The notes beneath the pieces are model-generated. The model ran no database searches. It had not been told where the DNA came from and was given only the letters and a program-made list of their open reading frames with translations. A DNA stretch of 64,000 nucleotides, taken from assembly GCA_003133325.1 (NCBI GenBank), contig PKXA01000024.1, positions 62,001-126,000 on the forward strand. Direction: 5' to 3'. Shown piece after piece: positions 1 to 64,000 of this stretch. A program made the position numbers and the translations under genes. This DNA comes from Acidimicrobiaceae bacterium (GTDB lineage Bacteria > Actinomycetota > Acidimicrobiia > Acidimicrobiales > RAAP-2). Positions within the stretch are counted from its first letter, which is position 1. The number at the start of each line of letters is the position of its first letter.

Positions 1-507
1 GCCTTGGACGTGCCGACGTCCGGCACGATCCGGGTAGGGTCCTACGACCTGCAGCACCTTCGAGACGCTAATCGCTTCCGCCGCCAGGAGGTCGGACTGG
101 TGTTCCAGTTCCACAACCTGCTGCCGCGCCTATCTGTGCTCCGCAACGTCGAGATCGCGATGATGGGTTCGCAGCGTCCCCGTGCTGAGCGGTCACGACG
201 GGCGCTAGGTCTGCTCGACGACGTCGGGATTGTTGGCCTCGCCGACCGCCGACCCCCGCAGCTGTCCGGAGGCGAACGCCAGAGGGTCGCAGTCGCTCGT
301 GCGTTGGCGAATGATCCCTCGGTGCTCTTCGCCGATGAGCCGACCGGAAGCCTCGACAGCAGTTCCGTGGCGACAGTGCTCGGGCTGTTCGAGAAGCTTC
401 GCTCCGATCGCGGGGTCACGATCGTGCTCGTGAGCCACGACGACGCAGTCGCCGCAACGGCGGATCGGATCATTCATATGCTCGACGGTAGGATTGTCGC
501 GCCCTAG
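1..507 (+). CDS. ABC transporter ATP-binding protein, LolD/MacB type (5' partial)
   Basis: The reading frame is open from the first base, so the gene begins upstream of the window; the Walker A loop is missing for that reason. What remains is the Q-loop region (VFQFHNLLP), the signature LSGGERQRVAVARAL, Walker B followed by the D-loop (LFADEPTGSLDS) and the H-loop histidine in VSHDD. The ADEPTGSLD form is typical of the LolD/MacB/FtsE class, which powers extrusion of lipoproteins, peptides or drugs with a FtsX-like permease. No permease gene follows it here, so the partner, if adjacent, lies upstream. Stop is TAG at 505-507. Confidence 0.9.
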   Translation, partial: ALDVPTSGTIRVGSYDLQHLRDANRFRRQEVGLVFQFHNLLPRLSVLRNVEIAMMGSQRPRAERSRRALGLLDDVGIVGLADRRPPQLSGGERQRVAVARALANDPSVLFADEPTGSLDSSSVATVLGLFEKLRSDRGVTIVLVSHDDAVAATADRIIHMLDGRIVAP

Positions 508-689
508 TGTGGGCACTCACCCAAGCCAGTCCGATTCGACGGGCGGTGCCCAGCAATCGCCCGAAGGTGCCGCGATGTACTCGTGGCTTACTGGTCGAAC
601 CGGCTGTCTCCTTGGTTGGAGAAACCGCTACCCGTTGTGGCAGCCACCAGCCGTGACCATTCACAAGCGATCGGGGAACCGGCCTGAAG

Positions 690-960
690 CTATGGATCTG
701 ACTGAGCGACGTGGCTGCCGCCGGCCGCCATCGTGTGCACCACGATGAGCACCATGTGCCCCGGCAGCGCGGCGCCGACACGGCTGGAGAGGTTGAGCGT
801 GGCGTTGATCGGGCGTTCAAGCCCGGGTCGGTCGACCAGCGAGGGTGCACACGAGCAGCACGCCGGCGTTGGCCACCAGTTTCGACTTGCCGGGCGTCAC
901 CTCGATTCGGTCGAGACCGTGCGATCCTGGCTTCACAGAAAGTGCCCCCTTGGTTGGTGA
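690..960 (-). pseudogene. IS1380-like transposase relic (N-terminal part)
   Basis: Reading the minus strand gives a stretch starting around VTPGKSKLVANAGVLLVCTL and, after a one-base frameshift near position 815, a stretch with NLSSRVGAALPGHMVL followed by VVHTMAAGGSH and a stop. This order (VANAGLLL... RVGGARPG...KVL... HAMAAGGSHIDHAD) is what I recall of the N-terminal part of IS1380-family transposases. The frameshift, the early stop and the absence of the catalytic DDE part mark it as a dead fragment. I infer the family from remembered motifs only. Confidence 0.55.
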
Positions 961-1437
961 GAACGATGACGTCGAGCACTGTCATGTTCCCAGCCGAGGA
1001 GGCTCGTTCTGCACACACCGGATGCCCCATGGTGTCGGCCGGACGACATCGAGAGGGTATCCCAAACCGCCGATTGGATGATCCCCCGGTGTCGGTGAGA
1101 GCCACCGTGTGGTGTACCGTCGTAATGGCTCATTGAGAGCACCAGCGTCCCCGCTTACGGTGACAAGATCGAGAGTCCCGATGGGACCCACCAACATGGT
1201 CCAATTCCTCGGACCGGTTGACCAAGGACACACTCGTGGGAAGACCGGGAGAGCGCCGTTACAGGCTGCCGGACCGCCTTCTCAGTCAGAACCGATGCCC
1301 ACCCATCAGTGGGGCCGGTACAGGCAGTGCTTCCCCGTTGACTCCTCGGGATCTCCACAGGCGGAGTCGTGGGCATCTCCGGGGCGCCATCGAAGATTGT
1401 TTGGAACCGAATAGTGGGCGGGGCGTACGACACCGGT
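961..1437. other. Intergenic stretch without recognisable gene
   Basis: No reading frame here has a credible start, codon pattern or motif on either strand, and I see no terminator or RNA fold that stands out. With the relic at 690-960 it forms a decayed region between the truncated ABC gene and the small genes upstream of the kdp island. Confidence 0.5.
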
Positions 1438-1683
1438 ATGGATCTCCTCATCGAGGCGGCCAAGGCACTGGACACGGCGAGTGATGCCTGTGAGGCGCCG
1501 GAGGACGCAGCCCGGTTCTCGGCACTGGCGGACCGGGTCCGCAGCTACCTGGCAGTGAGCCGTCCGACCACGACGCTTGGAATGCCCCGGATTCCGCCGG
1601 GCGGCAATAGGCTCACTGATGAGAGCGTGATCCACCGGTCAGGAGCGGTCCAGCTGTCCCACATACGCGTCCTTCCGGACTGA
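1438..1683 (+). CDS. Hypothetical small protein
   Basis: An 81-codon frame starting at ATG 1438. The first 55 residues look like a real helical protein (MDLLIEAAKALDTASDACEA, then AARFSALADRVRSYLAV), while the last 25 residues are rich in Arg, Pro and Ser and look like run-off into non-coding DNA. No domain is recognised and there is no clear ribosome binding site. It may be a truncated gene, or chance. Neighbours are non-coding on both sides. Confidence 0.3.
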   Translation: MDLLIEAAKALDTASDACEAPEDAARFSALADRVRSYLAVSRPTTTLGMPRIPPGGNRLTDESVIHRSGAVQLSHIRVLPD

Positions 1684-1977
1684 ACAACGGCCGATCACCG
1701 GTTCCGAACCCATCCGATTGCGCCGGTTCCCATCAGTGGAGAGCGTGAATCGGCCCGGGAATCCTGGTGGGAAGATCGCCTGAGGGGTGAGTCCCCTGTA
1801 ATCCGGGCGACAGATGGCTTCAGTCCTGCGACCGCCCACTGGGAGGCCGAAACACGCATTCCGCTTCGCTGCTCCTCGGGATTGAACGGGGTGAGTGGGG
1901 ATGGTGACGGGCTCGGTTGGCCGGCGGATCGAACCCGAAAGGCTTGAACTCGCCGCTATACGGGACACCCGGGCCAG

Positions 1978-2229
1978 CTACCAGAAGGCCAACTCCCCGG
2001 AGCCGCCGAAACCGTTTGCCCAGCCTTTGCCGCGGGCAACCCGCGACCGGGAGGCCCTGGTTCCGTACGTGGCGAGGTCTGGACGTGGTCGTGTGTGCCG
2101 ACGGATGAGAGCAACGGTCAGACAGGGAATCGAGGTGGCCAATGTCAGTACCGGCAGAACAACGACCAGAGGACAGCCGATTACCACGCCACCAATGAAC
2201 CAGGGCCAAAGCCGAAGGCGTACGGCCAT
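1978..2229 (-). CDS. Hypothetical small membrane protein
   Basis: An 83-residue frame from ATG 2229 on the minus strand, about 100 bp downstream of the Hsp20 gene and in the same direction. It has one long hydrophobic stretch (roughly residues 5-40, including FIGGVVIGCPLVVVLPVL) followed by an Arg-rich tail. A GTG at 2250 would add seven residues. No family recognised. The hydrophobic block is the main argument that it is coding. The rest of 1684-2331 shows nothing else. Confidence 0.3.
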   Translation of the reverse strand: MAVRLRLWPWFIGGVVIGCPLVVVLPVLTLATSIPCLTVALIRRHTRPRPDLATYGTRASRSRVARGKGWANGFGGSGELAFW

Positions 2230-2331
2230 TTCTGGATCGGAGCCGGTCACGGTTTCCCGTGGTGCATGGCGCCAGTCGCAGATTCCGCCCAGGCTGACCT
2301 TGCGAGTCAGAGCCTGTTGAAGCCGAATCTG

Positions 2332-2718
2332 CTACAGCGCAGTCGGATGGATAGGAATCGATTCGGTGAACCCACCTCGCAGCACCCGCACGACCAGTTG
2401 GCCATTGGCGAGGCTCGCCTCGACGCTGCTGCCGAATCCATCAGGAAGCTCGACTTCTCGCTCGTAGCCGCCGTACTCCCACTCGTGAAGCAAATATGTC
2501 CGCGGACCCGCGCTACGAAGTGAGGCCTGAAAATGCAGTTTGCCTGACCGCAACCTAACAGTCACATCGTCAGCGGTGACTGCCGGCAGAGGGGCGACGA
2601 TCACCAAAGCAGCCGCCGTCTCGTAGACGTTTACAGGGACCGCTTGCGGGCGCATGGTTGCGGCGGTCCGGGCGGTCTCCGCCGCCACCTCTTCACGTGT
2701 CGGCTGCGATTTGTCCAT
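2332..2718 (-). CDS. Small heat-shock protein, Hsp20/alpha-crystallin-like
   Basis: A 128-residue protein. After a charged N-terminus (MDKSQPTREEVAAE) comes an alpha-crystallin-type beta-sandwich: PVNVYETAAALVIVAPLPAV, then VTVRLRSGKLHFQ, a GGYEREVELPDG segment, and the conserved A-x-x-x-N-G-x-L-x-V element as ASLANGQLVVRVL. ATP-independent holdases of this family bind unfolding proteins in the cytoplasm. The ATG at 2718 is preferred over the longer frame because the upstream 71 codons show no Hsp20 features and run into the transposase relic. The C-terminal I-x-I-type motif appears as SIPIHP. Confidence 0.8.
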   Translation of the reverse strand: MDKSQPTREEVAAETARTAATMRPQAVPVNVYETAAALVIVAPLPAVTADDVTVRLRSGKLHFQASLRSAGPRTYLLHEWEYGGYEREVELPDGFGSSVEASLANGQLVVRVLRGGFTESIPIHPTAL

Positions 2719-2879
2719 GACCAACTCTACGTCTACACGCCACGCGTGCGCGTTTGCCCGGCCGCACCTCCCTCGCAGCGCGCCGAGGCAGCCCTGTTGG
2801 TCACGTCCCCGAGGATCCACGGTGGTCGTCACGGCGTCGCCCTCGCCGAGGTGAACTGGTCCGACCTGGTCGCAGTTCG

Positions 2880-3230
2880 TGGGTGCCCACGCGACGACGA
2901 TGCCGGCAGGTGACTTCCTCCACGTCGACACAGTTCTCCTTCGCCGTCTCTACGTGCTCTTCTCCATCGGACTCGACACCCCGGCGGGTCCATGGGAGCG
3001 GCATCACCGCCAACCCGGTGGGGGGTGGGTCACCCAGCCGGCTCGCAATCTGAGCTTCGCCCTGGGTGGAAAGGGTCACCCGAGCGGTTCGACGGGACCA
3101 TCCGCCGGGAGTGCATCGACCGCTTGCTGGTGTTCCATCGCGTCCAGCTCGGCGTGGGGGAGAAGCCACTGCGCATCGGCGATCCGGAACCCACAGGCGC
3201 TAGATCTGGAGTCGCGTAACAGGCTCGTGA
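2880..3230 (+). pseudogene. Integrase-core transposase relic, copy 1 (left of kdp)
   Basis: Pieces of one transposase occur in order but in changing frames: DFLHVDTVLLRRLYVLFSI, then (shifted) RRVHGSGITANP, then WVTQPARNLSFAL, then after an internal deletion RFDGTIRRECIDRLLVFHR. These match the DDE integrase core of the IS3/IS481-like transposases whose usual text is VTANP..WVTQQARNL..RRECLDRLLIF. Frameshifts and the missing middle make it dead. A second relic of the same element lies at 12640-12910 in the same orientation, with shared nucleotide stretches at both ends. Confidence 0.75.
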
Positions 3231-3304
3231 AATTCCGGGGTGTGCGCGTAAAGAAGACGAAAAAGGCACTTCCCTACCGGTCCGGCCCGTGTGATAGTGG
3301 CCCG

Positions 3305-4132
3305 GTGGCCCATGCGGACGAGACGTTGAACAAGGATGGCGGGCAGACCGCGGCAGACCGTGGCTCCGCCGCGCGGCGGGTCTTCGCCACGCACGTTGAC
3401 GGGTGGATCCTCCTTGTGGCGGTGGCGGGTCCGATCGCCACTGCCTTGGTTCTCACACCCTGGCGTGGGCACCTCGACACCGGGGACAACGCGCTGTTCC
3501 TGGTGGTGGTGATCGTGGCGGTGGCCAGCACTGGTCGAAGGTTGGCAGCAGCCGCCGCCGCCCTGGCCTCGGCCCTGGCCTTCGACTTCTTCCTGACCCG
3601 CCCCTACAACTCGTTCCGCATCACCCGGCAGGCGGACCTGATCACGGAGATCCTGCTGCTGGTGGTGGGGCTGGCGGTGGGCGAGTTGGCCGCTCGAGGC
3701 CGTACCCATCGGGTTGCCGCATCGGAGCGCAGCTTTGAGCTGGGCCTGCTGCACTCGGTGACCGAGTTGGCAGCCTCCGGTCAGGAGTCCCGCCTGGTCA
3801 TCGACGCGGCCCTGACCGGGCTCCAACAACTGCTCTCCCTCCGGGACTGTCACTTCACCCCACGCGACCCGGGGACCATCGCGGCTCGGATCACCCCGCA
3901 GGGAGTGCTCGCCATCGGTGGCGAATCATGGTCGACCCGGGACCTCGGCCTTCCCACCCGTCGGGTCGACCTTCCGGTTCGGGGCAGCGGTTGGCTGCTC
4001 GGTCACTTTCTGCTCACACCGACACCGGGCAAGCCCGTGTCCCACCAGCAGCTTCTGGTGGCGGTGGCCATCGCCGATCAGGTCGGTGCGGCCCTGGCTG
4101 CCGAACACTCGACGCCTGCGACCCGAGCATGA
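3305..4132 (+). CDS. KdpD-like membrane sensor fragment protein (DUF4118 plus GAF-like), no kinase domain
   Basis: 275 residues starting at GTG 3305, the first credible start after the transposase relic. Residues about 30-120 hold four hydrophobic helices (WILLVAVAGPIATALVL; ALFLVVVIVAVAST; a stretch ending in FDFFLTRPYNSFRI; EILLLVVGLAVGELAA) that match the DUF4118 membrane module of KdpD, including the FFLTRPYNSF loop. The rest (about 145-265) is GAF-like, ending LVAVAIADQVGAALAAEH. There is no USP, HisKA or HATPase domain. It heads the kdp gene cluster, 51 bp before the next gene, so a role in sensing or tuning Kdp is inferred. Confidence 0.75.
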   Translation: MAHADETLNKDGGQTAADRGSAARRVFATHVDGWILLVAVAGPIATALVLTPWRGHLDTGDNALFLVVVIVAVASTGRRLAAAAAALASALAFDFFLTRPYNSFRITRQADLITEILLLVVGLAVGELAARGRTHRVAASERSFELGLLHSVTELAASGQESRLVIDAALTGLQQLLSLRDCHFTPRDPGTIAARITPQGVLAIGGESWSTRDLGLPTRRVDLPVRGSGWLLGHFLLTPTPGKPVSHQQLLVAVAIADQVGAALAAEHSTPATRA

Positions 4133-4183
4133 AAGGTCCGAATCCCATCATCACCCCCAACGACCACCCATTGCGAGGTTCCC

Positions 4184-4411
4184 ATGGTTGACGTCCTCTA
4201 TATCGCCGGGCTCATCGCCTTCTTCGCGTTGATGGTCGGCTTCGTGCGGCTGTGTGAGCGCGTGGTCGGGAAGGACGACGCCATCGATGTCGACCTTGCC
4301 GATGATGGCGCTGATGCCGGCGATGACATCGATCCCGACGATGGCACACCAGCCACCGATCGATCCGACTCTGCTTCCACCACCAAGACACCAGAGGAGG
4401 TCACCTCATGA
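4184..4411 (+). CDS. Small membrane protein of the kdp cluster
   Basis: 75 residues: one N-terminal membrane helix (VLYIAGLIAFFALMVGFV) followed by RLCERVVGK and a very acidic Asp-rich tail. Small proteins of this shape sit just before kdpF in other high-GC kdp operons, as far as I recall; function unknown. Its stop codon overlaps the kdpF start (ATGA at 4408-4411), so it is translationally coupled to kdpF. A role as an accessory subunit is inference. Confidence 0.75.
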   Translation: MVDVLYIAGLIAFFALMVGFVRLCERVVGKDDAIDVDLADDGADAGDDIDPDDGTPATDRSDSASTTKTPEEVTS

Positions 4412-4500
4412 AGAGCTACGACAATCTGCTCGCCCTGATCATCGCCGTGGTCGTCATGGGCTATCTGATCTATGCGCTCGTGGCGCCGGAGAAACTCTGA
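4408..4500 (+). CDS. kdpF: KdpF, small stabilising subunit of the K+-transporting ATPase
   Basis: A 30-residue protein that is one membrane helix: MKSYDNLLALIIAVVVMGYL continued by IYALVAPEKL. The ending Y-x-x-x-x-P-E-K/R-x is the KdpF hallmark. It stabilises the KdpABC complex in the membrane. It overlaps the preceding gene by ATGA and kdpA by TGATG (4498-4502), and GAGGAGG at 4394-4400 gives it a strong ribosome binding site. Confidence 0.93.
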   Translation: MKSYDNLLALIIAVVVMGYLIYALVAPEKL

Positions 4501-6212
4501 TGTCCCAGAACGTCATCGCGGTCATCGTCCTCATCGCCATGCTGGTGATCTCGACCCCGCTGCTGGGGTCGTACATGGCCAAGGTGTTCACCAACAAGAA
4601 GGCCCCGGGCGACCGGTTCTTCAAGCCGGTCGAGCGCCTCGTCTACCGGATCACCGGGGTCAATCCCGAAGGCGAGCAGCGGTGGACCACCTACGCCATC
4701 TCGGTGCTGGCCTTCTCGTTGGTCTCGGTCTTGGTCCTCTACGGCATGCAGCGGCTCCAGGCGCACCTCCTGTTCAACCCGGACCACATGGCCAACGTGC
4801 CCGCACCGTTGTCGTTCAACACCGCGGTCAGCTTCCTCACGAATACCAACTGGCAGAACTACGCCGGTGAGGACACGATGTCCCAGTTCACCCAGATGGC
4901 CGGGTTGGCGGTGCAGAACTTCGTGTCGGCAGCCGCCGGCATCGCCGTGGCCGTGGCCCTCATCCGAGGGCTGACCCGGAACCGGTCGAACACCCTGGGG
5001 AACTTTTGGGTCGACCTCACCCGCATCGTGACCCGCGTCCTCATTCCGATCGCCACCATCGCCGCCATCATCTTGATCGCCCAGGGGGCGGTGCAGAATC
5101 TGCACGCCACCCACATGATCACCACCGTTTCCGGCCAGTCCCAGGGGATCCCCGGCGGTCCAGTGGCCTCCCAGGAGGTGATCAAGCAACTCGGGACCAA
5201 CGGTGGCGGCTACTTCAACGCCAATGCCGGCCATCCCTTCGAGAGTCCAACCGGGCTGACCAACATGCTGTTGAACTGGTTGCTGCTCTGCATCCCGTTC
5301 GCCATGGCCTGGACCTTCGGGAAGATGGCCAAGAACCGCAAGCAGGGCTATGCCGTGCTCGGAGCTATGGGCGGCCTGTTCCTCATCGGCGCCCTGGTGG
5401 TCATGCCGTTGGAAGGTGCGGGGAACATCCACATCACCCAGGCCAACGTTTCCCAGGCGATCACCGCCACTTCGCCGGGCGGAAACATGGAGGGCAAGGA
5501 GATACGCAACGGCCCCGTCCTCTCCGCCCTCTTCAACTCCTCGTCGACCAGCACCTCCACCGGGTCCATCGACTCGGCCAACGACAGCTACACCCCGCTC
5601 GGCGGAGGGGTCCTCATCTTCAACATGATGCTCGGTGAGGTCAGCCCCGGCGGTACCGGGTCCGGGCTGTACGGCATGCTCATCATGGCGTTGCTGGCGG
5701 TGTTCATCGCCGGGCTCATGGTCGGGCGAACGCCCGAGTACCTGGGCAAGAAGATCCAGGCCGCGGAGATGAAGCTGGTGGTCCTCTACCTGTTGATGGT
5801 GCCGTTCGTCGTCCTGATGTTCACCGCCATCTCGGTGGTCATGCACTCGTCGCTGGCGTCGATCTACAACCCGGGTCCCCACGGTCTCACCGAGGTCACC
5901 TACGCCTTCGTGTCGTCGTCCAACAACAACGGCTCGGCGTTCGCCGGCCTCAGTGGCAACACCGACTGGTACAACACCGCCCTGGGCATCTGCATGCTGG
6001 TCGGCCGGTTCGCCCTGATGGTGCCGGTCCTGGCTATTGCCGGCTCCCTGGGCCGCAAGCAGAAGGTTCCACCAACATCGGGGACCTTCCCCACCGGCAC
6101 GCCCCTCTTCGCACTGCTGCTGGCCGGAATTGCCGTCATCGTCGTCGGTCTCACATACTTCCCCGTGCTGGCCCTCGGCCCCATCATCGAACATCTCGTC
6201 GGAAAGTTCTGA
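4500..6212 (+). CDS. kdpA: KdpA, K+-binding and channel subunit of the K+-transporting ATPase
   Basis: 570 residues, about the usual length. It belongs to the K+ channel-like superfamily with four pore loops, and all four are visible: [42 protein letters not shown] and [13 protein letters not shown]. About ten membrane helices surround them. KdpA selects and takes up K+ from outside and passes it to KdpB. The ATG at 4500 overlaps the kdpF stop; a longer upstream frame is only read-through in a shadow frame. Confidence 0.97.
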
Positions 6213-6225
6213 GAAGGAGTCCGTG

Positions 6226-8316
6226 ATGAGTCCCTCATCCACCCTCGAAGTACCCGAGGCCGCCCAACAGGAGACCCAGTCGGGCGGCACCAAGAAGCGC
6301 TCGGCCACCTTCAACGGTGCCATCGTCCGCCGGGCCCTGGTCGACTCGGTGATCAAACTCAGCCCGCGGCACATGGCCAGCAATCCCGTCATGTTCGTGG
6401 TCGAGATCGGAAGTGTGCTCACCACCTTCTACCTCATCCGGGATTTCGGCACCGCCTCGAGCTCGGAGAACGTCTTCGCTCTCGGAGTGGTCATCTGGCT
6501 GTGGTTCACCGTGCTGTTCGCCAACTTCGCCGAAGCGGTGGCCGAAGGCCGGGGCAAGGCCCAGGCCGACACCCTGCGCAAGACCAGGGCCGAGACCGTC
6601 GCCTACGTGCAACGCGATGACGACGTCGTCGAGGTGGCCTCAAGCCAGCTGCAACTCGGCGACCTGTGCGTGGTGGTCGCCGGGCAGCTCATCCCCGGGG
6701 ACGGCGACATCGTCGAAGGGATCGCCACCGTCGACGAGTCGGCCATCACCGGCGAGTCGGCCCCGGTCATCCGCGAGTCCGGCGGTGACCGCTCGTCGGT
6801 GACCGGCGGTACCCGGGTGCTCTCCGACCGCATCGTGGTGCGGATCACCTCCAAGCCGGGGGAGACGTTCCTCGACCGCATGATCGCCCTGGTCGAGGGG
6901 GCCAGCCGCCAGAAGACCCCCAACGAGATCGCCCTGGACATTCTGCTGGCCGGATTGACCATCATCTTCATGTTCACGGTGGTGTCGCTCCAGCCCTTCT
7001 CCATCTACTCGGGTGCCCCGCAGTCGATCATCGTGCTGGTGGCGCTTCTGGTCTGCCTGATCCCCACCACCATCGGTGCACTCCTCTCGGCCATCGGCAT
7101 CGCCGGCATGGACCGACTGGTGCAGCGCAACGTCCTGGCCATGTCGGGACGGGCCGTCGAGGCGGCCGGGGACGTCTCCACGCTTCTGCTCGACAAGACC
7201 GGCACCATCACGTTCGGCAACCGGCAGGCTGATGTCTTCGTGCCCATGCCCGGTGTCGAGCAGCACGAGCTGGCCGCCGCGGCAATGCTCTCGAGCCTGG
7301 CCGACGAGACTCCCGAGGGCCGGTCGATCGTGGAGCTGGCCGAGAACCACTACGGCGAGGTTGCCCCAGAGGTCCCTGCGGCCGATCTGGTGCCGTTCAC
7401 CGCCCAGACCCGTATGAGCGGGCTCGACATGGAGGGGCGATCGATCCGCAAGGGCGCGGCCGACTCGGTCCGGCGGTGGGTGGAAGGCCAGGGCGGGACC
7501 TCCCCGCACGAGCTGGCCCCGATCGTGGAGGCTATCTCCAAGGGCGGCGGCACGCCGCTGGTAGTGGCCGAAGGCACCCGGGTACTGGGTGTGATCCACC
7601 TGAAGGACGTGGTGAAGCCGGGCATCGCCGAGAAGTTCGTCGAGATGCGCAAGATGGGTATCCGCACCGTGATGATCACCGGCGACAACCCGCTCACCGC
7701 CGCGGCCATCGCCGCCGAGGCCGGCGTCGACGACTTCCTGGCCGAGGCCACCCCCGAGGACAAGATGGCCCTGATCAAGAAGGAGCAGTCGGGGGGCCAC
7801 CTGGTGGCCATGACCGGTGACGGAACCAACGACGCGCCCGCCCTTGCCCAGGCCGACGTCGGGGTGGCCATGAACAGCGGGACCCAGGCGGCCAAAGAGG
7901 CGGGCAACATGATCGACCTCGACTCCAACCCGACCAAGCTCATCGACATCGTGGAGATCGGCAAGCAGATGCTGATCACCCGGGGATCGCTGACCACATT
8001 CTCCATCACCAACGACATCGCCAAGTTCTTCGCCATCATCCCGGCCATGTTCATGGGGGTGTTCCCCGCCCTGAACAGCATCAACATCATGCACCTGCAC
8101 TCGCCGCACAGCGCCATCCTGTCGGCCGTCATCTTCAACGCCCTGATCATCGTGGCGTTGATCCCCCTGGCCCTGCGCGGCGTCAAATTCAGGGCCGCCG
8201 GGGCCGCCGCCGTGTTGCGCCGCAACATGCTCGTCTACGGGCTCGGGGGACTGATCCTCCCCTTCATCGCCATCAAAGCCATCGACCTGATCATCACTGC
8301 GTTGGGAGTCAAATAA
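6226..8316 (+). CDS. kdpB: KdpB, P-type ATPase subunit of the K+ pump
   Basis: 696 residues. The P-type ATPase signatures are complete: TGES in the actuator domain ([10 protein letters not shown]), phosphorylation site DKTGTIT with Asp323, the nucleotide-binding KGAA loop, MITGDNPLT, and the hinge [20 protein letters not shown]. It hydrolyses ATP to drive K+ import with KdpA and KdpC. The TGES serine, which in E. coli KdpB is the inhibitory phosphorylation site, is present. ATG at 6226 follows AAGGAG with good spacing; a GTG one codon earlier is possible. It overlaps kdpC by TAATG. Confidence 0.97.
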
Positions 8317-9107
8317 TGCGCCGCCAACTACTCACAGCCGTCGGCATGGTCGTCGTGCTGACCCTGGTCTGCGGGCTGGCCTACGGACTGGCCCTCACCG
8401 GCATCGGTGAGCTTGCCTTCGGGCACCAGGCCAACGGCTCCTTCGTGACCAAGGGAGGCAAGGACGTCGGCTCCTCGCTCATCGGCCAGTCCTTCACCGA
8501 TAGCAATGGCAATCCCATCCCCAAGTACTTCCAGGCCCGTTCGTCCGACGCGGTGACCACGTCGGCCACCGGCAACATCACCGTCTCCGGGGCGTCCAAC
8601 TACGGCCCTTCCAACCCGTTGCTCATTGGCTTCGTGCCGGGGGTGAACACAGTGGGCCTCAATGGTGACCCGTCGGCCACCAACCCCTTCGCCTCCCCGG
8701 CCGATCCGTTCTGCGTACCGGTTGACACCTCCAAGGCGGCGGTGCCGGTGACCAGCCCCACCGCCGGCCAGAAGTACGCGAAGAACAGTGACGGCACCTA
8801 CGTCTGCGACCCCAACACGGTTCCCGAACGGGCCATCGCCTATCGGACGGAGTTCGGCCTGGCCGCCAATGCCCAGGTGCCGGTGGACGCGGTGACCGCA
8901 TCGGGATCGGGACTCGATCCCGACATCTCCATCGCCAACGCCGACATCCAGGCCCCCACCGTGGCGAAGGCCCGTGGACTGTCCCTGGCCACCGTGACAG
9001 GTCTGATCAAGTCCAACACCACGGGGCGTAGCCTGGGTGTCCTCGGCGATCCGGGAGTCAACGTGCTGACCCTGAACATCGCACTCGACAACCTGACGCA
9101 GAAGTAG
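8316..9107 (+). CDS. kdpC: KdpC, accessory subunit of the K+ pump (extended form)
   Basis: 263 residues against roughly 190 in E. coli. One N-terminal membrane helix (VGMVVVLTLVCGLAYGLALT) anchors an extracytoplasmic domain. Family motifs are visible: GSSLIGQSF near residue 48, YFQARSSD, SNYGPSNP, and near the C-terminus the VDAVTASGSGLDPDIS element and VNVLTLNIAL. The extra length is a segment around residues 125-170 rich in Pro, Ala and Thr with two Cys. KdpC stabilises KdpB and raises ATP affinity. It follows kdpB by a start/stop overlap. Confidence 0.95.
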   Translation: MRRQLLTAVGMVVVLTLVCGLAYGLALTGIGELAFGHQANGSFVTKGGKDVGSSLIGQSFTDSNGNPIPKYFQARSSDAVTTSATGNITVSGASNYGPSNPLLIGFVPGVNTVGLNGDPSATNPFASPADPFCVPVDTSKAAVPVTSPTAGQKYAKNSDGTYVCDPNTVPERAIAYRTEFGLAANAQVPVDAVTASGSGLDPDISIANADIQAPTVAKARGLSLATVTGLIKSNTTGRSLGVLGDPGVNVLTLNIALDNLTQK

Positions 9108-9144
9108 ATGCTGGATCGACAGTAGGGCCGGGAGGGCAACGACG

Positions 9145-11865
9145 GTGGCACGAGGAAAGCTACGGCTGTATCTCGGCGCTGCTCCTGGTGTCGGCAAGAC
9201 CTACGCCATGCTCAATGAGGGGTGGCGCCGGAAGGAACGTGGCACCGATGTGGTGATCGGCTGGGTCCAAGGGCACGGCCGTCCTCAGACTGATGCGCAG
9301 ATTCGGGATCTGACCGAATTTCCCCGGCTGACCACCGAGTACCGGGGTCAGACCTTCGAGGAGATGGACCTGGATGGCCTGCTCGAGCGCCATCCCGAGC
9401 TGGTCCTGGTCGACGAGTTGGCCCATACCGATGTGCCCGGGTCGAAGAATGCCAAGCGGTGGCAGGACGTCGAAGAGCTACTTGAAGCCGGCATCAACGT
9501 CATCTCCACCGTCAACCTCCAGCACCTCGAGTCGCTCAACGATGTCGTCGAGCGGATCACCGGTGTCGCCCAACAGGAGACGGTTCCCGACCGCGTGGTG
9601 AGGGCTGCTGACCAACTGGAGTTGGTCGACATGGCCCCCGAGGCCCTCCAGAGGCGGTTGGCCCATGGAAACGTCTATCCCCCCGAACGCATCGATGCCG
9701 CACTGGCGAACTACTTCCGGACCGGGAACCTCACCGCGCTCCGAGAGCTGACCTTGTTGTGGGTTGCCGACCGGGTCGACGAAGAGCTCAGCGCCTACCG
9801 CGAACGCCACGGCATCGCCGGACAGTGGGAGACCAAGGAGAGGGTGGTGGTCTCCCTGACCGGCGCCGGCGGCAGTGCGGTCCTCATCCGCCGCGCAGCG
9901 CGCATGGCCATGCGGACCAATGCCGAACTGGTCGGCGTCCACGTACGCACCGACGACGGATTGTCCGGCGAGGGCTCGAGCGGGCTGGGCCACAACCGGG
10001 CGTTGCTCGACGATCTGGGCGGGCGTTACGTCGAAGTGGTCGGCGCCGACGTTGCCCCTGCCCTGGTGCAGGTGGCCCGAGCCGAAAACGCCACCCAGCT
10101 GGTATTGGGGGCCACCCATCGCAACCGGCTGACCGAGTTCCTCCGTGGCTCGGTTATCAACTCGGTCATCCGGGTGGCCGGCGGTGCACTCGACATCCAT
10201 GTCATCGCCACCGACGCCGATGTGGACGGAGAGACCGACCAGGCAGAGGGTCGGCTCCGGCATGACGGCGGCGCCAAAGCGGACGGCAACAGGGCCAAAC
10301 GTCACAGGAGCGGACTGCTCTCCCCGCTTTCGGTTCGCCGGCGGTTCGCCGCACTTGCTATCGGCATCATCGGGTTCCCATTGCTCACCCTGGTGCTGGT
10401 CGCCAGCGGCGCCCACGTTGACCTGGCCACCGCCTTGAGCACCTACCTGGTGCTGGTCGTCGTGGTGGCGGCCACCGGCGGAGTATGGCCGGCGATGCTG
10501 GCGGCGTTGGCCGGCTTCCTCCTCTCCAACTACTACTTCGCACCGCCCGTCCATACCTTCACCATCGCCGATACGCGGGATGTGACGGCGCTGATCATGT
10601 TTCTGGTCACGGCCGGAGTGGTCAGCGTGCTGGTGGATGTCGCGGCCCGAAGGAGCGCCACCGCCATCCAGGCCCGGGCCGACGCTCGGATGCTGGCCCG
10701 GGTGGCCGGGCGGATGGTCGCCCCCGAAGGCAACCCCCTGCCGGCACTGCTCGAGGAGCTACTGGTCGCATTCCGCCTCGAAGCGGCCGCCATCCTGCGA
10801 TCCGACCCTGAGCACGCCGCCCCCCCCGCCACTTCGGGAGGGGACGAGATCACATCGGGAATGTGGTCGACCGTGGTGGCCGCCGGCCCACAACCACCCC
10901 TGGCCCCCAAGGAAGCCACCGTGGTCCTGCCGCTCACCGACCGGGAGCTCCTGGCCCTCCGGGGCCCAGGGCTCACCGCCGAGGACCGGGACATCCTCGC
11001 CGCCTTCGCCGCCCAACTGGCGACGGTGCTCGAGAGCGACCGGCTCCATGCCGAAGCTGCCGGAGCGGACTCCTTGGCCCGGGCAAATCAGCTCCGGTCC
11101 GCGCTGCTGGCCGCAGTGAGCCACGACCTCCGGACGCCATTGTCGGCCATCAAAGCGGCCTCCTCGAGCCTCCTCTCGGACCAACTCGCCTTCGGGCCCG
11201 AGGAGACTCGCATCCTCCTCCAGACCATTGACGACGAATCGGACCGGCTGAGCACCCTGGTCGAGAACCTGCTCGACATGAGCCGGCTCGAGACCGGCTC
11301 GATGGATGTGCTCCATGAGTCCACCGATGTCAATGAGCTGATCGCCGCCGCCGTCGGAAGCCTGGGGCCTCGTGGCACCGAGGTCACCGTCGAGATCCCC
11401 GCCTCTCTTCCCCGTGTCCGCACCGACCCCGTCCTGCTCGAGCGGGCGGTGGCCAATCTGGTCGACAATTCCCTGATCCATGCCCGGGGAAGGGGGCTGC
11501 GCGTCGAGGCCGGACCGGTAGCCGGTCGGGTGGACATCCGGGTCATCGACCGGGGGCCGGGGATCCGTCGCGAGGATCGGGACCTGGTGTTCCGACCGTT
11601 TCAGCGCCTGGGGGACTCCGAAAACCGGGTCGGTGTCGGTCTGGGCCTCGCCGTGGCCCGGGGATTCGTGGAGGCGGTCGGCGCAGAACTCGACATCGAG
11701 GACACCCCGGGGGGCGGCTGCACGATGGTCATACGCATCCCGGTCACCGGTCAAGTGGACGAGTCCTCTCCCGTGCCGGCCACCGAGCTCTCTCCCGCAT
11801 CACCTGACGACGTCGGCACAGCGTCGGCCACCAAAGACGGGTCGCGGGCAGGGTCGCCACCATGA
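9145..11865 (+). CDS. kdpD: KdpD, K+-sensing histidine kinase
   Basis: 906 residues from GTG 9145, 37 bp after kdpC. Domains in order: N-terminal KdpD domain with Walker A GAAPGVGKT (about 10-18) and LVDELAHTDVPGSKN; a universal-stress-like domain (about 230-360); four membrane helices of DUF4118 (about 400-500) including YYFAPPVHTFTI; a GAF-like region; HisKA with His660 in AAVSHDLRTPLSAIKA; and HATPase with NLVDNSL, DRGPGI and GVGLGLAVA. It senses low K+ or ionic strength and phosphorylates KdpE. The last 40 residues are a low-complexity tail. Confidence 0.97.
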   Translation: MARGKLRLYLGAAPGVGKTYAMLNEGWRRKERGTDVVIGWVQGHGRPQTDAQIRDLTEFPRLTTEYRGQTFEEMDLDGLLERHPELVLVDELAHTDVPGSKNAKRWQDVEELLEAGINVISTVNLQHLESLNDVVERITGVAQQETVPDRVVRAADQLELVDMAPEALQRRLAHGNVYPPERIDAALANYFRTGNLTALRELTLLWVADRVDEELSAYRERHGIAGQWETKERVVVSLTGAGGSAVLIRRAARMAMRTNAELVGVHVRTDDGLSGEGSSGLGHNRALLDDLGGRYVEVVGADVAPALVQVARAENATQLVLGATHRNRLTEFLRGSVINSVIRVAGGALDIHVIATDADVDGETDQAEGRLRHDGGAKADGNRAKRHRSGLLSPLSVRRRFAALAIGIIGFPLLTLVLVASGAHVDLATALSTYLVLVVVVAATGGVWPAMLAALAGFLLSNYYFAPPVHTFTIADTRDVTALIMFLVTAGVVSVLVDVAARRSATAIQARADARMLARVAGRMVAPEGNPLPALLEELLVAFRLEAAAILRSDPEHAAPPATSGGDEITSGMWSTVVAAGPQPPLAPKEATVVLPLTDRELLALRGPGLTAEDRDILAAFAAQLATVLESDRLHAEAAGADSLARANQLRSALLAAVSHDLRTPLSAIKAASSSLLSDQLAFGPEETRILLQTIDDESDRLSTLVENLLDMSRLETGSMDVLHESTDVNELIAAAVGSLGPRGTEVTVEIPASLPRVRTDPVLLERAVANLVDNSLIHARGRGLRVEAGPVAGRVDIRVIDRGPGIRREDRDLVFRPFQRLGDSENRVGVGLGLAVARGFVEAVGAELDIEDTPGGGCTMVIRIPVTGQVDESSPVPATELSPASPDDVGTASATKDGSRAGSPP

Positions 11866-12590
11866 GCCTTCCGTCCCCCGGGTCAGGCGGTGACGACACC
11901 CTGTCGGGCGAGTTCGGTGCCAAGGTGCTGGTCATCGACGACGACGCCTCACTGCTGCGGGCCCTGACCATCAGCCTCACCGCCCGGGGTTACGAAGTGG
12001 TGGGGGCGCGCACCGGTGAGCAGGGGCTCGACCAGGCTGCCCACCGGCATCCCGACGTCGTCCTGCTCGACCTGGGACTGCCGGGGATAGACGGCGTCGA
12101 GGTGATCCGGGGCATTCGGGGATGGAGCTCGATGCCGATCATCGTCCTGTCCGCCCGCCACCAGAGCATCAGCAAGGTGCAGGCCCTCGACCTCGGGGCC
12201 GACGACTACATCACCAAGCCGTTCGGGATGGACGAGCTCCTGGCCCGGCTCCGTGTTGTCCTTCGCAGGCCCACCGCCGGATCTGAGCAGCCGCGAGTAG
12301 AGGCCGAGGGCTTCACCGTGGACCTGGCCGCCAAGCGAGTGACCCGCAACGGCGTCGATGTGCACCTCACCCCCAAGGAGTGGGACATGGTCGAAGTGTT
12401 GGTCCGCAACCCCGGTCGGTTGGTTTCCCAACGCCAGCTGCTCCACGACGTGTGGGGCCCCGAGTACGAGACGGAAACGGAGTATCTGCGCGTGCTGGTG
12501 GGCCGGGTGCGCCGGAAGCTCGAGGTGGACCACTCCCGCCCCAGGCACTTCCACACCGAGCCGGGCATGGGGTACCGCTTCGAACCCTGA
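11862..12590 (+). CDS. kdpE: KdpE, OmpR-family response regulator
   Basis: 242 residues. Receiver domain at about 18-130 with the acidic pair in VIDDDASLL, phosphoacceptor Asp70 in VLLDLGLPG, switch residue in VLSAR and Lys in YITKPFGMDELLARLRV. The C-terminal winged helix (about 145-240) has HLTPKEWDMVEVL and the recognition part EYLRVLVGRVRRKLE. It overlaps kdpD by ATGA at 11862-11865, so the two are co-translated. It should activate kdp transcription; I could not pick out its operator with confidence. Confidence 0.96.
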   Translation: MSLPSPGSGGDDTLSGEFGAKVLVIDDDASLLRALTISLTARGYEVVGARTGEQGLDQAAHRHPDVVLLDLGLPGIDGVEVIRGIRGWSSMPIIVLSARHQSISKVQALDLGADDYITKPFGMDELLARLRVVLRRPTAGSEQPRVEAEGFTVDLAAKRVTRNGVDVHLTPKEWDMVEVLVRNPGRLVSQRQLLHDVWGPEYETETEYLRVLVGRVRRKLEVDHSRPRHFHTEPGMGYRFEP

Positions 12591-12639
12591 AGCGCCACAG
12601 CCATCAACCATGTGAGCGTCTCTCTTGCTCGATCCGTCG

Positions 12640-12910
12640 GGCCAGCTGACCAACGGACGGCTGGGTGGGGGAGTGGGTCACTCAGCGGGCCCTCGATCTG
12701 AGCTGCACCTCTGGCTGAAAAAGGCCACCCGACCGGGTTGTTGGTCCGGGGCCGAGATGCCAAGTTCACCGCCGGCTCGAAACGGTCCTCAACGAATCCA
12801 TCGACCACGTCAACGAACATCCCTCGTATCGATCACTTCGCCAGCAGACGCCGCACGCCGCGGGGATGAGCCACTGCGGACCAGCGATCCGGATCCGACC
12901 CAACGCCGAC
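12640..12910 (+). pseudogene. Integrase-core transposase relic, copy 2 (right of kdp)
   Basis: Shifting frames show WVTQRALDLS, then GLLVRGRDAKFTAGS (usual form FLIRDRDAKFT), then VLNESIDHVNEHPSYRSLRQ (usual form VLNEYIDHYNEHRPHRSLGQ) and a tail AAGMSHCGPAIRI. Stops and frameshifts separate them. Nucleotide stretches near 12665-12735 and 12865-12900 resemble 3023-3090 and 3155-3195 in copy 1, so both come from one IS type, each with a different internal deletion. Confidence 0.7.
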
Positions 12911-13015
12911 GGAGCGACAGGCTCGACGGTCACGTTGCCGAATATTGGCTCGTGGCATGAGCCGATCGGATGGGATACTGGGAACCCACAGGCTGCGCCA
13001 GGCACGGTGGGTACC

Positions 13016-14821
13016 ATGGGCCAGATGGCCAGGACCTGGAAAGCGCCCAACGGCTCCGCAGAGCCTGCCGGGACGTCAAGCCCGACAGGTGGCGCTTCGT
13101 ACCGCGGTCGTGGACGACACTGGGCCATCTTGTCGGTGCTGTGCATCACCTTGTTGCTCATCAGTGTCGACAACTCCATCTTGAACGTGGCGCTCCCGTC
13201 GATCGTTCGAGGCCTCAATGCCACCTCCAGCCAGCTGCAATGGATCGTCGACGCCTACGCGGTTGTCTTTGCCGGCCTGCTGCTGTCCCTCGGGGCACTG
13301 GGCGACCGGGTCGGGCGGAAGTGGGTGTTTATGGCCGGCCTGGCCGCGTTCGCCGGCGGCTCTGCGTTCTCCGCCTGGTCCGGGTCCCCGGACCGCCTCA
13401 TCATCGCCCGGGCCTGCATGGGTGTCGGCGCTGCCGCGATCATGCCGTCGACCCTATCCATCCTGACCAACGTCTTCACGACCGACCGGGACCGGGCCCG
13501 GGCCATCGGCATCTGGTCGGGCACGGCCGGGCTTGGGGTGGCGATCGGGCCGGTCCTCGGCGGCTTCCTGCTCGACCACTACTGGTGGGGATCGGTCTTC
13601 CTGATCAACGTCCCCATCGCCATCGCCGGCCTCGTCGCCACATTCTGGCTCGTCCCCAACTCCCGCAGCCCGCTGTCCAAACGCGCCGACCCGCTCGGCG
13701 CGCTGCTGTCCATGGCCGGGCTGGGGCTGCTGCTATGGGCGATCATTGAGGCCCCCAACCGAACGTGGACGTCGCCACTGACCCTCGGCGCGCTGGGCGG
13801 CGGCGCCGGCGCCATCGTCGCCTTCGTGCTGTGGGAGCGGCGCAGCGAGCACCCCATGCTGCCACTGCGGTTCTTCCGCAACCGTCGCTTCAGCGCCGCC
13901 ATCGCCTCGCTGGCCCTCGTGCTCTTCGCCCTGCTGGGCATGTTCTTCCTGATGACCCAGTACCTCCAGTTCTCGCTGGGCTTCAGCCCCCTGCAGACCG
14001 GCCTGCGGGTCGCCCCCATTGCCCTGCTGCTATTGGTGGCCGCGCCCCTCTCGGTGCTGCTGGCCCGCTCCCGCTGGCTGGGCACCAAGCCGGTCGTCGT
14101 CACCGGCATGCTGCTCATCGCCGTCGCCCTCGGCCTGTTGTCGCACACCAGCATGCACAGCACCTACGCCGACCTGGTGCCCGCTCTCGTCCTCATCGGT
14201 ATCGGTGTCGGCCTCGCCATGGCACCGTCCACCGAGTCGGTTATGGGCTCGATCCCGACCGCAGAGGCCGGGGTCGGCTCGGCCACCAACGACACCGCGT
14301 TGCAGATCGGCGGTGCGCTCGGGGTCGGCGTGCTCGGGACAGTGCTCAACGCGCACTATCGCTCCCAGATGAGCTCCCTCTTGGCCGGATCTCGGATCCC
14401 CGAGGACATCCGACACCTGGTCCTCGGGTCGCTGGGTGGTGCCCAGGCGGTGGCGCAACACGTGCCCGGACCCACCGGCCAGGCCCTGTCCTCGGCGGCC
14501 CGCGCTTCGTTCGTGAGCGGAATGGATCAGGCTCTCACCGTGGCCGCCGTGGTCGTGGGCGTCGCCAGCTTCGTGGTGCTGGTTGTCCTGCCCAACCGGG
14601 GCACGCCGCACGACACGACGGACACCGCCGACCGGCCTCGGCCATCTCCGGGCACGACGAAGCGTGAGGGATCCCGTAGAGTCCGGAAACTGCATCCCAA
14701 TCCCGGCCAGAATAAACAAGTCGACCGCACTTTGGATTGCCGTCCACATCCCGCTTCCGTGCAACCGGACGGAGAGAAGATCAGGCCGTTCCTACCTGCG
14801 GTGGGATTCAGGGAGACCTGA
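13016..14821 (+). CDS. MFS transporter, DHA2 (EmrB/QacA-like) family
   Basis: 601 residues from ATG 13016. About 14 membrane helices are predicted by eye, starting ILSVLCITLLLISVDNSILN. The DHA family motif A is LGDRVGRKWVF and motif C-like text is GTAGLGVAIGPVLGGFLLDH. Drug:H+ antiporters of this family export hydrophobic compounds. Another in-frame ATG lies at 13025. The last 75 residues after the final helix are Arg/Pro/Thr rich and may be read-through beyond an original stop. It stands alone, between the transposase relic and a gene pair on the opposite strand. Confidence 0.88.
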   Translation: MGQMARTWKAPNGSAEPAGTSSPTGGASYRGRGRHWAILSVLCITLLLISVDNSILNVALPSIVRGLNATSSQLQWIVDAYAVVFAGLLLSLGALGDRVGRKWVFMAGLAAFAGGSAFSAWSGSPDRLIIARACMGVGAAAIMPSTLSILTNVFTTDRDRARAIGIWSGTAGLGVAIGPVLGGFLLDHYWWGSVFLINVPIAIAGLVATFWLVPNSRSPLSKRADPLGALLSMAGLGLLLWAIIEAPNRTWTSPLTLGALGGGAGAIVAFVLWERRSEHPMLPLRFFRNRRFSAAIASLALVLFALLGMFFLMTQYLQFSLGFSPLQTGLRVAPIALLLLVAAPLSVLLARSRWLGTKPVVVTGMLLIAVALGLLSHTSMHSTYADLVPALVLIGIGVGLAMAPSTESVMGSIPTAEAGVGSATNDTALQIGGALGVGVLGTVLNAHYRSQMSSLLAGSRIPEDIRHLVLGSLGGAQAVAQHVPGPTGQALSSAARASFVSGMDQALTVAAVVVGVASFVVLVVLPNRGTPHDTTDTADRPRPSPGTTKREGSRRVRKLHPNPGQNKQVDRTLDCRPHPASVQPDGEKIRPFLPAVGFRET

Positions 14822-14990
14822 GGTGAAAAGTCAGTGACTCCCGGCACGGATGTTGGTGAATTCATGGATCTGCTGACTGTTGGCGCTCGTGCGGAAGGAC
14901 ATGTCCAATCGGCCCGAGCGTCAGCATCGGGAGTGCGAAACAGCGCCGGATGAAGTCGGTTCCGGTGCCGCCCGGCACGCCTGCCTCGGT

Positions 14991-15020
14991 CACGGAACGG
15001 AACGGCACGGCACGGAACGG
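14991..15020 (+). repeat. Short tandem repeat, six (A/C)ACGG units
   Basis: Six 5-bp units (cacgg, aacgg, aacgg, cacgg, cacgg, aacgg) lie just beyond the 3' end of the acetoacetate decarboxylase-like gene. No function is evident; slippage-prone. Confidence 0.7.
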
Positions 15021-15039
15021 CAGCGACCGGGTATTCCGC

Positions 15040-15840
15040 CTACGCAGGGGTGCCTGCCGGTTCGGCCTCCTGCGCCGTCGCAGCCACCACCGTCTCGGAC
15101 CAGACGCACTTGCCCGCGGTGAGGCGCATGTCGAACTCGAGGTAGGCGGCGGCCACGAGCGTGTCCACCTCCAGGCGATGGACGGGGTCCACTGCGGAGC
15201 GGGCCGGATAGGTGACCGAACCGGGACCGGTGAACCGTAGGTCGTCCCCGAAGGCGTCCTTCCGAACAGCAAGGTCACAGTTCCACTGGATGAGCTCGTG
15301 GACCTGTGTCGCCCCTGGCGGCCCCGGAAGGTGGCGCAGCGAGTAGAACGGGGTGCCCGAAGGCAGGAAGGCATCGAGGATCTCGGCGGGCAGCCGCTCG
15401 ACCGGCGAGACGATGACGCTGGCCAGCGTGCAGTCGGACGGGCGCGCGAGGGTGCCGACCACCGCTTCTGGCCGGACCCGCACGTCGATGGCCGCCAACT
15501 TCTTCGGAGCGCCCAGAACCTCGCGGCCGGCCGCCATCGCGGCGTCGTCGGTCACGTAGATGTAGGGGACGTAGAGGCCGTTGACCCCGTCATCGTCCAC
15601 CACCCGTAAGAGGGAGACGAACTCGCCGTAGGGACCGAGCGTGCTGGCGCCGTAGTCGGCAACGAGGACAGCGCCGAGCGCAGGGGAGTCGAGGTGGAGG
15701 CCGCGCGGGACGAGGTCGGCCACGTCGCCGCCCACGGTGAATCCGGCCATGACGGCTCGGCAGCCCCAATACTCGACCCCCCGCTCCGAGTCCATGTGGA
15801 ACAGGGGTGCATCCATCGGCGTGCTCTTCATGGTCACCAT
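15040..15840 (-). CDS. Acetoacetate decarboxylase-like protein
   Basis: 266 residues. The family core is visible: YGPYGEF-like LGPYGEFVSLLRV (about 69-81), YVPYIYVTDDAAMAAGREVLG and the lysine pair of the active site in GAPKKLA (Lys113/Lys114), where one lysine forms the Schiff base in acetoacetate decarboxylases. Many relatives act on other beta-keto or related acids, so the substrate is open. Its start (ATG 15840) overlaps the stop of the acyl-CoA dehydrogenase; ATG 15831 is an alternative. The pairing suggests a fatty- or keto-acid catabolic step. Confidence 0.82.
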   Translation of the reverse strand: MVTMKSTPMDAPLFHMDSERGVEYWGCRAVMAGFTVGGDVADLVPRGLHLDSPALGAVLVADYGASTLGPYGEFVSLLRVVDDDGVNGLYVPYIYVTDDAAMAAGREVLGAPKKLAAIDVRVRPEAVVGTLARPSDCTLASVIVSPVERLPAEILDAFLPSGTPFYSLRHLPGPPGATQVHELIQWNCDLAVRKDAFGDDLRFTGPGSVTYPARSAVDPVHRLEVDTLVAAAYLEFDMRLTAGKCVWSETVVAATAQEAEPAGTPA

Positions 15841-17153
15841 GTCGCCATCATCTCCTCGAGGTCGTAGGTTTCGTGCTCGTAGTTCTGGATCAGGTCGCGG
15901 GCGGCGTCGAGGGCCAGCACCTCGAGTGTCCCGTCCTCGATCAGCAGGCTCCGGGCGTCGCGGAAGAGCTTCTCGATCAGCGAGTCGCGGCTCAACCCCT
16001 GGGCGCCGAATACCTGTAGAGCGTCATGGGCGACCTCGTAGGCCGCCCGCTTGGCGTACACCTGCGCGGCGCGGGCGTGGCGGGGCGACGCCCCGAGGGC
16101 CCCAGGGGACGACCCGGGGACGTTCGCCTGCGTGTGGGCCAGTGCGGCGCGGGAGTAGGCGCGTGCCGTCTCCACGCGCTCGAACATGGCGTACAGGGTG
16201 AGCTGGATGTTCTTGTGGCGAGTGATGGGGCCGCCGCCCTGGATGCGCTGGCGGGCATGGTGGAGTGCCTCCTCGAACGCGGCACGGGCCACGCCGACGG
16301 CAACATTGGAGATGACCGAGCTCGTCAGGCACAGCAGCTGGTCCCCGAAGACCGGGTAGAAGGGCCCAGGCGGAACGAGCACATTGCGTTCCGGCACGAA
16401 GACCTCGTCGAAGAACAACTCACCCTGGGGATCGTCCCGCACTCCGAGCATGTCGGCGGGAGCACCTCGCCGCACCCCCGGATCGTCGAGGGCGACGACG
16501 GCGAACAGGCTGTGGGACAAGTCTCCGTCGCGGCCGGCCTGGGCGTGGACGGCCGCATGGGTGGCAATCGGGCCCGAGCTCACCCACGCCGACTTCTGGC
16601 CCCGTAGCACCCAGCCGCCATCACCCGGCTCGGCTACCAGCTGGGCCCGGCCGTAGCTCCGGGCATCCCCGTCGCGCTGCCCGATGAAGTCGCTCCCGTG
16701 ATCCGGCTCGGTGATGGCCCAGCACCCGTGGAAGGCACCCGTCTCGTCCTCGACCCACGGCACCATGAGCTCGGCCTGCAGCTCCGGGCTCCCGAACCGG
16801 GACATGGTGATCACCGGGAGCATGTCGACCAAGAAGGCGGTTGCCAGCCCGAGGCTTCCCCAGCCCAGCTCCTCGAGGACCACGGACTGGGCGAGCGGAG
16901 AGAGCGGTTCCTCCGGGCCACCCGCCTCCGCGGGCAGGAAGAACCGGTGATAACCGAGGGACTTCAATGTTGCCATCGTCGTGAAGAAGGGGGAGCCGGG
17001 AGCGATCCGCTGCGCCGGGGTCATCCGGTCGAGGACCCACGCCGCCGGCCGGAGCACCTCCACCGCGATCCGGTGCGCCTGCTCTCGCAGCACCAGCTCG
17101 TCCTCCCCCAGCCCCGCCAGGTCGAGGAACAGGCCGCCGTTCTCGTGTCCCAT
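15834..17153 (-). CDS. Acyl-CoA dehydrogenase family protein
   Basis: 439 residues with the three-part acyl-CoA dehydrogenase layout: helical N-terminus (residues 1-130), beta domain with WAITEPDHGSDF and the FFDEVFVPERNVL strand (about 145-260), and a C-terminal helical domain with ARQRIQGGGPITRHKNIQ, YEVAHDALQVFGAQGLSRDS and the end IEDGTLEVLALDAAR. These FAD enzymes introduce a double bond in acyl-CoA thioesters. The catalytic glutamate seems to be in the IEDGTLEV region, which differs from the common YEGTSEIQ, so a divergent substrate is likely. First gene of a two-gene operon. Confidence 0.88.
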   Translation of the reverse strand: MGHENGGLFLDLAGLGEDELVLREQAHRIAVEVLRPAAWVLDRMTPAQRIAPGSPFFTTMATLKSLGYHRFFLPAEAGGPEEPLSPLAQSVVLEELGWGSLGLATAFLVDMLPVITMSRFGSPELQAELMVPWVEDETGAFHGCWAITEPDHGSDFIGQRDGDARSYGRAQLVAEPGDGGWVLRGQKSAWVSSGPIATHAAVHAQAGRDGDLSHSLFAVVALDDPGVRRGAPADMLGVRDDPQGELFFDEVFVPERNVLVPPGPFYPVFGDQLLCLTSSVISNVAVGVARAAFEEALHHARQRIQGGGPITRHKNIQLTLYAMFERVETARAYSRAALAHTQANVPGSSPGALGASPRHARAAQVYAKRAAYEVAHDALQVFGAQGLSRDSLIEKLFRDARSLLIEDGTLEVLALDAARDLIQNYEHETYDLEEMMATW

Positions 17154-17465
17154 AGGGAGAACCTACGCCGCCCGAACTCGATCTCCTAGGGTCCAAAGTC
17201 CCGAACCTCCGGCCCACGGTGTGGCCGAGGGACGAGGGTCAGAACCTGCCCGAACCCTCACGAGGCGAGACCCAACCAGGGGCCACATCACTTGGGCCAG
17301 CTCGTGGCGGTCAAGGCAGGTTCGAATCTCATCGTCTGCTTCCAAGGAACACCGAGTCAGTCCCAACCAAGCAGTGGTGGCTGTGTTGCAAGGCCACGTA
17401 GGGACGATCGTTCAGACGAATCGTCCTTCTGTCGCCACCACCGCCAACCTTCAGTGGATTGATGC
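17154..17465. other. Intergenic gap between divergent-ended operons
   Basis: No gene is seen. A tRNA-like T-arm string (aggttcgaatc, followed by tctgcttcca) occurs near 17320-17350, but it lacks a paired acceptor and D arm; it may be a decayed tRNA end. Confidence 0.4.
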
Positions 17466-18299
17466 TCATGCGTCACGCCGGACCAGAAGCAATCCACCGA
17501 TACCGAGCACGGCCGCCGCATACCCACACAAGACGGCAAGTCCGACCCAAGGACTGAGACTGGGGACGGCCCCTGCTTGAAGGTGCGTGTTGACGCTGGT
17601 CATCGCGTTTCCGATGGTGGCCGGCTCAAATTTGCCGATCACGTTCCGTATGGACGAGGGAAGCGCTTGAGTGATGAGCGGGAAGATGAGCAGGACGCCG
17701 ACGAAGGCGGAAATGGCCCCTGCGGTGTGGCGGATGATTGAGGCCAGGCCAAGAGCAAAGAGTCCCAATACCGCCAGGTAGAGGCCCCCACCGGCAACGG
17801 CTCGTAGGACACCGGGTTGGCCGAGCATCGCGTGCGGAGCCGAGCCGCTGAGGATCGTCTGTCCGATGAAGAAAGCACCGAATGACACAATCTCTCCCAT
17901 AATCAGGGCGACCGCGGTGAATACCGCCGCTTTGGCGGCCAAGAAGAGCGGTCGATTTGGTACGGCGGCAAGGGTCGCCCGGATGGTTCCCGTCCCATAC
18001 TCCGCGCTGATGACCAGCACGCCCAGTATCCCGATTGCCAACTGGCCGAACAACAAGCCAGCGAGACTCAAGTTGGTGGGGTCGAAGGTGAGTCGGTCAG
18101 AAAGCGAGGCATTGGCCCATCGGCTTGCCTCGGTTGACGTCGCGAGGACACCGATACCGATCGTGATGACTATGGTGGCCACGAGAGTCCAGGTGGTGGA
18201 CCGGACGCTGCGTATCTTGGTCCATTCGGATCGCAACACTCCGGCCAGCCGGTAATGCGGCCCGGTCGGCGCCGGGATTGTTGAAGTGATGAGGGTCAT
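17466..18299 (-). CDS. ABC-2 type transporter permease
   Basis: 277 residues with about six membrane helices (VATIVITIGIGVL; LSLAGLLFGQLAIGILGVLV; VFTAVALIMGEIVSFGAFF; GGGLYLAVLGLFALGLASII; ISAFVGVLLIFPLITQAL; VGLAVLCGYAAAVLGIGGLL). The motif ISAEYGTGTIRATLAAVPNR after helix 2 is typical of BcrB-like ABC-2 permeases that move lipids or antimicrobial peptides. It begins 7 bp after the ATP-binding gene. With the divergent two-component system this is the usual layout of a cell-envelope stress or antibiotic-resistance exporter. Confidence 0.88.
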   Translation of the reverse strand: MTLITSTIPAPTGPHYRLAGVLRSEWTKIRSVRSTTWTLVATIVITIGIGVLATSTEASRWANASLSDRLTFDPTNLSLAGLLFGQLAIGILGVLVISAEYGTGTIRATLAAVPNRPLFLAAKAAVFTAVALIMGEIVSFGAFFIGQTILSGSAPHAMLGQPGVLRAVAGGGLYLAVLGLFALGLASIIRHTAGAISAFVGVLLIFPLITQALPSSIRNVIGKFEPATIGNAMTSVNTHLQAGAVPSLSPWVGLAVLCGYAAAVLGIGGLLLVRRDA

Positions 18300-18306
18300 T
18301 GGTCGC

Positions 18307-19272
18307 TCACTTTCCTGCCGGCGTCAGCCGGTCGTCTTTGTTTGCTAGGTCATTGTCGGCCGGGAAGCCGCCCTCTCCGCGGTAGTCGACGCTGTCGTGC
18401 GTCAGTTCCATGAAGGCTTCTTCAAGCGATGCCAACTGCGGTGACAGCTCATGGATCACGATCTGTCGGGCCAAGGCGATATCGCCGATCTCCTCCGCGC
18501 TGAGATCCGATACGGACAAGGCACCGTCTTCTTCTTCAACAAAGGTTGCTCCGGTCGATTGCAACGCTTCCCGGAGTTCCTTCGGTTGATTGGTACGAAC
18601 CCGCACGAATTGTTGTGAGCTTTGGGCGATGAACTCAGAGACGGGCATCTCCGCGATGAGGCGACCGCGCCCGATGACGACCAGGTGGTCGGCGGTCAAG
18701 GCCATCTCGCTCATGAGGTGACTGGAAACAAAGACCGTGCGCCCTTCCTTTCCGAATCCCTTCAACAGATTGCGAACCCAGCGAATCCCCTCGGGATCGA
18801 GTCCGTTGATGGGTTCGTCGAACAGCAGCACACTGGGATCGCCCAAGAGTGCTGCAGCTATTCCGAGGCGTTGCCCCATCCCGAGCGAGAAAGTGCCTAC
18901 CCGCTTGCGGGCAACGCTGGTGAGGCCGACGACCTCGAGGACCTCGTCGACCCGTGAGTGCGGAATGTCATTGGTTTGGGCGAGCGCCCACAGGTGATTG
19001 AGCGCGCTGCGCCCGGGGTGAATGGCCTTCGCCTCAAGGAGCCCACCGACCTCACGAAGCGGCCACCCGAGGGTTCCGTATGTTTGTCCGTTGATCGTGG
19101 CCTGCCCGGCATCAGGACTGTCGAGCCCCATGATCATTCGCATCGTGGTTGACTTTCCGGACCCGTTGGGCCCGAGGAATCCAGTGATTTGCCCGGGCTT
19201 GACTTCGAATGACAAGTCGTCGACCGCCAGGGTGTCGCCATAGCGCTTGGTGATGCCAGTGACTTCGATCAT
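18307..19272 (-). CDS. ABC transporter ATP-binding protein, BcrA-like
   Basis: 321 residues. Walker A GPNGSGKST (about 35-43), signature in the variant form FSLGMGQRLGIAAAL, Walker B LLFDEPINGLDP and the H-loop VSSHLMSEM. The C-terminal 100 residues are the extension usual in export ATPases of the BcrA/NatA group. It powers the permease downstream. Transcribed away from the histidine kinase gene; the intergenic region holds a long dyad at 19431-19456. Confidence 0.92.
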   Translation of the reverse strand: MIEVTGITKRYGDTLAVDDLSFEVKPGQITGFLGPNGSGKSTTMRMIMGLDSPDAGQATINGQTYGTLGWPLREVGGLLEAKAIHPGRSALNHLWALAQTNDIPHSRVDEVLEVVGLTSVARKRVGTFSLGMGQRLGIAAALLGDPSVLLFDEPINGLDPEGIRWVRNLLKGFGKEGRTVFVSSHLMSEMALTADHLVVIGRGRLIAEMPVSEFIAQSSQQFVRVRTNQPKELREALQSTGATFVEEEDGALSVSDLSAEEIGDIALARQIVIHELSPQLASLEEAFMELTHDSVDYRGEGGFPADNDLANKDDRLTPAGK

Positions 19273-19430
19273 GTAGTGCTCCTCGATGCTTGGGTTCGTG
19301 GCTGACGTTTCATTGCAGAGTCGCTCAGACCTCTGAACCCATCATGACGAGGCGGCCCTGAGGTGTCATCACCCGGGCGGACTCTTGTATCCCCCCGCCT
19401 GAGGAGTAGGTCGGATGGCTAAATGCGCCC

Positions 19431-19456
19431 CTGCGTACATCCCTGGATGTACACAG
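19431..19456. promoter_or_regulatory. 26-bp dyad, candidate operator between ABC exporter and two-component genes
   Basis: The core gtacatcc-ct-ggatgtac (19435-19452) is a perfect inverted repeat with a 2-bp centre. Three more paired bases on each side (ctg/cag), after one mismatch, extend it to 26 bp. It lies 53 bp upstream of the kinase ATG and about 160 bp upstream of the ABC operon start. NarL/LuxR-type regulators bind dyads of this size, so the downstream response regulator is the natural candidate. Confidence 0.6.
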
Positions 19457-19508
19457 GATGCGACCATTGGATGATGCGTTTGAGAGATGGACTCGATAGC
19501 GTCGACGT

Positions 19509-20738
19509 ATGGCGTTGCACCCTGGGGTCCCTGACCCTCACCCCCCATTGCTCCAGCGCATCAGACCACGGCAATGGATTGCGATTGATGTCGGATTCTC
19601 TGTGCTGTTCTTCTTCGGCGGGGCCGCCGATATCTTCGTGGGCAATCATGCCCACGAACATCCGCTCCACGTCGCCCTGCTTGTCATCGCTCTCTGTTTC
19701 GCTACGTTTCCCATTGCCCTGCGCCGGAGATTCCCACTCCCTGTTCTCATCGTTGTCACCGGTGCCCTGGCGGTAGCCACGATGCTCGGACAGGGTTTCG
19801 CCCCACAGCCTGTAGTGGCCCTGCCTCTCTACATGGTCGCCGTTCGTTACGAACGTCGAGTCTCTGCTATCGCGTTGTGCATGGTCGAGGTCGCGCTGCT
19901 CGGCTCGCTCGGGATCGCTGTCATCCTGCGCCCAACCGGTGGAGACGTGACATTCAATATCGTGTTGGCCGGAGCAACGTGGTTCGTGGGCGACAGCATC
20001 CGGGCCCGACGCGCCTATATCGCTGGGCTCACCCTTCAAGCCGAGGAGCGACAACGTCGAGAAGTCGAACGGGTCGAGCAGTCCATCGCTGAAGAGCGCC
20101 TCCAGATCGCCCGCGAGCTACACGACATCGTCGCACACAGTCTCAGTGTCATCGCCATCCAGTCGGGTGTAGGGAGTCACGTGCTCGAGTTGCAACCGGA
20201 AGAAGCTCGTAAGGCCTTGGCCGCAGTGGAGATGACCAGCCGTTCGGCACTCGTGGAACTGCGTCGGGTCCTGGGAGTGCTACGGCGCGATGACTTCGAC
20301 AAACCCAGCCTTACTCCGGCACCCGGAATCGACGATCTCGATCAACTCCTCGTTCAATTTCGCGCCGCCGGCGTCTCTGTCGATCTCCGGCAACGCGGCA
20401 CTGTCGTGCGCCTTCTACCGAGCATGGACCTCTCAGTATTTCGTATCGTGCAAGAGGCGCTCACCAACGTCACCAAACACGCAGGCGGAGCGAGTGCCAA
20501 AGTTGACATCAAGTTCGAGGGCGATGCTGTTGTCGTCAGTGTCGTCGACGACGGTTCCACCTTCGTCAACGGCAACAATTCGATACTGGACAGCAGTGAC
20601 GAAGTTCGAGTGCACCACGGCATTATTGGCATGCGCGAGCGGGCTGCGGTCTTCGGTGGGACCTTGACGGCGGGCCCCCGCCAAGGAGGCGGGTTCGAAG
20701 TGCGTGCACGGGTCCCGATCGATCCGACGCCGCAATGA
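19509..20738 (+). CDS. Sensor histidine kinase, NarL/DesK type (HisKA_3)
   Basis: 409 residues. Four to six N-terminal helices (WIAIDVGFSVLFFFGGAADI; VALLVIALCFATFPIAL; LIVVTGALAVATMLG; VALLGSLGIAVIL) are followed by a coiled linker rich in Glu/Arg, then HisKA_3 with ERLQIARELHDIVAHSLSVI (phospho-His in RELHD) and a HATPase domain with EALTNVTKHAG, VVDDG and GIIGMRERAAVFGG. It autophosphorylates in response to an envelope signal. A stop codon 12 bp upstream fixes ATG 19509 as the earliest start; TAGCGT 12-7 bp before it could be a -10 for a leaderless message. Confidence 0.93.
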   Translation: MALHPGVPDPHPPLLQRIRPRQWIAIDVGFSVLFFFGGAADIFVGNHAHEHPLHVALLVIALCFATFPIALRRRFPLPVLIVVTGALAVATMLGQGFAPQPVVALPLYMVAVRYERRVSAIALCMVEVALLGSLGIAVILRPTGGDVTFNIVLAGATWFVGDSIRARRAYIAGLTLQAEERQRREVERVEQSIAEERLQIARELHDIVAHSLSVIAIQSGVGSHVLELQPEEARKALAAVEMTSRSALVELRRVLGVLRRDDFDKPSLTPAPGIDDLDQLLVQFRAAGVSVDLRQRGTVVRLLPSMDLSVFRIVQEALTNVTKHAGGASAKVDIKFEGDAVVVSVVDDGSTFVNGNNSILDSSDEVRVHHGIIGMRERAAVFGGTLTAGPRQGGGFEVRARVPIDPTPQ

Positions 20739-21397
20739 CCATCGGTGTTGTAGTTGTCGATGATCAGGCACTCGTGCGCGGCGGCTTCCGTGTACTGGTG
20801 GACTCTGCAACCGACCTCACGGTGCTCGGGGAGGCATCGAACGGAGCAGAGGCGGTCGATCTTGTCGAGGCCACGCGGCCCGACGTTGTCTTGATGGATG
20901 TGCGGATGCCGGTCATGGACGGGATCGAAGCGACGCGCCGGATTCTCGGTGCAGGGCACGATGAGATGCCGCGGATATTGATTCTGACCACTTTTGACCT
21001 CGACGAATACGTGTATGAAGCCCTTCGAGCCGGGGCGAGCGGATTCATGCTGAAAGACACTCCACCCGCCGATCTGTTGGCGGCAATCCGGGTGATCGCC
21101 GGTGGCGACGCCCTCTTGGCACCGAGTGTTACTCGAAGGCTCATCGCCGACTTCTCGAGCCGACAGGCCAAACCGTCGCGCTCGACTGAGACCCTCGACA
21201 CCTTGACTGGCCGAGAGCGCGAGGTCTTTGCTCTGGTCGCCAAGGGCATGTCAAACCAGGAGTTGGCCGAAGAGCTGTACATGAGCGCGGCCACCGCCAA
21301 GACCCATGTGAGCCGCGTCCTCACGAAGCTGGGGGCGCGCGACCGCGCCCAGTTGGTGGTGATCGCGTATGAAACGGGATTTGTCACTCCAAGCTGA
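20735..21397 (+). CDS. Response regulator, NarL/LuxR family
   Basis: 220 residues. Receiver: VVVDDQALVRGGFRVL, phospho-Asp in VVLMDVRMPVMDGIEATR, Thr in ILTTFDLDEYVY and Lys in GFMLKDTPPADL. C-terminal LuxR-type helix-turn-helix: LTGREREVFALVAKGMSN, then AATAKTHVSRVLTKLGARDR. Overlaps the kinase by ATGA (20735-20738). It probably controls the divergent ABC exporter genes, possibly through the dyad at 19431-19456; that link is inferred. Confidence 0.94.
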   Translation: MTIGVVVVDDQALVRGGFRVLVDSATDLTVLGEASNGAEAVDLVEATRPDVVLMDVRMPVMDGIEATRRILGAGHDEMPRILILTTFDLDEYVYEALRAGASGFMLKDTPPADLLAAIRVIAGGDALLAPSVTRRLIADFSSRQAKPSRSTETLDTLTGREREVFALVAKGMSNQELAEELYMSAATAKTHVSRVLTKLGARDRAQLVVIAYETGFVTPS

Positions 21398-21527
21398 GAT
21401 CGGCCTCAGAGAATTCGGGCGTCCGGGAATGGTCCCTTTTGGTCTTGACCATGACCATCACCCAAGTGCAGCTGCTCACCATTCCCTGGCGGACCAACAA
21501 CATGGTTCGCCTCCACGCCCCGGGTCG

Positions 21528-23183
21528 TTACGTGGTGAGAACGACAGCCTGATCGGGTAGCAGACGCCCGTCGAATGGAGAGCCTTCACCCGACCCGTCA
21601 CTCGAGATGCCAACGGTCGCGGGTGCCCCCCCAAGGGACGTCTCGATATCGAAATGATGGTCGATCGCCACTGCAGCATCGGTGAAGTTGATGATTGCTG
21701 CGCACGCTTCGCCATCCAATGTCCGCCGGTAGGCGAGAACGCCGTCAGGGGCATCCAACAGGACGAAGTCACCCAGTGACAGGGCTGGGTGACGACGACG
21801 GCACGCGATCAGCCGGCGGTACAGATGGAGCACCGAATCCGGATCGTCACGTTGGCTGGCATAGTTGCGGGTCGACGACTCGTCGGGGAAGGGGAGCCAC
21901 GGTTCGATGCCCTCGGGAGCGATCCACCCGTGATGATCAGTCCCATCCCAGGGCAACGGAGCCCGGCATCCGTCTCGGCCCCCCGGGTCGACCACCCGAT
22001 CGGGAGGAATCACGGCATCGAGGAGACCCATCTCCTCACCCTGAAAGAGGAATGGCGTCCCACGCAGGGTGAGCAGCATCACCGCCGCACATCGGGCCCG
22101 GAGTTCGCTCCGACGCACGACGCCGGCCGGATCCTCGCCGCGGAACAGGGCAGAGGCGTCATAGCGTGACCGGTGCCTCGGGTTGTCGTGATTGGACAAG
22201 ACCCACGTTGGCCAGGCATCACGAAGTGCGAGCGCGTGCATCGTACTGTCGATACAGCGACGCCAGTGGGCCTCCGACCATGGTGCATACAGCGGCGGGA
22301 AGTTGAAGGACAGATGAAGTTCATCCCCGTGGCCGTAGTAGGTCGCCACGGCTTCGGTCGACAACAGGTAGACCTCACCGACGATGACCCGATCTCCGGG
22401 ATACCTGTCGAGAAGGTTGCGAATATCCCGTATTCGTTGGTGGGTGACCGGCACGTCGTTGAGAGCAGAGTGAGGAATGGCGGCCAGTTCCGATGGGTTG
22501 TCGGGGAGCTGGGGATCCTTGCCGATGCAGTGGACCACGTCGGCGCGTATCCCGTCCACACCACGATCGAGCCAGAACCGCAGTACGTCGTGCATGGCAT
22601 CCACCACACCGGGTTCGTCCCAGTTGAGATCGGGTTGGGCGGAGTCAAAGAGGTGGAGGTACCACTGGCCGGAGGCCTTGTCGAAAGTCCAGGCCGGGGC
22701 GGACATGTCGAAAGCGGCAACCCAGTTGTTCGGAGGCGACCCGTCGCTACGAGGATCGCGCCATACGTACCAATTGCGATGATGGTTGGACCGGTCGGTG
22801 CGTGCAGCGAGGAACCACGGATGCCGATCTGAGGTGTGGTTGGGGACCCAATCGATGATGATGCGGAGGTCGAGTGCGTGGGCCTCGGCGACCAAGGCAT
22901 CGAATTCTTCCAGTGTTCCAAAGAGGGGATCCACGTTGCAGTAGTCGCTGACGTCGTAGCCGAAATCGACCATCGGCGATGGGTAGAACGGTGAGATCCA
23001 GATGGCGTCGACTCCCAGCCAGGCCAAGTCGTCAAGGTGAGCACGAATGCCGGCAAGGTCCCCGATCCCGTCACCGTTGGCATCGGCAAATGACCGGGGA
23101 TAGATCTGGTAGACAACGGCGCTCATCCACCAGGGAAGGGGAGACCCAGTCACCACCGGTTGTCTTCTGTCGACCGTGCTCAA
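21528..23183 (-). CDS. GH13 alpha-glucosidase / oligo-1,6-glucosidase-like
   Basis: 551 residues from TTG 23183 (GTG 23153 is an alternative). The (beta/alpha)8 GH13 motifs are all present: WWMSAVVYQIYPRSFADANG, DWVPNHTSD, GIRADVVHCIG with nucleophile Asp215, VIVGEVYL with acid/base Glu270 and VLSNHDNPRH with Asp333. The WYVWRDP and PPNNWVAAF segments fit the oligo-1,6-glucosidase/alpha-glucosidase subfamily that cleaves glucose from short alpha-glucans or makes trehalose-type sugars. No signal peptide, so cytoplasmic. Start overlaps the stop of the upstream SRPBCC gene (TTGA). Confidence 0.92.
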   Translation of the reverse strand: MSTVDRRQPVVTGSPLPWWMSAVVYQIYPRSFADANGDGIGDLAGIRAHLDDLAWLGVDAIWISPFYPSPMVDFGYDVSDYCNVDPLFGTLEEFDALVAEAHALDLRIIIDWVPNHTSDRHPWFLAARTDRSNHHRNWYVWRDPRSDGSPPNNWVAAFDMSAPAWTFDKASGQWYLHLFDSAQPDLNWDEPGVVDAMHDVLRFWLDRGVDGIRADVVHCIGKDPQLPDNPSELAAIPHSALNDVPVTHQRIRDIRNLLDRYPGDRVIVGEVYLLSTEAVATYYGHGDELHLSFNFPPLYAPWSEAHWRRCIDSTMHALALRDAWPTWVLSNHDNPRHRSRYDASALFRGEDPAGVVRRSELRARCAAVMLLTLRGTPFLFQGEEMGLLDAVIPPDRVVDPGGRDGCRAPLPWDGTDHHGWIAPEGIEPWLPFPDESSTRNYASQRDDPDSVLHLYRRLIACRRRHPALSLGDFVLLDAPDGVLAYRRTLDGEACAAIINFTDAAVAIDHHFDIETSLGGAPATVGISSDGSGEGSPFDGRLLPDQAVVLTT

Positions 23184-23641
23184 GCCTCGGCGCGGACTTT
23201 GATCCGGCCCAAGGTCTCCGCCATGTTGTGGCGGTTATGGGCGTCCGTGTCCTTCGCACCTCGAAGATACGGGCTGATGACGAGAAACGCTGCGCTGCGG
23301 TGGTCGACGAATCGCTCGGTAATGGTGGTATGTCCGGTCTCCGCGGAATCGTCGATGCGGTAGCTCCATTCAGCCACAGCTATCGGCCCGGAAGTGACGT
23401 CCCAGGCAATCTCCACGCCTGGTTGGTAACGCACGATGGTGCAGGTGGTGGACCACCTTCGCCAACCACTGCGGTTGCTGCCGCGGAACCGGGCTCCGAC
23501 GGCCGGCGCGGTGGATCCCCCTGTCCATTTCATCGCCGTGCATTCCGCGGTGAGATCGGACATGTGGGTCGGGTCGCTGATCAGATCCCACACCCGGTCG
23601 GTCGGCACCTGCACCTGTTCACTTACCTCTACGGTGGCCAT
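23180..23641 (-). CDS. SRPBCC family protein (polyketide cyclase/dehydrase-like)
   Basis: 153 residues from ATG 23641. Opens with MATVEVSEQVQVPTDRVWDL and ISDPTHMSDLTAE, the usual start of SRPBCC ligand-binding folds, followed by alternating strands (GARFRGSN..., WSTTCTIVRYQPGVEIAWDV) and the long C-terminal helix HNRHNMAETLGRIKVRAE. These proteins bind small hydrophobic ligands; specific function unknown. The upstream 83 codons of the open frame are Pro/Ser rich and not part of the family. It is the first gene of an operon with the GH13 enzyme. Confidence 0.8.
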   Translation of the reverse strand: MATVEVSEQVQVPTDRVWDLISDPTHMSDLTAECTAMKWTGGSTAPAVGARFRGSNRSGWRRWSTTCTIVRYQPGVEIAWDVTSGPIAVAEWSYRIDDSAETGHTTITERFVDHRSAAFLVISPYLRGAKDTDAHNRHNMAETLGRIKVRAEA

Positions 23642-23892
23642 GGATTGTGACGTTAGCAATGGGGGTTCACCCTGACCAAGTGGGATTTCGCCGGACGATT
23701 GACCCATGCTCTCCGATCGGGCGGGCAACGGACCGCCTTCGATGTGTGGCTCCGGCACGGTGAAAAGCGTCGATGCCGGGGAGCCGCCGGTGGGCGAACT
23801 TGGAGGCATCGGAGTGCAAATGTGCTCCAAACGAGCCGGATTAGAATGTCGCAATCGCCCGATCTGTCTTTGTCCGAGAAAGGAATCCACCT

Positions 23893-24234
23893 ATGGACCT
23901 GACCGTTGAGATTGCCGAGAAGCGAATCGATGACGTCTTGGTGGAGACGGTGACGGGCGAACGTGATGTGGCCACTGCTCCGGAATTGCGAGAACGACTG
24001 GTGGCCCAAGAAGCAGACGGAGTGTTGCCGACCGTTGTCGACCTCACCGGGGTGTCGTTCATCGACCCCACCGACCTGGGCATACTGGGCACGGCGTACC
24101 GGCGACAGCAAGACGCAGGTGGGTGTCTCCGGCCGGCGGTAAGCGAGCCACGGATCCTCAATGTCCCGGAGACCACTGATTTGTCGAAGGTGTTCTCTGG
24201 CTTCGCCCCCGCTGGCGAGCCGGTGCGGGGATGA
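23893..24234 (+). CDS. STAS-domain anti-anti-sigma factor-like protein
   Basis: 113 residues with STAS topology: strand/helix pattern VLVETVTGERDVATAPELRE, then VVDLTGVSFIDPTDLGILG, then a C-terminal part ending VPETTDLSKVFSG. SpoIIAA/RsbV relatives bind the anti-sigma kinase when unphosphorylated. In them the phosphoserine sits in D-S-S-G; here the same place reads D58-P-T-D61, so only a threonine is available and the glycine is lost. AAAGGAA before ATG 23893 is a good ribosome binding site. It overlaps the next gene by ATGA. Confidence 0.85.
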   Translation: MDLTVEIAEKRIDDVLVETVTGERDVATAPELRERLVAQEADGVLPTVVDLTGVSFIDPTDLGILGTAYRRQQDAGGCLRPAVSEPRILNVPETTDLSKVFSGFAPAGEPVRG

Positions 24235-24629
24235 GCGATGTTGTCGAACTGACCATCCCGGTCCGATCTGACCTTTTGGTACTGGCGAGGCTCACCGCCG
24301 CCGCCCTGGCGTCGCGGGCCGATTTCGGCATCGAGGACATTGAAGATCTGCGACTTGTGGTGGAGGAACTCTGTCTCTCGGTAGTTGGAAACGAGACCGA
24401 CGGCACCATTCATCTTCAATACACTCGGGAAGATGGCTTGATCACCGTCGGGTGCTCATTGTCCCGAGAGGGCGGTTCCGATGGACGAACCGATGGACGA
24501 GCCGATGGTGAGGCCAATGCCATGTCGTTGCGCATCATCGAAGCTCTGGTCGACGAATATGGCGAGAACATGGTGGCCGACCGGCGGCAGGCGTGGATCC
24601 GCAAGCGCAGGAGCAAGGTTGCTTCTTGA
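24231..24629 (+). CDS. Anti-sigma factor-like ATPase domain protein (divergent RsbW/SpoIIAB)
   Basis: 132 residues. The N-terminus VELTIPVRSDLLVLARLTAA and the helix IEDIEDLRLVVEELCLSVVG match RsbW-type GHKL ATPases, and the end MSLRIIEALVDEYGENMV matches their last helix. The N-box asparagine is not in its usual place (EELCLSVV) and the usual D-x-G-x-G box is replaced by a short Asp/Gly repeat (GSDGRTDGRADGE). It may bind the sigma factor without being an active kinase. Overlaps STAS by ATGA and the sigma gene by TGATG, so the three are one coupled operon. Confidence 0.8.
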   Translation: MSDVVELTIPVRSDLLVLARLTAAALASRADFGIEDIEDLRLVVEELCLSVVGNETDGTIHLQYTREDGLITVGCSLSREGGSDGRTDGRADGEANAMSLRIIEALVDEYGENMVADRRQAWIRKRRSKVAS

Positions 24630-25375
24630 TGAGCGGCGAAGCGGGGAATCCGAATACGTCACGCGAGTTGTGGGTGAAGTTCGCTGCTGCTCGTGATCCA
24701 TCATTACGCGATCAGCTGGTCACCGAAAACCTCGGGTTGGCTCGGCGGCTTGCCCATCGATTCACCCAACGCGGGCAGCCCTATGACGACCTGGCTCAGG
24801 TTGCTTCCATCGCATTGATCAAGGCGGTCGACCGTTATGATCCCGAACGGAATGTGAAGTTCAGCACGTTCGCCACCGGGACGATCATCGGTGAACTGAA
24901 ACGGCACTTCCGTGATCGTGGGTGGTCAGTACGAGCTCCGAGGCGCATTCAAGAGCTCTACCTCGAGCTCGGGGCCACCATCGAGTCACTTGGTCACGGA
25001 CTGGGTCGTTCTCCCATGGTGTCGGAGTTGGCCAAGGCCACCGGGGCTTCGGAAGAGGAAATCGTGGAGGCCATCGAGGCAGGCCAGGGATATCGGTCAG
25101 CGTCACTCGACGCTCCGGACGCTGCCGGCGCGACATTGGGAGACAGCTTGGCCACCGAGGATGCTGCCATCACATTGGTAGATGAACGGTCGGTACTTGA
25201 GCCCGCCCTCGCCTCCCTGCCGGCCCGGAATCGCGTGATCATGAGGCTCCGGTTCATCGATGGTCTCTCCCAGTGCGACATAGCTTCCCAGGTCGGTATC
25301 AGCCAAATGCACGTGTCCCGGCTATTGGCTACCAGCCTCTCCCAGTTGCGTGAGGCATTTACCGCCGATCTGTGA
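24629..25375 (+). CDS. RNA polymerase sigma factor, SigB/SigF/WhiG-like group 3
   Basis: 248 residues from ATG 24629. Region 2: LVTENLGLARRLAHRF, YDDLAQVASIALIKAVDRYD and FSTFATGTIIGELKRHFRDR; region 3: SVRAPRRIQELYLELGATIE and MVSELAKATGASEEEIVEAI; region 4: RNRVIMRLRFIDGLSQCDIA and GISQMHVSRLLATSLSQLRE. This is the layout of SigB/SigF stress sigma factors. The preceding STAS and anti-sigma-like genes form its partner-switching control. A SigB-type promoter is visible in front of the nearby csbD-like gene (26170-26194). Confidence 0.94.
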   Translation: MSGEAGNPNTSRELWVKFAAARDPSLRDQLVTENLGLARRLAHRFTQRGQPYDDLAQVASIALIKAVDRYDPERNVKFSTFATGTIIGELKRHFRDRGWSVRAPRRIQELYLELGATIESLGHGLGRSPMVSELAKATGASEEEIVEAIEAGQGYRSASLDAPDAAGATLGDSLATEDAAITLVDERSVLEPALASLPARNRVIMRLRFIDGLSQCDIASQVGISQMHVSRLLATSLSQLREAFTADL

Positions 25376-25448
25376 CCAGTTTGATGTGTGGCGGGATCTT
25401 CCGGCGCTGCCACTCGGCCGAGGTGTGCCGGGCCGGGTGGTTGAGGCC

Positions 25449-25940
25449 TCAGATCTTCAGTTCGCACCAGACCGACTTACCTCTGTGTAGCCTCACGCGG
25501 GTCGTTCCCCAGGCATCGGCCACCCCCTCCAATATGGCTATGCCTCTCCCGCCCTCGGCGGTCAGCTCACGATATTCGCGACGAGGTGTTCGCTGATGCG
25601 CCCTGTCCACGACGGCGATACGGAGGTGGCGCCGGGTTGCGGTGATAGTGATCGAATCCGGCCCCCCGCCATGGAGCAGGCCATTGGTCACCAACTCGGT
25701 GGCAACAAGGCTGGCATCGGGTTCCATTGCGGTGAGATCCCACTCGAACAGCACGCGGCGGACGAACGAGCGAGCGACAGACCCGCTCGACGGGTCGGCG
25801 GGAAGGGGAGTGGTGCGTCGGCTGCCTGTGAGCCTCGCGACGAACCCTTCCCACATCGGCAATGGAGCGCCAGGCCATTTGGCTCTCCGATTTCCGTTGG
25901 ACGGGAGCTTCCGCATGGCGACTTCGTTCGTCTTGAACAT
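25449..25940 (-). CDS. ATP-binding protein, HATPase_c_2 (RsbW-like) type
   Basis: 163 residues if read from ATG 25940; ATG 25916 and ATG 25856 are alternatives. The core is FVRRVLFEWDLTAMEPDASL then VATELVTNGLLHGGGPDSIT (N-box E-L-V-T-N intact), LRIAVVDRAHQRTP and ELTAEGGRGIAILEGVADAW (G-box). Such single-domain GHKL proteins are anti-sigma kinases or regulators in actinobacteria. Unlike the neighbour at 24231 it keeps the key asparagine and glycines. It follows the csbD-like gene by 5 bp and faces the sigma factor gene tail to tail. Confidence 0.82.
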   Translation of the reverse strand: MFKTNEVAMRKLPSNGNRRAKWPGAPLPMWEGFVARLTGSRRTTPLPADPSSGSVARSFVRRVLFEWDLTAMEPDASLVATELVTNGLLHGGGPDSITITATRRHLRIAVVDRAHQRTPRREYRELTAEGGRGIAILEGVADAWGTTRVRLHRGKSVWCELKI

Positions 25941-25945
25941 ATTGG

Positions 25946-26116
25946 TCAGCGTTTTGGCCCATCCTTCACTGTTTCGACCGCCTGTTTCATATCGGACACC
26001 GCCTTGGCGGCCTCTTTCTCGGCTGGCAACTGCTTGTCCCCGGCGAACTGGCCCACCGTGTGCTGAATGACACCCGTGGCCTTTTGTTGAGCGTTGACTC
26101 TGGCTGTTGTTCCCAT
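25946..26116 (-). CDS. Small CsbD-like stress protein (56 aa)
   Basis: Begins MGTTARVNAQQKATGVIQHT and continues with VGQFAGDKQLPAEKEAAKAV and SDMKQAVETVKDG. The T-V-G-x-x-x-G-D-K-x-L-x-A-E pattern is that of CsbD-family general-stress proteins, which are small, charged and controlled by SigB in Bacillus. The stop at 25946 is 5 bp before the ATG of the anti-sigma-like gene. A GGGGGTGGG stretch precedes the start, and a SigB-type promoter lies at 26170-26194. The length of 56 residues is normal for the family. Confidence 0.75.
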   Translation of the reverse strand: MGTTARVNAQQKATGVIQHTVGQFAGDKQLPAEKEAAKAVSDMKQAVETVKDGPKR

Positions 26117-26169
26117 CGACCCACCCCCATCTCGTGAGCAGTGACTTTTTTGGGCCTCGATTCCTATCT

Positions 26170-26194
26170 ATACCCAAGCTCATCCCTCGTAACC
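26170..26194 (-). promoter_or_regulatory. SigB/SigF-type promoter for the csbD-like operon
   Basis: On the minus strand: GGTTAC (26194-26189), 13-bp spacer, GGGTAT (26175-26170). The general-stress sigma consensus is GTTTAA with 12-15 bp to GGGTAT. The predicted start of transcription is near 26163, giving a leader of about 47 nt to the ATG at 26116. The matching sigma factor gene is 0.8 kb away. Confidence 0.65.
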
Positions 26195-26348
26195 ATGTGC
26201 TGAAGACGGACCGGTGCCCCGGCGAAAGTCCGAAAAGCGGCCGCGAGCCAGGATTTGGCTACGCCAAGAGGCGAGCGGGTGGTCCGATCGCGCCGGTCTG
26301 AGCCGATTCAGTACACTTCCAGCCACCCGACACTCCATGAGGTGAGTC

Positions 26349-26843
26349 ATGAATCTCGAGGCTACGGAAGCAATCTGTCGACTCAAGTACGCGTATTTTC
26401 GGCTGCTCGACACAAAGCGATTTGTCGAACTGGGCGAACTGTTCGTCGAAGACGCGACCACCGACTACCAATCCGCGCCCGGTCCGCAGAGCGGACGAGC
26501 AGAGATCGTGGAGTTCTTGACAAGCTCCCTCACCGACCCGGGGATCGTGCACGTGCACAACGGACATCATCCTGAAATCGACGTCCATGACAACGGCACG
26601 GCGTCAGGGACGTGGTATCTCTACGACAAGGTCATCGCTCCCGCCTATGACTTCCTCCTCGAGGGTACCGCTCTCTACGAAGACGTCTACGTTCTCGTCG
26701 ATGGTGAGTGGAAGATCAAGCACAGTGGATACCGACGGATCTATGAGGAGCATCGCAAACATTCGACCGGGGAACTCCTCTCGTTCACCAGCAGGTTCGA
26801 TCCTGAGGGCTCGGGTCAGCCGGACACGACGGCGATCTCCTGA
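26349..26843 (+). CDS. SnoaL/NTF2-like protein
   Basis: 164 residues: helix AICRLKYAYFRLLDTKRFVE, then LGELFVEDATTDYQ, a run of strands (IVHVHNGHHPEIDVHDN; ASGTWYLYDKVIA; YEDVYVLVDGEWKIKHSGYR). This is the cone-shaped NTF2 fold with the family's usual D/H pair pattern, as in ring-opening cyclases and small-molecule isomerases. Function cannot be told from sequence. GAGGTGAG lies before ATG 26349. It stands alone between the stress cluster and the ABC exporter. Confidence 0.82.
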   Translation: MNLEATEAICRLKYAYFRLLDTKRFVELGELFVEDATTDYQSAPGPQSGRAEIVEFLTSSLTDPGIVHVHNGHHPEIDVHDNGTASGTWYLYDKVIAPAYDFLLEGTALYEDVYVLVDGEWKIKHSGYRRIYEEHRKHSTGELLSFTSRFDPEGSGQPDTTAIS

Positions 26844-26922
26844 CGGCGAGGTCATGACCATCCGTATCCGCCGATCGGGTCTGCCAGAATGATCGGCATC
26901 TCTTGAACGCAGGGGTTCTGTC

Positions 26923-27909
26923 ATGGTCGACGAAGTGGTAGGTGGCGCCACACCTCGGGATGATCATGAATACGCGGTGGTGGTCCGGGGACTCACCAAG
27001 TCCTACGGGAGCGTCAAGGCTGTAGGGGGAGTCGACTTCCACATCGCCCGCGGGGAGGTCTTCGCACTTCTCGGCCCCAACGGTGCCGGCAAGACGACCA
27101 CGGTGGAGATTCTCGAAGGGTTCCGACAGCGAGACGGCGGCGAAGTCTCCGTCCTCGGGCACGACCCCGGCAACCCCCAGAGCAAGCTGAGGGACCTTCT
27201 GGGGATCGTCCTGCAGTCAACCGCCGTCGACCCCTACCTTACCGTGGAAGAGATGATCGGAATGTTCGCCCACTTCTTCCCGCATCCGAGGCCGGTCGGC
27301 GAGGTGATCGAGCTTGTCGGCCTCTCGGCTGAGCGCACCACCCGGGTGGTCAAACTCTCCGGAGGCCAGCAACGCCGGTTGGACGTGGCCATTGCGCTGG
27401 CCGGCGATCCGGAGTTGTTGTTCCTCGACGAGCCCACTACCGGGTTCGATCCCTCGGCCCGCCGGGGGGCATGGGAAGTGGTGAGGAACTTGGCTGCCCT
27501 GGGCAAGACGGTCCTTTTGACCACCCACTACATGGACGAAGCCCAGTACCTCGCCGACCGGGTGGCGGTGATCGCCTCGGGGAGAATCGTGGCCGAAGGT
27601 ACCCCTGCGACTCTCGGCGGGCGTGACCACGCTCGACCCCGGGTCCGATTCCGGCTGCCCGCCGGCATCCTTCCGCCCGCTGAGCTCGTCGCCGAGACCG
27701 ATGCCGAAGGCTTCAGCGCATTTGCCACCGAGGATCTCACCCTGGGACTGCACACCCTCACCAACTGGGCTCTGGACAATGCCGTGGTCATCGAGGGGCT
27801 CGAGATCATCCGCCCGACGTTGGAGGACATCTACCTGCAACTGACCGGTGGGGTCACCGCCCGCGATCCTGACCTTCCGGTCGATCCGGTGGTGGAAGGG
27901 AGCCGATGA
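26923..27909 (+). CDS. ABC transporter ATP-binding protein, DrrA-like
   Basis: 328 residues. Walker A GPNGAGKTT (about 52-60), Q-loop LGIVLQS, signature LSGGQQRRLDVAIAL, Walker B LLFLDEPTTGFDP and H-loop LLTTHYMDEA. The C-terminal extension (about 225-310) is the one found in DrrA-type ATPases of drug and lipid exporters. Overlaps the permease gene by ATGA at 27906-27909. Confidence 0.93.
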   Translation: MVDEVVGGATPRDDHEYAVVVRGLTKSYGSVKAVGGVDFHIARGEVFALLGPNGAGKTTTVEILEGFRQRDGGEVSVLGHDPGNPQSKLRDLLGIVLQSTAVDPYLTVEEMIGMFAHFFPHPRPVGEVIELVGLSAERTTRVVKLSGGQQRRLDVAIALAGDPELLFLDEPTTGFDPSARRGAWEVVRNLAALGKTVLLTTHYMDEAQYLADRVAVIASGRIVAEGTPATLGGRDHARPRVRFRLPAGILPPAELVAETDAEGFSAFATEDLTLGLHTLTNWALDNAVVIEGLEIIRPTLEDIYLQLTGGVTARDPDLPVDPVVEGSR

Positions 27910-28673
27910 ATTCTCTCCGACTCACCCTGTGGCAGGTGCGATACACCAACAAGGCGTATTGGCGAAATCCGGCCGCCGCCTTCTTCACCTTCCTGTTCCC
28001 ACTGATGTTTCTGGTGATCTTCACTGCGTTGCTCGGCCACGGCCATATCGTTCTTTCTGGTCATCGAATCAGCCTCTCCACCTACTACGTTGCCGCCATG
28101 GCCTCGTTTGCCGTCATCAGCGCGTCCTACGTGAACCTCGGCGTCGGGGTCACGTTCCAACGAGACTCGGGGATCCTCAAACGCATTGGCGGCAGTCCCC
28201 TCCCGGGCTGGGCCTATCTCACCGCCCGGGTCATCCATGCAATGTTGATGGCGGTGTTGCTGGTCATCATCACCGCCGTGTTCGGCAGGGCTTTCTATGG
28301 TGCCGCGGTGCCGTCGGGAAAGGACCTGATCTTCTTTGTGGTGATGCTGGTGGTCGGATCTGCGAGCTTCTGCGCACTCGGCCTGGCGGTCACCGCGCCG
28401 ATTCCCAACGCCGAAGCGGCCACCGCCATCGTGAATGCCACGATGCTTCCCCTGCTGTTCCTGTCCGGCGTCTTCATTCCCATCGGCGACCATGCACCGG
28501 CCTGGATCCAGTGGGTCGGCCGGGTCTTTCCCGTGAAGCACTTTGCCGACGGGTTGCAGGCCGGTTTTGTCGGATCGGCGTTTCATTGGAACGACGTTCT
28601 GGTCGTGGCCGCCTGGGGCGTGGCCGGTCTCCTCGTCGCGGCCCGTTACTTCAGTTGGGAGCCGCGCAGGTAG
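27906..28673 (+). CDS. ABC-2 type permease, DrrB-like
   Basis: 255 residues with six membrane helices, beginning NPAAAFFTFLFPLMFLVIFT, and the DrrB-type text FQRDSGILKRIGGSPLPGWA between helices 2 and 3, and the amphipathic segment after LPLLFLSGVFIPIGDHAP with VFPVKHFADGLQAGF. Partner of the ATPase just upstream. The pair likely exports a lipid, antibiotic or signal molecule; the substrate is unknown. Confidence 0.92.
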   Translation: MNSLRLTLWQVRYTNKAYWRNPAAAFFTFLFPLMFLVIFTALLGHGHIVLSGHRISLSTYYVAAMASFAVISASYVNLGVGVTFQRDSGILKRIGGSPLPGWAYLTARVIHAMLMAVLLVIITAVFGRAFYGAAVPSGKDLIFFVVMLVVGSASFCALGLAVTAPIPNAEAATAIVNATMLPLLFLSGVFIPIGDHAPAWIQWVGRVFPVKHFADGLQAGFVGSAFHWNDVLVVAAWGVAGLLVAARYFSWEPRR

Positions 28674-28819
28674 CCAGGCTTCTCCGACTGGCCGGTCCGC
28701 CGTGATCCATACCCGGCGACGGGGCCGGCACGGACGTGGCAATGTGGAGTCAGTCAGTCGGTAGATGTTGGGGATGGCACCGATATCGAACCGACCTTCA
28801 CCACGACGGAGAGGGTGCG

Positions 28820-29581
28820 ATGACACCTCGGTTGGAGGGAACGGTGGCCCTGGTGACGGGGGCATCCAGCGGTATCGGTGAGGCCACCGCGGTGGCACTT
28901 GTCGCCGAGGGTGCGACAGTAGCGGTCGCCGCCAGGCGACGTGATCGGCTCGAGGCACTGGCGGAGCGGATCGGCGACGACAGCCGGGTGCTGGTACTCG
29001 AGACCGACGTCACCGACGAGGGTCAGGTACGTGCCATGGTCGAGCGCACGGTGGCCGAATACGGCCGCCTCGACACTCTGGTCAACAACGCCGGAGTGAT
29101 GCTGCTGGGCCCCATCGTCGATGCCCCGGTGGAGGAGTGGCGACGGATGGTCGAGCTCAATGTGCTCGGGTTGCTCTACTGTACCCACGCCGCGCTGCCT
29201 CATCTGCTGCGGGCAGCCGAGGATGATCCACGTCGGGTCGCGGACATCGTGAACGTGAGTTCGGTGGCCGGCCGGGTGGCTCGCCAAAACAGTGGTGTCT
29301 ACAACGCCACCAAATTCGGGGTGGTGGCGTTCTCTGAATCGCTCCGTCAAGAGGTCACCAAACGCCACGTGCGGATTTCCATTGTCGAGCCCGGAGCCGT
29401 GATGACGGAGTTGGTCGGCCATAACCGACCCGAGATCAGGGAAGGCATGCGGGCCACTTTCGGCGATATGGAGATGCTGCAGTCGGAGGATATCGCCGAT
29501 GCGATTGTCTTCGCGGTGACCCGCCCCCGGCATGTGGCAGTGAACGAAGTAGTGGTGCGTCCGACCGAACAGGAACGATGA
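28820..29581 (+). CDS. Short-chain dehydrogenase/reductase (SDR)
   Basis: 253 residues from ATG 28820, which follows GGAGAGGG. Cofactor loop TGASSGIGEA, NNAG at NNAGVMLLGP, catalytic Ser in VNVSSVAGR and YNATK (Tyr/Lys). The text TDVTDEGQVRAMVERTVAEY fits the classical SDR group that often uses NADP (Arg-rich AARRRDRLEAL after strand 2). The closest general type is clavaldehyde-dehydrogenase/YdfG-like oxidoreductases; substrate unknown. The longer frame from 28736 adds no family residues. Confidence 0.92.
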   Translation: MTPRLEGTVALVTGASSGIGEATAVALVAEGATVAVAARRRDRLEALAERIGDDSRVLVLETDVTDEGQVRAMVERTVAEYGRLDTLVNNAGVMLLGPIVDAPVEEWRRMVELNVLGLLYCTHAALPHLLRAAEDDPRRVADIVNVSSVAGRVARQNSGVYNATKFGVVAFSESLRQEVTKRHVRISIVEPGAVMTELVGHNRPEIREGMRATFGDMEMLQSEDIADAIVFAVTRPRHVAVNEVVVRPTEQER

Positions 29582-29857
29582 GTGGAAGGTGCGGCGTGCC
29601 GGCCCGCCGACCACACCCTGGGCGACCTGGGCATCCAAATCGATGCCACCGACTGGCACTCGGAAACGGCCGGGACGCCGGCAGCTTCTCATCTCCTCGA
29701 CGCCGCCGGGGGAGTGCGAGCCGGGGTGGAGGCCACCCTGGTCGCGCGTGGTCCCCAGCCGACCGGAGTGACCCCACTTCTTCAGGAATGGTCCCCGGTG
29801 ACCAAGGGCCGCACCCTCGACCGGATCGAGGGTGGCATGGTCGGAGTCAGCTCGTAG
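29582..29857 (+). CDS. Hypothetical protein overlapping the SDR stop
   Basis: 91 residues from GTG 29582, adjacent to the SDR stop (TGAGTG). The sequence has a protein-like mix (HTLGDLGIQIDATDWHSETA; LLDAAGGVRAGVEATLVARG) but no known domain. It ends 11 bp inside the 3' end of the opposite ABC gene. It could be a translationally coupled small gene or a chance frame. Confidence 0.35.
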   Translation: MEGAACRPADHTLGDLGIQIDATDWHSETAGTPAASHLLDAAGGVRAGVEATLVARGPQPTGVTPLLQEWSPVTKGRTLDRIEGGMVGVSS

Positions 29858-30986
29858 CCGGCCACGTGACCACGGAACCGGCGGCGGTGATCTCCACCGG
29901 GGTGCCGTCCGCCACTACCAGATTGCCGTCGGCCCGAACTGTAATCAGATGTTGATCCACAGTTGGGTCCCGATTTACCGCCGGGGCCAAGAGCAAGTCC
30001 GATGTCGGTTCGATGGTGATCACGGTGTCATGACCGTGGAACTGGGTGCGGGTGACGGTGCCGGGCATGCCATTGCCCGACGACTTGGTGGACAACGTCA
30101 ACTGCTCGGGCCTGACCAACGCCACCACTGACCCGTCGGTTACCGCCGACCGACCGTGGGCGCGGATGGACAGCGTGCCGAAAGGGGTTGCCACCTGGTT
30201 GCCGTTGATGGTGGCAGTGACCAGGTTGGCATCACCGAGAAACTGGGCCATGTCGGGGTCGACCGGATGGTCGTAGAGCTCCTGAGGCGTGCCACATTGG
30301 CCGATGCATCCGTCGCGGATGACGGCCACCTGATCGGCGATCGAGAGAGCTTCGTCCTGGTCGTGGGTTACCAGCACCGCGGTGATGCCCTCGGCGTGCA
30401 ACACGTCCTGCACGTCGGCCCGCACGCTGGCTCTGAGACCGGCGTCGAGGGAGGAGAACGGTTCGTCGAGCAGGACCAACGCCGGGTTGATGGCCAGGGC
30501 CCGGGCCAGCGCCACCCTCTGCTGCTGCCCTCCGGAGAGCTGGTGGGGATAGCGAGAACCGAGTCCGGCGAGACCCACCATCTCGAGTAAGTGATCGGTG
30601 GAGGCGCCCGCCCGGCGCCCGCCCCGCCTGGCCCCCTTTTCTATTGCCCGGCGTCGTTGCCGCCCGGGTCGACGCACGCCGAAGGCGATGTTGGCGGCGA
30701 CGGTGAGGTGGGGAAAGAGAGAACCCTCTTGGGGGACGTACCCGATGCCCCGTTGCTCGGGTGGAAGAGCATGGTGACTGTCCTCGACGAGCTTTCCCCC
30801 CACGGTCACGGTTCCTTGGTCCGCCCGTTCGAAACCGGCGATCACCCGGAGCAGCGTCGTCTTCCCGCTGCCTGACGGACCGAGGATGGCGGTCAGCGAG
30901 CCCTCGGGCACGCCGAGGTCGATTCCGCAGAGGACCGGCTGGGGACCGAATGCCTTATGCAACCCGCGGACATCGAGGCCGGTCAT
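29847..30986 (-). CDS. Iron-type ABC importer ATP-binding protein, FbpC-like
   Basis: 379 residues from ATG 30986. Walker A GPSGSGKTT (about 36-44), Q-loop GYVPQEGSLFPHLTV, signature LSGGQQQRVALARAL, Walker B LVLLDEPFSSLDA and H-loop VLVTHDQDEAL, followed by a TOBE-type C-terminal domain (about 250-379: TVTRTQFHGHDTVITIE). An insertion of basic residues (GRQRRRAIEKGARRGGRRAG) sits between Q-loop and signature. The start overlaps the permease stop. With the permease and binding protein it forms a ferric-ion or similar metal/sulfonate-type importer. Confidence 0.9.
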   Translation of the reverse strand: MTGLDVRGLHKAFGPQPVLCGIDLGVPEGSLTAILGPSGSGKTTLLRVIAGFERADQGTVTVGGKLVEDSHHALPPEQRGIGYVPQEGSLFPHLTVAANIAFGVRRPGRQRRRAIEKGARRGGRRAGASTDHLLEMVGLAGLGSRYPHQLSGGQQQRVALARALAINPALVLLDEPFSSLDAGLRASVRADVQDVLHAEGITAVLVTHDQDEALSIADQVAVIRDGCIGQCGTPQELYDHPVDPDMAQFLGDANLVTATINGNQVATPFGTLSIRAHGRSAVTDGSVVALVRPEQLTLSTKSSGNGMPGTVTRTQFHGHDTVITIEPTSDLLLAPAVNRDPTVDQHLITVRADGNLVVADGTPVEITAAGSVVTWPATS

Positions 30987-32584
30987 CACGGTTCGCGGGT
31001 TCGGGCCGGGAGGCGGTTGAACCATCGCCCGAGCACGTAGCTCGGGACCACGGCAATTGCGATCATCAGGCCAGCGTACGGTGCCGCGGCTCCATACGAG
31101 AGGTTCGTGGTATACGCCCAGAACTGAGTGGCGAGGGTCTGCACGCCGGTGGGTATCAGCACCAGGGTCAAGGTGAGCTCGGTGACCGTCGACAGGAAGA
31201 CCAGGCTGAAGGCAGCCGCCAACCCGGGTCCGACCAGAGGCAGCACCACCCGCCACCAAACCGCCAGTGGGCGTCGTCCGAGGGACCGGGCCACCTCTTC
31301 GAGTTCCACCGGTGCCTGGGCCACCGAGGTGCGTACCGCCACCAGGGCCAAGGGAAAGAACATGATGGCGTATCCGATGATGAGCAGCGGGGAGCTCTGG
31401 TAGAAGACCCGGAGGCCGCGGATGGAGAAGTAGACCAGGGCCAAGGCGATGATCAACCCGGGAATGGCCTGGACGATGAACGTGCTCCGCTCCAGCACCC
31501 GGGTCGACCGGCGGGGATGGCGAACGGCCAGGAGCGCCACCGGAAGGGCCAGCAATGTGGCCAGGGCCCCGGCCCCGGCGGCGTACCCGGCGGTGGTCAA
31601 GGCCGCACCCACCATGGAGGTCGAGGCCGGCAGGGTCGTCGTTCCACTGTTGAACAACCAATAGATGATGACCCCGATCGGCACTCCGAGGGCGAGGCCG
31701 GTCAGCACCACGAACCCGAGGAGCGAAGGCAGCCTCCACCGACCGAGCCGGTGGACGGTGCCGGCCCGGGCCACCCGCGCCGATCGGGCCACCCGGCCCC
31801 GCCCCCGGGCCGCGGCGTCGCCACCCAGCACCGCCAGACTCAATACCACCAGGATCAAAGACAACGAGGATGCCACCGGTATGTTGTAACTGCGTTGGGA
31901 CTCGAAGAAGATCTCCGTGGTCAACGTCTGGTACCGCAGAATCTCGAAGGCGCCGTATTCGGCCAGCAGCGCCAGTGAAACCAGGATGCAACCGCCCAGC
32001 AACGCCGGGCGGGCCTGGCTCAGGGTCACCCGTCGAAAGGTGGCCATCCGGCCCAGGCCGAGTGAGCGCGCCACTTCCTCTTGGCCGGGGTCCGCCCCCC
32101 GGAACGAAGCGGCCACCGGCAGATAGACCAGTGGGTAGAGCGCCAACGTCATCACCAGGAGCGCGCCGAAGAAGCCGTGAACGCTGGGAGCCACCGAGAC
32201 CCATCCGAACCCCACCACGAAATCGGGAATAGCCACAGGGAGTACCACGACCACCGCCCAGAGCCGGCGACCCGGGAGGTCGGTCCGCTCTACGAACCAG
32301 GCGGTGGTGGTGCCGATCACCGCGCACGCCAGCGTCACCACCACCGACAGTCGGGCGGTATTCCACAGCAACTCGAGGGTGAATCTCCGCAACACCAACC
32401 GGACGATCTCCGACCAACCTGATCTGGTGGCTTGCGCCACCACGTAGACGACCGGCAGGGCGAGAATCACCGTCACCGCGCCCGCCAGCACCCACAGAAG
32501 CACCGGTCGACGATGGCGAGCCGCCACCGTGGGCGGAAGTGCAGATGTCACCAGGACGGGCGCATCGGCGACAGTGTCGGTCAC
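30986..32584 (-). CDS. ABC importer permease, fused double-domain FbpB-like
   Basis: 532 residues from GTG 32584, 4 bp after the binding-protein stop. Twelve or so membrane helices in two homologous halves; each half has the permease EAA loop (EEVARSLGLGRMATFRRVTL and EEVARSLGRRPLAVWWRVVL). Such fused permeases are typical of FbpB/SfuB ferric-iron importers. The first stop-overlapped codon shows coupling to the ATPase gene. A longer frame upstream reads into the binding-protein gene and is not used. Confidence 0.92.
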   Translation of the reverse strand: MTDTVADAPVLVTSALPPTVAARHRRPVLLWVLAGAVTVILALPVVYVVAQATRSGWSEIVRLVLRRFTLELLWNTARLSVVVTLACAVIGTTTAWFVERTDLPGRRLWAVVVVLPVAIPDFVVGFGWVSVAPSVHGFFGALLVMTLALYPLVYLPVAASFRGADPGQEEVARSLGLGRMATFRRVTLSQARPALLGGCILVSLALLAEYGAFEILRYQTLTTEIFFESQRSYNIPVASSLSLILVVLSLAVLGGDAAARGRGRVARSARVARAGTVHRLGRWRLPSLLGFVVLTGLALGVPIGVIIYWLFNSGTTTLPASTSMVGAALTTAGYAAGAGALATLLALPVALLAVRHPRRSTRVLERSTFIVQAIPGLIIALALVYFSIRGLRVFYQSSPLLIIGYAIMFFPLALVAVRTSVAQAPVELEEVARSLGRRPLAVWWRVVLPLVGPGLAAAFSLVFLSTVTELTLTLVLIPTGVQTLATQFWAYTTNLSYGAAAPYAGLMIAIAVVPSYVLGRWFNRLPARTREP

Positions 32585-32588
32585 CGGA

Positions 32589-33623
32589 CTATGCCAGTTG
32601 GGCTTGTTGTAGCAGCTTGATGGCGGTCGATCCGTCGCCGAGCTGGGCAATGGTGAGGGGAGCGGGTTGCAGCGAGCCAAGGGGGGTCAACGGCTGAGCG
32701 GTGGTGACACCCGAACCGATGGGATACTCGTAGCTGTCGCCGTGGGCGATGATCTCTTGGCCCTGGGATCCCACCAGAAACGCCAGGAACTGTTGGGCAG
32801 CGGCCTTATGGCTGCTCGACGCCAGAATGGCGGCACCCGAGACGTCGACGATGTAGCCGGCATCACCGGGGCTGAAGGTGGCAATGGCCGAGTGCGTACC
32901 GGACGCACCCAGTTGGGCGCGCTCCCGGTACCAGTAGTAGGCGTTGATGATCCCGATGGTGGCGTGCCCTTTGTTCACTTGGTCGGTGAGGGTTTCGTTA
33001 TCGGGGTAGATGTTGTCGGCAGCATTGGATTTGATAGCGGTGAGCCACTTGGTGGTGGCATCGACTCCGTACGATGCCACGACAGAGGTGACGATGGGTT
33101 GAAAGTCAGTCTCCCCCTGGGCCAGGGCCAGTTTGCCTTTCCATTGTGGACCGGCCAGGTCCATCACCGAGTGGGGGAGTTGATCGGGCTTGAGCAGGTC
33201 GGTGTTGTACACCAGCTCACTGACCCGGGCCGAGACACCCACCCAGTCCCCCTGAGGGGAGTTGTACTTGGAGGGGACGGCAGCCAAGGTGGCCGGAGCC
33301 ACTACAGCCAGCAGGTGCTTGCTCTGCAATGTTTCAAGTGCCGGAGAGTTCTCGGTGTAGATCACGTCGGCCGGTGACGCCCCGCCTTCGGTGATGATCT
33401 GGTTGGCCAGGACATCCTCATCGTCGTTGCGCACCTGGACGTGGATCCCTGACTCCTTTTCGAACGCGGCCACCAGTGCGTTGGTGGTCTGCTCGTGTTG
33501 GCCGTTGTAGACGGTGAGAGAGGACCCGGATCCCGATGACCCGCCGCTGCAGGCGGTCGCCCCCAGTGCGGTGGCGACAATCGCAGCCACGGTGGCGGTG
33601 GTGAGTCTCTTGGGAAACTTCAT
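32589..33623 (-). CDS. Iron ABC importer substrate-binding lipoprotein, FbpA/FutA-like
   Basis: 344 residues. Lipoprotein signal peptide MKFPKRLTTATVAAIVATAL with the lipobox GATAC, then a Ser/Gly linker. The mature protein opens LTVYNGQHEQTTNALVAAFE and includes GGASPADVIYTENSPALETL and the tyrosine cluster NAYYWYRERAQLG, the kind of site that coordinates ferric iron in FutA/FbpA proteins. It captures metal outside the membrane for the FbpB/FbpC-like partners. A sigma70-type promoter with a metal-regulator-type operator lies upstream at 33674-33703. Confidence 0.9.
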   Translation of the reverse strand: MKFPKRLTTATVAAIVATALGATACSGGSSGSGSSLTVYNGQHEQTTNALVAAFEKESGIHVQVRNDDEDVLANQIITEGGASPADVIYTENSPALETLQSKHLLAVVAPATLAAVPSKYNSPQGDWVGVSARVSELVYNTDLLKPDQLPHSVMDLAGPQWKGKLALAQGETDFQPIVTSVVASYGVDATTKWLTAIKSNAADNIYPDNETLTDQVNKGHATIGIINAYYWYRERAQLGASGTHSAIATFSPGDAGYIVDVSGAAILASSSHKAAAQQFLAFLVGSQGQEIIAHGDSYEYPIGSGVTTAQPLTPLGSLQPAPLTIAQLGDGSTAIKLLQQAQLA

Positions 33624-33673
33624 GACGTGGACCGCCCTCTCGGACTCAGTTTCTCAGGTAAGGATGATAAAAA

Positions 33674-33703
33674 ATATTAGGCATGCCGAACATTCGGTGT
33701 CAA
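33674..33703 (-). promoter_or_regulatory. Sigma70-type promoter with DtxR/MntR-like operator for the iron importer
   Basis: On the minus strand: -35 TTGACA (33703-33698), 18-bp spacer, -10 TAATAT (33679-33674). Within it lies the dyad TTCGGCATGCCTAA (33690-33677), one pair short of the perfect TTAGGCATGCCTAA, overlapping spacer and -10. This is where a metal-dependent DtxR/IdeR/MntR-type repressor would block RNA polymerase. The binding-protein ATG at 33623 is about 45 nt downstream of the predicted start. Confidence 0.65.
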
Positions 33704-33774
33704 CCATGCTGTCGGATGGGTTCCCCGTTAGAATTCGGAGGTCAGGTGGGCTCTCGACGAGATGAGGACAGCAC

Positions 33775-34665
33775 ATGAGTGGTATCCCGGGGCCAAAGGA
33801 CGTGTCGATGACCGGAAGAACGGTGATCGTGACCGGGGGTAATTCCGGGATCGGCAAGGCCACCGCGGTGGCTCTGGCCCGGGCTGGGGCCCGGACGGTG
33901 ATCACCGTCCGCGACGCGTCGCGAGGTGATCAAGCCGTCGCCGAGATTGGCCGGGCCAGTGGCAGCGACCTCGTGGAGGTGGTGGTATTCGATCTGGCCG
34001 ATCTGGCTTCGGTCCGTATGGGCGCGGCTGAGCTCTTGCAGCGTTGCGATCGGATCGATGTGTTGATCAACAACGCCGGCCTGGTGCTGACCGACCGCTC
34101 GGAGACGGTGGACGGCTACGAATCGACCTTTGCCGTGAATCATCTGGGGCCGTTCCTCTTGACCACCTTGCTCACCGACCGTCTGGTGGCATCCGCCCCC
34201 TCCCGGGTGGTGAATGTGGCTTCTACCGCCCACCGGTCGGCACGCCACGGATTGGACTTCGACGATCTGCAGTCGCGCCAGAACTACCGGGGCATGCAGG
34301 TATACGGCCGGTCGAAGTTGGCCAATATCCTCTTCACCACCGAGCTGGCTCGTCGCTTGGCCGGGACCGGGGTGACGGTGAACTCGGTCCATCCGGGGAC
34401 CGTCGCCACCGGATATGGACGAGACGGAGACACTCGGGGGTTCTTGACCTTCGGATTGAAGGTGATCAAACCGTTCGTCCTCACGCCGGAGCAGGGAGCC
34501 CGAACGTCGGTCTTTCTGGCCTCGTCGGCGGATGTGGCCGACGTCACCGGCAAGTATTTCGTCAAGGGGAAAGCTCGCAAGCCCTCTGCCTGGGCCGAGG
34601 ATGAGGCCGCTGCCGGTCGCCTGTGGGCGGTCAGCGAGGAACTGGTGGGTTCCGTCGACCGGTGA
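33775..34665 (+). CDS. SDR family oxidoreductase, retinol dehydrogenase-like
   Basis: 296 residues from ATG 33775. TGGNSGIGKA cofactor loop, NNAG (INNAGLVLTDR), the NHLGPFLLTTLL motif of the RDH/WWOX-like group, Ser in VNVASTAHRS and YGRSKLAN (Tyr/Lys). The Arg after strand 2 (TVRDASRGDQA) suggests NADP. Substrate unknown. It diverges from the iron importer operon, so both promoters share the 150-bp gap. Confidence 0.9.
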   Translation: MSGIPGPKDVSMTGRTVIVTGGNSGIGKATAVALARAGARTVITVRDASRGDQAVAEIGRASGSDLVEVVVFDLADLASVRMGAAELLQRCDRIDVLINNAGLVLTDRSETVDGYESTFAVNHLGPFLLTTLLTDRLVASAPSRVVNVASTAHRSARHGLDFDDLQSRQNYRGMQVYGRSKLANILFTTELARRLAGTGVTVNSVHPGTVATGYGRDGDTRGFLTFGLKVIKPFVLTPEQGARTSVFLASSADVADVTGKYFVKGKARKPSAWAEDEAAAGRLWAVSEELVGSVDR

Positions 34666-34760
34666 AAGGTCCGCGGCGGCGGTAGGTCGGTGGCCCAGGG
34701 TGAGGCCGGCAGGGTGAGTTCGGCCAACCACCGGCTCATCCCCCGGCACCGACCGACCAC

Positions 34761-36059
34761 CTACAGCGGCTCACCTTCCCCCAGTTCGCTGGTGGTTTCG
34801 GCGATGGCCCGGTCCGCGGCTCCTGGCGGCAGTTGGTCACCACCTCCACTGTCCCGCCACAGTTCGGGAACCCGCCACAGGAGCAGGGCGACGCCGATGA
34901 CACAGACCAGGCCACCCGACCACACCGCGAACTGTGGTCCACCAACTTCGGCGGCCAGGCCGGTTTCCGCATCGCCCAACCGGGGGCCACCGGCCACCAC
35001 CGCGAAGAAGGTCCCCGAAAGGCGGCCTTGCAGGTGATCCGGCACTGCCCGTTGCTGCACCGCCTGGCGAAAGACCGCCGAGATGACGTCGGCCGCTCCG
35101 GCCAGGGCCAACAGGGCGAGACTGATCCAGAGCACCGGGATGATGCCGAAGAGAGCAATGGTGGTTCCCCATACCGCCACGCAGGCGGCGATGGCCCTCC
35201 CCTGGTGTCGTACCCGGCTACACCAACCCGTGAACAACGAGCCGACCAGGGCCCCTGCCCCCGGGGCGGCATACAGCAGCCCGACCACCCCGGCGCCGCC
35301 GCCGAACAGCCCCACACCCAGGGCGGGAAACACCGCCCGAGGCATCCCGAAGATCATGGCATTGAGGTCGATCCAGTAGGTCGCCGACAGCAGTTTTTGG
35401 CCCTTGAGGTGCGAAAAACCCTCTGCCATCGAGCGGAATCCCATCGGCGTGCCCCCGCCTCTGGGCACCAACGCCGGCAAGAGGAGAGCAATGACAAGGG
35501 CAACCCCGAAGGTGGCCACGTCGATCCCGAATACCGCCCCCAACCCGATGGTGGCGATAAGAATTCCGGCGAGGGCGGGTCCCACCACCAGCGCCAGTTG
35601 CTGAATGGTCGTCTGCAGCGCTACCGCGGCGATGACCTCGTCCTGGTCGACCACCATGGGAAGCGTCGCCCGTCGGGCCGGCCAGTCCACGCCCTGAAAG
35701 GCAGCCGCGGCTGCCGTGCACGCGAAGAGGGGCCACACCCGGGGATGGGGGAGCGTGGCGTTGATCACCAGACCGCCGCTGGCGGCCGCCATGGCGAATT
35801 GGGTGATGACCAGTACCCGCCGTCGGTCCATGGCATCGGCGAGGGTGCCACCCAACAGGGCACCGACCAACAGGGGGACCAGTTGCACCAAGCCGGTCAA
35901 GCCGACGACCAGCGACGAATGGGTCAAGGCATAGGCCTGATAGGAAACGGCCACCAATGTGAGCTGGGAACCCATCCCGGACACCACCTGGCCGGCCCAC
36001 AATCGGCGGAAGTCACGGTGACGTCGCAAAGGGGTGATGTCGATGACGACGCGAGCCAC
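34761..36059 (-). CDS. MFS transporter, EntS-like
   Basis: 432 residues from GTG 36059; 10-12 helices. LRRHRDFRRLWAGQVVSGMG and SQLTLVAVSYQAYALTHSSL at the N-terminus and GGTLADAMDRRRVLV (motif A) match the EntS/DUF894-type exporters, whose best known member exports enterobactin. The link to siderophores is family knowledge only; the iron importer 1.2 kb away makes it attractive. The C-terminal 35 residues are hydrophilic. Confidence 0.88.
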   Translation of the reverse strand: MARVVIDITPLRRHRDFRRLWAGQVVSGMGSQLTLVAVSYQAYALTHSSLVVGLTGLVQLVPLLVGALLGGTLADAMDRRRVLVITQFAMAAASGGLVINATLPHPRVWPLFACTAAAAAFQGVDWPARRATLPMVVDQDEVIAAVALQTTIQQLALVVGPALAGILIATIGLGAVFGIDVATFGVALVIALLLPALVPRGGGTPMGFRSMAEGFSHLKGQKLLSATYWIDLNAMIFGMPRAVFPALGVGLFGGGAGVVGLLYAAPGAGALVGSLFTGWCSRVRHQGRAIAACVAVWGTTIALFGIIPVLWISLALLALAGAADVISAVFRQAVQQRAVPDHLQGRLSGTFFAVVAGGPRLGDAETGLAAEVGGPQFAVWSGGLVCVIGVALLLWRVPELWRDSGGGDQLPPGAADRAIAETTSELGEGEPL

Positions 36060-36134
36060 CCGGTAACCGTACCGGGCACATCAACGTGACTTGGCGACGT
36101 AGCGGCTGACATGTTCCGCGCTAGAGTGAGATCC

Positions 36135-36311
36135 ATGCGTTCTGTGGATGTGTTTGCGAACCGGATATTCCGGCATACCGGGGGCCTTGCGGCTCTCGGG
36201 TCCTCGCGTGGGCCTGTAGCGCTCTCGACGAGTCGCAACGGATCGGCATGTGCCGGTGCCGTATCGGCACCGAGCACCAAGGCAATCTCGGAGGCGCTCC
36301 CGACGGAATGA
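36135..36311 (+). CDS. Possible leaderless small protein upstream of a terminator
   Basis: 58 residues beginning MRSVDVFANRIFRHTGGLAA. TAGAGT (36122-36127) sits 7 bp before ATG 36135, the spacing expected of a -10 box for a leaderless message in actinobacteria, and a strong terminator follows 30 bp after the stop. No domain is recognised; the C-terminal half is Ala/Ser rich. The transcription unit itself (promoter to terminator, about 240 nt) is better supported than the protein, so an RNA product is the alternative. Confidence 0.4.
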   Translation: MRSVDVFANRIFRHTGGLAALGSSRGPVALSTSRNGSACAGAVSAPSTKAISEALPTE

Positions 36312-36338
36312 CCAACCAGCTACATGGTCTGTACCGTC

Positions 36339-36375
36339 AAGGAGTCGCTTCTCACGAAGCGGCTCCTTTTTGTTT
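36339..36375 (+). terminator. Rho-independent terminator
   Basis: Stem ggagtcgcttc (36341-36351), loop tcac, stem gaagcggctcc (36356-36366) with one T:G wobble, extended by AA/TT pairs, followed by ttttt-g-ttt. It ends the unit that starts near 36130 and lies upstream of the small gene at 36463. Confidence 0.85.
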
Positions 36376-36462
36376 ACCCGGGAAAGACTCCAGAGAGCCC
36401 GGCGTGGCCCTGATCGCGGCGTAGTGCGGTCCATCATCAATTCCAATGAATGGAGGAAAACA

Positions 36463-36621
36463 ATGAACGAAGAAGACCACATCAGACAACATCAGCGTGA
36501 CCCGGCCACCACCCGGGCGGTCACCGAACGTGCCCGTCGGGAATGGGGAACCAGACTCATCGACGTCGGTGACTCACACGACAAGGGAGAGCAATCCTTG
36601 TGTGTCGGGGAAGCCGCCTGA
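36463..36621 (+). CDS. Small hypothetical protein with strong ribosome binding site
   Basis: 52 residues, MNEEDHIRQHQRDPATTRAV then TERARREWGTRLIDVGDSHD; hydrophilic and charged. TGGAGGAAAACA directly before ATG 36463 is the best Shine-Dalgarno in this neighbourhood, which is the reason for calling it. No family recognised. It faces the ABC exporter gene tail to tail and lies just after the terminator at 36339-36375. Confidence 0.6.
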   Translation: MNEEDHIRQHQRDPATTRAVTERARREWGTRLIDVGDSHDKGEQSLCVGEAA

Positions 36622-36679
36622 ACCACGGCGTGTGGTCCCCGGCGGTGACGCCGTTCAACACCGTCTCTAGACCGGGTCG

Positions 36680-38587
36680 TTACTCCTGACCCTGAAACTG
36701 GATTCGGTAGAGGTCGGCGTACACCCCGTTCGCCTCGAGGAGTTCGTCGTGGCGCCCCCGCTCTACGATCCGGCCGTGCTCCAACACCAGAATCATGTCG
36801 GCCTGCCGCACGGTAGACAGCCGGTGGGCGATCACCAGGGAGGTTCGGCCCCGGAGGGCAGTGGCCAATGCTCGCTGTACCGCCAACTCTGACTCCGAGT
36901 CGAGATGGGCGGTGGCTTCATCGAGGACCACCACCTCGGGTGCCTTCAACAGGAGCCGGGCGATGGCCAGGCGTTGCTTTTCGCCTCCGGACAATCGATA
37001 GCCGCGATCACCGACCACCGTGTCGACCCCGTCGGGGAGCGCCTCGATGAGGTTGGAGATCTGCGCACCGGCCAAGGCGTCGCGCAGTTGCGCCTCGGTG
37101 GCTTCGGGTTTGGCATAGAGGAGATTGTCCCGGATGGTCTCGTGGAACAGGTGGGCATCTTGGGTGACGACGCCGACGGTATCGGTCAGCGAGGCCATGG
37201 TCACATCCCGCACGTCGACACCGTTGATGCGGACCGCCCCGGACTGCACGTCATAGAGGCGGGGGAGGAGATGGCTGATGGTCGTCTTGCCGGCCCCCGA
37301 CGGCCCGACCAGGGCCACCAGTTGCCCTGGCTCGGCGGTGAAGCTGACGTCGAAGAGAACCTGCTGGGAGACAGTGGTGTCGAGCACAGCCACCGACTCC
37401 AGAGAGGCCAGGGAGACTTCTTCGGCCGTCGGATAGCGGAAGTCGACATGGTCGAACTCGATCCGCGCCGGACCCGGGGGCACTTTCACCGCGTCGGGCT
37501 TGTCGGCGATCATCGGGGGGAGGTCGAGGATCTCGAAGACTCGATCAAAAGAAACCAGGGCGGTCATGACGTCGATCTGGACATTGGACAACGAGGTGAG
37601 CGGCCCGTACAGCCGGGTGAGGTAGGCCGCCAGTGCCACCACAGAGCCGACGCTCAATCCTCCATCGACGGCCTGGATGCCACCCCACCCGTAGACCAGG
37701 GCGGTGGCCAACGATGCGGTGAGGGTCAGGGCGGCAATGAAGACCCGGGCGTACATGGCCTGGGTCACGCCGATGTCGCGTACCCGACCCGCCTTGTGCT
37801 CGAAGGAGTTCCGCTCTTCCGACGGTCGCCCGAACAGCTTGACCAACAGGGCGCCTGACACGTTGAACCGCTCGGTCATGGTGGTGTTCATCTGGGCGTT
37901 CAATCCATAGGCCTCGCGGGTGATCGACGACAGGCGTCGCCCCACCCGTTTGGCCGGGAGCACGAACACCGGCAGGATGACCAGGCTCACCAGAGTGATC
38001 TGCCACGACAGGAAGAACATGGCGATCAGCACCAGGGTGACGCTGACCAGGTTGGCCACAACCGACGACAAAATGTCGGTGAATGCCTGCTGGGCACCGA
38101 GCACGTCGTTGTTCAACCGGCTGATCAGAGCACCCGTCTGGGTTCGGGTGAAGAAGGAGATGGGCATCTTCTGGATGTGCTCGAAGACCCGTGACCGCAT
38201 GTCGAAGATGAGCCCTTCGCCCACCTTGGCCGACACCCACCGCTCGGCGATCGACAGCCCGGCATCGAACACGGCCAGCCCCCCGGCGATGAGGGCGAGA
38301 GTGACGATCAGGCTCCGGTGGTGCCCGAGTATGCCGTTGTTGATGATGTCGCGGAAGATGAGGGGGTTGGCCACGCCGATCACCGCATCGACCACTATCA
38401 ACACCATGAAGAAGGAGAGGATGTTGCGGTAGGGACGGCCGAACGACAGCATCCGCTTGGCGGTGCCCTTGGTGATGGTCTGTTGGACGACGGAGGCATC
38501 CCGACGCATCTGGCGCAGCGCCCCTCCGAATGACCCGCCCCCGCCCCCGCCCCCGCCTCTCGGCATCCCTCCTGCTCCGTGCATCAT
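36680..38587 (-). CDS. ABC transporter, fused permease/ATPase (MsbA/LmrA-like exporter)
   Basis: 635 residues from ATG 38587 (GTG 38626 and ATG 38584 also possible). A Gly-rich N-terminus with eight consecutive glycines precedes a six-helix exporter domain (FFMVLIVVDAVIGVANPLIF onward; MPISFFTRTQTGALISRLNN is the coupling region), then an ATPase domain with Walker A GPSGAGKTT, signature LSGGEKQRLAIARLLL, Walker B VVVLDEATAHLD and H-loop VIAHRLSTV. Half-size exporters like this work as homodimers moving lipids or drugs. Stands alone. Confidence 0.94.
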   Translation of the reverse strand: MMHGAGGMPRGGGGGGGGSFGGALRQMRRDASVVQQTITKGTAKRMLSFGRPYRNILSFFMVLIVVDAVIGVANPLIFRDIINNGILGHHRSLIVTLALIAGGLAVFDAGLSIAERWVSAKVGEGLIFDMRSRVFEHIQKMPISFFTRTQTGALISRLNNDVLGAQQAFTDILSSVVANLVSVTLVLIAMFFLSWQITLVSLVILPVFVLPAKRVGRRLSSITREAYGLNAQMNTTMTERFNVSGALLVKLFGRPSEERNSFEHKAGRVRDIGVTQAMYARVFIAALTLTASLATALVYGWGGIQAVDGGLSVGSVVALAAYLTRLYGPLTSLSNVQIDVMTALVSFDRVFEILDLPPMIADKPDAVKVPPGPARIEFDHVDFRYPTAEEVSLASLESVAVLDTTVSQQVLFDVSFTAEPGQLVALVGPSGAGKTTISHLLPRLYDVQSGAVRINGVDVRDVTMASLTDTVGVVTQDAHLFHETIRDNLLYAKPEATEAQLRDALAGAQISNLIEALPDGVDTVVGDRGYRLSGGEKQRLAIARLLLKAPEVVVLDEATAHLDSESELAVQRALATALRGRTSLVIAHRLSTVRQADMILVLEHGRIVERGRHDELLEANGVYADLYRIQFQGQE

Positions 38588-38702
38588 GCCTGGGACCCTA
38601 CTGTTGGAGGATCGGGGTCCCGTCACGGTCCAGAAGCGACACCGGGGCGGCGGTGGCCGCTCACTTCGGCTGCCCCCGGTGATGGCCCCGGTCAGGTGGT
38701 AA

Positions 38703-39779
38703 TCAGGTGCTCACGAGCCCCCGGCCGGTGATCGGGGGGAGGTCGAGAGCGGTCAGGAGCCCGGCGGGACCCTCCACCACTGCGGGGACCGCGTTGACCA
38801 GTCGCATGGCGGTGGCCTTCAACCCGGCGGTGTTGTGGTCGCCGTCGCTCCCCACGAGCTGAAGGTCGAGTGTGTAATTCGGTTCGCCGATGATCTGTAC
38901 GCGATAGCAGCCGTGACCGGCAGGTTGGGGCCAGTCCGGGCCGAGAGCGTCGTGGAGCCGGGTGACGTGCTCGAGGACGATCACCACCTTGCCGTTACGG
39001 ATCCCCCGGAGCTCAAAATGCAGCGCTCCGACCGTGCCCTTTTCGATGGTCCCGGCATCGACCTCGAACGTCTCGGTGGCCGGTAGACGCTCGTACCACT
39101 CGTCGACGGAGTCGAGCTCGACGTCGAGGCCGGCAGCCAGCTGACGCACCACGCTGCCCCACGCCGTCGTCAGCACCCCCGGTAGCAAGATCAGAGGCAC
39201 CTGATCCATCGGACGCCCGAAGCCCATGATGTCGAAGATGACCATGGGCTGGTTGTACGTGTTGTAGTTGAGGACCTCGGAGACGCGGACCTGGTCGATC
39301 CGTTCGCTTACCCCGGTGAGCACGAGGGGAAGGGCGTCGTTGGCAAATCCGGGGTCGACGCCATTGACGAAGAGCGAGACCCCGCCATCGATGGCCGCGG
39401 TCCGAACCGGATCGATCATCGAGTCATCGACCACACCGAACGGGTATTGGAGAAAGACCGGCCCCGAGGAGACCACATTCACCCCGGCCCGGAGAATGCG
39501 TTCCAGGTCGGCCAGCGCTTCCATCAGGCGATTGTCGGCCATGGCGGTGTGCACGACGACGTCGGGCTTCAGGGCCAACAATTCGTCCACATCATTGGTG
39601 GCGATGACGTCGAGGTGGCGGCCGAGGCCGGCCAACTCGCCTGCGTCTTTTCCCACTTTGTCGGGGTTGGACACCCACAGGCCGACCAACTCGAGGTCGG
39701 GCCGAACATCAATGCCGGCGATGGCATGTCGGCCGACGTTGCCCGTGCTCCAGGCGACAACTCGGTAGGTGCGGCTCAT
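38703..39779 (-). CDS. DapB/2,4-diaminopentanoate dehydrogenase-like NAD(P)-dependent protein
   Basis: 358 residues. N-terminal Rossmann fold: YRVVAWSTGNVGRHAIAGID, ELVGLWVSNPDKVGKDAGEL and DVVVHTAMADNRLMEALADL. The middle includes VNVVSSGPVFLQYPFG and FVNGVDPGFANDALPLVLTG. This layout matches the dihydrodipicolinate reductase N-domain proteins of actinobacteria often named NAD(P)H-dependent amine dehydrogenases; the true substrate is unknown. ATG 39779 is chosen because the upstream open frame is a minisatellite reading Thr-Ala-Pro repeats. It is downstream of an SDR gene in the same direction. Confidence 0.8.
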   Translation of the reverse strand: MSRTYRVVAWSTGNVGRHAIAGIDVRPDLELVGLWVSNPDKVGKDAGELAGLGRHLDVIATNDVDELLALKPDVVVHTAMADNRLMEALADLERILRAGVNVVSSGPVFLQYPFGVVDDSMIDPVRTAAIDGGVSLFVNGVDPGFANDALPLVLTGVSERIDQVRVSEVLNYNTYNQPMVIFDIMGFGRPMDQVPLILLPGVLTTAWGSVVRQLAAGLDVELDSVDEWYERLPATETFEVDAGTIEKGTVGALHFELRGIRNGKVVIVLEHVTRLHDALGPDWPQPAGHGCYRVQIIGEPNYTLDLQLVGSDGDHNTAGLKATAMRLVNAVPAVVEGPAGLLTALDLPPITGRGLVST

Positions 39780-39792
39780 GGCGGTCTCCTCA

Positions 39793-39907
39793 GTGGGTGC
39801 GGTGGGTGCGGTGGGTGCGGTGGGTGCGGTGGGTGCAGTGGGTGCAGTGGGTGCAGTGGGTGCAGTGGGTGCAGTGGGTGCGGTGGTTTCGGTGGTTTCG
39901 GTGGTTG
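39793..39907. repeat. Minisatellite: twelve 9-bp units
   Basis: Units from 39793: four gtgggtgcg, five gtgggtgca, one gtgggtgcg, two gtggtttcg, then a partial unit ending near 39907. It fills the gap between the SDR stop (39916) and the start region of the DapB-like gene (39779). The ordered variant blocks show growth by slippage or unequal crossing-over. Confidence 0.92.
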
Positions 39908-39915
39908 GTCGCCGC

Positions 39916-40704
39916 TCAGAGGTCGGGGAGGCCCATGTCGAGATTGGGCTGCTCGATGCCTCCGTCCACCTCAAGAATCTTGCCGGTGATGTAGGACCCT
40001 GCCTGGGAGGACAGATAGACCACCGCGGCGGCAATGTCCTCGGGATCGCCAATGCGACCCAGCGCGGTCCCGGCCTCCAATGCAGTCCGCAGTTCGTCGG
40101 TCTGCATCACGATGTCGAGCGCGGATGTGGCCACCGAACCCACCGCGATGGCATTGACCCGGATACGCGGCGACAGATCGGCGGCCGCCAGCCGGGTGTA
40201 GTGGGCCAGGGCCGCTTTGGCCGTGCCGTAGGCGAGGTAACCCCGGCCGGCCATCCGGCCCATGGCCGAGGAGATGTTGACGGCAGATCCTCCGTCGTGT
40301 TCGAGCATCAACGGAACCGCCGGGCGCAACAGGGCGTGGGCGGTGGCCACGTTGAAGTGGAACGCCTGCTCGAGGCGACCCGGCGAGGTGTCGAGAAATG
40401 GCCGGGGCATGGCACCGCCCACGTTGTTGACCACAAGGTCAAGTCGTCCGAAAGCCTTACGGGCGTGGTCCACCAGTCCGGCCACCGCTTCGAGATCGCT
40501 GAGATCGGCGGGGACCACCACTGCCTTCCGACCGGCAGCCTCAATGGCGGCAGCCACCACGCTGAGTTGGTCCTCGGTGCGGGCGGACACCACCACATCA
40601 GCGCCTGCCTCGGCCAGCGCTACAGCCGTTGCCGCGCCGATACCCCGGCCGGCGCCGGTGACGATGGCCACCTTGTCGGTGATGCGAAAGCGGTCAAGGA
40701 TCAT
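39916..40704 (-). CDS. SDR family oxidoreductase (FabG-like)
   Basis: 262 residues. [10 protein letters not shown] cofactor loop, NNVGG (variant of NNAG), Ser in [21 protein letters not shown] (Tyr/Lys) and the C-terminal [20 protein letters not shown] then [11 protein letters not shown], typical of FabG-like classical SDRs. Substrate unknown. Upstream of the DapB-like gene; the two may be co-transcribed across the minisatellite. Confidence 0.92.
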
Positions 40705-40811
40705 CGAATCTCCCCCCTCGTATCCGACACGTCTAGCAGTCGATGACCTGTTGGCGCCATGTCATCGGAGTGGCGGATGGCCGCGTGTATTGATACATGT
40801 GCCCGTCACGA

Positions 40812-41258
40812 TCAATCGGCCAGATCGGCGACGGCCACGATGCGCAGGGGCCGAACCCGAACCAGAAGTTCGCCCGGGACGCCATTGCGACGACCGTATT
40901 CCTCGGCTCGTTCGCCTCCCATGTAGCGCCCGCCCAGCATGGCCGCCCATCGAGCTACTTCTCCGCTGTCATCGCTCAGTGTGGCGACGCCGTCAATGGT
41001 GACAAAGGAAAATGGAGGGCGTTCGTCGTCGATGCAGATGGCTACCCGGGGATCTCGCCGCAGGCCCTTCCCCTTTATTGTGTCTTCGCCGGTGGTGAAG
41101 ACGATGTCGCCGATCGGGGAGTCGGGCCCAGCGGCAGCAGTGTCGAGCGCGAACCAGACGGGTGCAACATGGGAGCGTCCGTCGGCCCGCACCGTAGCCA
41201 CCTTGGCAGTGTGGGCGGGTTGAGATTGGAGAAACGACCGCACGTCGTCGTCACTCAT
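40812..41258 (-). CDS. PPOX-class F420-dependent oxidoreductase-like protein
   Basis: 148 residues from ATG 41258. Split-barrel flavin/F420-binding fold: RSFLQSQPAHTAKVATVRAD, GRSHVAPVWFALD, IVFTTGEDTIKGKGLRRDPR, VAICIDDERPPFSFVTIDG and a C-terminal GGERAEEYGRRN helix. The F-T-T-G-x-x-x-x-K-x-x-x-L-x-R-D-P-R pattern is that of the TIGR03618-type F420 proteins. ATG 41342 is an alternative start but would overlap the upstream gene. Confidence 0.85.
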   Translation of the reverse strand: MSDDDVRSFLQSQPAHTAKVATVRADGRSHVAPVWFALDTAAAGPDSPIGDIVFTTGEDTIKGKGLRRDPRVAICIDDERPPFSFVTIDGVATLSDDSGEVARWAAMLGGRYMGGERAEEYGRRNGVPGELLVRVRPLRIVAVADLAD

Positions 41259-41296
41259 CGGGTGGCAGGGCAAGGGGGCTCCCTCGGTCGGGTCGG

Positions 41297-41818
41297 CTAG
41301 GCCGGGCGGGTCGATGGGAGCCCGAGTTTGCGGTGATCCCATGACACCACCCGTTCGACTGCGAGCTTGGCGACGATCCGCTTGGTGAGCATCGTCTCCA
41401 CAAAAGGTCGGAGATCGTCGGTGTACGTGCCGTAGTACCGCTCGAAGAGGTTCACCCCGAGTGCGAATCTCCGCTCGGGCTCTTCGACAATCTCGGTCCG
41501 ACCGACCAGTTCGACCCCACGTAGCTCTTCGTAGTAGTCGCCGTCCTCGAACATGCAGGTGATCCGGGAGTCCCGCCCCAGGTTCACCGCCTTTTGTGCC
41601 TTGGCCTTGGTCTCGATGGCGACAGCATTCTCGAGGAATCCGTACCACATGGCCACGGCGTGGATGGAGCCGTCGTGGTTGAGCGTGCACATTGTCATCG
41701 GCCGGCGCTCGTGGATGAAGGCATCGATCTCTTCGGGCGTCATCTTGATGGTCGCCCGTTGATTCACCCCGTGGCCCATCTGTTGTGTCGTGTCCTGCTC
41801 GTGCTCGTGCTCGCTCAT
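41297..41818 (-). CDS. Pyridoxamine 5'-phosphate oxidase-like split-barrel protein
   Basis: 173 residues. MTPEEIDAFIHERRPMTMCT, LNHDGSIHAVAMWYGFLENA, AIETKAKAQKAVNLGRDSRI and TCMFEDGDYYEELRGVELVG follow the PPOX/split-barrel fold with flavin or F420 as cofactor. The N-terminal 25 residues (EHEHEQDTTQQMGHGVNQ) are a low-complexity extension. First gene of a pair with the related protein downstream; they may act on similar substrates or form a complex. Confidence 0.85.
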   Translation of the reverse strand: MSEHEHEQDTTQQMGHGVNQRATIKMTPEEIDAFIHERRPMTMCTLNHDGSIHAVAMWYGFLENAVAIETKAKAQKAVNLGRDSRITCMFEDGDYYEELRGVELVGRTEIVEEPERRFALGVNLFERYYGTYTDDLRPFVETMLTKRIVAKLAVERVVSWDHRKLGLPSTRPA

Positions 41819-41970
41819 GGTTCCCCTTCACCTCATCGATAGCCAGCCCACCCGGTCGGGCACCACTCGGTGGTCGATCCGAGTATCAGGGTGAGCGTAT
41901 CGGGAGCAAGGTGCCTCGTGAGGTAACGGGGCGAGATCGTTCGACGTGGGTCACCCGGAACTTGAGAAGT

Positions 41971-42035
41971 TCCACCTCTGGGCGAATCGGCCCGATTTGG
42001 GGCGGGGCCTCATTGCCCATTCGCCCAGAGGTGGA
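41971..42035. repeat. Inverted repeat with 17-bp perfect arms
   Basis: Arms tccacctctgggcgaat (41971-41987) and its exact complement (42019-42035) around a 31-nt loop. It lies in the 340-bp gap between the divergent PPOX and AarF-type genes. No T-tract follows, so it is not a simple terminator; it could be a transcript fold, a protein site or a mobile-element end. Confidence 0.8.
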
Positions 42036-42048
42036 TAATTGCCGCGCC

Positions 42049-42113
42049 GGCCGACCCACCGCCGACCCACCGCCGACCCACCACAGGCCCACCGCCGACC
42101 CACCACAGGCCAC
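42049..42113. repeat. Short direct repeats of ccgacccacc
   Basis: Three consecutive ccgacccacc-type units are followed by two longer units containing cccaccacaggcc. C-rich and slippage-prone, 50-110 bp upstream of the AarF-type gene. No other feature is seen in 41832-42159 apart from the inverted repeat. Confidence 0.8.
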
Positions 42114-42159
42114 ACGTCACCTTTTCGCCCATGGCTGTGCTCGCCGTAGGCTGCCTGTC

Positions 42160-43680
42160 ATGCCGTTCTCGATTGCCTCGTCTGATCCGCGGATCCCCCG
42201 GATCCATGCTCGGAGGCTTCCGAGTCCCACCAGACGGGAGTTGACACGCCGAAGTGTGGTGATTGCCGAGGTCTCCGCCAAACGGTTCGCCGGGGTGGCG
42301 CTTCGACAGGTCCGTCATGCCCGTCGTGGCCCGCTGCCCCTAGCGGTGTTGGCGCGGCCCTTGCGGAGGACCTTCGAGGACCTCGGCGGCACCTATCTGA
42401 AGTTCGGCCAACTGGTGGCTTCCTCCCCCGGGGTCTTCGGGGAGGAATTCTCCGACGAATTCCGCACCTGTCTCGATACCGGCCCGACAGTCCCGTTCGA
42501 GATCGTGCGGGAGGTCATCGAGAGCGACCTCGGGATGCCTCTTCACGAAGCCTTCACCCATTTCGACCCCTCCCCGATCGGGCGGGCATCGATTGCGGTG
42601 GTCCACCGGGCCACCCTTCACGACGGCACCGACGTGGCGGTGAAGGTTCTCCGTCCGGGAATCGAGTCGATGGTGTCGGTCGACCTCGACTTACTGCAGC
42701 CGCTACTCGACATGGTGGCAAAACAGACCGGTGACCAGGCGGCCGGTACCCTCATGCAGCTCTTTTCGGGATTCCGGGTCCAGATCGGCGAGGAGCTCGA
42801 CCTTCGCAACGAGGCGCGGGCGTTGGCCGCTTTCAGCGAACTCCTCGACGAGTTCGACCTGCCGTTGGTGGTCGTGCCCGAGCCGTTTCCGGCATTCTCC
42901 GGCCCCAATGTGCTGACCATGGAGTTCCTCGACGGCGTGCCGATCGACGATCTGGCCGGTGCGGCCAAATTCGGCGTGGATCCCGGCCCTCTCGTCGAGC
43001 AGGTGGTGCGAGCCTTCTTCCTCACCACTGTGCGGTGGGGAGCGTTCCACGGTGACGTGCACGCCGGCAACATGCTCTTGCTCCGGGATGGCCGCATCGG
43101 CATCATCGACTGGGGCATCGTGGGACGCCTCGACCCCGAGACCCACTACTTCTTTGTCCGCCTACTCGAGGCGGTGCTGGGCAACGAGGAGGCATGGGGA
43201 GACATTGCTGCCCATCTGACCCGTACCTATGGGCCGGCGATGCAGCAGGGTCTGGGTCTGTCCGACGACGAACTGGCCGGGTTCGTCAGGGGGTTGATCG
43301 AACCGATCTTGATGCGACCGTTCGGCGAGGTCAGCCTGGGGGCACTCATTCAGGCACCCCAGGTGCAGGCGGCCAAGGCCCAGGGCATCGAGGCCCACAA
43401 CCGCTCAGCTCGGGCGGTGGCCGGACGACTCCGGGCGCAACGGAAGCTGCGGCGATTGGCCGACGAGTCGGGTGGGACCGACTCGGAGTTCGATCGCGGA
43501 ACGTTTCTGCTGGGGAAGCAGCTGATGTACTTCGAGCGGTACGGCAAGATGTTCCTGGCCGACGTGCCGCTCTTCCACGACCGGGCCTTCTTCGAATCGG
43601 TGGTGGCGTCGGCCCCGACCCCGACCCGCATGGAGACCTCGACCCTTCCTCTGACCCCTCGCCGCGACGAACCGAAGTGA
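42160..43680 (+). CDS. ABC1/UbiB (AarF) family atypical kinase
   Basis: 506 residues from ATG 42160. The family's marks are present: LGGTYLKFGQLVASSPGVFG (KxGQ motif), IGRASIAVVHRATLHDGTDV (Ala-rich nucleotide loop), VAVKVLRPGIESMV (lysine), GEELDLRNEARALAAF, AFHGDVHAGNMLLLRDGRIG (catalytic loop) and IIDWGIVGRLDPE (metal-binding D). UbiB/ABC1 proteins have ATPase activity linked to isoprenoid or quinone lipids. No C-terminal membrane helix is obvious. Overlaps the phosphatase gene by GTGA. Confidence 0.92.
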   Translation: MPFSIASSDPRIPRIHARRLPSPTRRELTRRSVVIAEVSAKRFAGVALRQVRHARRGPLPLAVLARPLRRTFEDLGGTYLKFGQLVASSPGVFGEEFSDEFRTCLDTGPTVPFEIVREVIESDLGMPLHEAFTHFDPSPIGRASIAVVHRATLHDGTDVAVKVLRPGIESMVSVDLDLLQPLLDMVAKQTGDQAAGTLMQLFSGFRVQIGEELDLRNEARALAAFSELLDEFDLPLVVVPEPFPAFSGPNVLTMEFLDGVPIDDLAGAAKFGVDPGPLVEQVVRAFFLTTVRWGAFHGDVHAGNMLLLRDGRIGIIDWGIVGRLDPETHYFFVRLLEAVLGNEEAWGDIAAHLTRTYGPAMQQGLGLSDDELAGFVRGLIEPILMRPFGEVSLGALIQAPQVQAAKAQGIEAHNRSARAVAGRLRAQRKLRRLADESGGTDSEFDRGTFLLGKQLMYFERYGKMFLADVPLFHDRAFFESVVASAPTPTRMETSTLPLTPRRDEPK

Positions 43681-44231
43681 AGATCTGCTTCGTGTGCACC
43701 GGCAACATCTGCCGGTCGCCGATTGCCGATGTGGTGCTGCGCCGCATGGCGGCCGAGACCCCGATGACGGACGGATCGGTGTTGGCCGACCATCTCGAGA
43801 TTTCGAGCGCGGGGACCGGCAACTGGCACGCGGGTGAACCGATGGATCCGCGGGCCGCCGCCGTTCTGGGCACCCACGGGTATACCGATCACGGGCACCG
43901 GGCCCGGGCGTTCAAGGCGTCGTGGTTTGACCGCACCGACCTGGTGGTCTCCCTGGCCCGGGGCCATCAACAGACCCTGCGGAGCCTGGCCCGCCACCGG
44001 GCCGGTGGCAGGGAAGATCATGAAGCCAAATTGGTGTTGCTGCGATCCTACGACCGCAGGGCCGGTGGCCAGGTGGACGTGCCCGACCCGTACTACGGAG
44101 AGGCTGCCGACTTCGAAGCGTGCTTGGCGATGGTCGAGGCTGGTTGTCGTGGGCTGGCCGACCAACTCAGCGTTCAGCTGGACGATTCGCCGGCCGACGG
44201 GCTGAAAGTCAGGAACGACTCGGCCTCGTAA
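43677..44231 (+). CDS. Low-molecular-weight protein tyrosine phosphatase
   Basis: 184 residues from GTG 43677. Active-site loop C7-T-G-N-I-C-R13 followed by SPIADVVLRR, and the general-acid Asp in VPDPYYG (about residue 140). The SAGTGNWHAGEPMDPRAAAV segment after the P-loop is the usual LMW-PTP text. It removes phosphate from protein tyrosines in the cytoplasm, or acts as an arsenate-reductase-like relative. The C-terminal 20 residues run over the 3' end of the opposite sulfatase gene (58 bp overlap). Confidence 0.92.
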   Translation: MKICFVCTGNICRSPIADVVLRRMAAETPMTDGSVLADHLEISSAGTGNWHAGEPMDPRAAAVLGTHGYTDHGHRARAFKASWFDRTDLVVSLARGHQQTLRSLARHRAGGREDHEAKLVLLRSYDRRAGGQVDVPDPYYGEAADFEACLAMVEAGCRGLADQLSVQLDDSPADGLKVRNDSAS

Positions 44232-45769
44232 CGCCGCATCCGTTCGTAAGCCTCGCGCAGCTCGCCCCGACGGCCCCGGTCGTTGGCCAGGTTGATCAGT
44301 TCGTCGGGATCCGAGTCGTGGTTGTACCACTCGTGGTCGTTGTCGTCGAAGGCGCAATCGACGTCGAACAGTTTTGTCCCCGGGGGCTTTCCCCATAGCC
44401 CCGTTGACGGCTTCCCGCCGCCCACGCCGTAGTAGCGGGCGTACTTGGTCCGGCCGTCGAAGAAGCCCCGCAGTGCATAGCGGACCTTATTGAGGTTCTC
44501 GGTCTGGGCCGAGTCTTGGGCAAAGAGGACATGGTCACGGACCGACACCGATGGGTCGGCGAAGACGGGGGAGAGATCGGCTCCCTGGACGGTCGGCCCC
44601 ACAGCCGCGGGACTGACACCGGCCAGGGCACAGATGGTGGCGGCCAGGTCCACATGGGACCCGAGCGCCGAGGTGACAGCACCAGGGGAAGTGACCCCGG
44701 GCACCTTCACATAGAGCGGCACCCGCATGATCTCGTCGTAGACGAACGGGCCTTTGGATCGCAATCCGTGCGACCCGCACATGTCACCATGGTCGGAGGT
44801 GAAGATGATGATGGTGTCGTCCCATGCCCCCGACTCCTCCAGCGCACCGAGGACGGTGCCCAGGCTGCGATCGGCCATTTGATGGAGATGGACGTAGTAG
44901 TCGAGATGACGCAGCCACGCCCCCTTGTCGGTCGGGTCGATGTAGCCCCACAGCCCGTGCTGCTGGTCCCAACGCCACTGTCGGTGCGCCTCGGGCTTGG
45001 CGTGCAGGTCGTCATCGAAGTTGGCCGGCAGATTGTCGACAACTTGGTCGTAGGCCTCGGTGAAGACCGGGAGCGGATCGTCGTCCTTCCACGCCGCCGA
45101 CTCGAGTATCGAGCGCACGCCGGCCACGTCGGCGGGATGGCGCTCCCGGTAGCCGGGTTGGTCGATGGGGAACCACATCACGTCGTGAGGGTTGACCAAT
45201 GCCACGGTCAGGAACCATGGCTCGGTGCCAGTTCGATCAGTGTGGCCGGCCCCGGCAGCCGGGGCGGCATTGGCTTTCAGCCAGTGGGCGGCGTTGGAGG
45301 CGATGATCGGGTCGAAATGCACCCCGGTGCCCGCCCACCCCATGAAGTGACGGTCGTTGCCGTCCCAGTCGGCAAAGCCGTACGCCTCCATGTCGGGGGT
45401 GGCCGACTGGGAGAGGTGCCACTTGCCGATGTAGGACGAGCGGTAACCGGCGCCATCGAGGAGGGAGCCGAGGGTGGGCACCGACGTCGACAGTTCATGG
45501 TGTTCGGGCATGATGACGTTGTCGGTGACCTGGTGGCCGGCCAGGTAGCGCCCGGTGAACAGGCTGGCCCGGCTGGGCGAGCATGGTGACGAGTGGGTGT
45601 AGTAGTCGGTGAACTCGAGCCCCTCGGACCGGAGGCGATCCCGCCACGGCAACGAGGTGCCGCTCGGAAGCCATGAGCGTTGGCGCTCTTGGTCGGAAAC
45701 CACCAGAAGAATGTTCGGTCGTTTGGTGCCTTCGGCACCCTGAGCTTCAGACCGTCCGGGCGTGATCAC
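44174..45769 (-). CDS. Type I sulfatase (formylglycine-dependent)
   Basis: 531 residues from GTG 45769. RPNILLVVSDQERQRSWLP opens the alkaline-phosphatase fold; the formylglycine site is SSPCSPSRASLFTGR with Cys63 in the C-x-P-S-R context; also YIGKWHLS, FTSDHGDMCGSHGLRSKGPF. It would hydrolyse sulfate esters after Cys63 is oxidised by a formylglycine-generating enzyme, which is not in this window. No signal peptide is apparent, so a cytoplasmic place or non-classical export is likely. Convergent with the phosphatase. Confidence 0.93.
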   Translation of the reverse strand: MITPGRSEAQGAEGTKRPNILLVVSDQERQRSWLPSGTSLPWRDRLRSEGLEFTDYYTHSSPCSPSRASLFTGRYLAGHQVTDNVIMPEHHELSTSVPTLGSLLDGAGYRSSYIGKWHLSQSATPDMEAYGFADWDGNDRHFMGWAGTGVHFDPIIASNAAHWLKANAAPAAGAGHTDRTGTEPWFLTVALVNPHDVMWFPIDQPGYRERHPADVAGVRSILESAAWKDDDPLPVFTEAYDQVVDNLPANFDDDLHAKPEAHRQWRWDQQHGLWGYIDPTDKGAWLRHLDYYVHLHQMADRSLGTVLGALEESGAWDDTIIIFTSDHGDMCGSHGLRSKGPFVYDEIMRVPLYVKVPGVTSPGAVTSALGSHVDLAATICALAGVSPAAVGPTVQGADLSPVFADPSVSVRDHVLFAQDSAQTENLNKVRYALRGFFDGRTKYARYYGVGGGKPSTGLWGKPPGTKLFDVDCAFDDNDHEWYNHDSDPDELINLANDRGRRGELREAYERMRRYEAESFLTFSPSAGESSS

Positions 45770-45991
45770 GTAACCTCTTCGTCTCTTGACCCATCCCCAA
45801 TGAAGAAACTCGGGCTGAGTCTAGGCCGGTTTGTCTCGCCCGGAACTTGCCCGGTAGAGGTGTCCGGCCGAGTTCACCGTGACCTCGAGGGCTGCCCGAC
45901 TCTGTCCACAGGGCGCCCGTTGGCGCACAAAACTGAAATGTGTTCTACTTTTCGTCGTTGACGTTCGACGAGACATCAGAGGGAGGTTCGG

Positions 45992-46450
45992 ATGCCCGAG
46001 AGCGAAGCGTTGCACGCGAGCCACGTCCTTGAATACCCGTATTCGCGTTCGGTGGGCCCGGTCATCGGTGCATTCCTGACCGGCTTGCGGGACGGAAGGC
46101 TGTTGGGGGTGCGAGGGGCGGGCGGATCGGTCATCGTGCCTCCCACCGAGTACGACCCGGCTACCGGTGACGACACCGGCGAGCTGGTCGAGGTAGGCCC
46201 CGGCGGAGTGGTCGAATCATGGGCGTGGGTACCCAACCCCCTGCCCAAGCACCCGCTCGCCAGGCCTTTTGCGTGGGCCCTCATTCGACTCGACGGAGCT
46301 GACACCGCCATGTTGCACGTGGTGGATGCCGGGGGTCCCGACCAGGTTGCCACCGGCGACCGGGTCACCGTGCACTTCAGGCCGGCCGGCGACCGGATCG
46401 GCGCCATGGCCGATATCGAAGCCTTCGTCCCCGAAGGAGGTACCGCCTGA
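45992..46450 (+). CDS. DUF35-type OB-fold protein (acyl-CoA-binding partner of a thiolase-like enzyme)
   Basis: 152 residues. LEYPYSRSVGPVIGAFLTGL then RDGRLLGVRG followed by an OB-fold (GVVESWAWVPNPLPKHPLAR; FAWALIRLDGADTAMLHVVD; GDRVTVHFRP). The pattern matches DUF35 proteins, but the zinc-ribbon cysteines of the usual rubredoxin-like N-part are missing. First gene of a four-gene operon with overlapping starts; the partner DUF35 protein next door keeps the zinc ribbon. Such proteins pair with thiolase-like aldolases or ketoacyl enzymes. Confidence 0.78.
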   Translation: MPESEALHASHVLEYPYSRSVGPVIGAFLTGLRDGRLLGVRGAGGSVIVPPTEYDPATGDDTGELVEVGPGGVVESWAWVPNPLPKHPLARPFAWALIRLDGADTAMLHVVDAGGPDQVATGDRVTVHFRPAGDRIGAMADIEAFVPEGGTA

Positions 46451-46962
46451 TGTCAGGACAGACCACTGCCGAGGACCTGGGACCGGTGACAACTCTCGCC
46501 ACCCCGATCCGCCTCGATTTCGAGTTCACTCCCGGGGTGGCCCAGTCTCGTTTCCTCCGCGGGCTCGAGAAAGGCAGGTTCGTAGGCCAACGCTGCCCGA
46601 CCTGCGGCAAGGTCTACGTCCCGTCCCGAGGCTCGTGCCCCACCGACGGCGTGCCCACCACCGAGGATGTCGATCTGGCCAACGTCGGCACCGTCACGAC
46701 CTACTGCGTGGTCAACGTGCCCTTCGCCGGCCAGTCCATCGAAATCCCCTACATCTGCGCGCAGGTCCTTCTCGATGGGGCAGACATCTCCTTTATGGGT
46801 CTCATCCAACAGATCCCCACCGATGAGATCCGGATGGGGCTGCGGGTCGAAGCGGTGTGGGTGGAACCCGAGGAGCTGACCCCGTCACTGGCTTCGGTGC
46901 GCTACTTCCGCCCCAGCGGAGAGCCGGATGCCGACTACGAGACCTACAAGGACTATCTATGA
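46450..46962 (+). CDS. DUF35 protein with zinc ribbon and OB-fold
   Basis: 170 residues. Zinc ribbon GQRCPTCGKVYVPSRGSCPT (C-x2-C ... C at about 51-64), then OB-fold strands VTTYCVVNVPFAGQSIEIPY and LLDGADISFMGLIQ. This is the ChsH2/DUF35 type known to bind acyl-CoA next to a thiolase-like Ltp2 aldolase in steroid side-chain loss. Starts in a TGATG overlap and ends in an ATGA overlap with the thiolase-like gene. Confidence 0.88.
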   Translation: MSGQTTAEDLGPVTTLATPIRLDFEFTPGVAQSRFLRGLEKGRFVGQRCPTCGKVYVPSRGSCPTDGVPTTEDVDLANVGTVTTYCVVNVPFAGQSIEIPYICAQVLLDGADISFMGLIQQIPTDEIRMGLRVEAVWVEPEELTPSLASVRYFRPSGEPDADYETYKDYL

Positions 46963-48050
46963 GTGCCGCGGCTGCGAAAGCCAAGCGGGCGGTGCGCCGT
47001 CCCGTGTCGATCGCCTCGTTCGCCCAGTCCGAGAACGTACGCCGGGACGACCAGCACAACGAAGTCGAGATGCTGATGCCGGTGGTGGCGGAGGTGTTCG
47101 CCAATATCGGGATCACCAAGAACGACATCGACTTCATCTGCTCGGGGTCATCCGACTACCTGATCGGTGGACCCTTCAGCTTCGTCACGGCTCTCGACGC
47201 GGTCGGGGTGTGGCCTCCCATGCCCGAGAGCCACACCGAGATGGACGGTGCCTGGGCCCTCTACGAGGCCTGGGTCCTTTTGCAAGAGGGGGAGATCGAC
47301 GCCGCCCTGGTCTACTCGTTCGGCCGCTCGTCCCCCGGGAACCTCAATGAGATCCTGGCCCTGCAACTCGACCCCTACTACCTGGCTCCGTTGTGGCCCG
47401 ACCCGGTGAGTGTGGCGGCCCTGCAGGCCCGTGCCCTCATCGACGCCGGTAAGGGAAGCGAAGAGGACTTCGCTGCCATCGCCTCCCGCAGCCGCAAGGA
47501 TGCGCTGTCCAACCCCAAGGCACAGGTGGCCCACGACATCCCCGTCGAGACCTTGTTGAGGGACGAGTACGTGGTGTCGCCTCTCCGTCGCCATACCCTG
47601 CCGCCGATCACCGACGGCGCAGCCGCCATGGTGTTGGCTGCCGGCGACAAGGCCCGCGAGTGGTCGGACAAGCCGGTCTGGATCACCGGGTTCGATCACC
47701 GCATCGAGACCCACTCGCTGGGAGGAAGGGACCTGACCTCCTCACCGTCGACGGCCAAGGCGGCTGACGTCGCCGGCGTTGCCGATGGGCCGATCGACGT
47801 GGCCGAGCTCCACGCCCCGTTCGCCCATCAGGAGATCATCCTGAAAGAGGCACTTGGTCTGGACGACGGCGTCACCATCAACCCGTCGGGTGGCGCCCTG
47901 GCGGCCAACCCGATCATGTCGGCTGGTCTGATCCGCATCGGAGAAGCCGCAGCCCGCATCGCCTCGGGACAGGCCGCACGAGCGGTGGCCCACGCCACCT
48001 CCGGGCCGTGCCTGCAACAGAATCTCGTCTGCGTGTTGGAGGGTGAGTGA
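46959..48050 (+). CDS. Thiolase-like protein (lipid-transfer/aldolase type), lacking the usual nucleophilic Cys
   Basis: 363 residues from ATG 46959. Thiolase fold text is seen: GITKNDIDFICSGSSDYLIG, ALYEAWVLLQEGEIDAALVY, PPITDGAAAMVLAAG, VDVAELHAPFAHQEI and INPSGGALAANPIMSAGLIR (the GG-x-L-x-x-x-P motif). The nucleophile position of degradative thiolases (C-A-S-G) is not present in the expected place (about HTEMDGAWAL). It may be a retro-aldolase or non-catalytic partner. Part of the DUF35 operon. Confidence 0.85.
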   Translation: MSAAAAKAKRAVRRPVSIASFAQSENVRRDDQHNEVEMLMPVVAEVFANIGITKNDIDFICSGSSDYLIGGPFSFVTALDAVGVWPPMPESHTEMDGAWALYEAWVLLQEGEIDAALVYSFGRSSPGNLNEILALQLDPYYLAPLWPDPVSVAALQARALIDAGKGSEEDFAAIASRSRKDALSNPKAQVAHDIPVETLLRDEYVVSPLRRHTLPPITDGAAAMVLAAGDKAREWSDKPVWITGFDHRIETHSLGGRDLTSSPSTAKAADVAGVADGPIDVAELHAPFAHQEIILKEALGLDDGVTINPSGGALAANPIMSAGLIRIGEAAARIASGQAARAVAHATSGPCLQQNLVCVLEGE

Positions 48051-49204
48051 TGGCTGAACGCTGTGCTGTGATCGGGGTGGGGCAGACCCACCACAAGTCC
48101 AAGCGTAACGACGTCTCCATCGCCGGCCTGGTGCGGGAAGCCGCCAAAATGGCCCTGGCCGATGCCGATCTCACCTGGACCGACATCGACGCGGTGGTGA
48201 TCGGGAAGGCCCCCGACATGTTCGAGGGCAACATGATGCCCGAGCTGTATCTGGCCCCCGCCCTCGGAGCGGTGGGCAAGCCCATGTTCCGGGTCCACAC
48301 CGCCGGTTCGGTGGGAGGGTCCACCTCACTGGTAGCCGCTCACCTCATCTCCTCGGGGATTCATAAGCGGGTGCTGACGGTGGCTTACGAGAAGCAGTCG
48401 GACTCGGACGCCATGTGGGCTCTGTCGGTGCCCCAGCCGTTCGCGGCCCCCCTCTTGGCCGGGGCCGGCGGGTACTTCGCCCCCCACATCCGTGCCTACA
48501 TGCGACGTTCGGGTGCACCCGAATACATCGGACGCATGGTGGCGGTCAAGGACCGGATCAACGCCCTCCGGAACCCCTATGCCCACCTCCATCTTCCCGA
48601 CATCGACATGAAGATGGTCGAGGACTCGATGATGCTGTGGGATCCGCTTCGCTACCTCGAGGCCTGCCCGTCGTCGGATGGCGCCGCCGCCATGGTGCTG
48701 GCGGCGGAGGACTCGATTTCGGGGTCCTATCCGCCGGCGTGGATTCACGGCATGGCCATGCGGTCCGAGCCCACCATGTTCGCCGGCCGCGATCAGGTCA
48801 ATCCGCAGGCGGGTCGGGACTGCTCGGCCGACGTCTATGCCCAGGCCGGGATCACCAACCCGCGGGCCGAGATCGACGTTGCCGAGGTCTATGTCCCCTT
48901 CAGCTGGTACGAGCCGATGTGGTTGGAGAACCTCGGCTTCTGCGACTTGGGAGACGGGTGGAAACTGACCGAAGCCGGGGCTACCGCCTTCGAAGGCGAC
49001 ATCCCGTGGAACACGTCGGGAGGGGTGCTCTCGTCCAACCCGATCGGTGCGTCGGGGATGCTCCGTTTTCTCGAGGTGGCCATGCAGGTGCGAGGCCAGG
49101 CAGGTGAGCATCAGATCGACGGTGCCCGCCGGGCCCTCGGTCAGGCCTACGGCGGAGGTTCGCAGTTCTTTTCGATGTGGGTGGTCAGTTCCGACAAGCC
49201 CTAG
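48050..49204 (+). CDS. Thiolase-like protein, Ltp2-type aldolase candidate
   Basis: 384 residues from ATG 48050 (GTG 48047 possible). CAVIGVGQTHHKSKRNDVSI, VREAAKMALADADLTWTDID, RVHTAGSVGGSTSLVAAHLI (the place of the thiolase Cys; here S/G, no Cys), PSSDGAAAMVLAAEDSI, AEVYVPFSWYEPM and NTSGGVLSSNPIGASGMLRF. This matches SCP-x/Ltp2-type thiolase relatives, which cleave a C-C bond by retro-aldol reaction together with a DUF35 partner. Last gene of the operon; its stop shares CTAG with the opposite phosphoesterase gene. Confidence 0.87.
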   Translation: MAERCAVIGVGQTHHKSKRNDVSIAGLVREAAKMALADADLTWTDIDAVVIGKAPDMFEGNMMPELYLAPALGAVGKPMFRVHTAGSVGGSTSLVAAHLISSGIHKRVLTVAYEKQSDSDAMWALSVPQPFAAPLLAGAGGYFAPHIRAYMRRSGAPEYIGRMVAVKDRINALRNPYAHLHLPDIDMKMVEDSMMLWDPLRYLEACPSSDGAAAMVLAAEDSISGSYPPAWIHGMAMRSEPTMFAGRDQVNPQAGRDCSADVYAQAGITNPRAEIDVAEVYVPFSWYEPMWLENLGFCDLGDGWKLTEAGATAFEGDIPWNTSGGVLSSNPIGASGMLRFLEVAMQVRGQAGEHQIDGARRALGQAYGGGSQFFSMWVVSSDKP

Positions 49205-50454
49205 CCGAAGATGTCCGGGCCGAAGACGGCACTGACGGTGGCGGCCTGGCCGAGTTTGGCCAATCCGAACAAGCCTTCGATGGTGGCCAACGACGAGTAG
49301 TGGTTGTAGGGCACGGTACTGACGGTGCCGGGGTGGATGAACGGCGAGATGAGTACCGTGCCGATACGGCCCCCGCCCGGCCCGCTGATTCCGGGGTCGG
49401 CCGAGGCCGGCCCGGGAACCTGGTGGCAACACGAGGTGGCGTCGTCGGTGTCGGCCTCGTCGAAGGTCACCTCCAACAGGCCGTCCTTCTTGAAGGCGGG
49501 TGAGTTGGTAATGAGCGGCACCCACTGCTGCAAGAAGGCGTCGGCATTGGCCAACTGGCTCCCGAGACCCTGTTGATTCACACAGGTGCTGTCATGGCCG
49601 TCATTGCACAGGTTGGGGGTGATGAAGCTGAAGTTGGGGGTGGTCGACACTGCGGCGAGATCCTTTTGCAGGCCGGTGGTCCCCGACAGCGTCCCGGCCG
49701 GCAGGGCTCCGGTTGTCGTGCCGAGGGGGACGACATGGGTGTTGCACAGCGACACATTGTCGATGATCGAATGGAAGTAGACGAAGGGGTTGTGACGGGT
49801 GGCATAGCCGTCACCGGGTACGGCCTTTTCGGTCGCGTCGATCGACCCGACGGCCGGATGCCCGCAGTTGGCGCTCTCGCGGGTGGGGATGTTCCCCATG
49901 TCCTCCATATAGCCCTTCCAGGTGAGTCCGGAGGAGGTGAGTTGGTTGGCCACCGTCGGCACCGAGGCGGGGAACACGCACCCCGAACCGGAGATCTGGC
50001 CGTTGCCGGCCACGGTGGCGGTGGCGGGGAAGTTGGCGAACGTCGGGCAGTCGGCCTGGTTGGAGGGGTTGGGCGCCTGACCGGACAGAAAGGCGATGTA
50101 GTTGTCGTTGGAGAGGTGCCCGATGCCGTAGTAGTTCTGCAGCAAGGCTCCCTCGGACGGAAGGGTGGTGGCCAGGTACGGGTCGGCGGCCGGGTTGCCG
50201 AAGGTGGTGGAGGAACTCTCGTTCTCCAACATGATCACGAACACGTGATGTATGCCGGGCAACTTGTGGCTCGACGCGGTACTCGAGGTCGTACCAACGC
50301 CGGCGTGGGTGGTCGAAGGGGATGAGGACGTGCCTGAGGAGCAGGCGGTGGCCGTCACCGCCAGGGCCATGAGTATGCCGGCCGCCGCCCGCCTTCGACT
50401 CGGCCGATATGCGTTGGGGAGCCGGCGGTCGGTGGGGATCGATGAGCTGATCAC
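49201..50454 (-). CDS. Secreted phosphoesterase (PF04185-type, acid phosphatase/phospholipase C-like) lipoprotein
   Basis: 417 residues from GTG 50454. Signal peptide RRRAAAGILMALAVTATACS with a lipobox-like TATAC and a Ser/Thr-rich linker. The catalytic domain begins HHVFVIMLENESSSTTFGNP, with LSNDNYIAFLSGQAPNPSNQ, DNVSLCNTHVVPL, LLEVTFDEADTDDATSC and the final PYNHYSSLATIEGLFGL, matching the phosphoesterase family of acid phosphatases/phospholipase C. It is exported and membrane-anchored, releasing phosphate from organic esters. Tail to tail with the aldolase operon. Confidence 0.88.
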   Translation of the reverse strand: MISSSIPTDRRLPNAYRPSRRRAAAGILMALAVTATACSSGTSSSPSTTHAGVGTTSSTASSHKLPGIHHVFVIMLENESSSTTFGNPAADPYLATTLPSEGALLQNYYGIGHLSNDNYIAFLSGQAPNPSNQADCPTFANFPATATVAGNGQISGSGCVFPASVPTVANQLTSSGLTWKGYMEDMGNIPTRESANCGHPAVGSIDATEKAVPGDGYATRHNPFVYFHSIIDNVSLCNTHVVPLGTTTGALPAGTLSGTTGLQKDLAAVSTTPNFSFITPNLCNDGHDSTCVNQQGLGSQLANADAFLQQWVPLITNSPAFKKDGLLEVTFDEADTDDATSCCHQVPGPASADPGISGPGGGRIGTVLISPFIHPGTVSTVPYNHYSSLATIEGLFGLAKLGQAATVSAVFGPDIFG

Positions 50455-50491
50455 AGAATGAGGTTTAGCCGATGAAGCGATGGTGTGCCCG

Positions 50492-50517
50492 TTGGGTGGG
50501 GCGTGGCCCGGTACACT
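50492..50517 (+). promoter_or_regulatory. Possible promoter of the ferredoxin gene
   Basis: TACACT at 50512-50517 fits an actinobacterial -10, with TTGGGT at 50492-50497 as a possible -35 but a short 14-bp spacer. The ATG at 50549 is about 25 nt after the expected start point, with GAGGT as ribosome binding site. Confidence 0.35.
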
Positions 50518-50548
50518 CGAATCAGTTCGCCGAGTTCGCGGAGGTCAC

Positions 50549-50746
50549 ATGAAAATTGTCGTTGATTACGACGAATGCGCCAGCAACGCCGTATGCATGG
50601 GAATCGCGCCCGAGGTGTTCGAGGTGCGTGATGACGGATTCCTCTATGTGCTGGATGAGCACCCGGGCGAGGACCTCCGCGAGAAGGTCCGCCAAGCCGC
50701 CAATGGTTGCCCCACCGGTGCCATCACCATCGTCGAGGACGAGTAA
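50549..50746 (+). CDS. Ferredoxin, [3Fe-4S] type
   Basis: 65 residues from ATG 50549. Only three cluster cysteines are present: Cys10 and Cys16 (DECASNAVCMGIAPEVFEV) and Cys54 (NGCPTGAIT), the mark of single [3Fe-4S] ferredoxins that pass electrons to cytochrome P450s and related oxygenases in actinobacteria. No P450 gene is in this window. It is 7 bp upstream of gltX and reads in the same direction, so the two may be co-transcribed. Confidence 0.93.
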   Translation: MKIVVDYDECASNAVCMGIAPEVFEVRDDGFLYVLDEHPGEDLREKVRQAANGCPTGAITIVEDE

Positions 50747-50753
50747 GCCCGGC

Positions 50754-52277
50754 GTGCCCGGGGAATCCCCGAGGGTCCGCTTCGCCCCGTCGCCGACCGG
50801 CTACTTCCACGTGGGGAGTGCTCGGACCGCGCTGTTCAACTGGCTGGTAGCCCGCCACTCGGGCGGCAGTTTCGTCCTTCGCATCGAGGACACCGACGCC
50901 GAGCGCAACCGCGAGGAGTGGGTGGACGGGATTGTGGCGGCCATGCATTGGCTTTCGATGGATCCTGACGAAGGGCCGTTCCGCCAGTCGGACCGGATCG
51001 ATCGTTACCACCAGGCCATCGACGCCTTGTGGGACGGGGGTTTCCTCTATGCCTGTGATTGCAGCCGCGACGAGGTCGATGCCCGTAACAAGGCGGCGGG
51101 TATCGCGACCCCCGGCTACGACGGGTTCTGCCGGAGCCGGGATCTGTCCCGAGGCGACGATCGAGCCCTACGTTTCCGGACGCCTGATTCCGGCACCACC
51201 ACGGTGGTCGACGTGATCAGGGGACAGGTCGAGTTTCCGTGCTCGGCCATGGATGACTTCGTGGCGGTGAAGGCCACCGGGACCCCGCTCTTCGTTCTGG
51301 CCAACGTGGTGGACGACATCGACATGCGGATCTCCCACGTGATCCGTGGCGAGGACCTTCTGCCCACCACGCCCAAGGGCATTCTGGTGTGGGAGGCGCT
51401 GGCATCCATCGGCTGGGTCACCGATGGATCCACCGGAGCGCGGCTCGAACCCACTCCGCCCCTCCCGGTATTCGCCCATCTGCCCATGTTGGTCAACGAG
51501 CAGCGCAAGAAGCTGTCCAAGCGGCGCGATCCGGTGGCGGTCGAGTCCTACCGGGATCAGGGGTACCTCCCCGAGGCGTTCGTGAACTATTTGGCCCTGT
51601 TGGGGTGGGGACCGCCCAATGGGGAAGAGATCTTCAACATCGATCAGCTGGTGGAATGGTTCTCCCTCGAGGACGTCAACCATTCACCCGCCTTCTTCGA
51701 TGTGGTCAAACTCACCCACCTCAATGGCGAGTACATCCGGGCCATGTCGGTCGATGCGTTCATCGACGCCTGTGGGCCCTGGCTGACCGGCGGGTCCGCA
51801 CCGTGGCCCGGTTCTGCCTTCGATGCACAGGTATTCCGTCGCCTGGCCCCGCTGGTCAAAGAGCGGGTGGCCGTACTTGGTGAGGTTCCGGGCATGGTCG
51901 ACTTCATGTTCCTCGATGAACCACCTGTCGATGACGAAGCGTGGGCCAAGGCCATCACCGGGGACGACGCAGCCCAGACCATTCTGGTTTCCGCCATCGC
52001 CGCTTATGAGGCGCTGGCCGGCACTGACTGGACTTCGGATGCGCTCCACGCCGCCACGTTGGCGGTCGGTGAAGGAGTCGGGCGCAAGTTGGGCAAGGCC
52101 CAGGCTCCGATTCGGGTGGCCATCACCGGTCGCCGGGTGGGGCCTCCGCTCTTCGAAGCGCTCGAAGTACTGGGACCCGAAAAGGTGCTGGCCCGTTTGG
52201 TTTCGGCCCTCGAGCGCCTTCGGACGGTTGGCTTGTCCGGAACTTCGGGTGACGCCCCTCCGGCTGAGAATTCCTAG
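50754..52277 (+). CDS. gltX: Glutamyl-tRNA synthetase
   Basis: 507 residues from GTG 50754. Class I signature PSPTGYFHVGSARTALFNWL (HIGH appears as FHVG), LRIEDTDAERNREEW, FYRQSDR-like FRQSDRIDRYHQ, SHVIRGEDLLPTTPKG and the KMSKS loop as NEQRKKLSKRRDPV. The C-terminal half carries the anticodon-binding helical domains. It charges tRNA-Glu, and in most actinobacteria also tRNA-Gln, which is then amidated. tRNA-Gln and tRNA-Glu lie 0.8-0.9 kb downstream. Confidence 0.96.
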   Translation: MPGESPRVRFAPSPTGYFHVGSARTALFNWLVARHSGGSFVLRIEDTDAERNREEWVDGIVAAMHWLSMDPDEGPFRQSDRIDRYHQAIDALWDGGFLYACDCSRDEVDARNKAAGIATPGYDGFCRSRDLSRGDDRALRFRTPDSGTTTVVDVIRGQVEFPCSAMDDFVAVKATGTPLFVLANVVDDIDMRISHVIRGEDLLPTTPKGILVWEALASIGWVTDGSTGARLEPTPPLPVFAHLPMLVNEQRKKLSKRRDPVAVESYRDQGYLPEAFVNYLALLGWGPPNGEEIFNIDQLVEWFSLEDVNHSPAFFDVVKLTHLNGEYIRAMSVDAFIDACGPWLTGGSAPWPGSAFDAQVFRRLAPLVKERVAVLGEVPGMVDFMFLDEPPVDDEAWAKAITGDDAAQTILVSAIAAYEALAGTDWTSDALHAATLAVGEGVGRKLGKAQAPIRVAITGRRVGPPLFEALEVLGPEKVLARLVSALERLRTVGLSGTSGDAPPAENS

Positions 52278-52280
52278 AGC

Positions 52281-52928
52281 GTGGGCCTTCTCGGCACCTT
52301 TACCGGACTTCGGCTGGTGCGTTTCGTATTCCGGGTGATCCGGTGGTTGGTCATCGCGGTTCTCATCTACTTCGTGGTGACGGCGGTACAGGTGTTCCTG
52401 ACCGGTCGCCACTACCAACCACATGCCGCCGGGGCCATCGTGGTGATGGGGGCGGCGCAGTACAACGGTGTGCCGTCTCCGGACCTGAGAGCCCGGCTCG
52501 ACGAAGCCAAGCTTCTCTGGCAGCAACGGTATGCCACCGACATCGTGGTCACCGGATCGAAAGAGCCCGGCGACGTATTCACTGAGGCCCAAGCTTCGGC
52601 CCAGTACCTGATCGCCAACGGTATCCCCGGAGGGGACATCTATGAGGTGGGGGGAAGAGACTCGTGGCAGAACCTGGCGGACGCCTCACCACTGCTTCTG
52701 GCTCACGGCCAAAAGAGCATCCTGTTGGTCAGTGACCAGTTCCACGAGGCCCGCTGTTTGGCCATTGCCTCGTCGGTCGGGCTTACCGCGTCACCCACAC
52801 CCACCCGGACATCTCCCATCAAGGGCTGGTCAACGGTGCCGTATTACGCCAAGGAGACGGTAGGAGTGGGGCTGGGCCGGATCATCGGCTTCAACCATCT
52901 GAGCTCCCTGCACTCCTCGCTCGGTTGA
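52281..52928 (+). CDS. YdcF/SanA-family (DUF218) membrane-anchored protein
   Basis: 215 residues from GTG 52281, 3 bp after the gltX stop. One N-terminal helix (IRWLVIAVLIYFVVTAVQVF), then the DUF218 domain: GAIVVMGAAQYNGVPSPDLR, ARLDEAKLLW, DIVVTGSKEPGDVFTEAQAS, SWQNLADASPLLLAHG and ILLVSDQFHEARC. Members such as SanA and ElyC act in the cell envelope; the activity is not settled. Likely co-transcribed with gltX. Confidence 0.88.
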   Translation: MGLLGTFTGLRLVRFVFRVIRWLVIAVLIYFVVTAVQVFLTGRHYQPHAAGAIVVMGAAQYNGVPSPDLRARLDEAKLLWQQRYATDIVVTGSKEPGDVFTEAQASAQYLIANGIPGGDIYEVGGRDSWQNLADASPLLLAHGQKSILLVSDQFHEARCLAIASSVGLTASPTPTRTSPIKGWSTVPYYAKETVGVGLGRIIGFNHLSSLHSSLG

Positions 52929-53061
52929 TAGGGCGCAAAAGGCGCTCGAAGGCCAACCTGTAGGCCCGGTATGAGCTTCAGGGCGCAGGGACGGTTTCAC
53001 CCCGGACCATGTGGCGTTCGCGGTGGATGCTCCATGTCGGCTAAATTGGCCGTTCGCCCAT

Positions 53062-53134
53062 TCGGGGGTGGCGCAACTGGCAGCGCGCATGATTCTGGTT
53101 CATGAGGTTGGAGGTTCGAGCCCTCCCCCCCGAG
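53062..53134 (+). tRNA. tRNA-Gln (anticodon CTG)
   Basis: Acceptor tcggggg/cccccga (53062-53068 with 53127-53133), D stem gcgc/gcgc, anticodon stem catga/tcatg around loop ttctggt (anticodon CTG), T arm ggagg-ttcgagc-cctcc, discriminator G at 53134. The 3' CCA is not encoded. Confidence 0.9.
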
Positions 53135-53215
53135 CGCTTACGACGCTCCGCGACGGACGTCGTGGCGGCATCAAGAAGGCATCACCAATCTGCCTCGCGA
53201 GGGGCGGCATCACAC

Positions 53216-53291
53216 GGTCCCATCGTCTAGAGGCCTAGGACATCACCCTCTCAAGGTGGAGACACGGGTTCGAATCCCGTTGGGACTACCA
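53216..53291 (+). tRNA. tRNA-Glu (anticodon CTC), anchor of the repeat array
   Basis: Acceptor ggtccca/tgggact, D arm gtctagaggcctaggac, anticodon stem tcacc/ggtgg around ctctcaa (anticodon CTC), T arm acggg-ttcgaat-cccgt, discriminator A and encoded CCA (53289-53291). The 3' 49 bp (53244-53292) recur exactly at 54656-54704 and in decayed form at 59046-59093. Confidence 0.95.
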
Positions 53292-53292
53292 G
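53244..53292 (+). repeat. tRNA-Glu 3' segment, copy 1 (native), candidate attB core
   Basis: 49 bp from the anticodon stem through CCA plus one base. It is identical to 54656-54704. tRNA 3' ends of this kind are classic recombination targets of tyrosine integrases. Confidence 0.85.
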
Positions 53293-53382
53293 GAATGACC
53301 GACCTGCGGTTGCTCGAGGCGGAGCGAGCGTCAACGCCGATGTTCTCGATTCCGTGTAGTCAACCATCGTGTTGGTATCTCT

Positions 53383-53410
53383 ACTATAGTATGTGTACAT
53401 GGACTATAGT
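53383..53410. promoter_or_regulatory. Paired ACTATAGT palindromes, candidate operator
   Basis: Two identical 8-bp palindromes ACTATAGT at 53383-53390 and 53403-53410, centres 20 bp apart, in an AT-rich stretch 60-87 bp before the nucleotidyltransferase gene. The two-turn spacing fits binding of two dimers, as in self-regulated toxin-antitoxin operons. Confidence 0.55.
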
Positions 53411-53469
53411 ACTGAATACTCGACGGCTCCCGCCAGCGAGTACGAGAAGAGGACGGGTACGGAGGTGCG

Positions 53470-54090
53470 GTGGAACTGAACCATCCTCTGGCCACGATCA
53501 CGCCAACGCTCGACGGGGACGTTCTCGCTGTCATTGCCCAGCACGAGGCCACCTTCACAACGGGGCAGATGCACCGAGTGCTGGACGGATACTCGGAAGC
53601 AGGTATCCGGAAGGTGCTCATTCGCTTGAGCCGCCAGGGTGTGGTGCTTTCCGACCGCGTCGGCAACGCGTATGGCTACCGGCTGAATCGAGACCACCTC
53701 GCCGCTGGTCCCATCATCGAGCTCGCCAACCTGCAGCGAACGTTGCTGCGCAGGATCGGGGAGCGCCTCGAGAGCTGGGCACATTCACCGGTGTACGCCG
53801 CCGTGTTCGGCTCTGCCGCGCGTGGAACGATGACAGCGGAGAGCGACCTCGACCTACTTCTCGTTCGTCCAGACGACGCACTTCGTGGTACGTGGGACGA
53901 GGAGGTTGGTGCCTTGGTCTCCGACGTCTCGAGATGGACGGGCAACGATACGCGAGCTCTTGAATACTCTGAGCATGAAGTTGCCGCTTCCCCCGCTGGG
54001 CCCGTCCTTCGAGACGTACTTGCCGAAGGTCTCACCGTCGCTGGCAGTCGCGCGTGGCTGATCTCGAAACTGACGCAGAGAGCGGACTGA
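53470..54090 (+). CDS. Nucleotidyltransferase with N-terminal winged helix (MNT-type antitoxin candidate)
   Basis: 206 residues from GTG 53470, with GGAGG just before it. Residues 1-80 look like a winged-helix DNA-binding part (TTGQMHRVLDGYSEAGIRKV LIRLSR). Residues 105-135 hold the minimal nucleotidyltransferase site AAVFGSAARGTMTAESDLDL with Gly114-Ser115, Asp126 and Asp128. MNT proteins of this type neutralise HEPN toxins, in known cases by adding AMP to them. The gene follows tRNA-Glu and precedes a HEPN-like gene by 1 bp (TGAAGTG), the usual MNT-HEPN layout. Confidence 0.85.
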   Translation: MELNHPLATITPTLDGDVLAVIAQHEATFTTGQMHRVLDGYSEAGIRKVLIRLSRQGVVLSDRVGNAYGYRLNRDHLAAGPIIELANLQRTLLRRIGERLESWAHSPVYAAVFGSAARGTMTAESDLDLLLVRPDDALRGTWDEEVGALVSDVSRWTGNDTRALEYSEHEVAASPAGPVLRDVLAEGLTVAGSRAWLISKLTQRAD

Positions 54091-54091
54091 A

Positions 54092-54490
54092 GTGGTCCGC
54101 ACTCGCCATTGTCCGCCATCAGTGCGCCTCGGCCGTCTGCAGAAGGCCGTCCAATTCTTCGACGCGGCTGTGGTCGTTCAAAGCCTTGCTGATGAAGATG
54201 GCGAAATTGCTGATGCATACGTGACACTCTGCGTGCACGCCGGTATCGCCGCCTCGGATGTCGTCTGCTGTGCGCGTCTCGGCGAACATGCACAGGGTGA
54301 GAACCACGGCGAAGCCGTAGAACTACTTGGAAAGGCGGACAAGGATTCGGCCAAGCATCTGCGCACCCTGCTCGGAATGAAGACGAAGGCTGGCTATGGC
54401 TACGCTTCCGCCACTGCCGACGACTGTAAGCGAGCCGGCCGAGCTGCTGAGGTGCTGCTTGAAACCGCTCGCCGGGTGAACGTCACATAG
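54092..54490 (+). CDS. HEPN-like protein (toxin candidate partner of the MNT protein)
   Basis: 132 residues from GTG 54092, all helical. Opens with basic residues (RLGRLQKAVQFFDAAVVVQS), then VTLCVHAGIAASDVVCCARL, GEHAQGENHGEAVELLGKAD and LRTLLGMKTKAGYGYASA. The order (KA..F...A.........AY..LCVHAGIAA.D..C) resembles SAV_6107-like HEPN proteins I recall. The strict R-x4-6-H RNase motif is not evident, so RNase activity is uncertain. It forms a two-gene unit with the nucleotidyltransferase and is followed by the repeated block at 54544. Confidence 0.68.
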   Translation: MVRTRHCPPSVRLGRLQKAVQFFDAAVVVQSLADEDGEIADAYVTLCVHAGIAASDVVCCARLGEHAQGENHGEAVELLGKADKDSAKHLRTLLGMKTKAGYGYASATADDCKRAGRAAEVLLETARRVNVT

Positions 54491-54543
54491 TCCCGGAGTC
54501 ATTGTCCTCGCGACCGTGCGATCCGCAATCGGAATTCGTCGAA

Positions 54544-54704
54544 TCCTGCCAACATTCCGCCAACCGACTTTGAGGTGCAGGAGGACGCAGGCGCTGCACT
54601 CGGCAATCGGTATGCAGCGAAAGCCCTGCTGAGCGGTCCTCAGCGGTGAACCAGCCACCCTCTCAAGGTGGAGACACGGGTTCGAATCCCGTTGGGACTA
54701 CCAG
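54544..54704 (+). repeat. Cassette-end block, copy 1: conserved 112 bp plus tRNA-Glu 3' segment
   Basis: 161 bp nearly the same as 58934-59093. It holds ttgaggtgcagga (54570-54582), possible hairpins gtgcag/ctgcac (54575-54580 with 54594-54599) and gctgag/ctcagc (54628-54633 with 54639-54644), and ends in an exact 49-bp copy of the tRNA-Glu 3' segment. This block is not found before the real tRNA, so it belongs to the inserted DNA. Confidence 0.85.
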
Positions 54705-54854
54705 AAAAGTGCAGGTCAGCCGGGATAAATATCACGGTTTTCTTCTTGCTCGGATCAGTCCTGACCATCCATCGCGCGTCCATCGCGCGGAGCAATCGGC
54801 ACAACGTCCGCAGGCGTCGCCAAATCGGCCAGGGCAGCCGCCAGCGCCTGGTCC

Positions 54855-55007
54855 CGGTCCTCACTCGCCCTCGAAGACGAGGGCTACGCAGTCGAGGATG
54901 TGGCCAGTGGTGAAGAAGCGGTAGCCCGCTTCACCGAGGACCCTTCCGAACTGGTGCGGGAGATGGTTGCCTTGGAGTGCCGCCTGGTGGCCATCAGAGC
55001 CAGGTAG
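54855..55007 (+). pseudogene. Response-regulator receiver fragment
   Basis: In one frame: RSSLALEDEGYAVEDVASGE then EAVARFTEDPSELV, the text of alpha1 to beta3 of a receiver domain (usual LALEDEGYEVEEAASGEEAL). The DD pair and the phospho-Asp part are missing on either side, and the frame runs on without homology to TAG 55005-55007. A dead fragment of a regulator gene. Confidence 0.65.
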
Positions 55008-55170
55008 CGACGGAGCATGATCCGGTCGACATCTGCCGGGCCCTGCGCCCCTCCCCGGCCGGCCCACTCGGCAAACCGCTCGGCGTCCCGGGAGCAGGAC
55101 CGCACCGACGCCGGGGACAGCGCCGACCGACCGGCGGAACGCTTCGAGCTCCCAGGTCACGGGAGAACAG
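54975..55170 (-). pseudogene. XerC-like tyrosine recombinase relic (N-terminal core-binding part)
   Basis: On the minus strand: VTWELEAFRRSV, a frameshift, then SALSPASVRSCSRDAERFAE and WAGRGGAQGPADVDRIMLRR, YLALMATRRHSKATISR. This is the SAM-like N-terminal domain of XerC/XerD recombinases (usual DLRRFAEWAGRAG...LRRYLAYLATRR.SKATISR). The catalytic domain is missing. It lies 270 bp from the duplicated tRNA site. Confidence 0.65.
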
Positions 55171-55180
55171 TACCGGCACG

Positions 55181-55215
55181 GACACGACACGACACGACAC
55201 GACACGACACGACAC
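55181..55215. repeat. Microsatellite (gacac) x 7
   Basis: Seven perfect gacac units next to the XerC relic and 185 bp upstream of the binding-protein gene. Slippage-prone; no known role. Confidence 0.95.
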
Positions 55216-55399
55216 GCCCGTCAGCTGCGGTTGCGCCGCCCGATCGCCGCGTCGACAATTCCCCCGAGGAGTTGGCCGGAGGGCTATCGTCATGGCGTGA
55301 GGTGACCATTTCTGTGGTTTTCGGCTGGCCGCGACCGATATCAGAATTGTCTTCACGAGCCCGACAACAGACGTTTTCGGCCACAGCCCAAGGGGGAAT

Positions 55400-57073
55400 A
55401 TGTCTGATCGAATCGACCGGCGCTCGTTCTTGGCCCGGGGGGCGGCCACCGGGGCCGGCATCGCCGCCATCGGAACATCGGGCGGCCTGTTGGCCGCATG
55501 CAGTTCGGGCTCGGGTTCCTCGAAGTCCGCGACTGCTACCCACCCGAGTGGCATCTCCACCTCCACTCCCAAACCGGGTGGCCAGCTGATCTTCGGTGTC
55601 GAAGCCGAGGACACCAGTTTCGACCCCACCTGGGCCACGTTTGATACCACCGGGATCATGTACGCCCGCACGGTGTTCGACCCACTGGCCGCTGTCGCCG
55701 CCGACGGCTCGGTGCAGCCCTACCTGGCCGAGTCGATCACCCCTAACGCCGACTACACGGTGTGGACGATCACCATGCGTCCCAACGTGCATTTCCACGA
55801 TAACACCCCCTGCGACGCCGCGGCGGTGGCCTACAACTTCAGCGCACAAAAGGCTTCGGGCCTGACCGGGCCGGCCGTGACCACCATCGACACCATTACC
55901 GTGACCAGCCCACTTGTGGTCACGGTGACCATGAAATCGCCGTGGGTGCCCTTCGACTTCTACTTGGCCGGTGGCATCGGCGGCCAGATCGCCTTCATCG
56001 CCGCGCCGAGCATGCTGAAGGACCCCCAGCACGCCGGAAAGCCGGTAGGCACCGGCCCGTTCGTCTACGAAGTGTGGAATCCCAACGACCACTTCACCGC
56101 CACCAAGAATCCCCACTACTGGCGACCCGGCTTTCCCTACCTCGACAGCATCACCTACAAGCCCATTCCCGACGGCAGCCAGCTGCTGGCCAGCCTTATG
56201 TCGGGGAGCGTGGACATCATCCACACCTCCATGCCAACGGTGACCAGCAGCCTCCGCGCCGACACCTCTTTGGGCTACATCGACGACTCGGTCCATGTTG
56301 CCGGTGAGCCGGACATGAACTGTCTGCTCCTCAATCTCTCCCAACCGCCGTTCAACAACCTCAAGGTTCGCCAGGCGGCGGCCATGGCCGTCAACTCGGC
56401 CCTGTACACCCAGGTCATCGACAAGGGAATCAGCCCGACCTCCAACGGGCCGTTCGTCAGCGGATCGCCCTACTTCGCACCTACCGGCTACCCGACACCG
56501 GACCCGGCCAAGGCCAAGCAATTGGTCCAACAGGTGCGACAAGAGACGGGCAAGCCGGTGTCGGTGACCATCGACCACACGCCCGACGCGAGCACGACAA
56601 AGATTGCCGAGTTTCTCCAGCAACAGCTCAACACGGTGGGCATGCAGGTTACCCTCAGCCCCGTTCAACAGGCCAAGCAAATCAACACCGCCCTGGCCGG
56701 CACCTTCGAGGCACAGGCGTGGCGGCAGTTCGGGGCCATCGACCCCGACTTGAACTACATCTTCTGGAGTCCGACCAACATTAATCCGGTGTTCTCCATC
56801 AACATGGCCCGCAATACCGACCCGGCCATGGAGGCGGCACTGATCCAGGGCCGCCAATCCCCCGCCCAGGCCGACCGAACGGCCGCGTACCAAAAGGTGG
56901 GGAGGTTGATGGGTTCGGACATCCCCTACATCTGGACGGGTCGCGCCGTGTGGTCGTGCGGTGCTCAGCCCAAGGTGCAGAATTTCGCCAATCCGACCAC
57001 GCCCTCCGGGGCCAAGGCCTTCCCGTTCATCACCGGTGCGGTCTGGCCCACCCAGATCTGGATCGGCTCCTGA
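55400..57073 (+). CDS. ABC transporter substrate-binding protein, family 5 (peptide/nickel type), Tat-exported lipoprotein
   Basis: 557 residues from ATG 55400 after AAGGGGG. Signal with twin arginine (DRIDRRSFLARGAATGAGIA) and lipobox GGLLAAC, then a Ser-rich linker. The SBP_bac_5 core: DTSFDPTWATFDTTGIMYAR, FDPLAAVAADGSVQPYLAES, WTITMRPNVHFHDNTPCDAA, KPVGTGPFVYEVWNPNDHFT and NLKVRQAAAMAVN. It binds peptides, nickel or other small ligands outside the cell. No permease or ATPase genes are nearby, so it is an orphan, possibly stranded by insertion or decay around it. Confidence 0.93.
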   Translation: MSDRIDRRSFLARGAATGAGIAAIGTSGGLLAACSSGSGSSKSATATHPSGISTSTPKPGGQLIFGVEAEDTSFDPTWATFDTTGIMYARTVFDPLAAVAADGSVQPYLAESITPNADYTVWTITMRPNVHFHDNTPCDAAAVAYNFSAQKASGLTGPAVTTIDTITVTSPLVVTVTMKSPWVPFDFYLAGGIGGQIAFIAAPSMLKDPQHAGKPVGTGPFVYEVWNPNDHFTATKNPHYWRPGFPYLDSITYKPIPDGSQLLASLMSGSVDIIHTSMPTVTSSLRADTSLGYIDDSVHVAGEPDMNCLLLNLSQPPFNNLKVRQAAAMAVNSALYTQVIDKGISPTSNGPFVSGSPYFAPTGYPTPDPAKAKQLVQQVRQETGKPVSVTIDHTPDASTTKIAEFLQQQLNTVGMQVTLSPVQQAKQINTALAGTFEAQAWRQFGAIDPDLNYIFWSPTNINPVFSINMARNTDPAMEAALIQGRQSPAQADRTAAYQKVGRLMGSDIPYIWTGRAVWSCGAQPKVQNFANPTTPSGAKAFPFITGAVWPTQIWIGS

Positions 57074-57092
57074 GCCCGCACACCTTCGATCC

Positions 57093-57305
57093 GAGGCAGT
57101 CGCGGCTGGCCTTCGCATCATGGGCATAGACCGGCCGGGCTATGGCTTGTCGAAGCCCGGCCGGTCCGCACAATCGCTGATTGGATCCCCGAGGCATTGG
57201 CGGTAGTCGACCATCTGGGCATCGACCAGTTCGACGACTCCTGCCAGGAGGTGTCAACCAGCCCGTCCTGGCGGAGTCGGGCAACCCTCCAACATTCGCG
57301 AGCAG
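57093..57305 (+). pseudogene. Alpha/beta-hydrolase fragment
   Basis: LRIMGIDRPGYGLSKPG in one frame, then after a shift DWIPEALAVVDHLGIDQFD. This is the oxyanion-hole region to the helix before the nucleophile elbow of alpha/beta hydrolases (usual V.G.DRPGYG.S). The Ser-His catalytic parts are missing. Confidence 0.65.
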
Positions 57306-57362
57306 CTTCGAGTAAGCGGTGACAGACCTGGCTCAAGTCCGGAGTTCCGCAAGAGGTCACAT

Positions 57363-57836
57363 CTATATACCTTCAATTGTCGGGGGTGGCGGCAGGGGTC
57401 CGGCGCAGATCATCAGGCCGTGGCCGTCCACCTCGATCGGATCGAGGCCGATTCGAGAGCAGAACCCGAGGGATCGAGCGTTGTCCGGGTGGACGCGGGC
57501 GACGATAGTGATGGGCGCCACGCCGGGTCGCGCGAGCAAGTCGTTGACGACGACCTCCCACAGCGTGTCAGAAGCGCGCTTCCCGATCGTAAGCGATCTG
57601 CCCTGATAGTCGATGGGGATGGCAGCAAACGCGAGGTGACGGACCATTGGTGAGTCTCCGCGACGATGGCATGCGACGCCGACAAGGACGTCGGTTTCGA
57701 ACAGGAGAAGCAGCCGGTGATCGGCTCGCAGGCTGTCGACCGCGCCGGCGTGGCGAATGGCCTGAGCTCGGAAGTAGCGCTGCACCACCAGGTCAATCGC
57801 TTCGCGATCCCACAGATCATCTCGAGGATCCGCCAC
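57363..57836 (-). CDS. GNAT-like acetyltransferase domain protein
   Basis: 157 residues from GTG 57836. LLLLFETDVLVGVACHRRGD, HLAFAAIPIDYQGRSLTIGK and ITIVARVHPDNARSLGFCSR then IGLDPIEVDG follow the GNAT beta-sheet order, with V-H-P-D-N-x-R-S-x-x-F as the acetyl-CoA-side C-terminal part. The R/Q-x-x-G-x-G/A pyrophosphate loop reads YQGRSLTIG. GNAT proteins of similar size act as toxins (TacT/AtaT-like) or antibiotic-modifying enzymes. No RHH antitoxin gene directly precedes it; function open. Confidence 0.65.
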   Translation of the reverse strand: MADPRDDLWDREAIDLVVQRYFRAQAIRHAGAVDSLRADHRLLLLFETDVLVGVACHRRGDSPMVRHLAFAAIPIDYQGRSLTIGKRASDTLWEVVVNDLLARPGVAPITIVARVHPDNARSLGFCSRIGLDPIEVDGHGLMICAGPLPPPPTIEGI

Positions 57837-58012
57837 CTACCAACCAGATTCATCGCCGGCCTCTCGACCAAGTAGCCAGTTGATGCTCGGCCATCTTGAC
57901 AGCTGGCCCGTGACCATTGCCATGCATGCTGGACACCCCGGACATGGGAGACGAACATCTGGGTGACCTACGACGCCGGCATTGCGGTTGCTCCTGCGAA
58001 CCGTCTCTGACG

Positions 58013-58360
58013 CTAGGGCCAATGTGCACCGACGTAGGGGTCCCGATGGTCGCGAGCCCATTTGTCGAGATGCCTCGCCAGATGAGTGGCGAGACCGCCA
58101 CCTCTCGGAAAGTTGGACTTGCGGACGAAGACGACTGGCACACATGGCGCGTCGCTACTTTGCCGGTCTTCAAGGAGTCGGACGAAATCAGCGAAGTTCT
58201 CCGTCACAACGAGACGGTCCTGGACCACGGCAAGTTCGAATACATCGCTATCGTCAGCGCCAGCCAGCTCCACGTCGTGGACGGACACGGCGTCGTGATC
58301 CAAGTCGGTGAGCCGTTGGGCCAGGGTTCGCGGGAGCATCTCGTCCAGCAGCCACCTCAC
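58013..58360 (-). CDS. DUF5615 PIN-like protein (toxin candidate)
   Basis: 115 residues. MRWLLDEMLPRTLAQRLTDL opens with the L-L-D-E acidic pair, then HDAVSVHDVELAGADDSDVF, LAVVQDRLVVTENFADFVRL; this is the PIN-like fold of DUF5615 with acidic residues at the ends of strands 1 and 4 (T-E/D-N-x-x-D). Members sit with DUF433/RHH antitoxins and are presumed nucleases. Overlaps the antitoxin-like gene by ATGA at 58357-58360. Confidence 0.82.
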   Translation of the reverse strand: MRWLLDEMLPRTLAQRLTDLDHDAVSVHDVELAGADDSDVFELAVVQDRLVVTENFADFVRLLEDRQSSDAPCVPVVFVRKSNFPRGGGLATHLARHLDKWARDHRDPYVGAHWP

Positions 58361-58779
58361 GAAGACAGCAGGTGTTCTCGACGATCGATACGTTCGCGGA
58401 GCTCCTCTGCGGCCAGATCGTCGGCGGCTATCCGATCCTCCACTTCGGTCGGATTGACCCCGTAGAAGTCGATGGCCAGCCGGATCTGTGCTGTCGAAAG
58501 TGCGAGCTCGTCAGCCAAGGCCCGCACGCGTCGTTCATCCTTGCCCGGCATCTGCTTGAGGGCTCGGATGATCTCCCAGACATCGGGTCCCCCGACAATT
58601 GCTGCCCTCCTGCCTGTGGGTCCATCCCGGTAGACGATGCCTGGAAACCGACGAGTCTTCAGGCCTTCATCGAGAATGGTGGCGACCAATGTGGTTGCAG
58701 ACGCCCCCGTTGAGGTGGCCTCGTCATTGAGACGTTCGAGGAGCTCCTCAGGAAGACGGAACGATGTTGGACGGGGCAT
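58357..58779 (-). CDS. RHH antitoxin with DUF433-like C-terminal region
   Basis: 140 residues from ATG 58779, after AGGAG with a 6-nt spacing. RPTSFRLPEELLERLNDEAT then STGASATTLVATILDEGLKT is a ribbon-helix-helix DNA-binding domain; the C-terminal half (RRAAIVGGPDVWEIIRALKQ; LADELALSTAQIRLAIDFYG) resembles DUF433-type antitoxin text. It should bind its partner DUF5615 protein and repress its own promoter; a perfect palindrome lies at 58801-58819. Confidence 0.85.
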   Translation of the reverse strand: MPRPTSFRLPEELLERLNDEATSTGASATTLVATILDEGLKTRRFPGIVYRDGPTGRRAAIVGGPDVWEIIRALKQMPGKDERRVRALADELALSTAQIRLAIDFYGVNPTEVEDRIAADDLAAEELRERIDRREHLLSS

Positions 58780-58800
58780 AGTCAACTCCTGTAGTGTACC

Positions 58801-58819
58801 TGCGCTACATCGTAGCGCA
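58801..58819. promoter_or_regulatory. Palindromic operator candidate of the RHH/DUF5615 pair
   Basis: tgcgctac-atc-gtagcgca, an exact inverted repeat with a 3-bp centre, 22 bp upstream of the antitoxin ATG at 58779. RHH antitoxins bind such sites to repress their own operon. Confidence 0.7.
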
Positions 58820-58933
58820 CACCCAGCAGTTCGTCTACGCCAGAAGACAGGGGACCGAGTATCCGGATAGAGCCCTGCCCCTACATCGGTGTCATACGAT
58901 CAACGACAACCAAGGGGTCGGATCGGGATTGGT

Positions 58934-59093
58934 TCCTGCCAACAATCCGCCAACCGACTTTGGGGTGCAGGAGGCCGCAGGCGCTGCACTCGGCTATCGG
59001 AATGCAGCGAAAGCCCAGGTGAGCGGTCCTCAGCGGAGATCCAGCCACCCTCTCAAGGTGGAGACACGGTTTGGACCCCGTTGGGACTACCAG
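58934..59093 (+). repeat. Cassette-end block, copy 2 with decayed tRNA-Glu 3' segment
   Basis: 160 bp closely matching 54544-54704: ccgccaaccgactttggggtg, then cgcaggcgctgcactcgg, gagcggtcctcagcgg and finally ccaccctctcaaggtggaga. The last 48 bp (59046-59093) match the tRNA-Glu 3' segment but with a lost base and changes in the T loop (acggtttggacccc). Rest of 58820-59152 shows no gene. Confidence 0.85.
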
Positions 59094-59152
59094 TTTGAAT
59101 TCGTCGACGAAGTCGTGGATCGCCGCAGTGCTTCCGAGCTTGCCTGTCGGAG

Positions 59153-59566
59153 TCAGTCGATAGATCCCTTTGCGACGATCCACTGACAGGTCTGCCCGGT
59201 GACCTCCGCGATGAGATCGAAATCTGCGTCGTAGTGGAGAAGCGTCAGTCCGTGCTCCTCAGCAGCGGCGGCGATCAAGAGGTCCGGCACCTTTCGGCCC
59301 CGCAGGCGCTTTGCCGACAGAAGTCGTTGAGTCTGGCGAGCCCGGGCGACATGTGTCTCTGACGTTTCCACGAGTGTCAGTACTTGGAGCGCACCGATCA
59401 GCTGATCCCACTCCGCGTCGTTGCGGGCCGAGAATCCCACCTCAAGGTCGGAAATACCGGCCCGCGCCGCCGAACCAGCTTGAACGAATGGCTCGAGCGC
59501 GGAACGCACGGGTGGGGAGCCGACGCGGGTGAGGACGCTCGTGTCGACAAGATGGGTCAGCGCCAC
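59153..59566 (-). CDS. vapC: PIN-domain ribonuclease toxin, VapC-like
   Basis: 137 residues from GTG 59566. The PIN acidic residues are in place: Asp8 (HLVDTSVLTR), Glu42 (ISDLEVGFSA), Asp95 (GRKVPDLLIAAAAEEHGLTL) and Asp113/Asp115 (HYDADFDLIAEVTGQ). VapC toxins cut tRNA or rRNA when VapB is lost. Its start overlaps the end of the vapB gene by 10 bp, the usual antitoxin-first order. It lies immediately after the second repeat block. Confidence 0.92.
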   Translation of the reverse strand: MALTHLVDTSVLTRVGSPPVRSALEPFVQAGSAARAGISDLEVGFSARNDAEWDQLIGALQVLTLVETSETHVARARQTQRLLSAKRLRGRKVPDLLIAAAAEEHGLTLLHYDADFDLIAEVTGQTCQWIVAKGSID

Positions 59567-59751
59567 GCGTCATCTCGATCGGAGAGAGGCATGCTGGCGA
59601 GCACGTCCATCGAGTCGCTGACGACCCCTGGTCGATCGGAGCTCACCAGACGAAGCGCCTCGTTCACCGTGGCCTTGATCGTGGTCGTGCCCAGCTGCGA
59701 TCGGGCAGCATCAAGGGCGTCTTCGTCGATGTCCACAAGCCTCTTGGTCAT
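59557..59751 (-). CDS. vapB: VapB-like antitoxin
   Basis: 64 residues from ATG 59751: MTKRLVDIDEDALDAARSQL then GTTTIKATVNEALRLV, the type of small RHH/VapB antitoxin with T-K-R-x-V-D-I-D-x-x-A-L-x-x-A. The C-terminal tail (SMDVLASMPLSDRDDAW) should wrap the VapC active site. Paired AT-rich repeats upstream at 59759-59787 may be its operator. Confidence 0.88.
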   Translation of the reverse strand: MTKRLVDIDEDALDAARSQLGTTTIKATVNEALRLVSSDRPGVVSDSMDVLASMPLSDRDDAWR

Positions 59752-59758
59752 ACGAAGA

Positions 59759-59787
59759 GTATATACAGTTGTGGCAAAGATATATAC
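59759..59787. promoter_or_regulatory. Paired gtatatac/atatatac repeats, candidate vapBC operator
   Basis: gtatatac (59759-59766, palindromic) and atatatac (59780-59787), centres 21 bp apart, 8-36 bp upstream of the vapB ATG. Spacing and place fit autoregulation by VapBC. Confidence 0.55.
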
Positions 59788-59904
59788 AACCATCAGTGAC
59801 AAGACGGTCGATGTGTCGGCCAAAACCCAACATTTCACCCAACAACTTCGTTCCAGTGTGTCGCACGAGGTGTCAGTGGGTGCCATCGGCCATCGCAGGC
59901 GACC

Positions 59905-60014
59905 GCCTTGAGGTGCAGGAATGCGACGCCGCGGGACTTGCCGGGGCTCAATGCGATGATTCGTTCCACTCTCCTAGGGTGGTGACCGAGGTGCATGTGT
60001 CGGTCGGCAACCAG
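59905..60014 (+). repeat. Possible strongly decayed third cassette-end block
   Basis: Shares ttgaggtgcagga exactly (59908-59920) with the block at 54570, preceded by accg as there. About 50 bp later, ccactctcctagggtggtga (from 59965) matches the anticodon arm of the tRNA-Glu segment at 16 of 22 positions, and accag at 60010-60014 falls near the expected CCAG end. Weak; could be chance. Nothing else is seen in 59788-60097. Confidence 0.3.
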
Positions 60015-60097
60015 GTCGTGGTCGACTAGCCCCTGGCACGGGTCGATCCCGCCTCCGAGCAAGTCCAAGTCATACCCGACGCTGGGGAGGAACAGCA

Positions 60098-61030
60098 ATG
60101 AGAAGCCCACAATGCACGACGCTCCGGGGCTTGCCCGAGCGCGTCCAGATCTACGAGGTCGGCCCGCGCGACGGCTTGCAGAACGAAGCACAGATTCTGA
60201 GCGTCGAGGCGAAGGCGGAGTTCGTGCGCCGCCTGGTGGCGGCTGGGCTGAGTGCTGTCGAACTGACCAGCTTCGTCCCCGCCAAGTGGGTACCCCAGCT
60301 GGCCGACGCCGAGGAGCTGGTAGCCCAGCTCGGACCACTCCCTGGTCGACACCCGGTTCTGGTGCCCAACGAACGGGGCCTCGAGCGCGCCCTTGCCTGC
60401 GGCGTGAAGGAGATCGCAGTGTTCGCCAGCGCTACCGAGAGCTTCGCCCAGCGCAACCTGAACCGCACCCTGTCCGAGTCGCTGGAGCTCTTCGCACCGG
60501 TGGTTGGCCGGGCTGTCGAGGCCGGGCTCCCGGTCCGAGGGTATGTCTCGATGTGCTTCGGTGATCCCTGGGAGGGAGCCGTCGCGGTCGCACAGGTCGC
60601 AGCCGTGGCCACCGAGCTGGCCGGCATGGGATGTGGCGAACTGTCGCTCGGCGACACCATCGGCGTGGCGACGCCCGGCCAGGTCGTCGAGCTGCTGGGC
60701 AAGCTCAACGATCGAGGTCTCGGGTCCGACCGACTTGCCGTGCATTTCCACGATACCTACGGCCAAGCCCTTGCCAACACGCTGGTCGCCCTCCAACACG
60801 GGGTGATCACGGTGGACTCTTCGGCCGGGGGGCTCGGCGGGTGCCCCTATGCCGGCAGTGCGACCGGCAACCTGGCCACCGAAGACCTGGTGTGGCAGTT
60901 GCGCGGTCTGGGCATCGACACCGGTGTCGACCTCGAAGCACTCTGCCGTACAAGTCTGTGGATGGCCGGACTGCTCGGTCGGCCGAGTCCATCGCGTACC
61001 GTTACGGCACTGGCCCCGACTCTCCGGTGA
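60098..61030 (+). CDS. Hydroxymethylglutaryl-CoA lyase family protein
   Basis: 310 residues from ATG 60098, after GGGGAGGA. TIM-barrel HMGL text: VQIYEVGPRDGLQNEAQILS (metal/substrate motif), VELTSFVPAKWVPQLADAEE, VFASATESFAQRNLNRTLSE, VRGYVSMCFGDPWEGAV, LSLGDTIGVATPGQV, AVHFHDTYGQALANTLVAL (metal-binding HFHDT-G) and GLGGCPYAGSATGNLATEDL with the catalytic Cys in GGCPYA. It splits HMG-CoA into acetoacetate and acetyl-CoA in leucine breakdown, fitting the CoA-transferase genes that follow. Confidence 0.93.
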   Translation: MRSPQCTTLRGLPERVQIYEVGPRDGLQNEAQILSVEAKAEFVRRLVAAGLSAVELTSFVPAKWVPQLADAEELVAQLGPLPGRHPVLVPNERGLERALACGVKEIAVFASATESFAQRNLNRTLSESLELFAPVVGRAVEAGLPVRGYVSMCFGDPWEGAVAVAQVAAVATELAGMGCGELSLGDTIGVATPGQVVELLGKLNDRGLGSDRLAVHFHDTYGQALANTLVALQHGVITVDSSAGGLGGCPYAGSATGNLATEDLVWQLRGLGIDTGVDLEALCRTSLWMAGLLGRPSPSRTVTALAPTLR

Positions 61031-61356
61031 CCGTGCTGTGCGCCTGTGTCCAGCCAATCTCGTTCAAGATCGCCGAGATGGAGACACGGACGTACGTGGC
61101 GCGGTGTGCCTACTACGATGCCGCCGCAAGGATGCTCACCGGGCGGCCGTTCAAGAAGGAGGCGGCCATAGCCAAGCTGGTCTCGTCCAACGCAGCCATG
61201 GACAACGCGCGGGACGCGACGCAGATCCACGGGGGCTACGGGTTCATGAACGAGTGCCCCGCCGCCCGGCACTACCGTGACTCGAAGGTCCTCGAAATCG
61301 GAGAGGGAACCAGTGAGGTACAAAAGATGCTGATCGCCAGATTGTTGGGGCTGTAG
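61031..61356 (+). pseudogene. Acyl-CoA dehydrogenase C-terminal relic
   Basis: The open frame has no start of its own; it reads ISFKIAEMETRTYVARCAYY, RPFKKEAAIAKLVSSNAAMD, NARDATQIHGGYGFMNECPA, ARHYRDSKVLEIGEGTSEVQ KMLIARLL to the stop at 61356. This is the last 100 residues of an acyl-CoA dehydrogenase (Q-I-H-G-G-Y-G, E-I-x-E-G-T-S-E-V-Q). The first 280 or so residues are gone, so it cannot be active unless in trans. The stop directly abuts the CoA-transferase start. It suggests that a complete isovaleryl-CoA-type dehydrogenase once lay between HMGL and the transferase genes. Confidence 0.82.
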
Positions 61357-62103
61357 ATGGACAAAGTCGTGAGCAGCGCGGCCGAAGCGGTCGAAGATCT
61401 CCTCAATGGCGCGTCGCTCGCGGTGGGAGGCTTCGGGTTGTGCGGTATCCCGACCGCGTTGATCGAGGCATTGCTCGCCAGCGGTGTCAGGGACCTCGAG
61501 ACGGTGAGCAACAACTGCGGAGTCGACGAGTGGGGTCTGGGGATGCTGCTGTCCGCCAAGCGCATCCGCCGGACCACGGGTTCGTACGTCGGCGAAAATA
61601 AGGAGTTCGAGCGCCAGTTCCTCTCCGGAGAGTTGGAGGTGGAGCTGGTCCCACAGGGGACACTGGCCGAGCGGCTGAGGGCGGGCGGCGCGGGCATCCC
61701 TGCCTTCTACACGCCGGCCGGGGTGGGTACTCAGGTGGCCGAGGGCGGGTTGCCCTGGCGCTACGACGGTGCCGGCGGCATCGGACTGGCCTCGCCGTCC
61801 AAGGAGGTTCGTGAGTTCGATGGCCGGCCTTACGTCCTCGAGCGGGGGATAAGGACCGACTTCGCCCTGGTCCACGCCCGCTACGGTGATCGTCACGGCA
61901 ACCTGATCTACGAGAAGAGCGCACAGAACTTCAACCCGCTGTGCGCGGCCGCCGGACGGGTGACCATAGCTGAGGTCGAGGAACTGGTCGACCCGGGTGG
62001 GCTGGACCCGATGCAAGTGCACACGCCTGGGATCTTCGTCCAGCGGGTGGTGCACGCGCCCGGTATCGAAAAGCGGATCGAGAAGAGGACGGTGGCGCGG
62101 TGA
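61357..62103 (+). CDS. scoA: 3-oxoacid CoA-transferase subunit A
   Basis: 248 residues from ATG 61357, directly after the relic's stop. [95 protein letters not shown] and [20 protein letters not shown] match the alpha subunit of SCOT-type transferases. With subunit B it moves CoA between succinyl-CoA and acetoacetate. Overlaps subunit B by GTGA. Confidence 0.95.
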
Positions 62104-62747
62104 TCGGCTTGACACGCGACGAACTGGCGGCGCGAGTCGCGGCCGAGTTGGCCGATGGGCAGTACGTCAACCTGGGTATCGGATTGCCGACGCTGGTGCC
62201 CAACTTCGTGCCCGACGGCCTGCACGTCGTGCTGCACGCCGAGAACGGGATTCTCGGCGTGGGACCCTACCCGGCGGAGGAGGCCATCGACCCGGACCTG
62301 ATCAACGCAGGCAAGGAGACCGTGACGGTCGTGCCGGGCGCGTCGTATTTCGACTCGGCTGAGTCGTTCTCGATGATCCGCGGTGGCCACGTAGACGTCG
62401 CCGTCCTCGGGGCCATGCAGGTGTCGGTCACCGGCGACCTGGCCAACTGGATGATTCCCGGGAAGATGGTGAAGGGAATGGGCGGAGCAATGGACCTCGT
62501 GCATGGGGCGAAGCGGGTGATCGTGATGATGGAGCACACCTCCAGGGATGGGGGGTACAAGATCGTGCGCGAGTGCACCCTGCCGCTGACCGGTCAGGCA
62601 TGTGTCCAGCGGATCATCACCGACCTTGCAGTGATCGATGTGGAACCCGAGGGTCTCCTGTTGCGTGAGATCGCGCCTGGCGTCACGCTGGACGACGTGC
62701 GCGCCACCACCGAACCTCAGCTCATCGTCGCCCTCAACCGGGGTTGA
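62100..62747 (+). CDS. scoB: 3-oxoacid CoA-transferase subunit B
   Basis: 215 residues from GTG 62100. [36 protein letters not shown] with catalytic Glu48 in [59 protein letters not shown] and [20 protein letters not shown] complete the SCOT beta motifs. Forms the active enzyme with subunit A. The operon with HMGL points to acetoacetate activation during leucine or fatty-acid breakdown. Confidence 0.95.
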
Positions 62748-62997
62748 CGGAGGCTGGTCCGATCGTTGAGCTCGCCGGGGAAGCCGTTCCTCGTTGAACC
62801 AGGAGACCCAGGCGCAGGTGGCCAAACCGACCCCCATCCACTGGGCCTGCCGACGATTGCCGAGGTGAAGACCATTCTCAGGATGGCTCGCCCGCTCGAC
62901 ATGCGACTTGCCGCGTTGGTTCGGCGGCGCCCACCACATCGGAGCTACGTTGCCTCACGACGGTCACCCTCCACCTCCGTCCAGATCGGAGCCGACC

Positions 62998-63210
62998 ATG
63001 TGGTCCCGAGGCATCGTCGGTATCGCCCTCTGTCTCGTCGGACTGGTGTGGATCGGCCAGGGCACCAACGCCCTCTCCAACTCCAAGTTGATGAGCGGAC
63101 ATGGCCAATACACGCTGCTCGGCATCGGGGTGCTGCTCCTCGGACTGGTGCTGCTGGCATGGGCCGTCCGCATCCGGCAGCGAGCCGTCGGAGAGCAGGC
63201 AGACCGCTAG
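62998..63210 (+). CDS. Small two-helix membrane protein
   Basis: 70 residues from ATG 62998: helix 1 GIVGIALCLVGLVWIGQGTN, a loop with the MSGHGQ text, helix 2 TLLGIGVLLLGLVLLAWAVR, and a charged tail. Proteins with the same WIGQG...G..LM.G...W/Y..IG pattern are widespread in actinobacteria, function unknown. Convergent with the cytochrome b gene. Confidence 0.75.
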   Translation: MWSRGIVGIALCLVGLVWIGQGTNALSNSKLMSGHGQYTLLGIGVLLLGLVLLAWAVRIRQRAVGEQADR

Positions 63211-63230
63211 ACCATGGACGATCGCGACGC

Positions 63231-63914
63231 CTACTCGCCCGAGCGTCCGGTCGATTCCGTCGCGGCCCTCTCCTCCTTCAGCCACCCCGAGGCGTGACGC
63301 TCGGCCCATGGCTCGGTGACCCAGCCCTTGAACATCGAGCGCAGCGCGTCACGGTGGGTGAGGGCAAAGGCGATGTGGCCGGCCACCACCAAAAAGATGG
63401 CCGACGCGAGGACATCGTGGACGAACGTGGCCCCGGTGCGCCAGTCGAGCGGAAAGAACCGGTACCACTTCAAGATGGACCCGGTCCCGAGCATCACCAC
63501 GATGGCACCGGCCGTGAAGAGGGTATTCAGCTTCTGGCCGGGGTTGAACTTGTCCGGTTCGGGTATGCCTCGGCGACCGACGGACCACAGCCAGCGAACC
63601 TCGTTTGCCGTCCAGATGTTGACGCGTCGAATGTCACGGCGTAGCCGGGCGCCCCAAGGACCCATCAGCGAGATGATCAACGGAACGGGTAGAGCCACTC
63701 CCGACCAGGTGTGGATCTCAGCGACCAGGGCCCGGCGCCCGACCAGGCTCTCCACCTGCACGAAGTAGAGAGGGAGGGCTGTCGCCATCAGTACGCCGAA
63801 GAGTGCGGCGGTGGCCCAGTGAGCGGTTCGCTCGACGCGGTCGAAGCGGAGGAGGCGGCGCGGAGCCGGTGTCGGTTCCGGTCGAGATCGGATGCCGGAT
63901 GACCGGCTAGTCAA
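63231..63914 (-). CDS. Cytochrome b/b6-type membrane subunit (formate dehydrogenase gamma-like)
   Basis: 227 residues from TTG 63914. Starts with RFDRVERTAHWATAALFGVL then four helices; likely heme-ligating His in HWATA, IHTWSGVALPVPLI, FVHDVLASAIFLVVAGHIAF and ALTHRDALRSMFKGWVTEPW, as in di-heme b subunits of molybdopterin oxidoreductases. It anchors a partner in the membrane and moves electrons to quinone. No ATG/GTG start fits better; the start overlaps the stop of the upstream gene by 8 bp. Confidence 0.88.
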   Translation of the reverse strand: MTSRSSGIRSRPEPTPAPRRLLRFDRVERTAHWATAALFGVLMATALPLYFVQVESLVGRRALVAEIHTWSGVALPVPLIISLMGPWGARLRRDIRRVNIWTANEVRWLWSVGRRGIPEPDKFNPGQKLNTLFTAGAIVVMLGTGSILKWYRFFPLDWRTGATFVHDVLASAIFLVVAGHIAFALTHRDALRSMFKGWVTEPWAERHASGWLKEERAATESTGRSGE

Positions 63915-64000
63915 TTGGTCGGTCGCTGCGGTCGTTGGAGCTGCCTACCCAGGCGTCGGTGGAGTAACCGTTCTGTTCCCAGTAGCCGGGCGCGGCGTTT
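63907..64000 (-). CDS. Molybdopterin-type oxidoreductase, C-terminal end (partial)
   Basis: Only the last 30 residues are in the window: NAAPGYWEQNGYSTDAWVGS then SNDRSDRPID and TAG (63909-63907). G-Y/F-W-E-x-x-G-Y is the usual ending of sulfite-oxidase-like molybdopterin enzymes, and the cytochrome b gene downstream overlaps it, which fits a membrane-bound complex. The rest lies beyond the right edge. Confidence 0.6.
   Translation of the reverse strand, partial: NAAPGYWEQNGYSTDAWVGSSNDRSDRPID

Follow-up and report, generated by a model that had tools for sequence, protein, structure and literature searches.

Three closely packed, overlapping genes on the forward strand (23893-25375), encoding in order a STAS protein, a GHKL protein and a SigB/F/G-type sigma factor, are best explained as a partner-switching operon of the actinobacterial SigF type, with a kinase-dead anti-sigma protein and a STAS gene recently freed of constraint, and with SigF probably controlled by another STAS protein encoded on contig C23; we put the probability of this reading at about 0.6. 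The genes lie in the window, the 64,000-nt stretch of DNA analyzed here (genome G000, contig C127, positions 62001-126000). The host is a soil actinobacterium with a 4.05-Mb genome, and its nearest named relatives are metagenome-assembled genomes of Acidimicrobiaceae/Acidimicrobiales. The motif losses described below and their family-wide scope are direct observations, as are the selection regimes and the finding that the C23 module is present and conserved. An initial annotation had treated altered residues in the STAS and kinase-like proteins as one modified switch; this merged two unrelated losses, an old one in the GHKL protein and a recent one in the STAS protein.

The set of related loci comprises the best 80 of 102 relatives, includes both congeners and overlaps an earlier set of 29 other loci. 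Three alignments were made: the window with 23 of those 29 loci, the window with 56 of the 80 GHKL sequences (57 in total), and the window with 39 of the 52 STAS sequences. Within the genus three genomes were compared, the window's own, G001 and G004; the operon is absent from two further genomes of the genus, which are 87% and 64% complete. Pairwise rate tests drew on 49 three-gene loci, the window counted, with pairs restricted to sigma identity >0.85 and mean dS <1.5.

Coordinates of the operon, its altered motifs and the neighboring convergent gene (positions in the window).
Feature	Position	Strand	Remarks
Operon STAS protein, anti-anti-sigma type	23893..24234	+	113 aa; P59 for acceptor Ser, D61 for Ala/Gly
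D-P-T-D codons (D58-P59-T60-D61)	24064..24075	+	acceptor position is P59
ATGA, in which STAS stop and anti-sigma start share 4 nt	24231..24234	+	
Predicted anti-sigma pseudokinase: GHKL fold, kinase motifs lacking	24231..24629	+	132 aa
E46-L-C-L-S50, N-box position	24366..24380	+	Glu invariant in aligned set; Asn in 0/80 loci (best 80 of 102)
DG-repeat loop replacing G1/ATP lid	24471..24512	+	includes 12-bp tandem duplication 24478-24501
SigB/SigF/SigG-type sigma factor	24629..25375	+	248 aa; start overlaps anti-sigma stop by 1 nt
HATPase_c_2 protein, convergent, candidate STAS kinase	25449..25940	-	N-box ELVTNG and EGGRG; no D-x-G-x-G

The sigma factor operon and its anti-sigma protein

In a profile search the sigma factor, of the stress type, scores 251.7 bits against TIGR02980 (cut-off 234.35), and it is the one sigma factor of the genome above that cut-off. 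Among the best 80 of 102 related loci, a sigma gene lies downstream in 76 and a STAS gene nearby in 52; since this gene order recurs, the operon is not a chance arrangement. An ATGA-type 4-nt overlap is possible in 37 of the 49 related loci where a STAS gene lies upstream. STAS, GHKL, sigma is also the order of RsbV-RsbW-SigB and SpoIIAA-SpoIIAB-SigF in Bacillus subtilis. The arrangement varies in some relatives (L112, L136, L107), with the STAS gene after the sigma gene or after the GHKL gene, and L107 has two GHKL/STAS sets. A search of the window for the SigF-like promoter pattern GTTT-N14-17-GGGTA found no exact match, which says little about autoregulation.

The GHKL protein falls below the Pfam HATPase_c_2 cut-off (24.9 bits against 27.4), and its AlphaFold model has a pLDDT of 87.8, with best fold matches to RsbW, SpoIIAB and Mycobacterium tuberculosis UsfX (UsfX-RsfB, 8ih8) at Z 15-17.5 and 1.3-2.8 Å. 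The initial annotation was right that the N-box Asn is missing and that a DG repeat stands in for the D-x-G-x-G loop. None of the best 80 of 102 related loci has the Asn (Ser, Ala, Thr, Gly, Leu and others are found there instead), and the Glu four places N-terminal to it is retained across them. The place of D-x-G-x-G is occupied by G81-GSDGRTDGRADGE (24471-24512), a loop that is disordered in the model (residues 86-91, pLDDT <50); its DG repeat is in part the 12-bp tandem duplication, which is absent from both congeners. It could be supposed that the catalytic residues lie elsewhere in the fold. The N-box alignment is, however, unambiguous, and a D-x-G-x-G pattern search gave three matches: one near the G1 place, in L123, which itself lacks the N-box Asn, so that at most one of the best 80 of 102 loci has the motif there; one in a loop past the N-box, in L116; and one near the C-terminus, within ALVDDHGRG, in L084.

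No variation is seen at R20, D39, L40, L42 and E46 across the 57 aligned sequences, and at least 90% of them have R41. R20, D39, R41 and E46 align with RsbW R23, D42, K44 and E49, the residues described as hydrogen-bonding RsbV in the crystal structure (Arg23, Asp42, Lys44 and Glu49; PMC7340262). In three congener pairs the gene has a dN/dS of 0.13-0.20, which indicates purifying selection. Judged from these alignments, the predicted STAS/sigma docking surface is kept while the ATP motifs are lost, and the loss of the kinase motifs is old and shared across related loci. With RsbW and SpoIIAB the protein has in common the GHKL fold and the docking Arg, Asp and Glu, and it lacks their N-box Asn and G1 D-x-G-x-G; with the RsbW1 type of kinase-dead anti-SigF it shares both a place beside a SigF-type sigma gene and the loss of kinase motifs. 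It is predicted to be a dedicated kinase-dead anti-sigma factor. UsfX, which as aligned also lacks the N-box Asn (DEVCTRLI), is a further likeness, in fold as well (PDB 8ih8, 8jzt). Between the window and G004 the dS of the anti-sigma gene is low (0.053, vs. 0.11 for STAS and 0.17 for sigma), which might reflect recombination or extra constraint. UsfX binds nucleotide, and this would weaken any claim that such a protein cannot bind ATP, leaving untouched the claim that it is not a kinase.

Probable loss of constraint on the operon STAS gene

The product of 23893-24234 belongs to the STAS family, with 33.6 bits against the Pfam STAS profile (cut-off 22.6); its TIGR00377 score, 43.4, is under that cut-off of 53.45. 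A phosphoacceptor Ser after the Asp is lacking: the D-P-T-D reported by the initial annotation is indeed present, at D58-P59-T60-D61. The acceptor Ser56 of RsbV is three residues past Tyr53 (PMC7340262), and that of SypA, also Ser56, is three past Phe53, with Ser57 described as merely assisting (PMC10120452). The corresponding places in the window STAS are taken by F56 and P59, and RsbV Ser56 aligns with P59, not T60. T60 was considered as a normal acceptor and set aside, as it aligns one place past the acceptor position. The acceptor Ser is present in all 52 STAS proteins of the related loci (best 80 of 102), as DST in 51 and as DSA in the congener G001 (L079); the other congener, G004, has an intact DSTA. 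The window holds the sole loss of the acceptor among the STAS genes compared.

In the three congener pairs, whole-gene dN/dS for STAS is 1.26, 1.52 and 1.21, against 0.27-0.31 for sigma (Fisher p 0.0004-0.004), and 0.87, 1.27 and 1.08 for the STAS domain alone. Outside the genus it is 0.01-0.30 with a median of 0.16 (94 pairs), that is, purifying selection. A three-taxon codon maximum likelihood estimate gives omega 1.57, not significantly different from 1 (p 0.10). At 40 conserved columns the window departs in 9, G001 in 14 (mostly other columns) and G004 in 4; the window changes include I94T and G96D, the latter common to the three congeners. The AlphaFold model is poor (pLDDT 59.5), a value that stands without a congener STAS as control. 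The simplest reading is a recent loss of STAS constraint within the genus, and the operon STAS is most likely losing function; loss is favored over new function because the rate in the genus is indistinguishable from neutral.

Several points count against decay or qualify it. The reading frame is open and free of indels in all three congeners; this was not accepted as proof of selection, the probability of no stop codon under random placement being ~0.24. Three loci outside the genus (L112, L136 and L126) have 9-10 of the conserved columns changed and keep the Ser. The rates come from a sample of three congeners, and with DSTA intact in G004 the relaxation may not be uniform among them. An omega above 1, though non-significant, is also compatible with adaptive change. 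Finally, the sigma gene is faster within the genus (dN/dS 0.21-0.26, vs. at most 0.16 in all 94 outside pairs), so the whole module, and not STAS alone, may be relaxing there. The window and G001, the two genomes with an apparently decaying STAS, have a common upstream context: they share sequence upstream of ~23780, and G004 diverges ~115 bp before the STAS start (L002, L003).

An unlinked STAS module and the candidate kinases

Contig C23 of the same genome encodes a canonical STAS protein of 129 aa with the motif DSTG (L073:6139-10513), divergent from the gene for a 1271-aa hybrid protein with PAS, GAF, histidine kinase, receiver, PAS, SpoIIE phosphatase and HATPase_c_2 domains. Both are well conserved in the two congeners (94 and 91% identity for the STAS protein, 93 and 90% for its partner), and the STAS gene has a dN/dS of 0.21-0.23. 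Among 23 genomes of the window's family it occurs in the three congeners only; it was not found in the remainder of the 23, where all matches were to the operon STAS. As functional antagonist of the anti-sigma protein the C23 STAS is a good candidate, and the operon STAS is probably drifting freely because another STAS copy elsewhere does its job.

A kinase for STAS must be sought outside the operon: self-phosphorylation within it is very unlikely, as had been proposed, given the missing motifs and the tested precedent of RsbW1 and RsbW2 in Mycobacterium smegmatis. Of 38 genomes from other families, 32 have a canonical RsbW-type kinase (the search covered 40 genomes, of which the other two belong to the window's family and have none); among 61 genomes from the window's own family there is one, by a weak match. 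At nine other-family loci (L164-L171, L177) there is a separate STAS-GHKL pair whose GHKL protein has an EACTN box and D-x-G-x-G. The convergent 25449-25940 gene had been put forward as the true kinase on the strength of an intact ATP site. Its N-box (ELVTNGLLH) and a G2-like EGGRG are present; the G1 motif is not, its place reading V-V-D-R-A-H-Q, so that judged by motif the ATP site is less than complete. Between this gene and the sigma gene G004 and G001 (L002, L003) have a few hundred bases that the window lacks (~25440-25449).

The 25449-25940 protein may be a STAS kinase in the window's family, as far as its motifs and distribution tell; that it phosphorylates this operon's STAS, as RsbW2 does RsfB, we regard as rather unlikely. 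The gene adjoins the operon in all three congeners under purifying selection (dN/dS 0.28-0.36), and N-box GHKL genes are present in the examined flanks of 20 of 52 STAS-bearing and 1 of 28 STAS-less loci (best 80 of 102; Fisher p 4.5e-4, an overstatement as the loci are related by descent). The near absence of a canonical kinase from the family also means that a substitute is needed. On the other side are the missing D-x-G-x-G, the convergent orientation, by which the gene is not co-transcribed with the operon, and the differing place and strand of such neighbors among loci. Without an acceptor Ser in the window STAS, moreover, a kinase role there may be moot. Of the two outcomes proposed for switching by Ser phosphorylation, loss or replacement, loss fits better. 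Replacement, in which the STAS protein would still function although its Ser is no longer phosphorylated, either as a constitutive antagonist or under another input such as phosphorylation of T60, seems doubtful, and more so than a kinase role for the neighbor. It would account for the open frame and for the retention of E23, D25, F56 and T60, which by motif reading match interface or assisting positions of SypA and RsbV (PMC10120452), and the non-phosphorylatable M. smegmatis RsfB S63A is described as still binding RsbW1 (PMC7693655). It fits poorly with a near-neutral rate confined to the window's genus, with nine altered conserved columns, I94T and G96D among them, with the decay of G001 by different substitutions that spare the Ser, and with the presence of a second, normal STAS on C23.

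Positive selection reshaping the STAS surface for a new partner is the least probable of these, and we consider it very unlikely: the point estimates of omega exceed 1 (1.57; 1.21-1.52), but without significance, the domain-only values are 0.87-1.27, and conserved core and glycine positions are among those changed. A more speculative variant of the preferred reading, of recent loss of constraint with control passed to the C23 STAS, is that the operon STAS persists as a coding leader, its frame kept only so that the ATGA overlap delivers ribosomes to the anti-sigma start, with the sigma factor handed to the C23 STAS and hybrid and the genus caught mid-change (G004 intact, two genomes decaying by different routes); this, too, we would hold only tentatively, as an unlikely one.

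Comparison with known systems and significance

For the preferred reading we infer the following steps of binding, phosphorylation and take-over, the binding of the C23 STAS to the anti-sigma protein included. The GHKL protein would bind SigF and hold it off; STAS in its non-phosphorylated form would dock on the conserved Arg/Asp/Glu surface and so displace SigF; and a separate GHKL kinase would have to supply the phosphate that inactivates STAS. Elsewhere in the order that kinase would be part of a canonical STAS-kinase pair encoded away from the operon. In the window's family, where the canonical kinase is almost lacking, the STAS gene sits in the sigma operon, often with a different N-box GHKL gene nearby that may serve instead. 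In the window's genus the operon STAS would be decaying, with the acceptor Ser changed to Pro in the window, and control of SigF has probably passed to the DSTG-bearing C23 STAS and its divergent HK-REC-PAS-SpoIIE-HATPase protein.

The closest parallel is the M. smegmatis SigF system. There, RsbW1 is described as binding SigF without phosphorylating; RsbW2, which carries N, G1 and G2 motifs, does not bind SigF and acts as the sole kinase of RsfB Ser63; and RsfB made non-phosphorylatable (S63A) keeps its hold on RsbW1 (PMC7693655). Here, likewise, a SigF-type sigma factor is co-encoded with a GHKL anti-sigma protein that, from its sequence, lacks kinase motifs; the unlinked STAS-kinase pair, by which another GHKL protein phosphorylates STAS, has its counterpart in sequence in other families of the order. 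Unlike M. smegmatis, the window has its STAS gene inside the sigma operon and without the acceptor Ser, and an RsbW2-like kinase is almost missing from its family. The B. subtilis RsbV-RsbW-SigB and SpoIIAA-SpoIIAB-SigF systems are alike in gene order, fold and docking residues, but RsbW and SpoIIAB are themselves kinases, whereas the window's GHKL protein has lost the kinase motifs and its STAS protein carries Pro at the acceptor place. M. tuberculosis Rv1364c (3ke6) is a sensor-PP2C-GHKL-STAS protein that resembles the C23 module with its SpoIIE and HATPase_c_2 domains and separate STAS; the C23 module differs in its additional hybrid histidine kinase and receiver, and in having STAS as a divergent gene. 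Streptomyces UshX was set aside as a kinase-dead precedent, the text available from PMC8346170 being silent on kinase motifs. Among the literature matches listed, nothing was on point for decay of an operon anti-anti-sigma gene, and those for such a system in Acidimicrobiia concerned other organisms only. A kinase-dead anti-SigF with an external kinase is thus of a known kind; what is added is the rearrangement at family level and the apparent decay of the operon STAS at genus level.

Partner-switching systems are commonly pictured as three fixed components. Within one order there are here three arrangements: a pseudokinase with a distant STAS-kinase pair; STAS in the sigma operon with almost no canonical kinase; and, in one genus, a STAS that appears to be decaying. 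An odd active site in a single genome is accordingly not to be taken for a new mechanism until congeners have been checked. Should the C23 STAS indeed have taken over, these genomes would form a testable natural series of a sigma factor changing its upstream controller, with the surface of the anti-sigma protein untouched.
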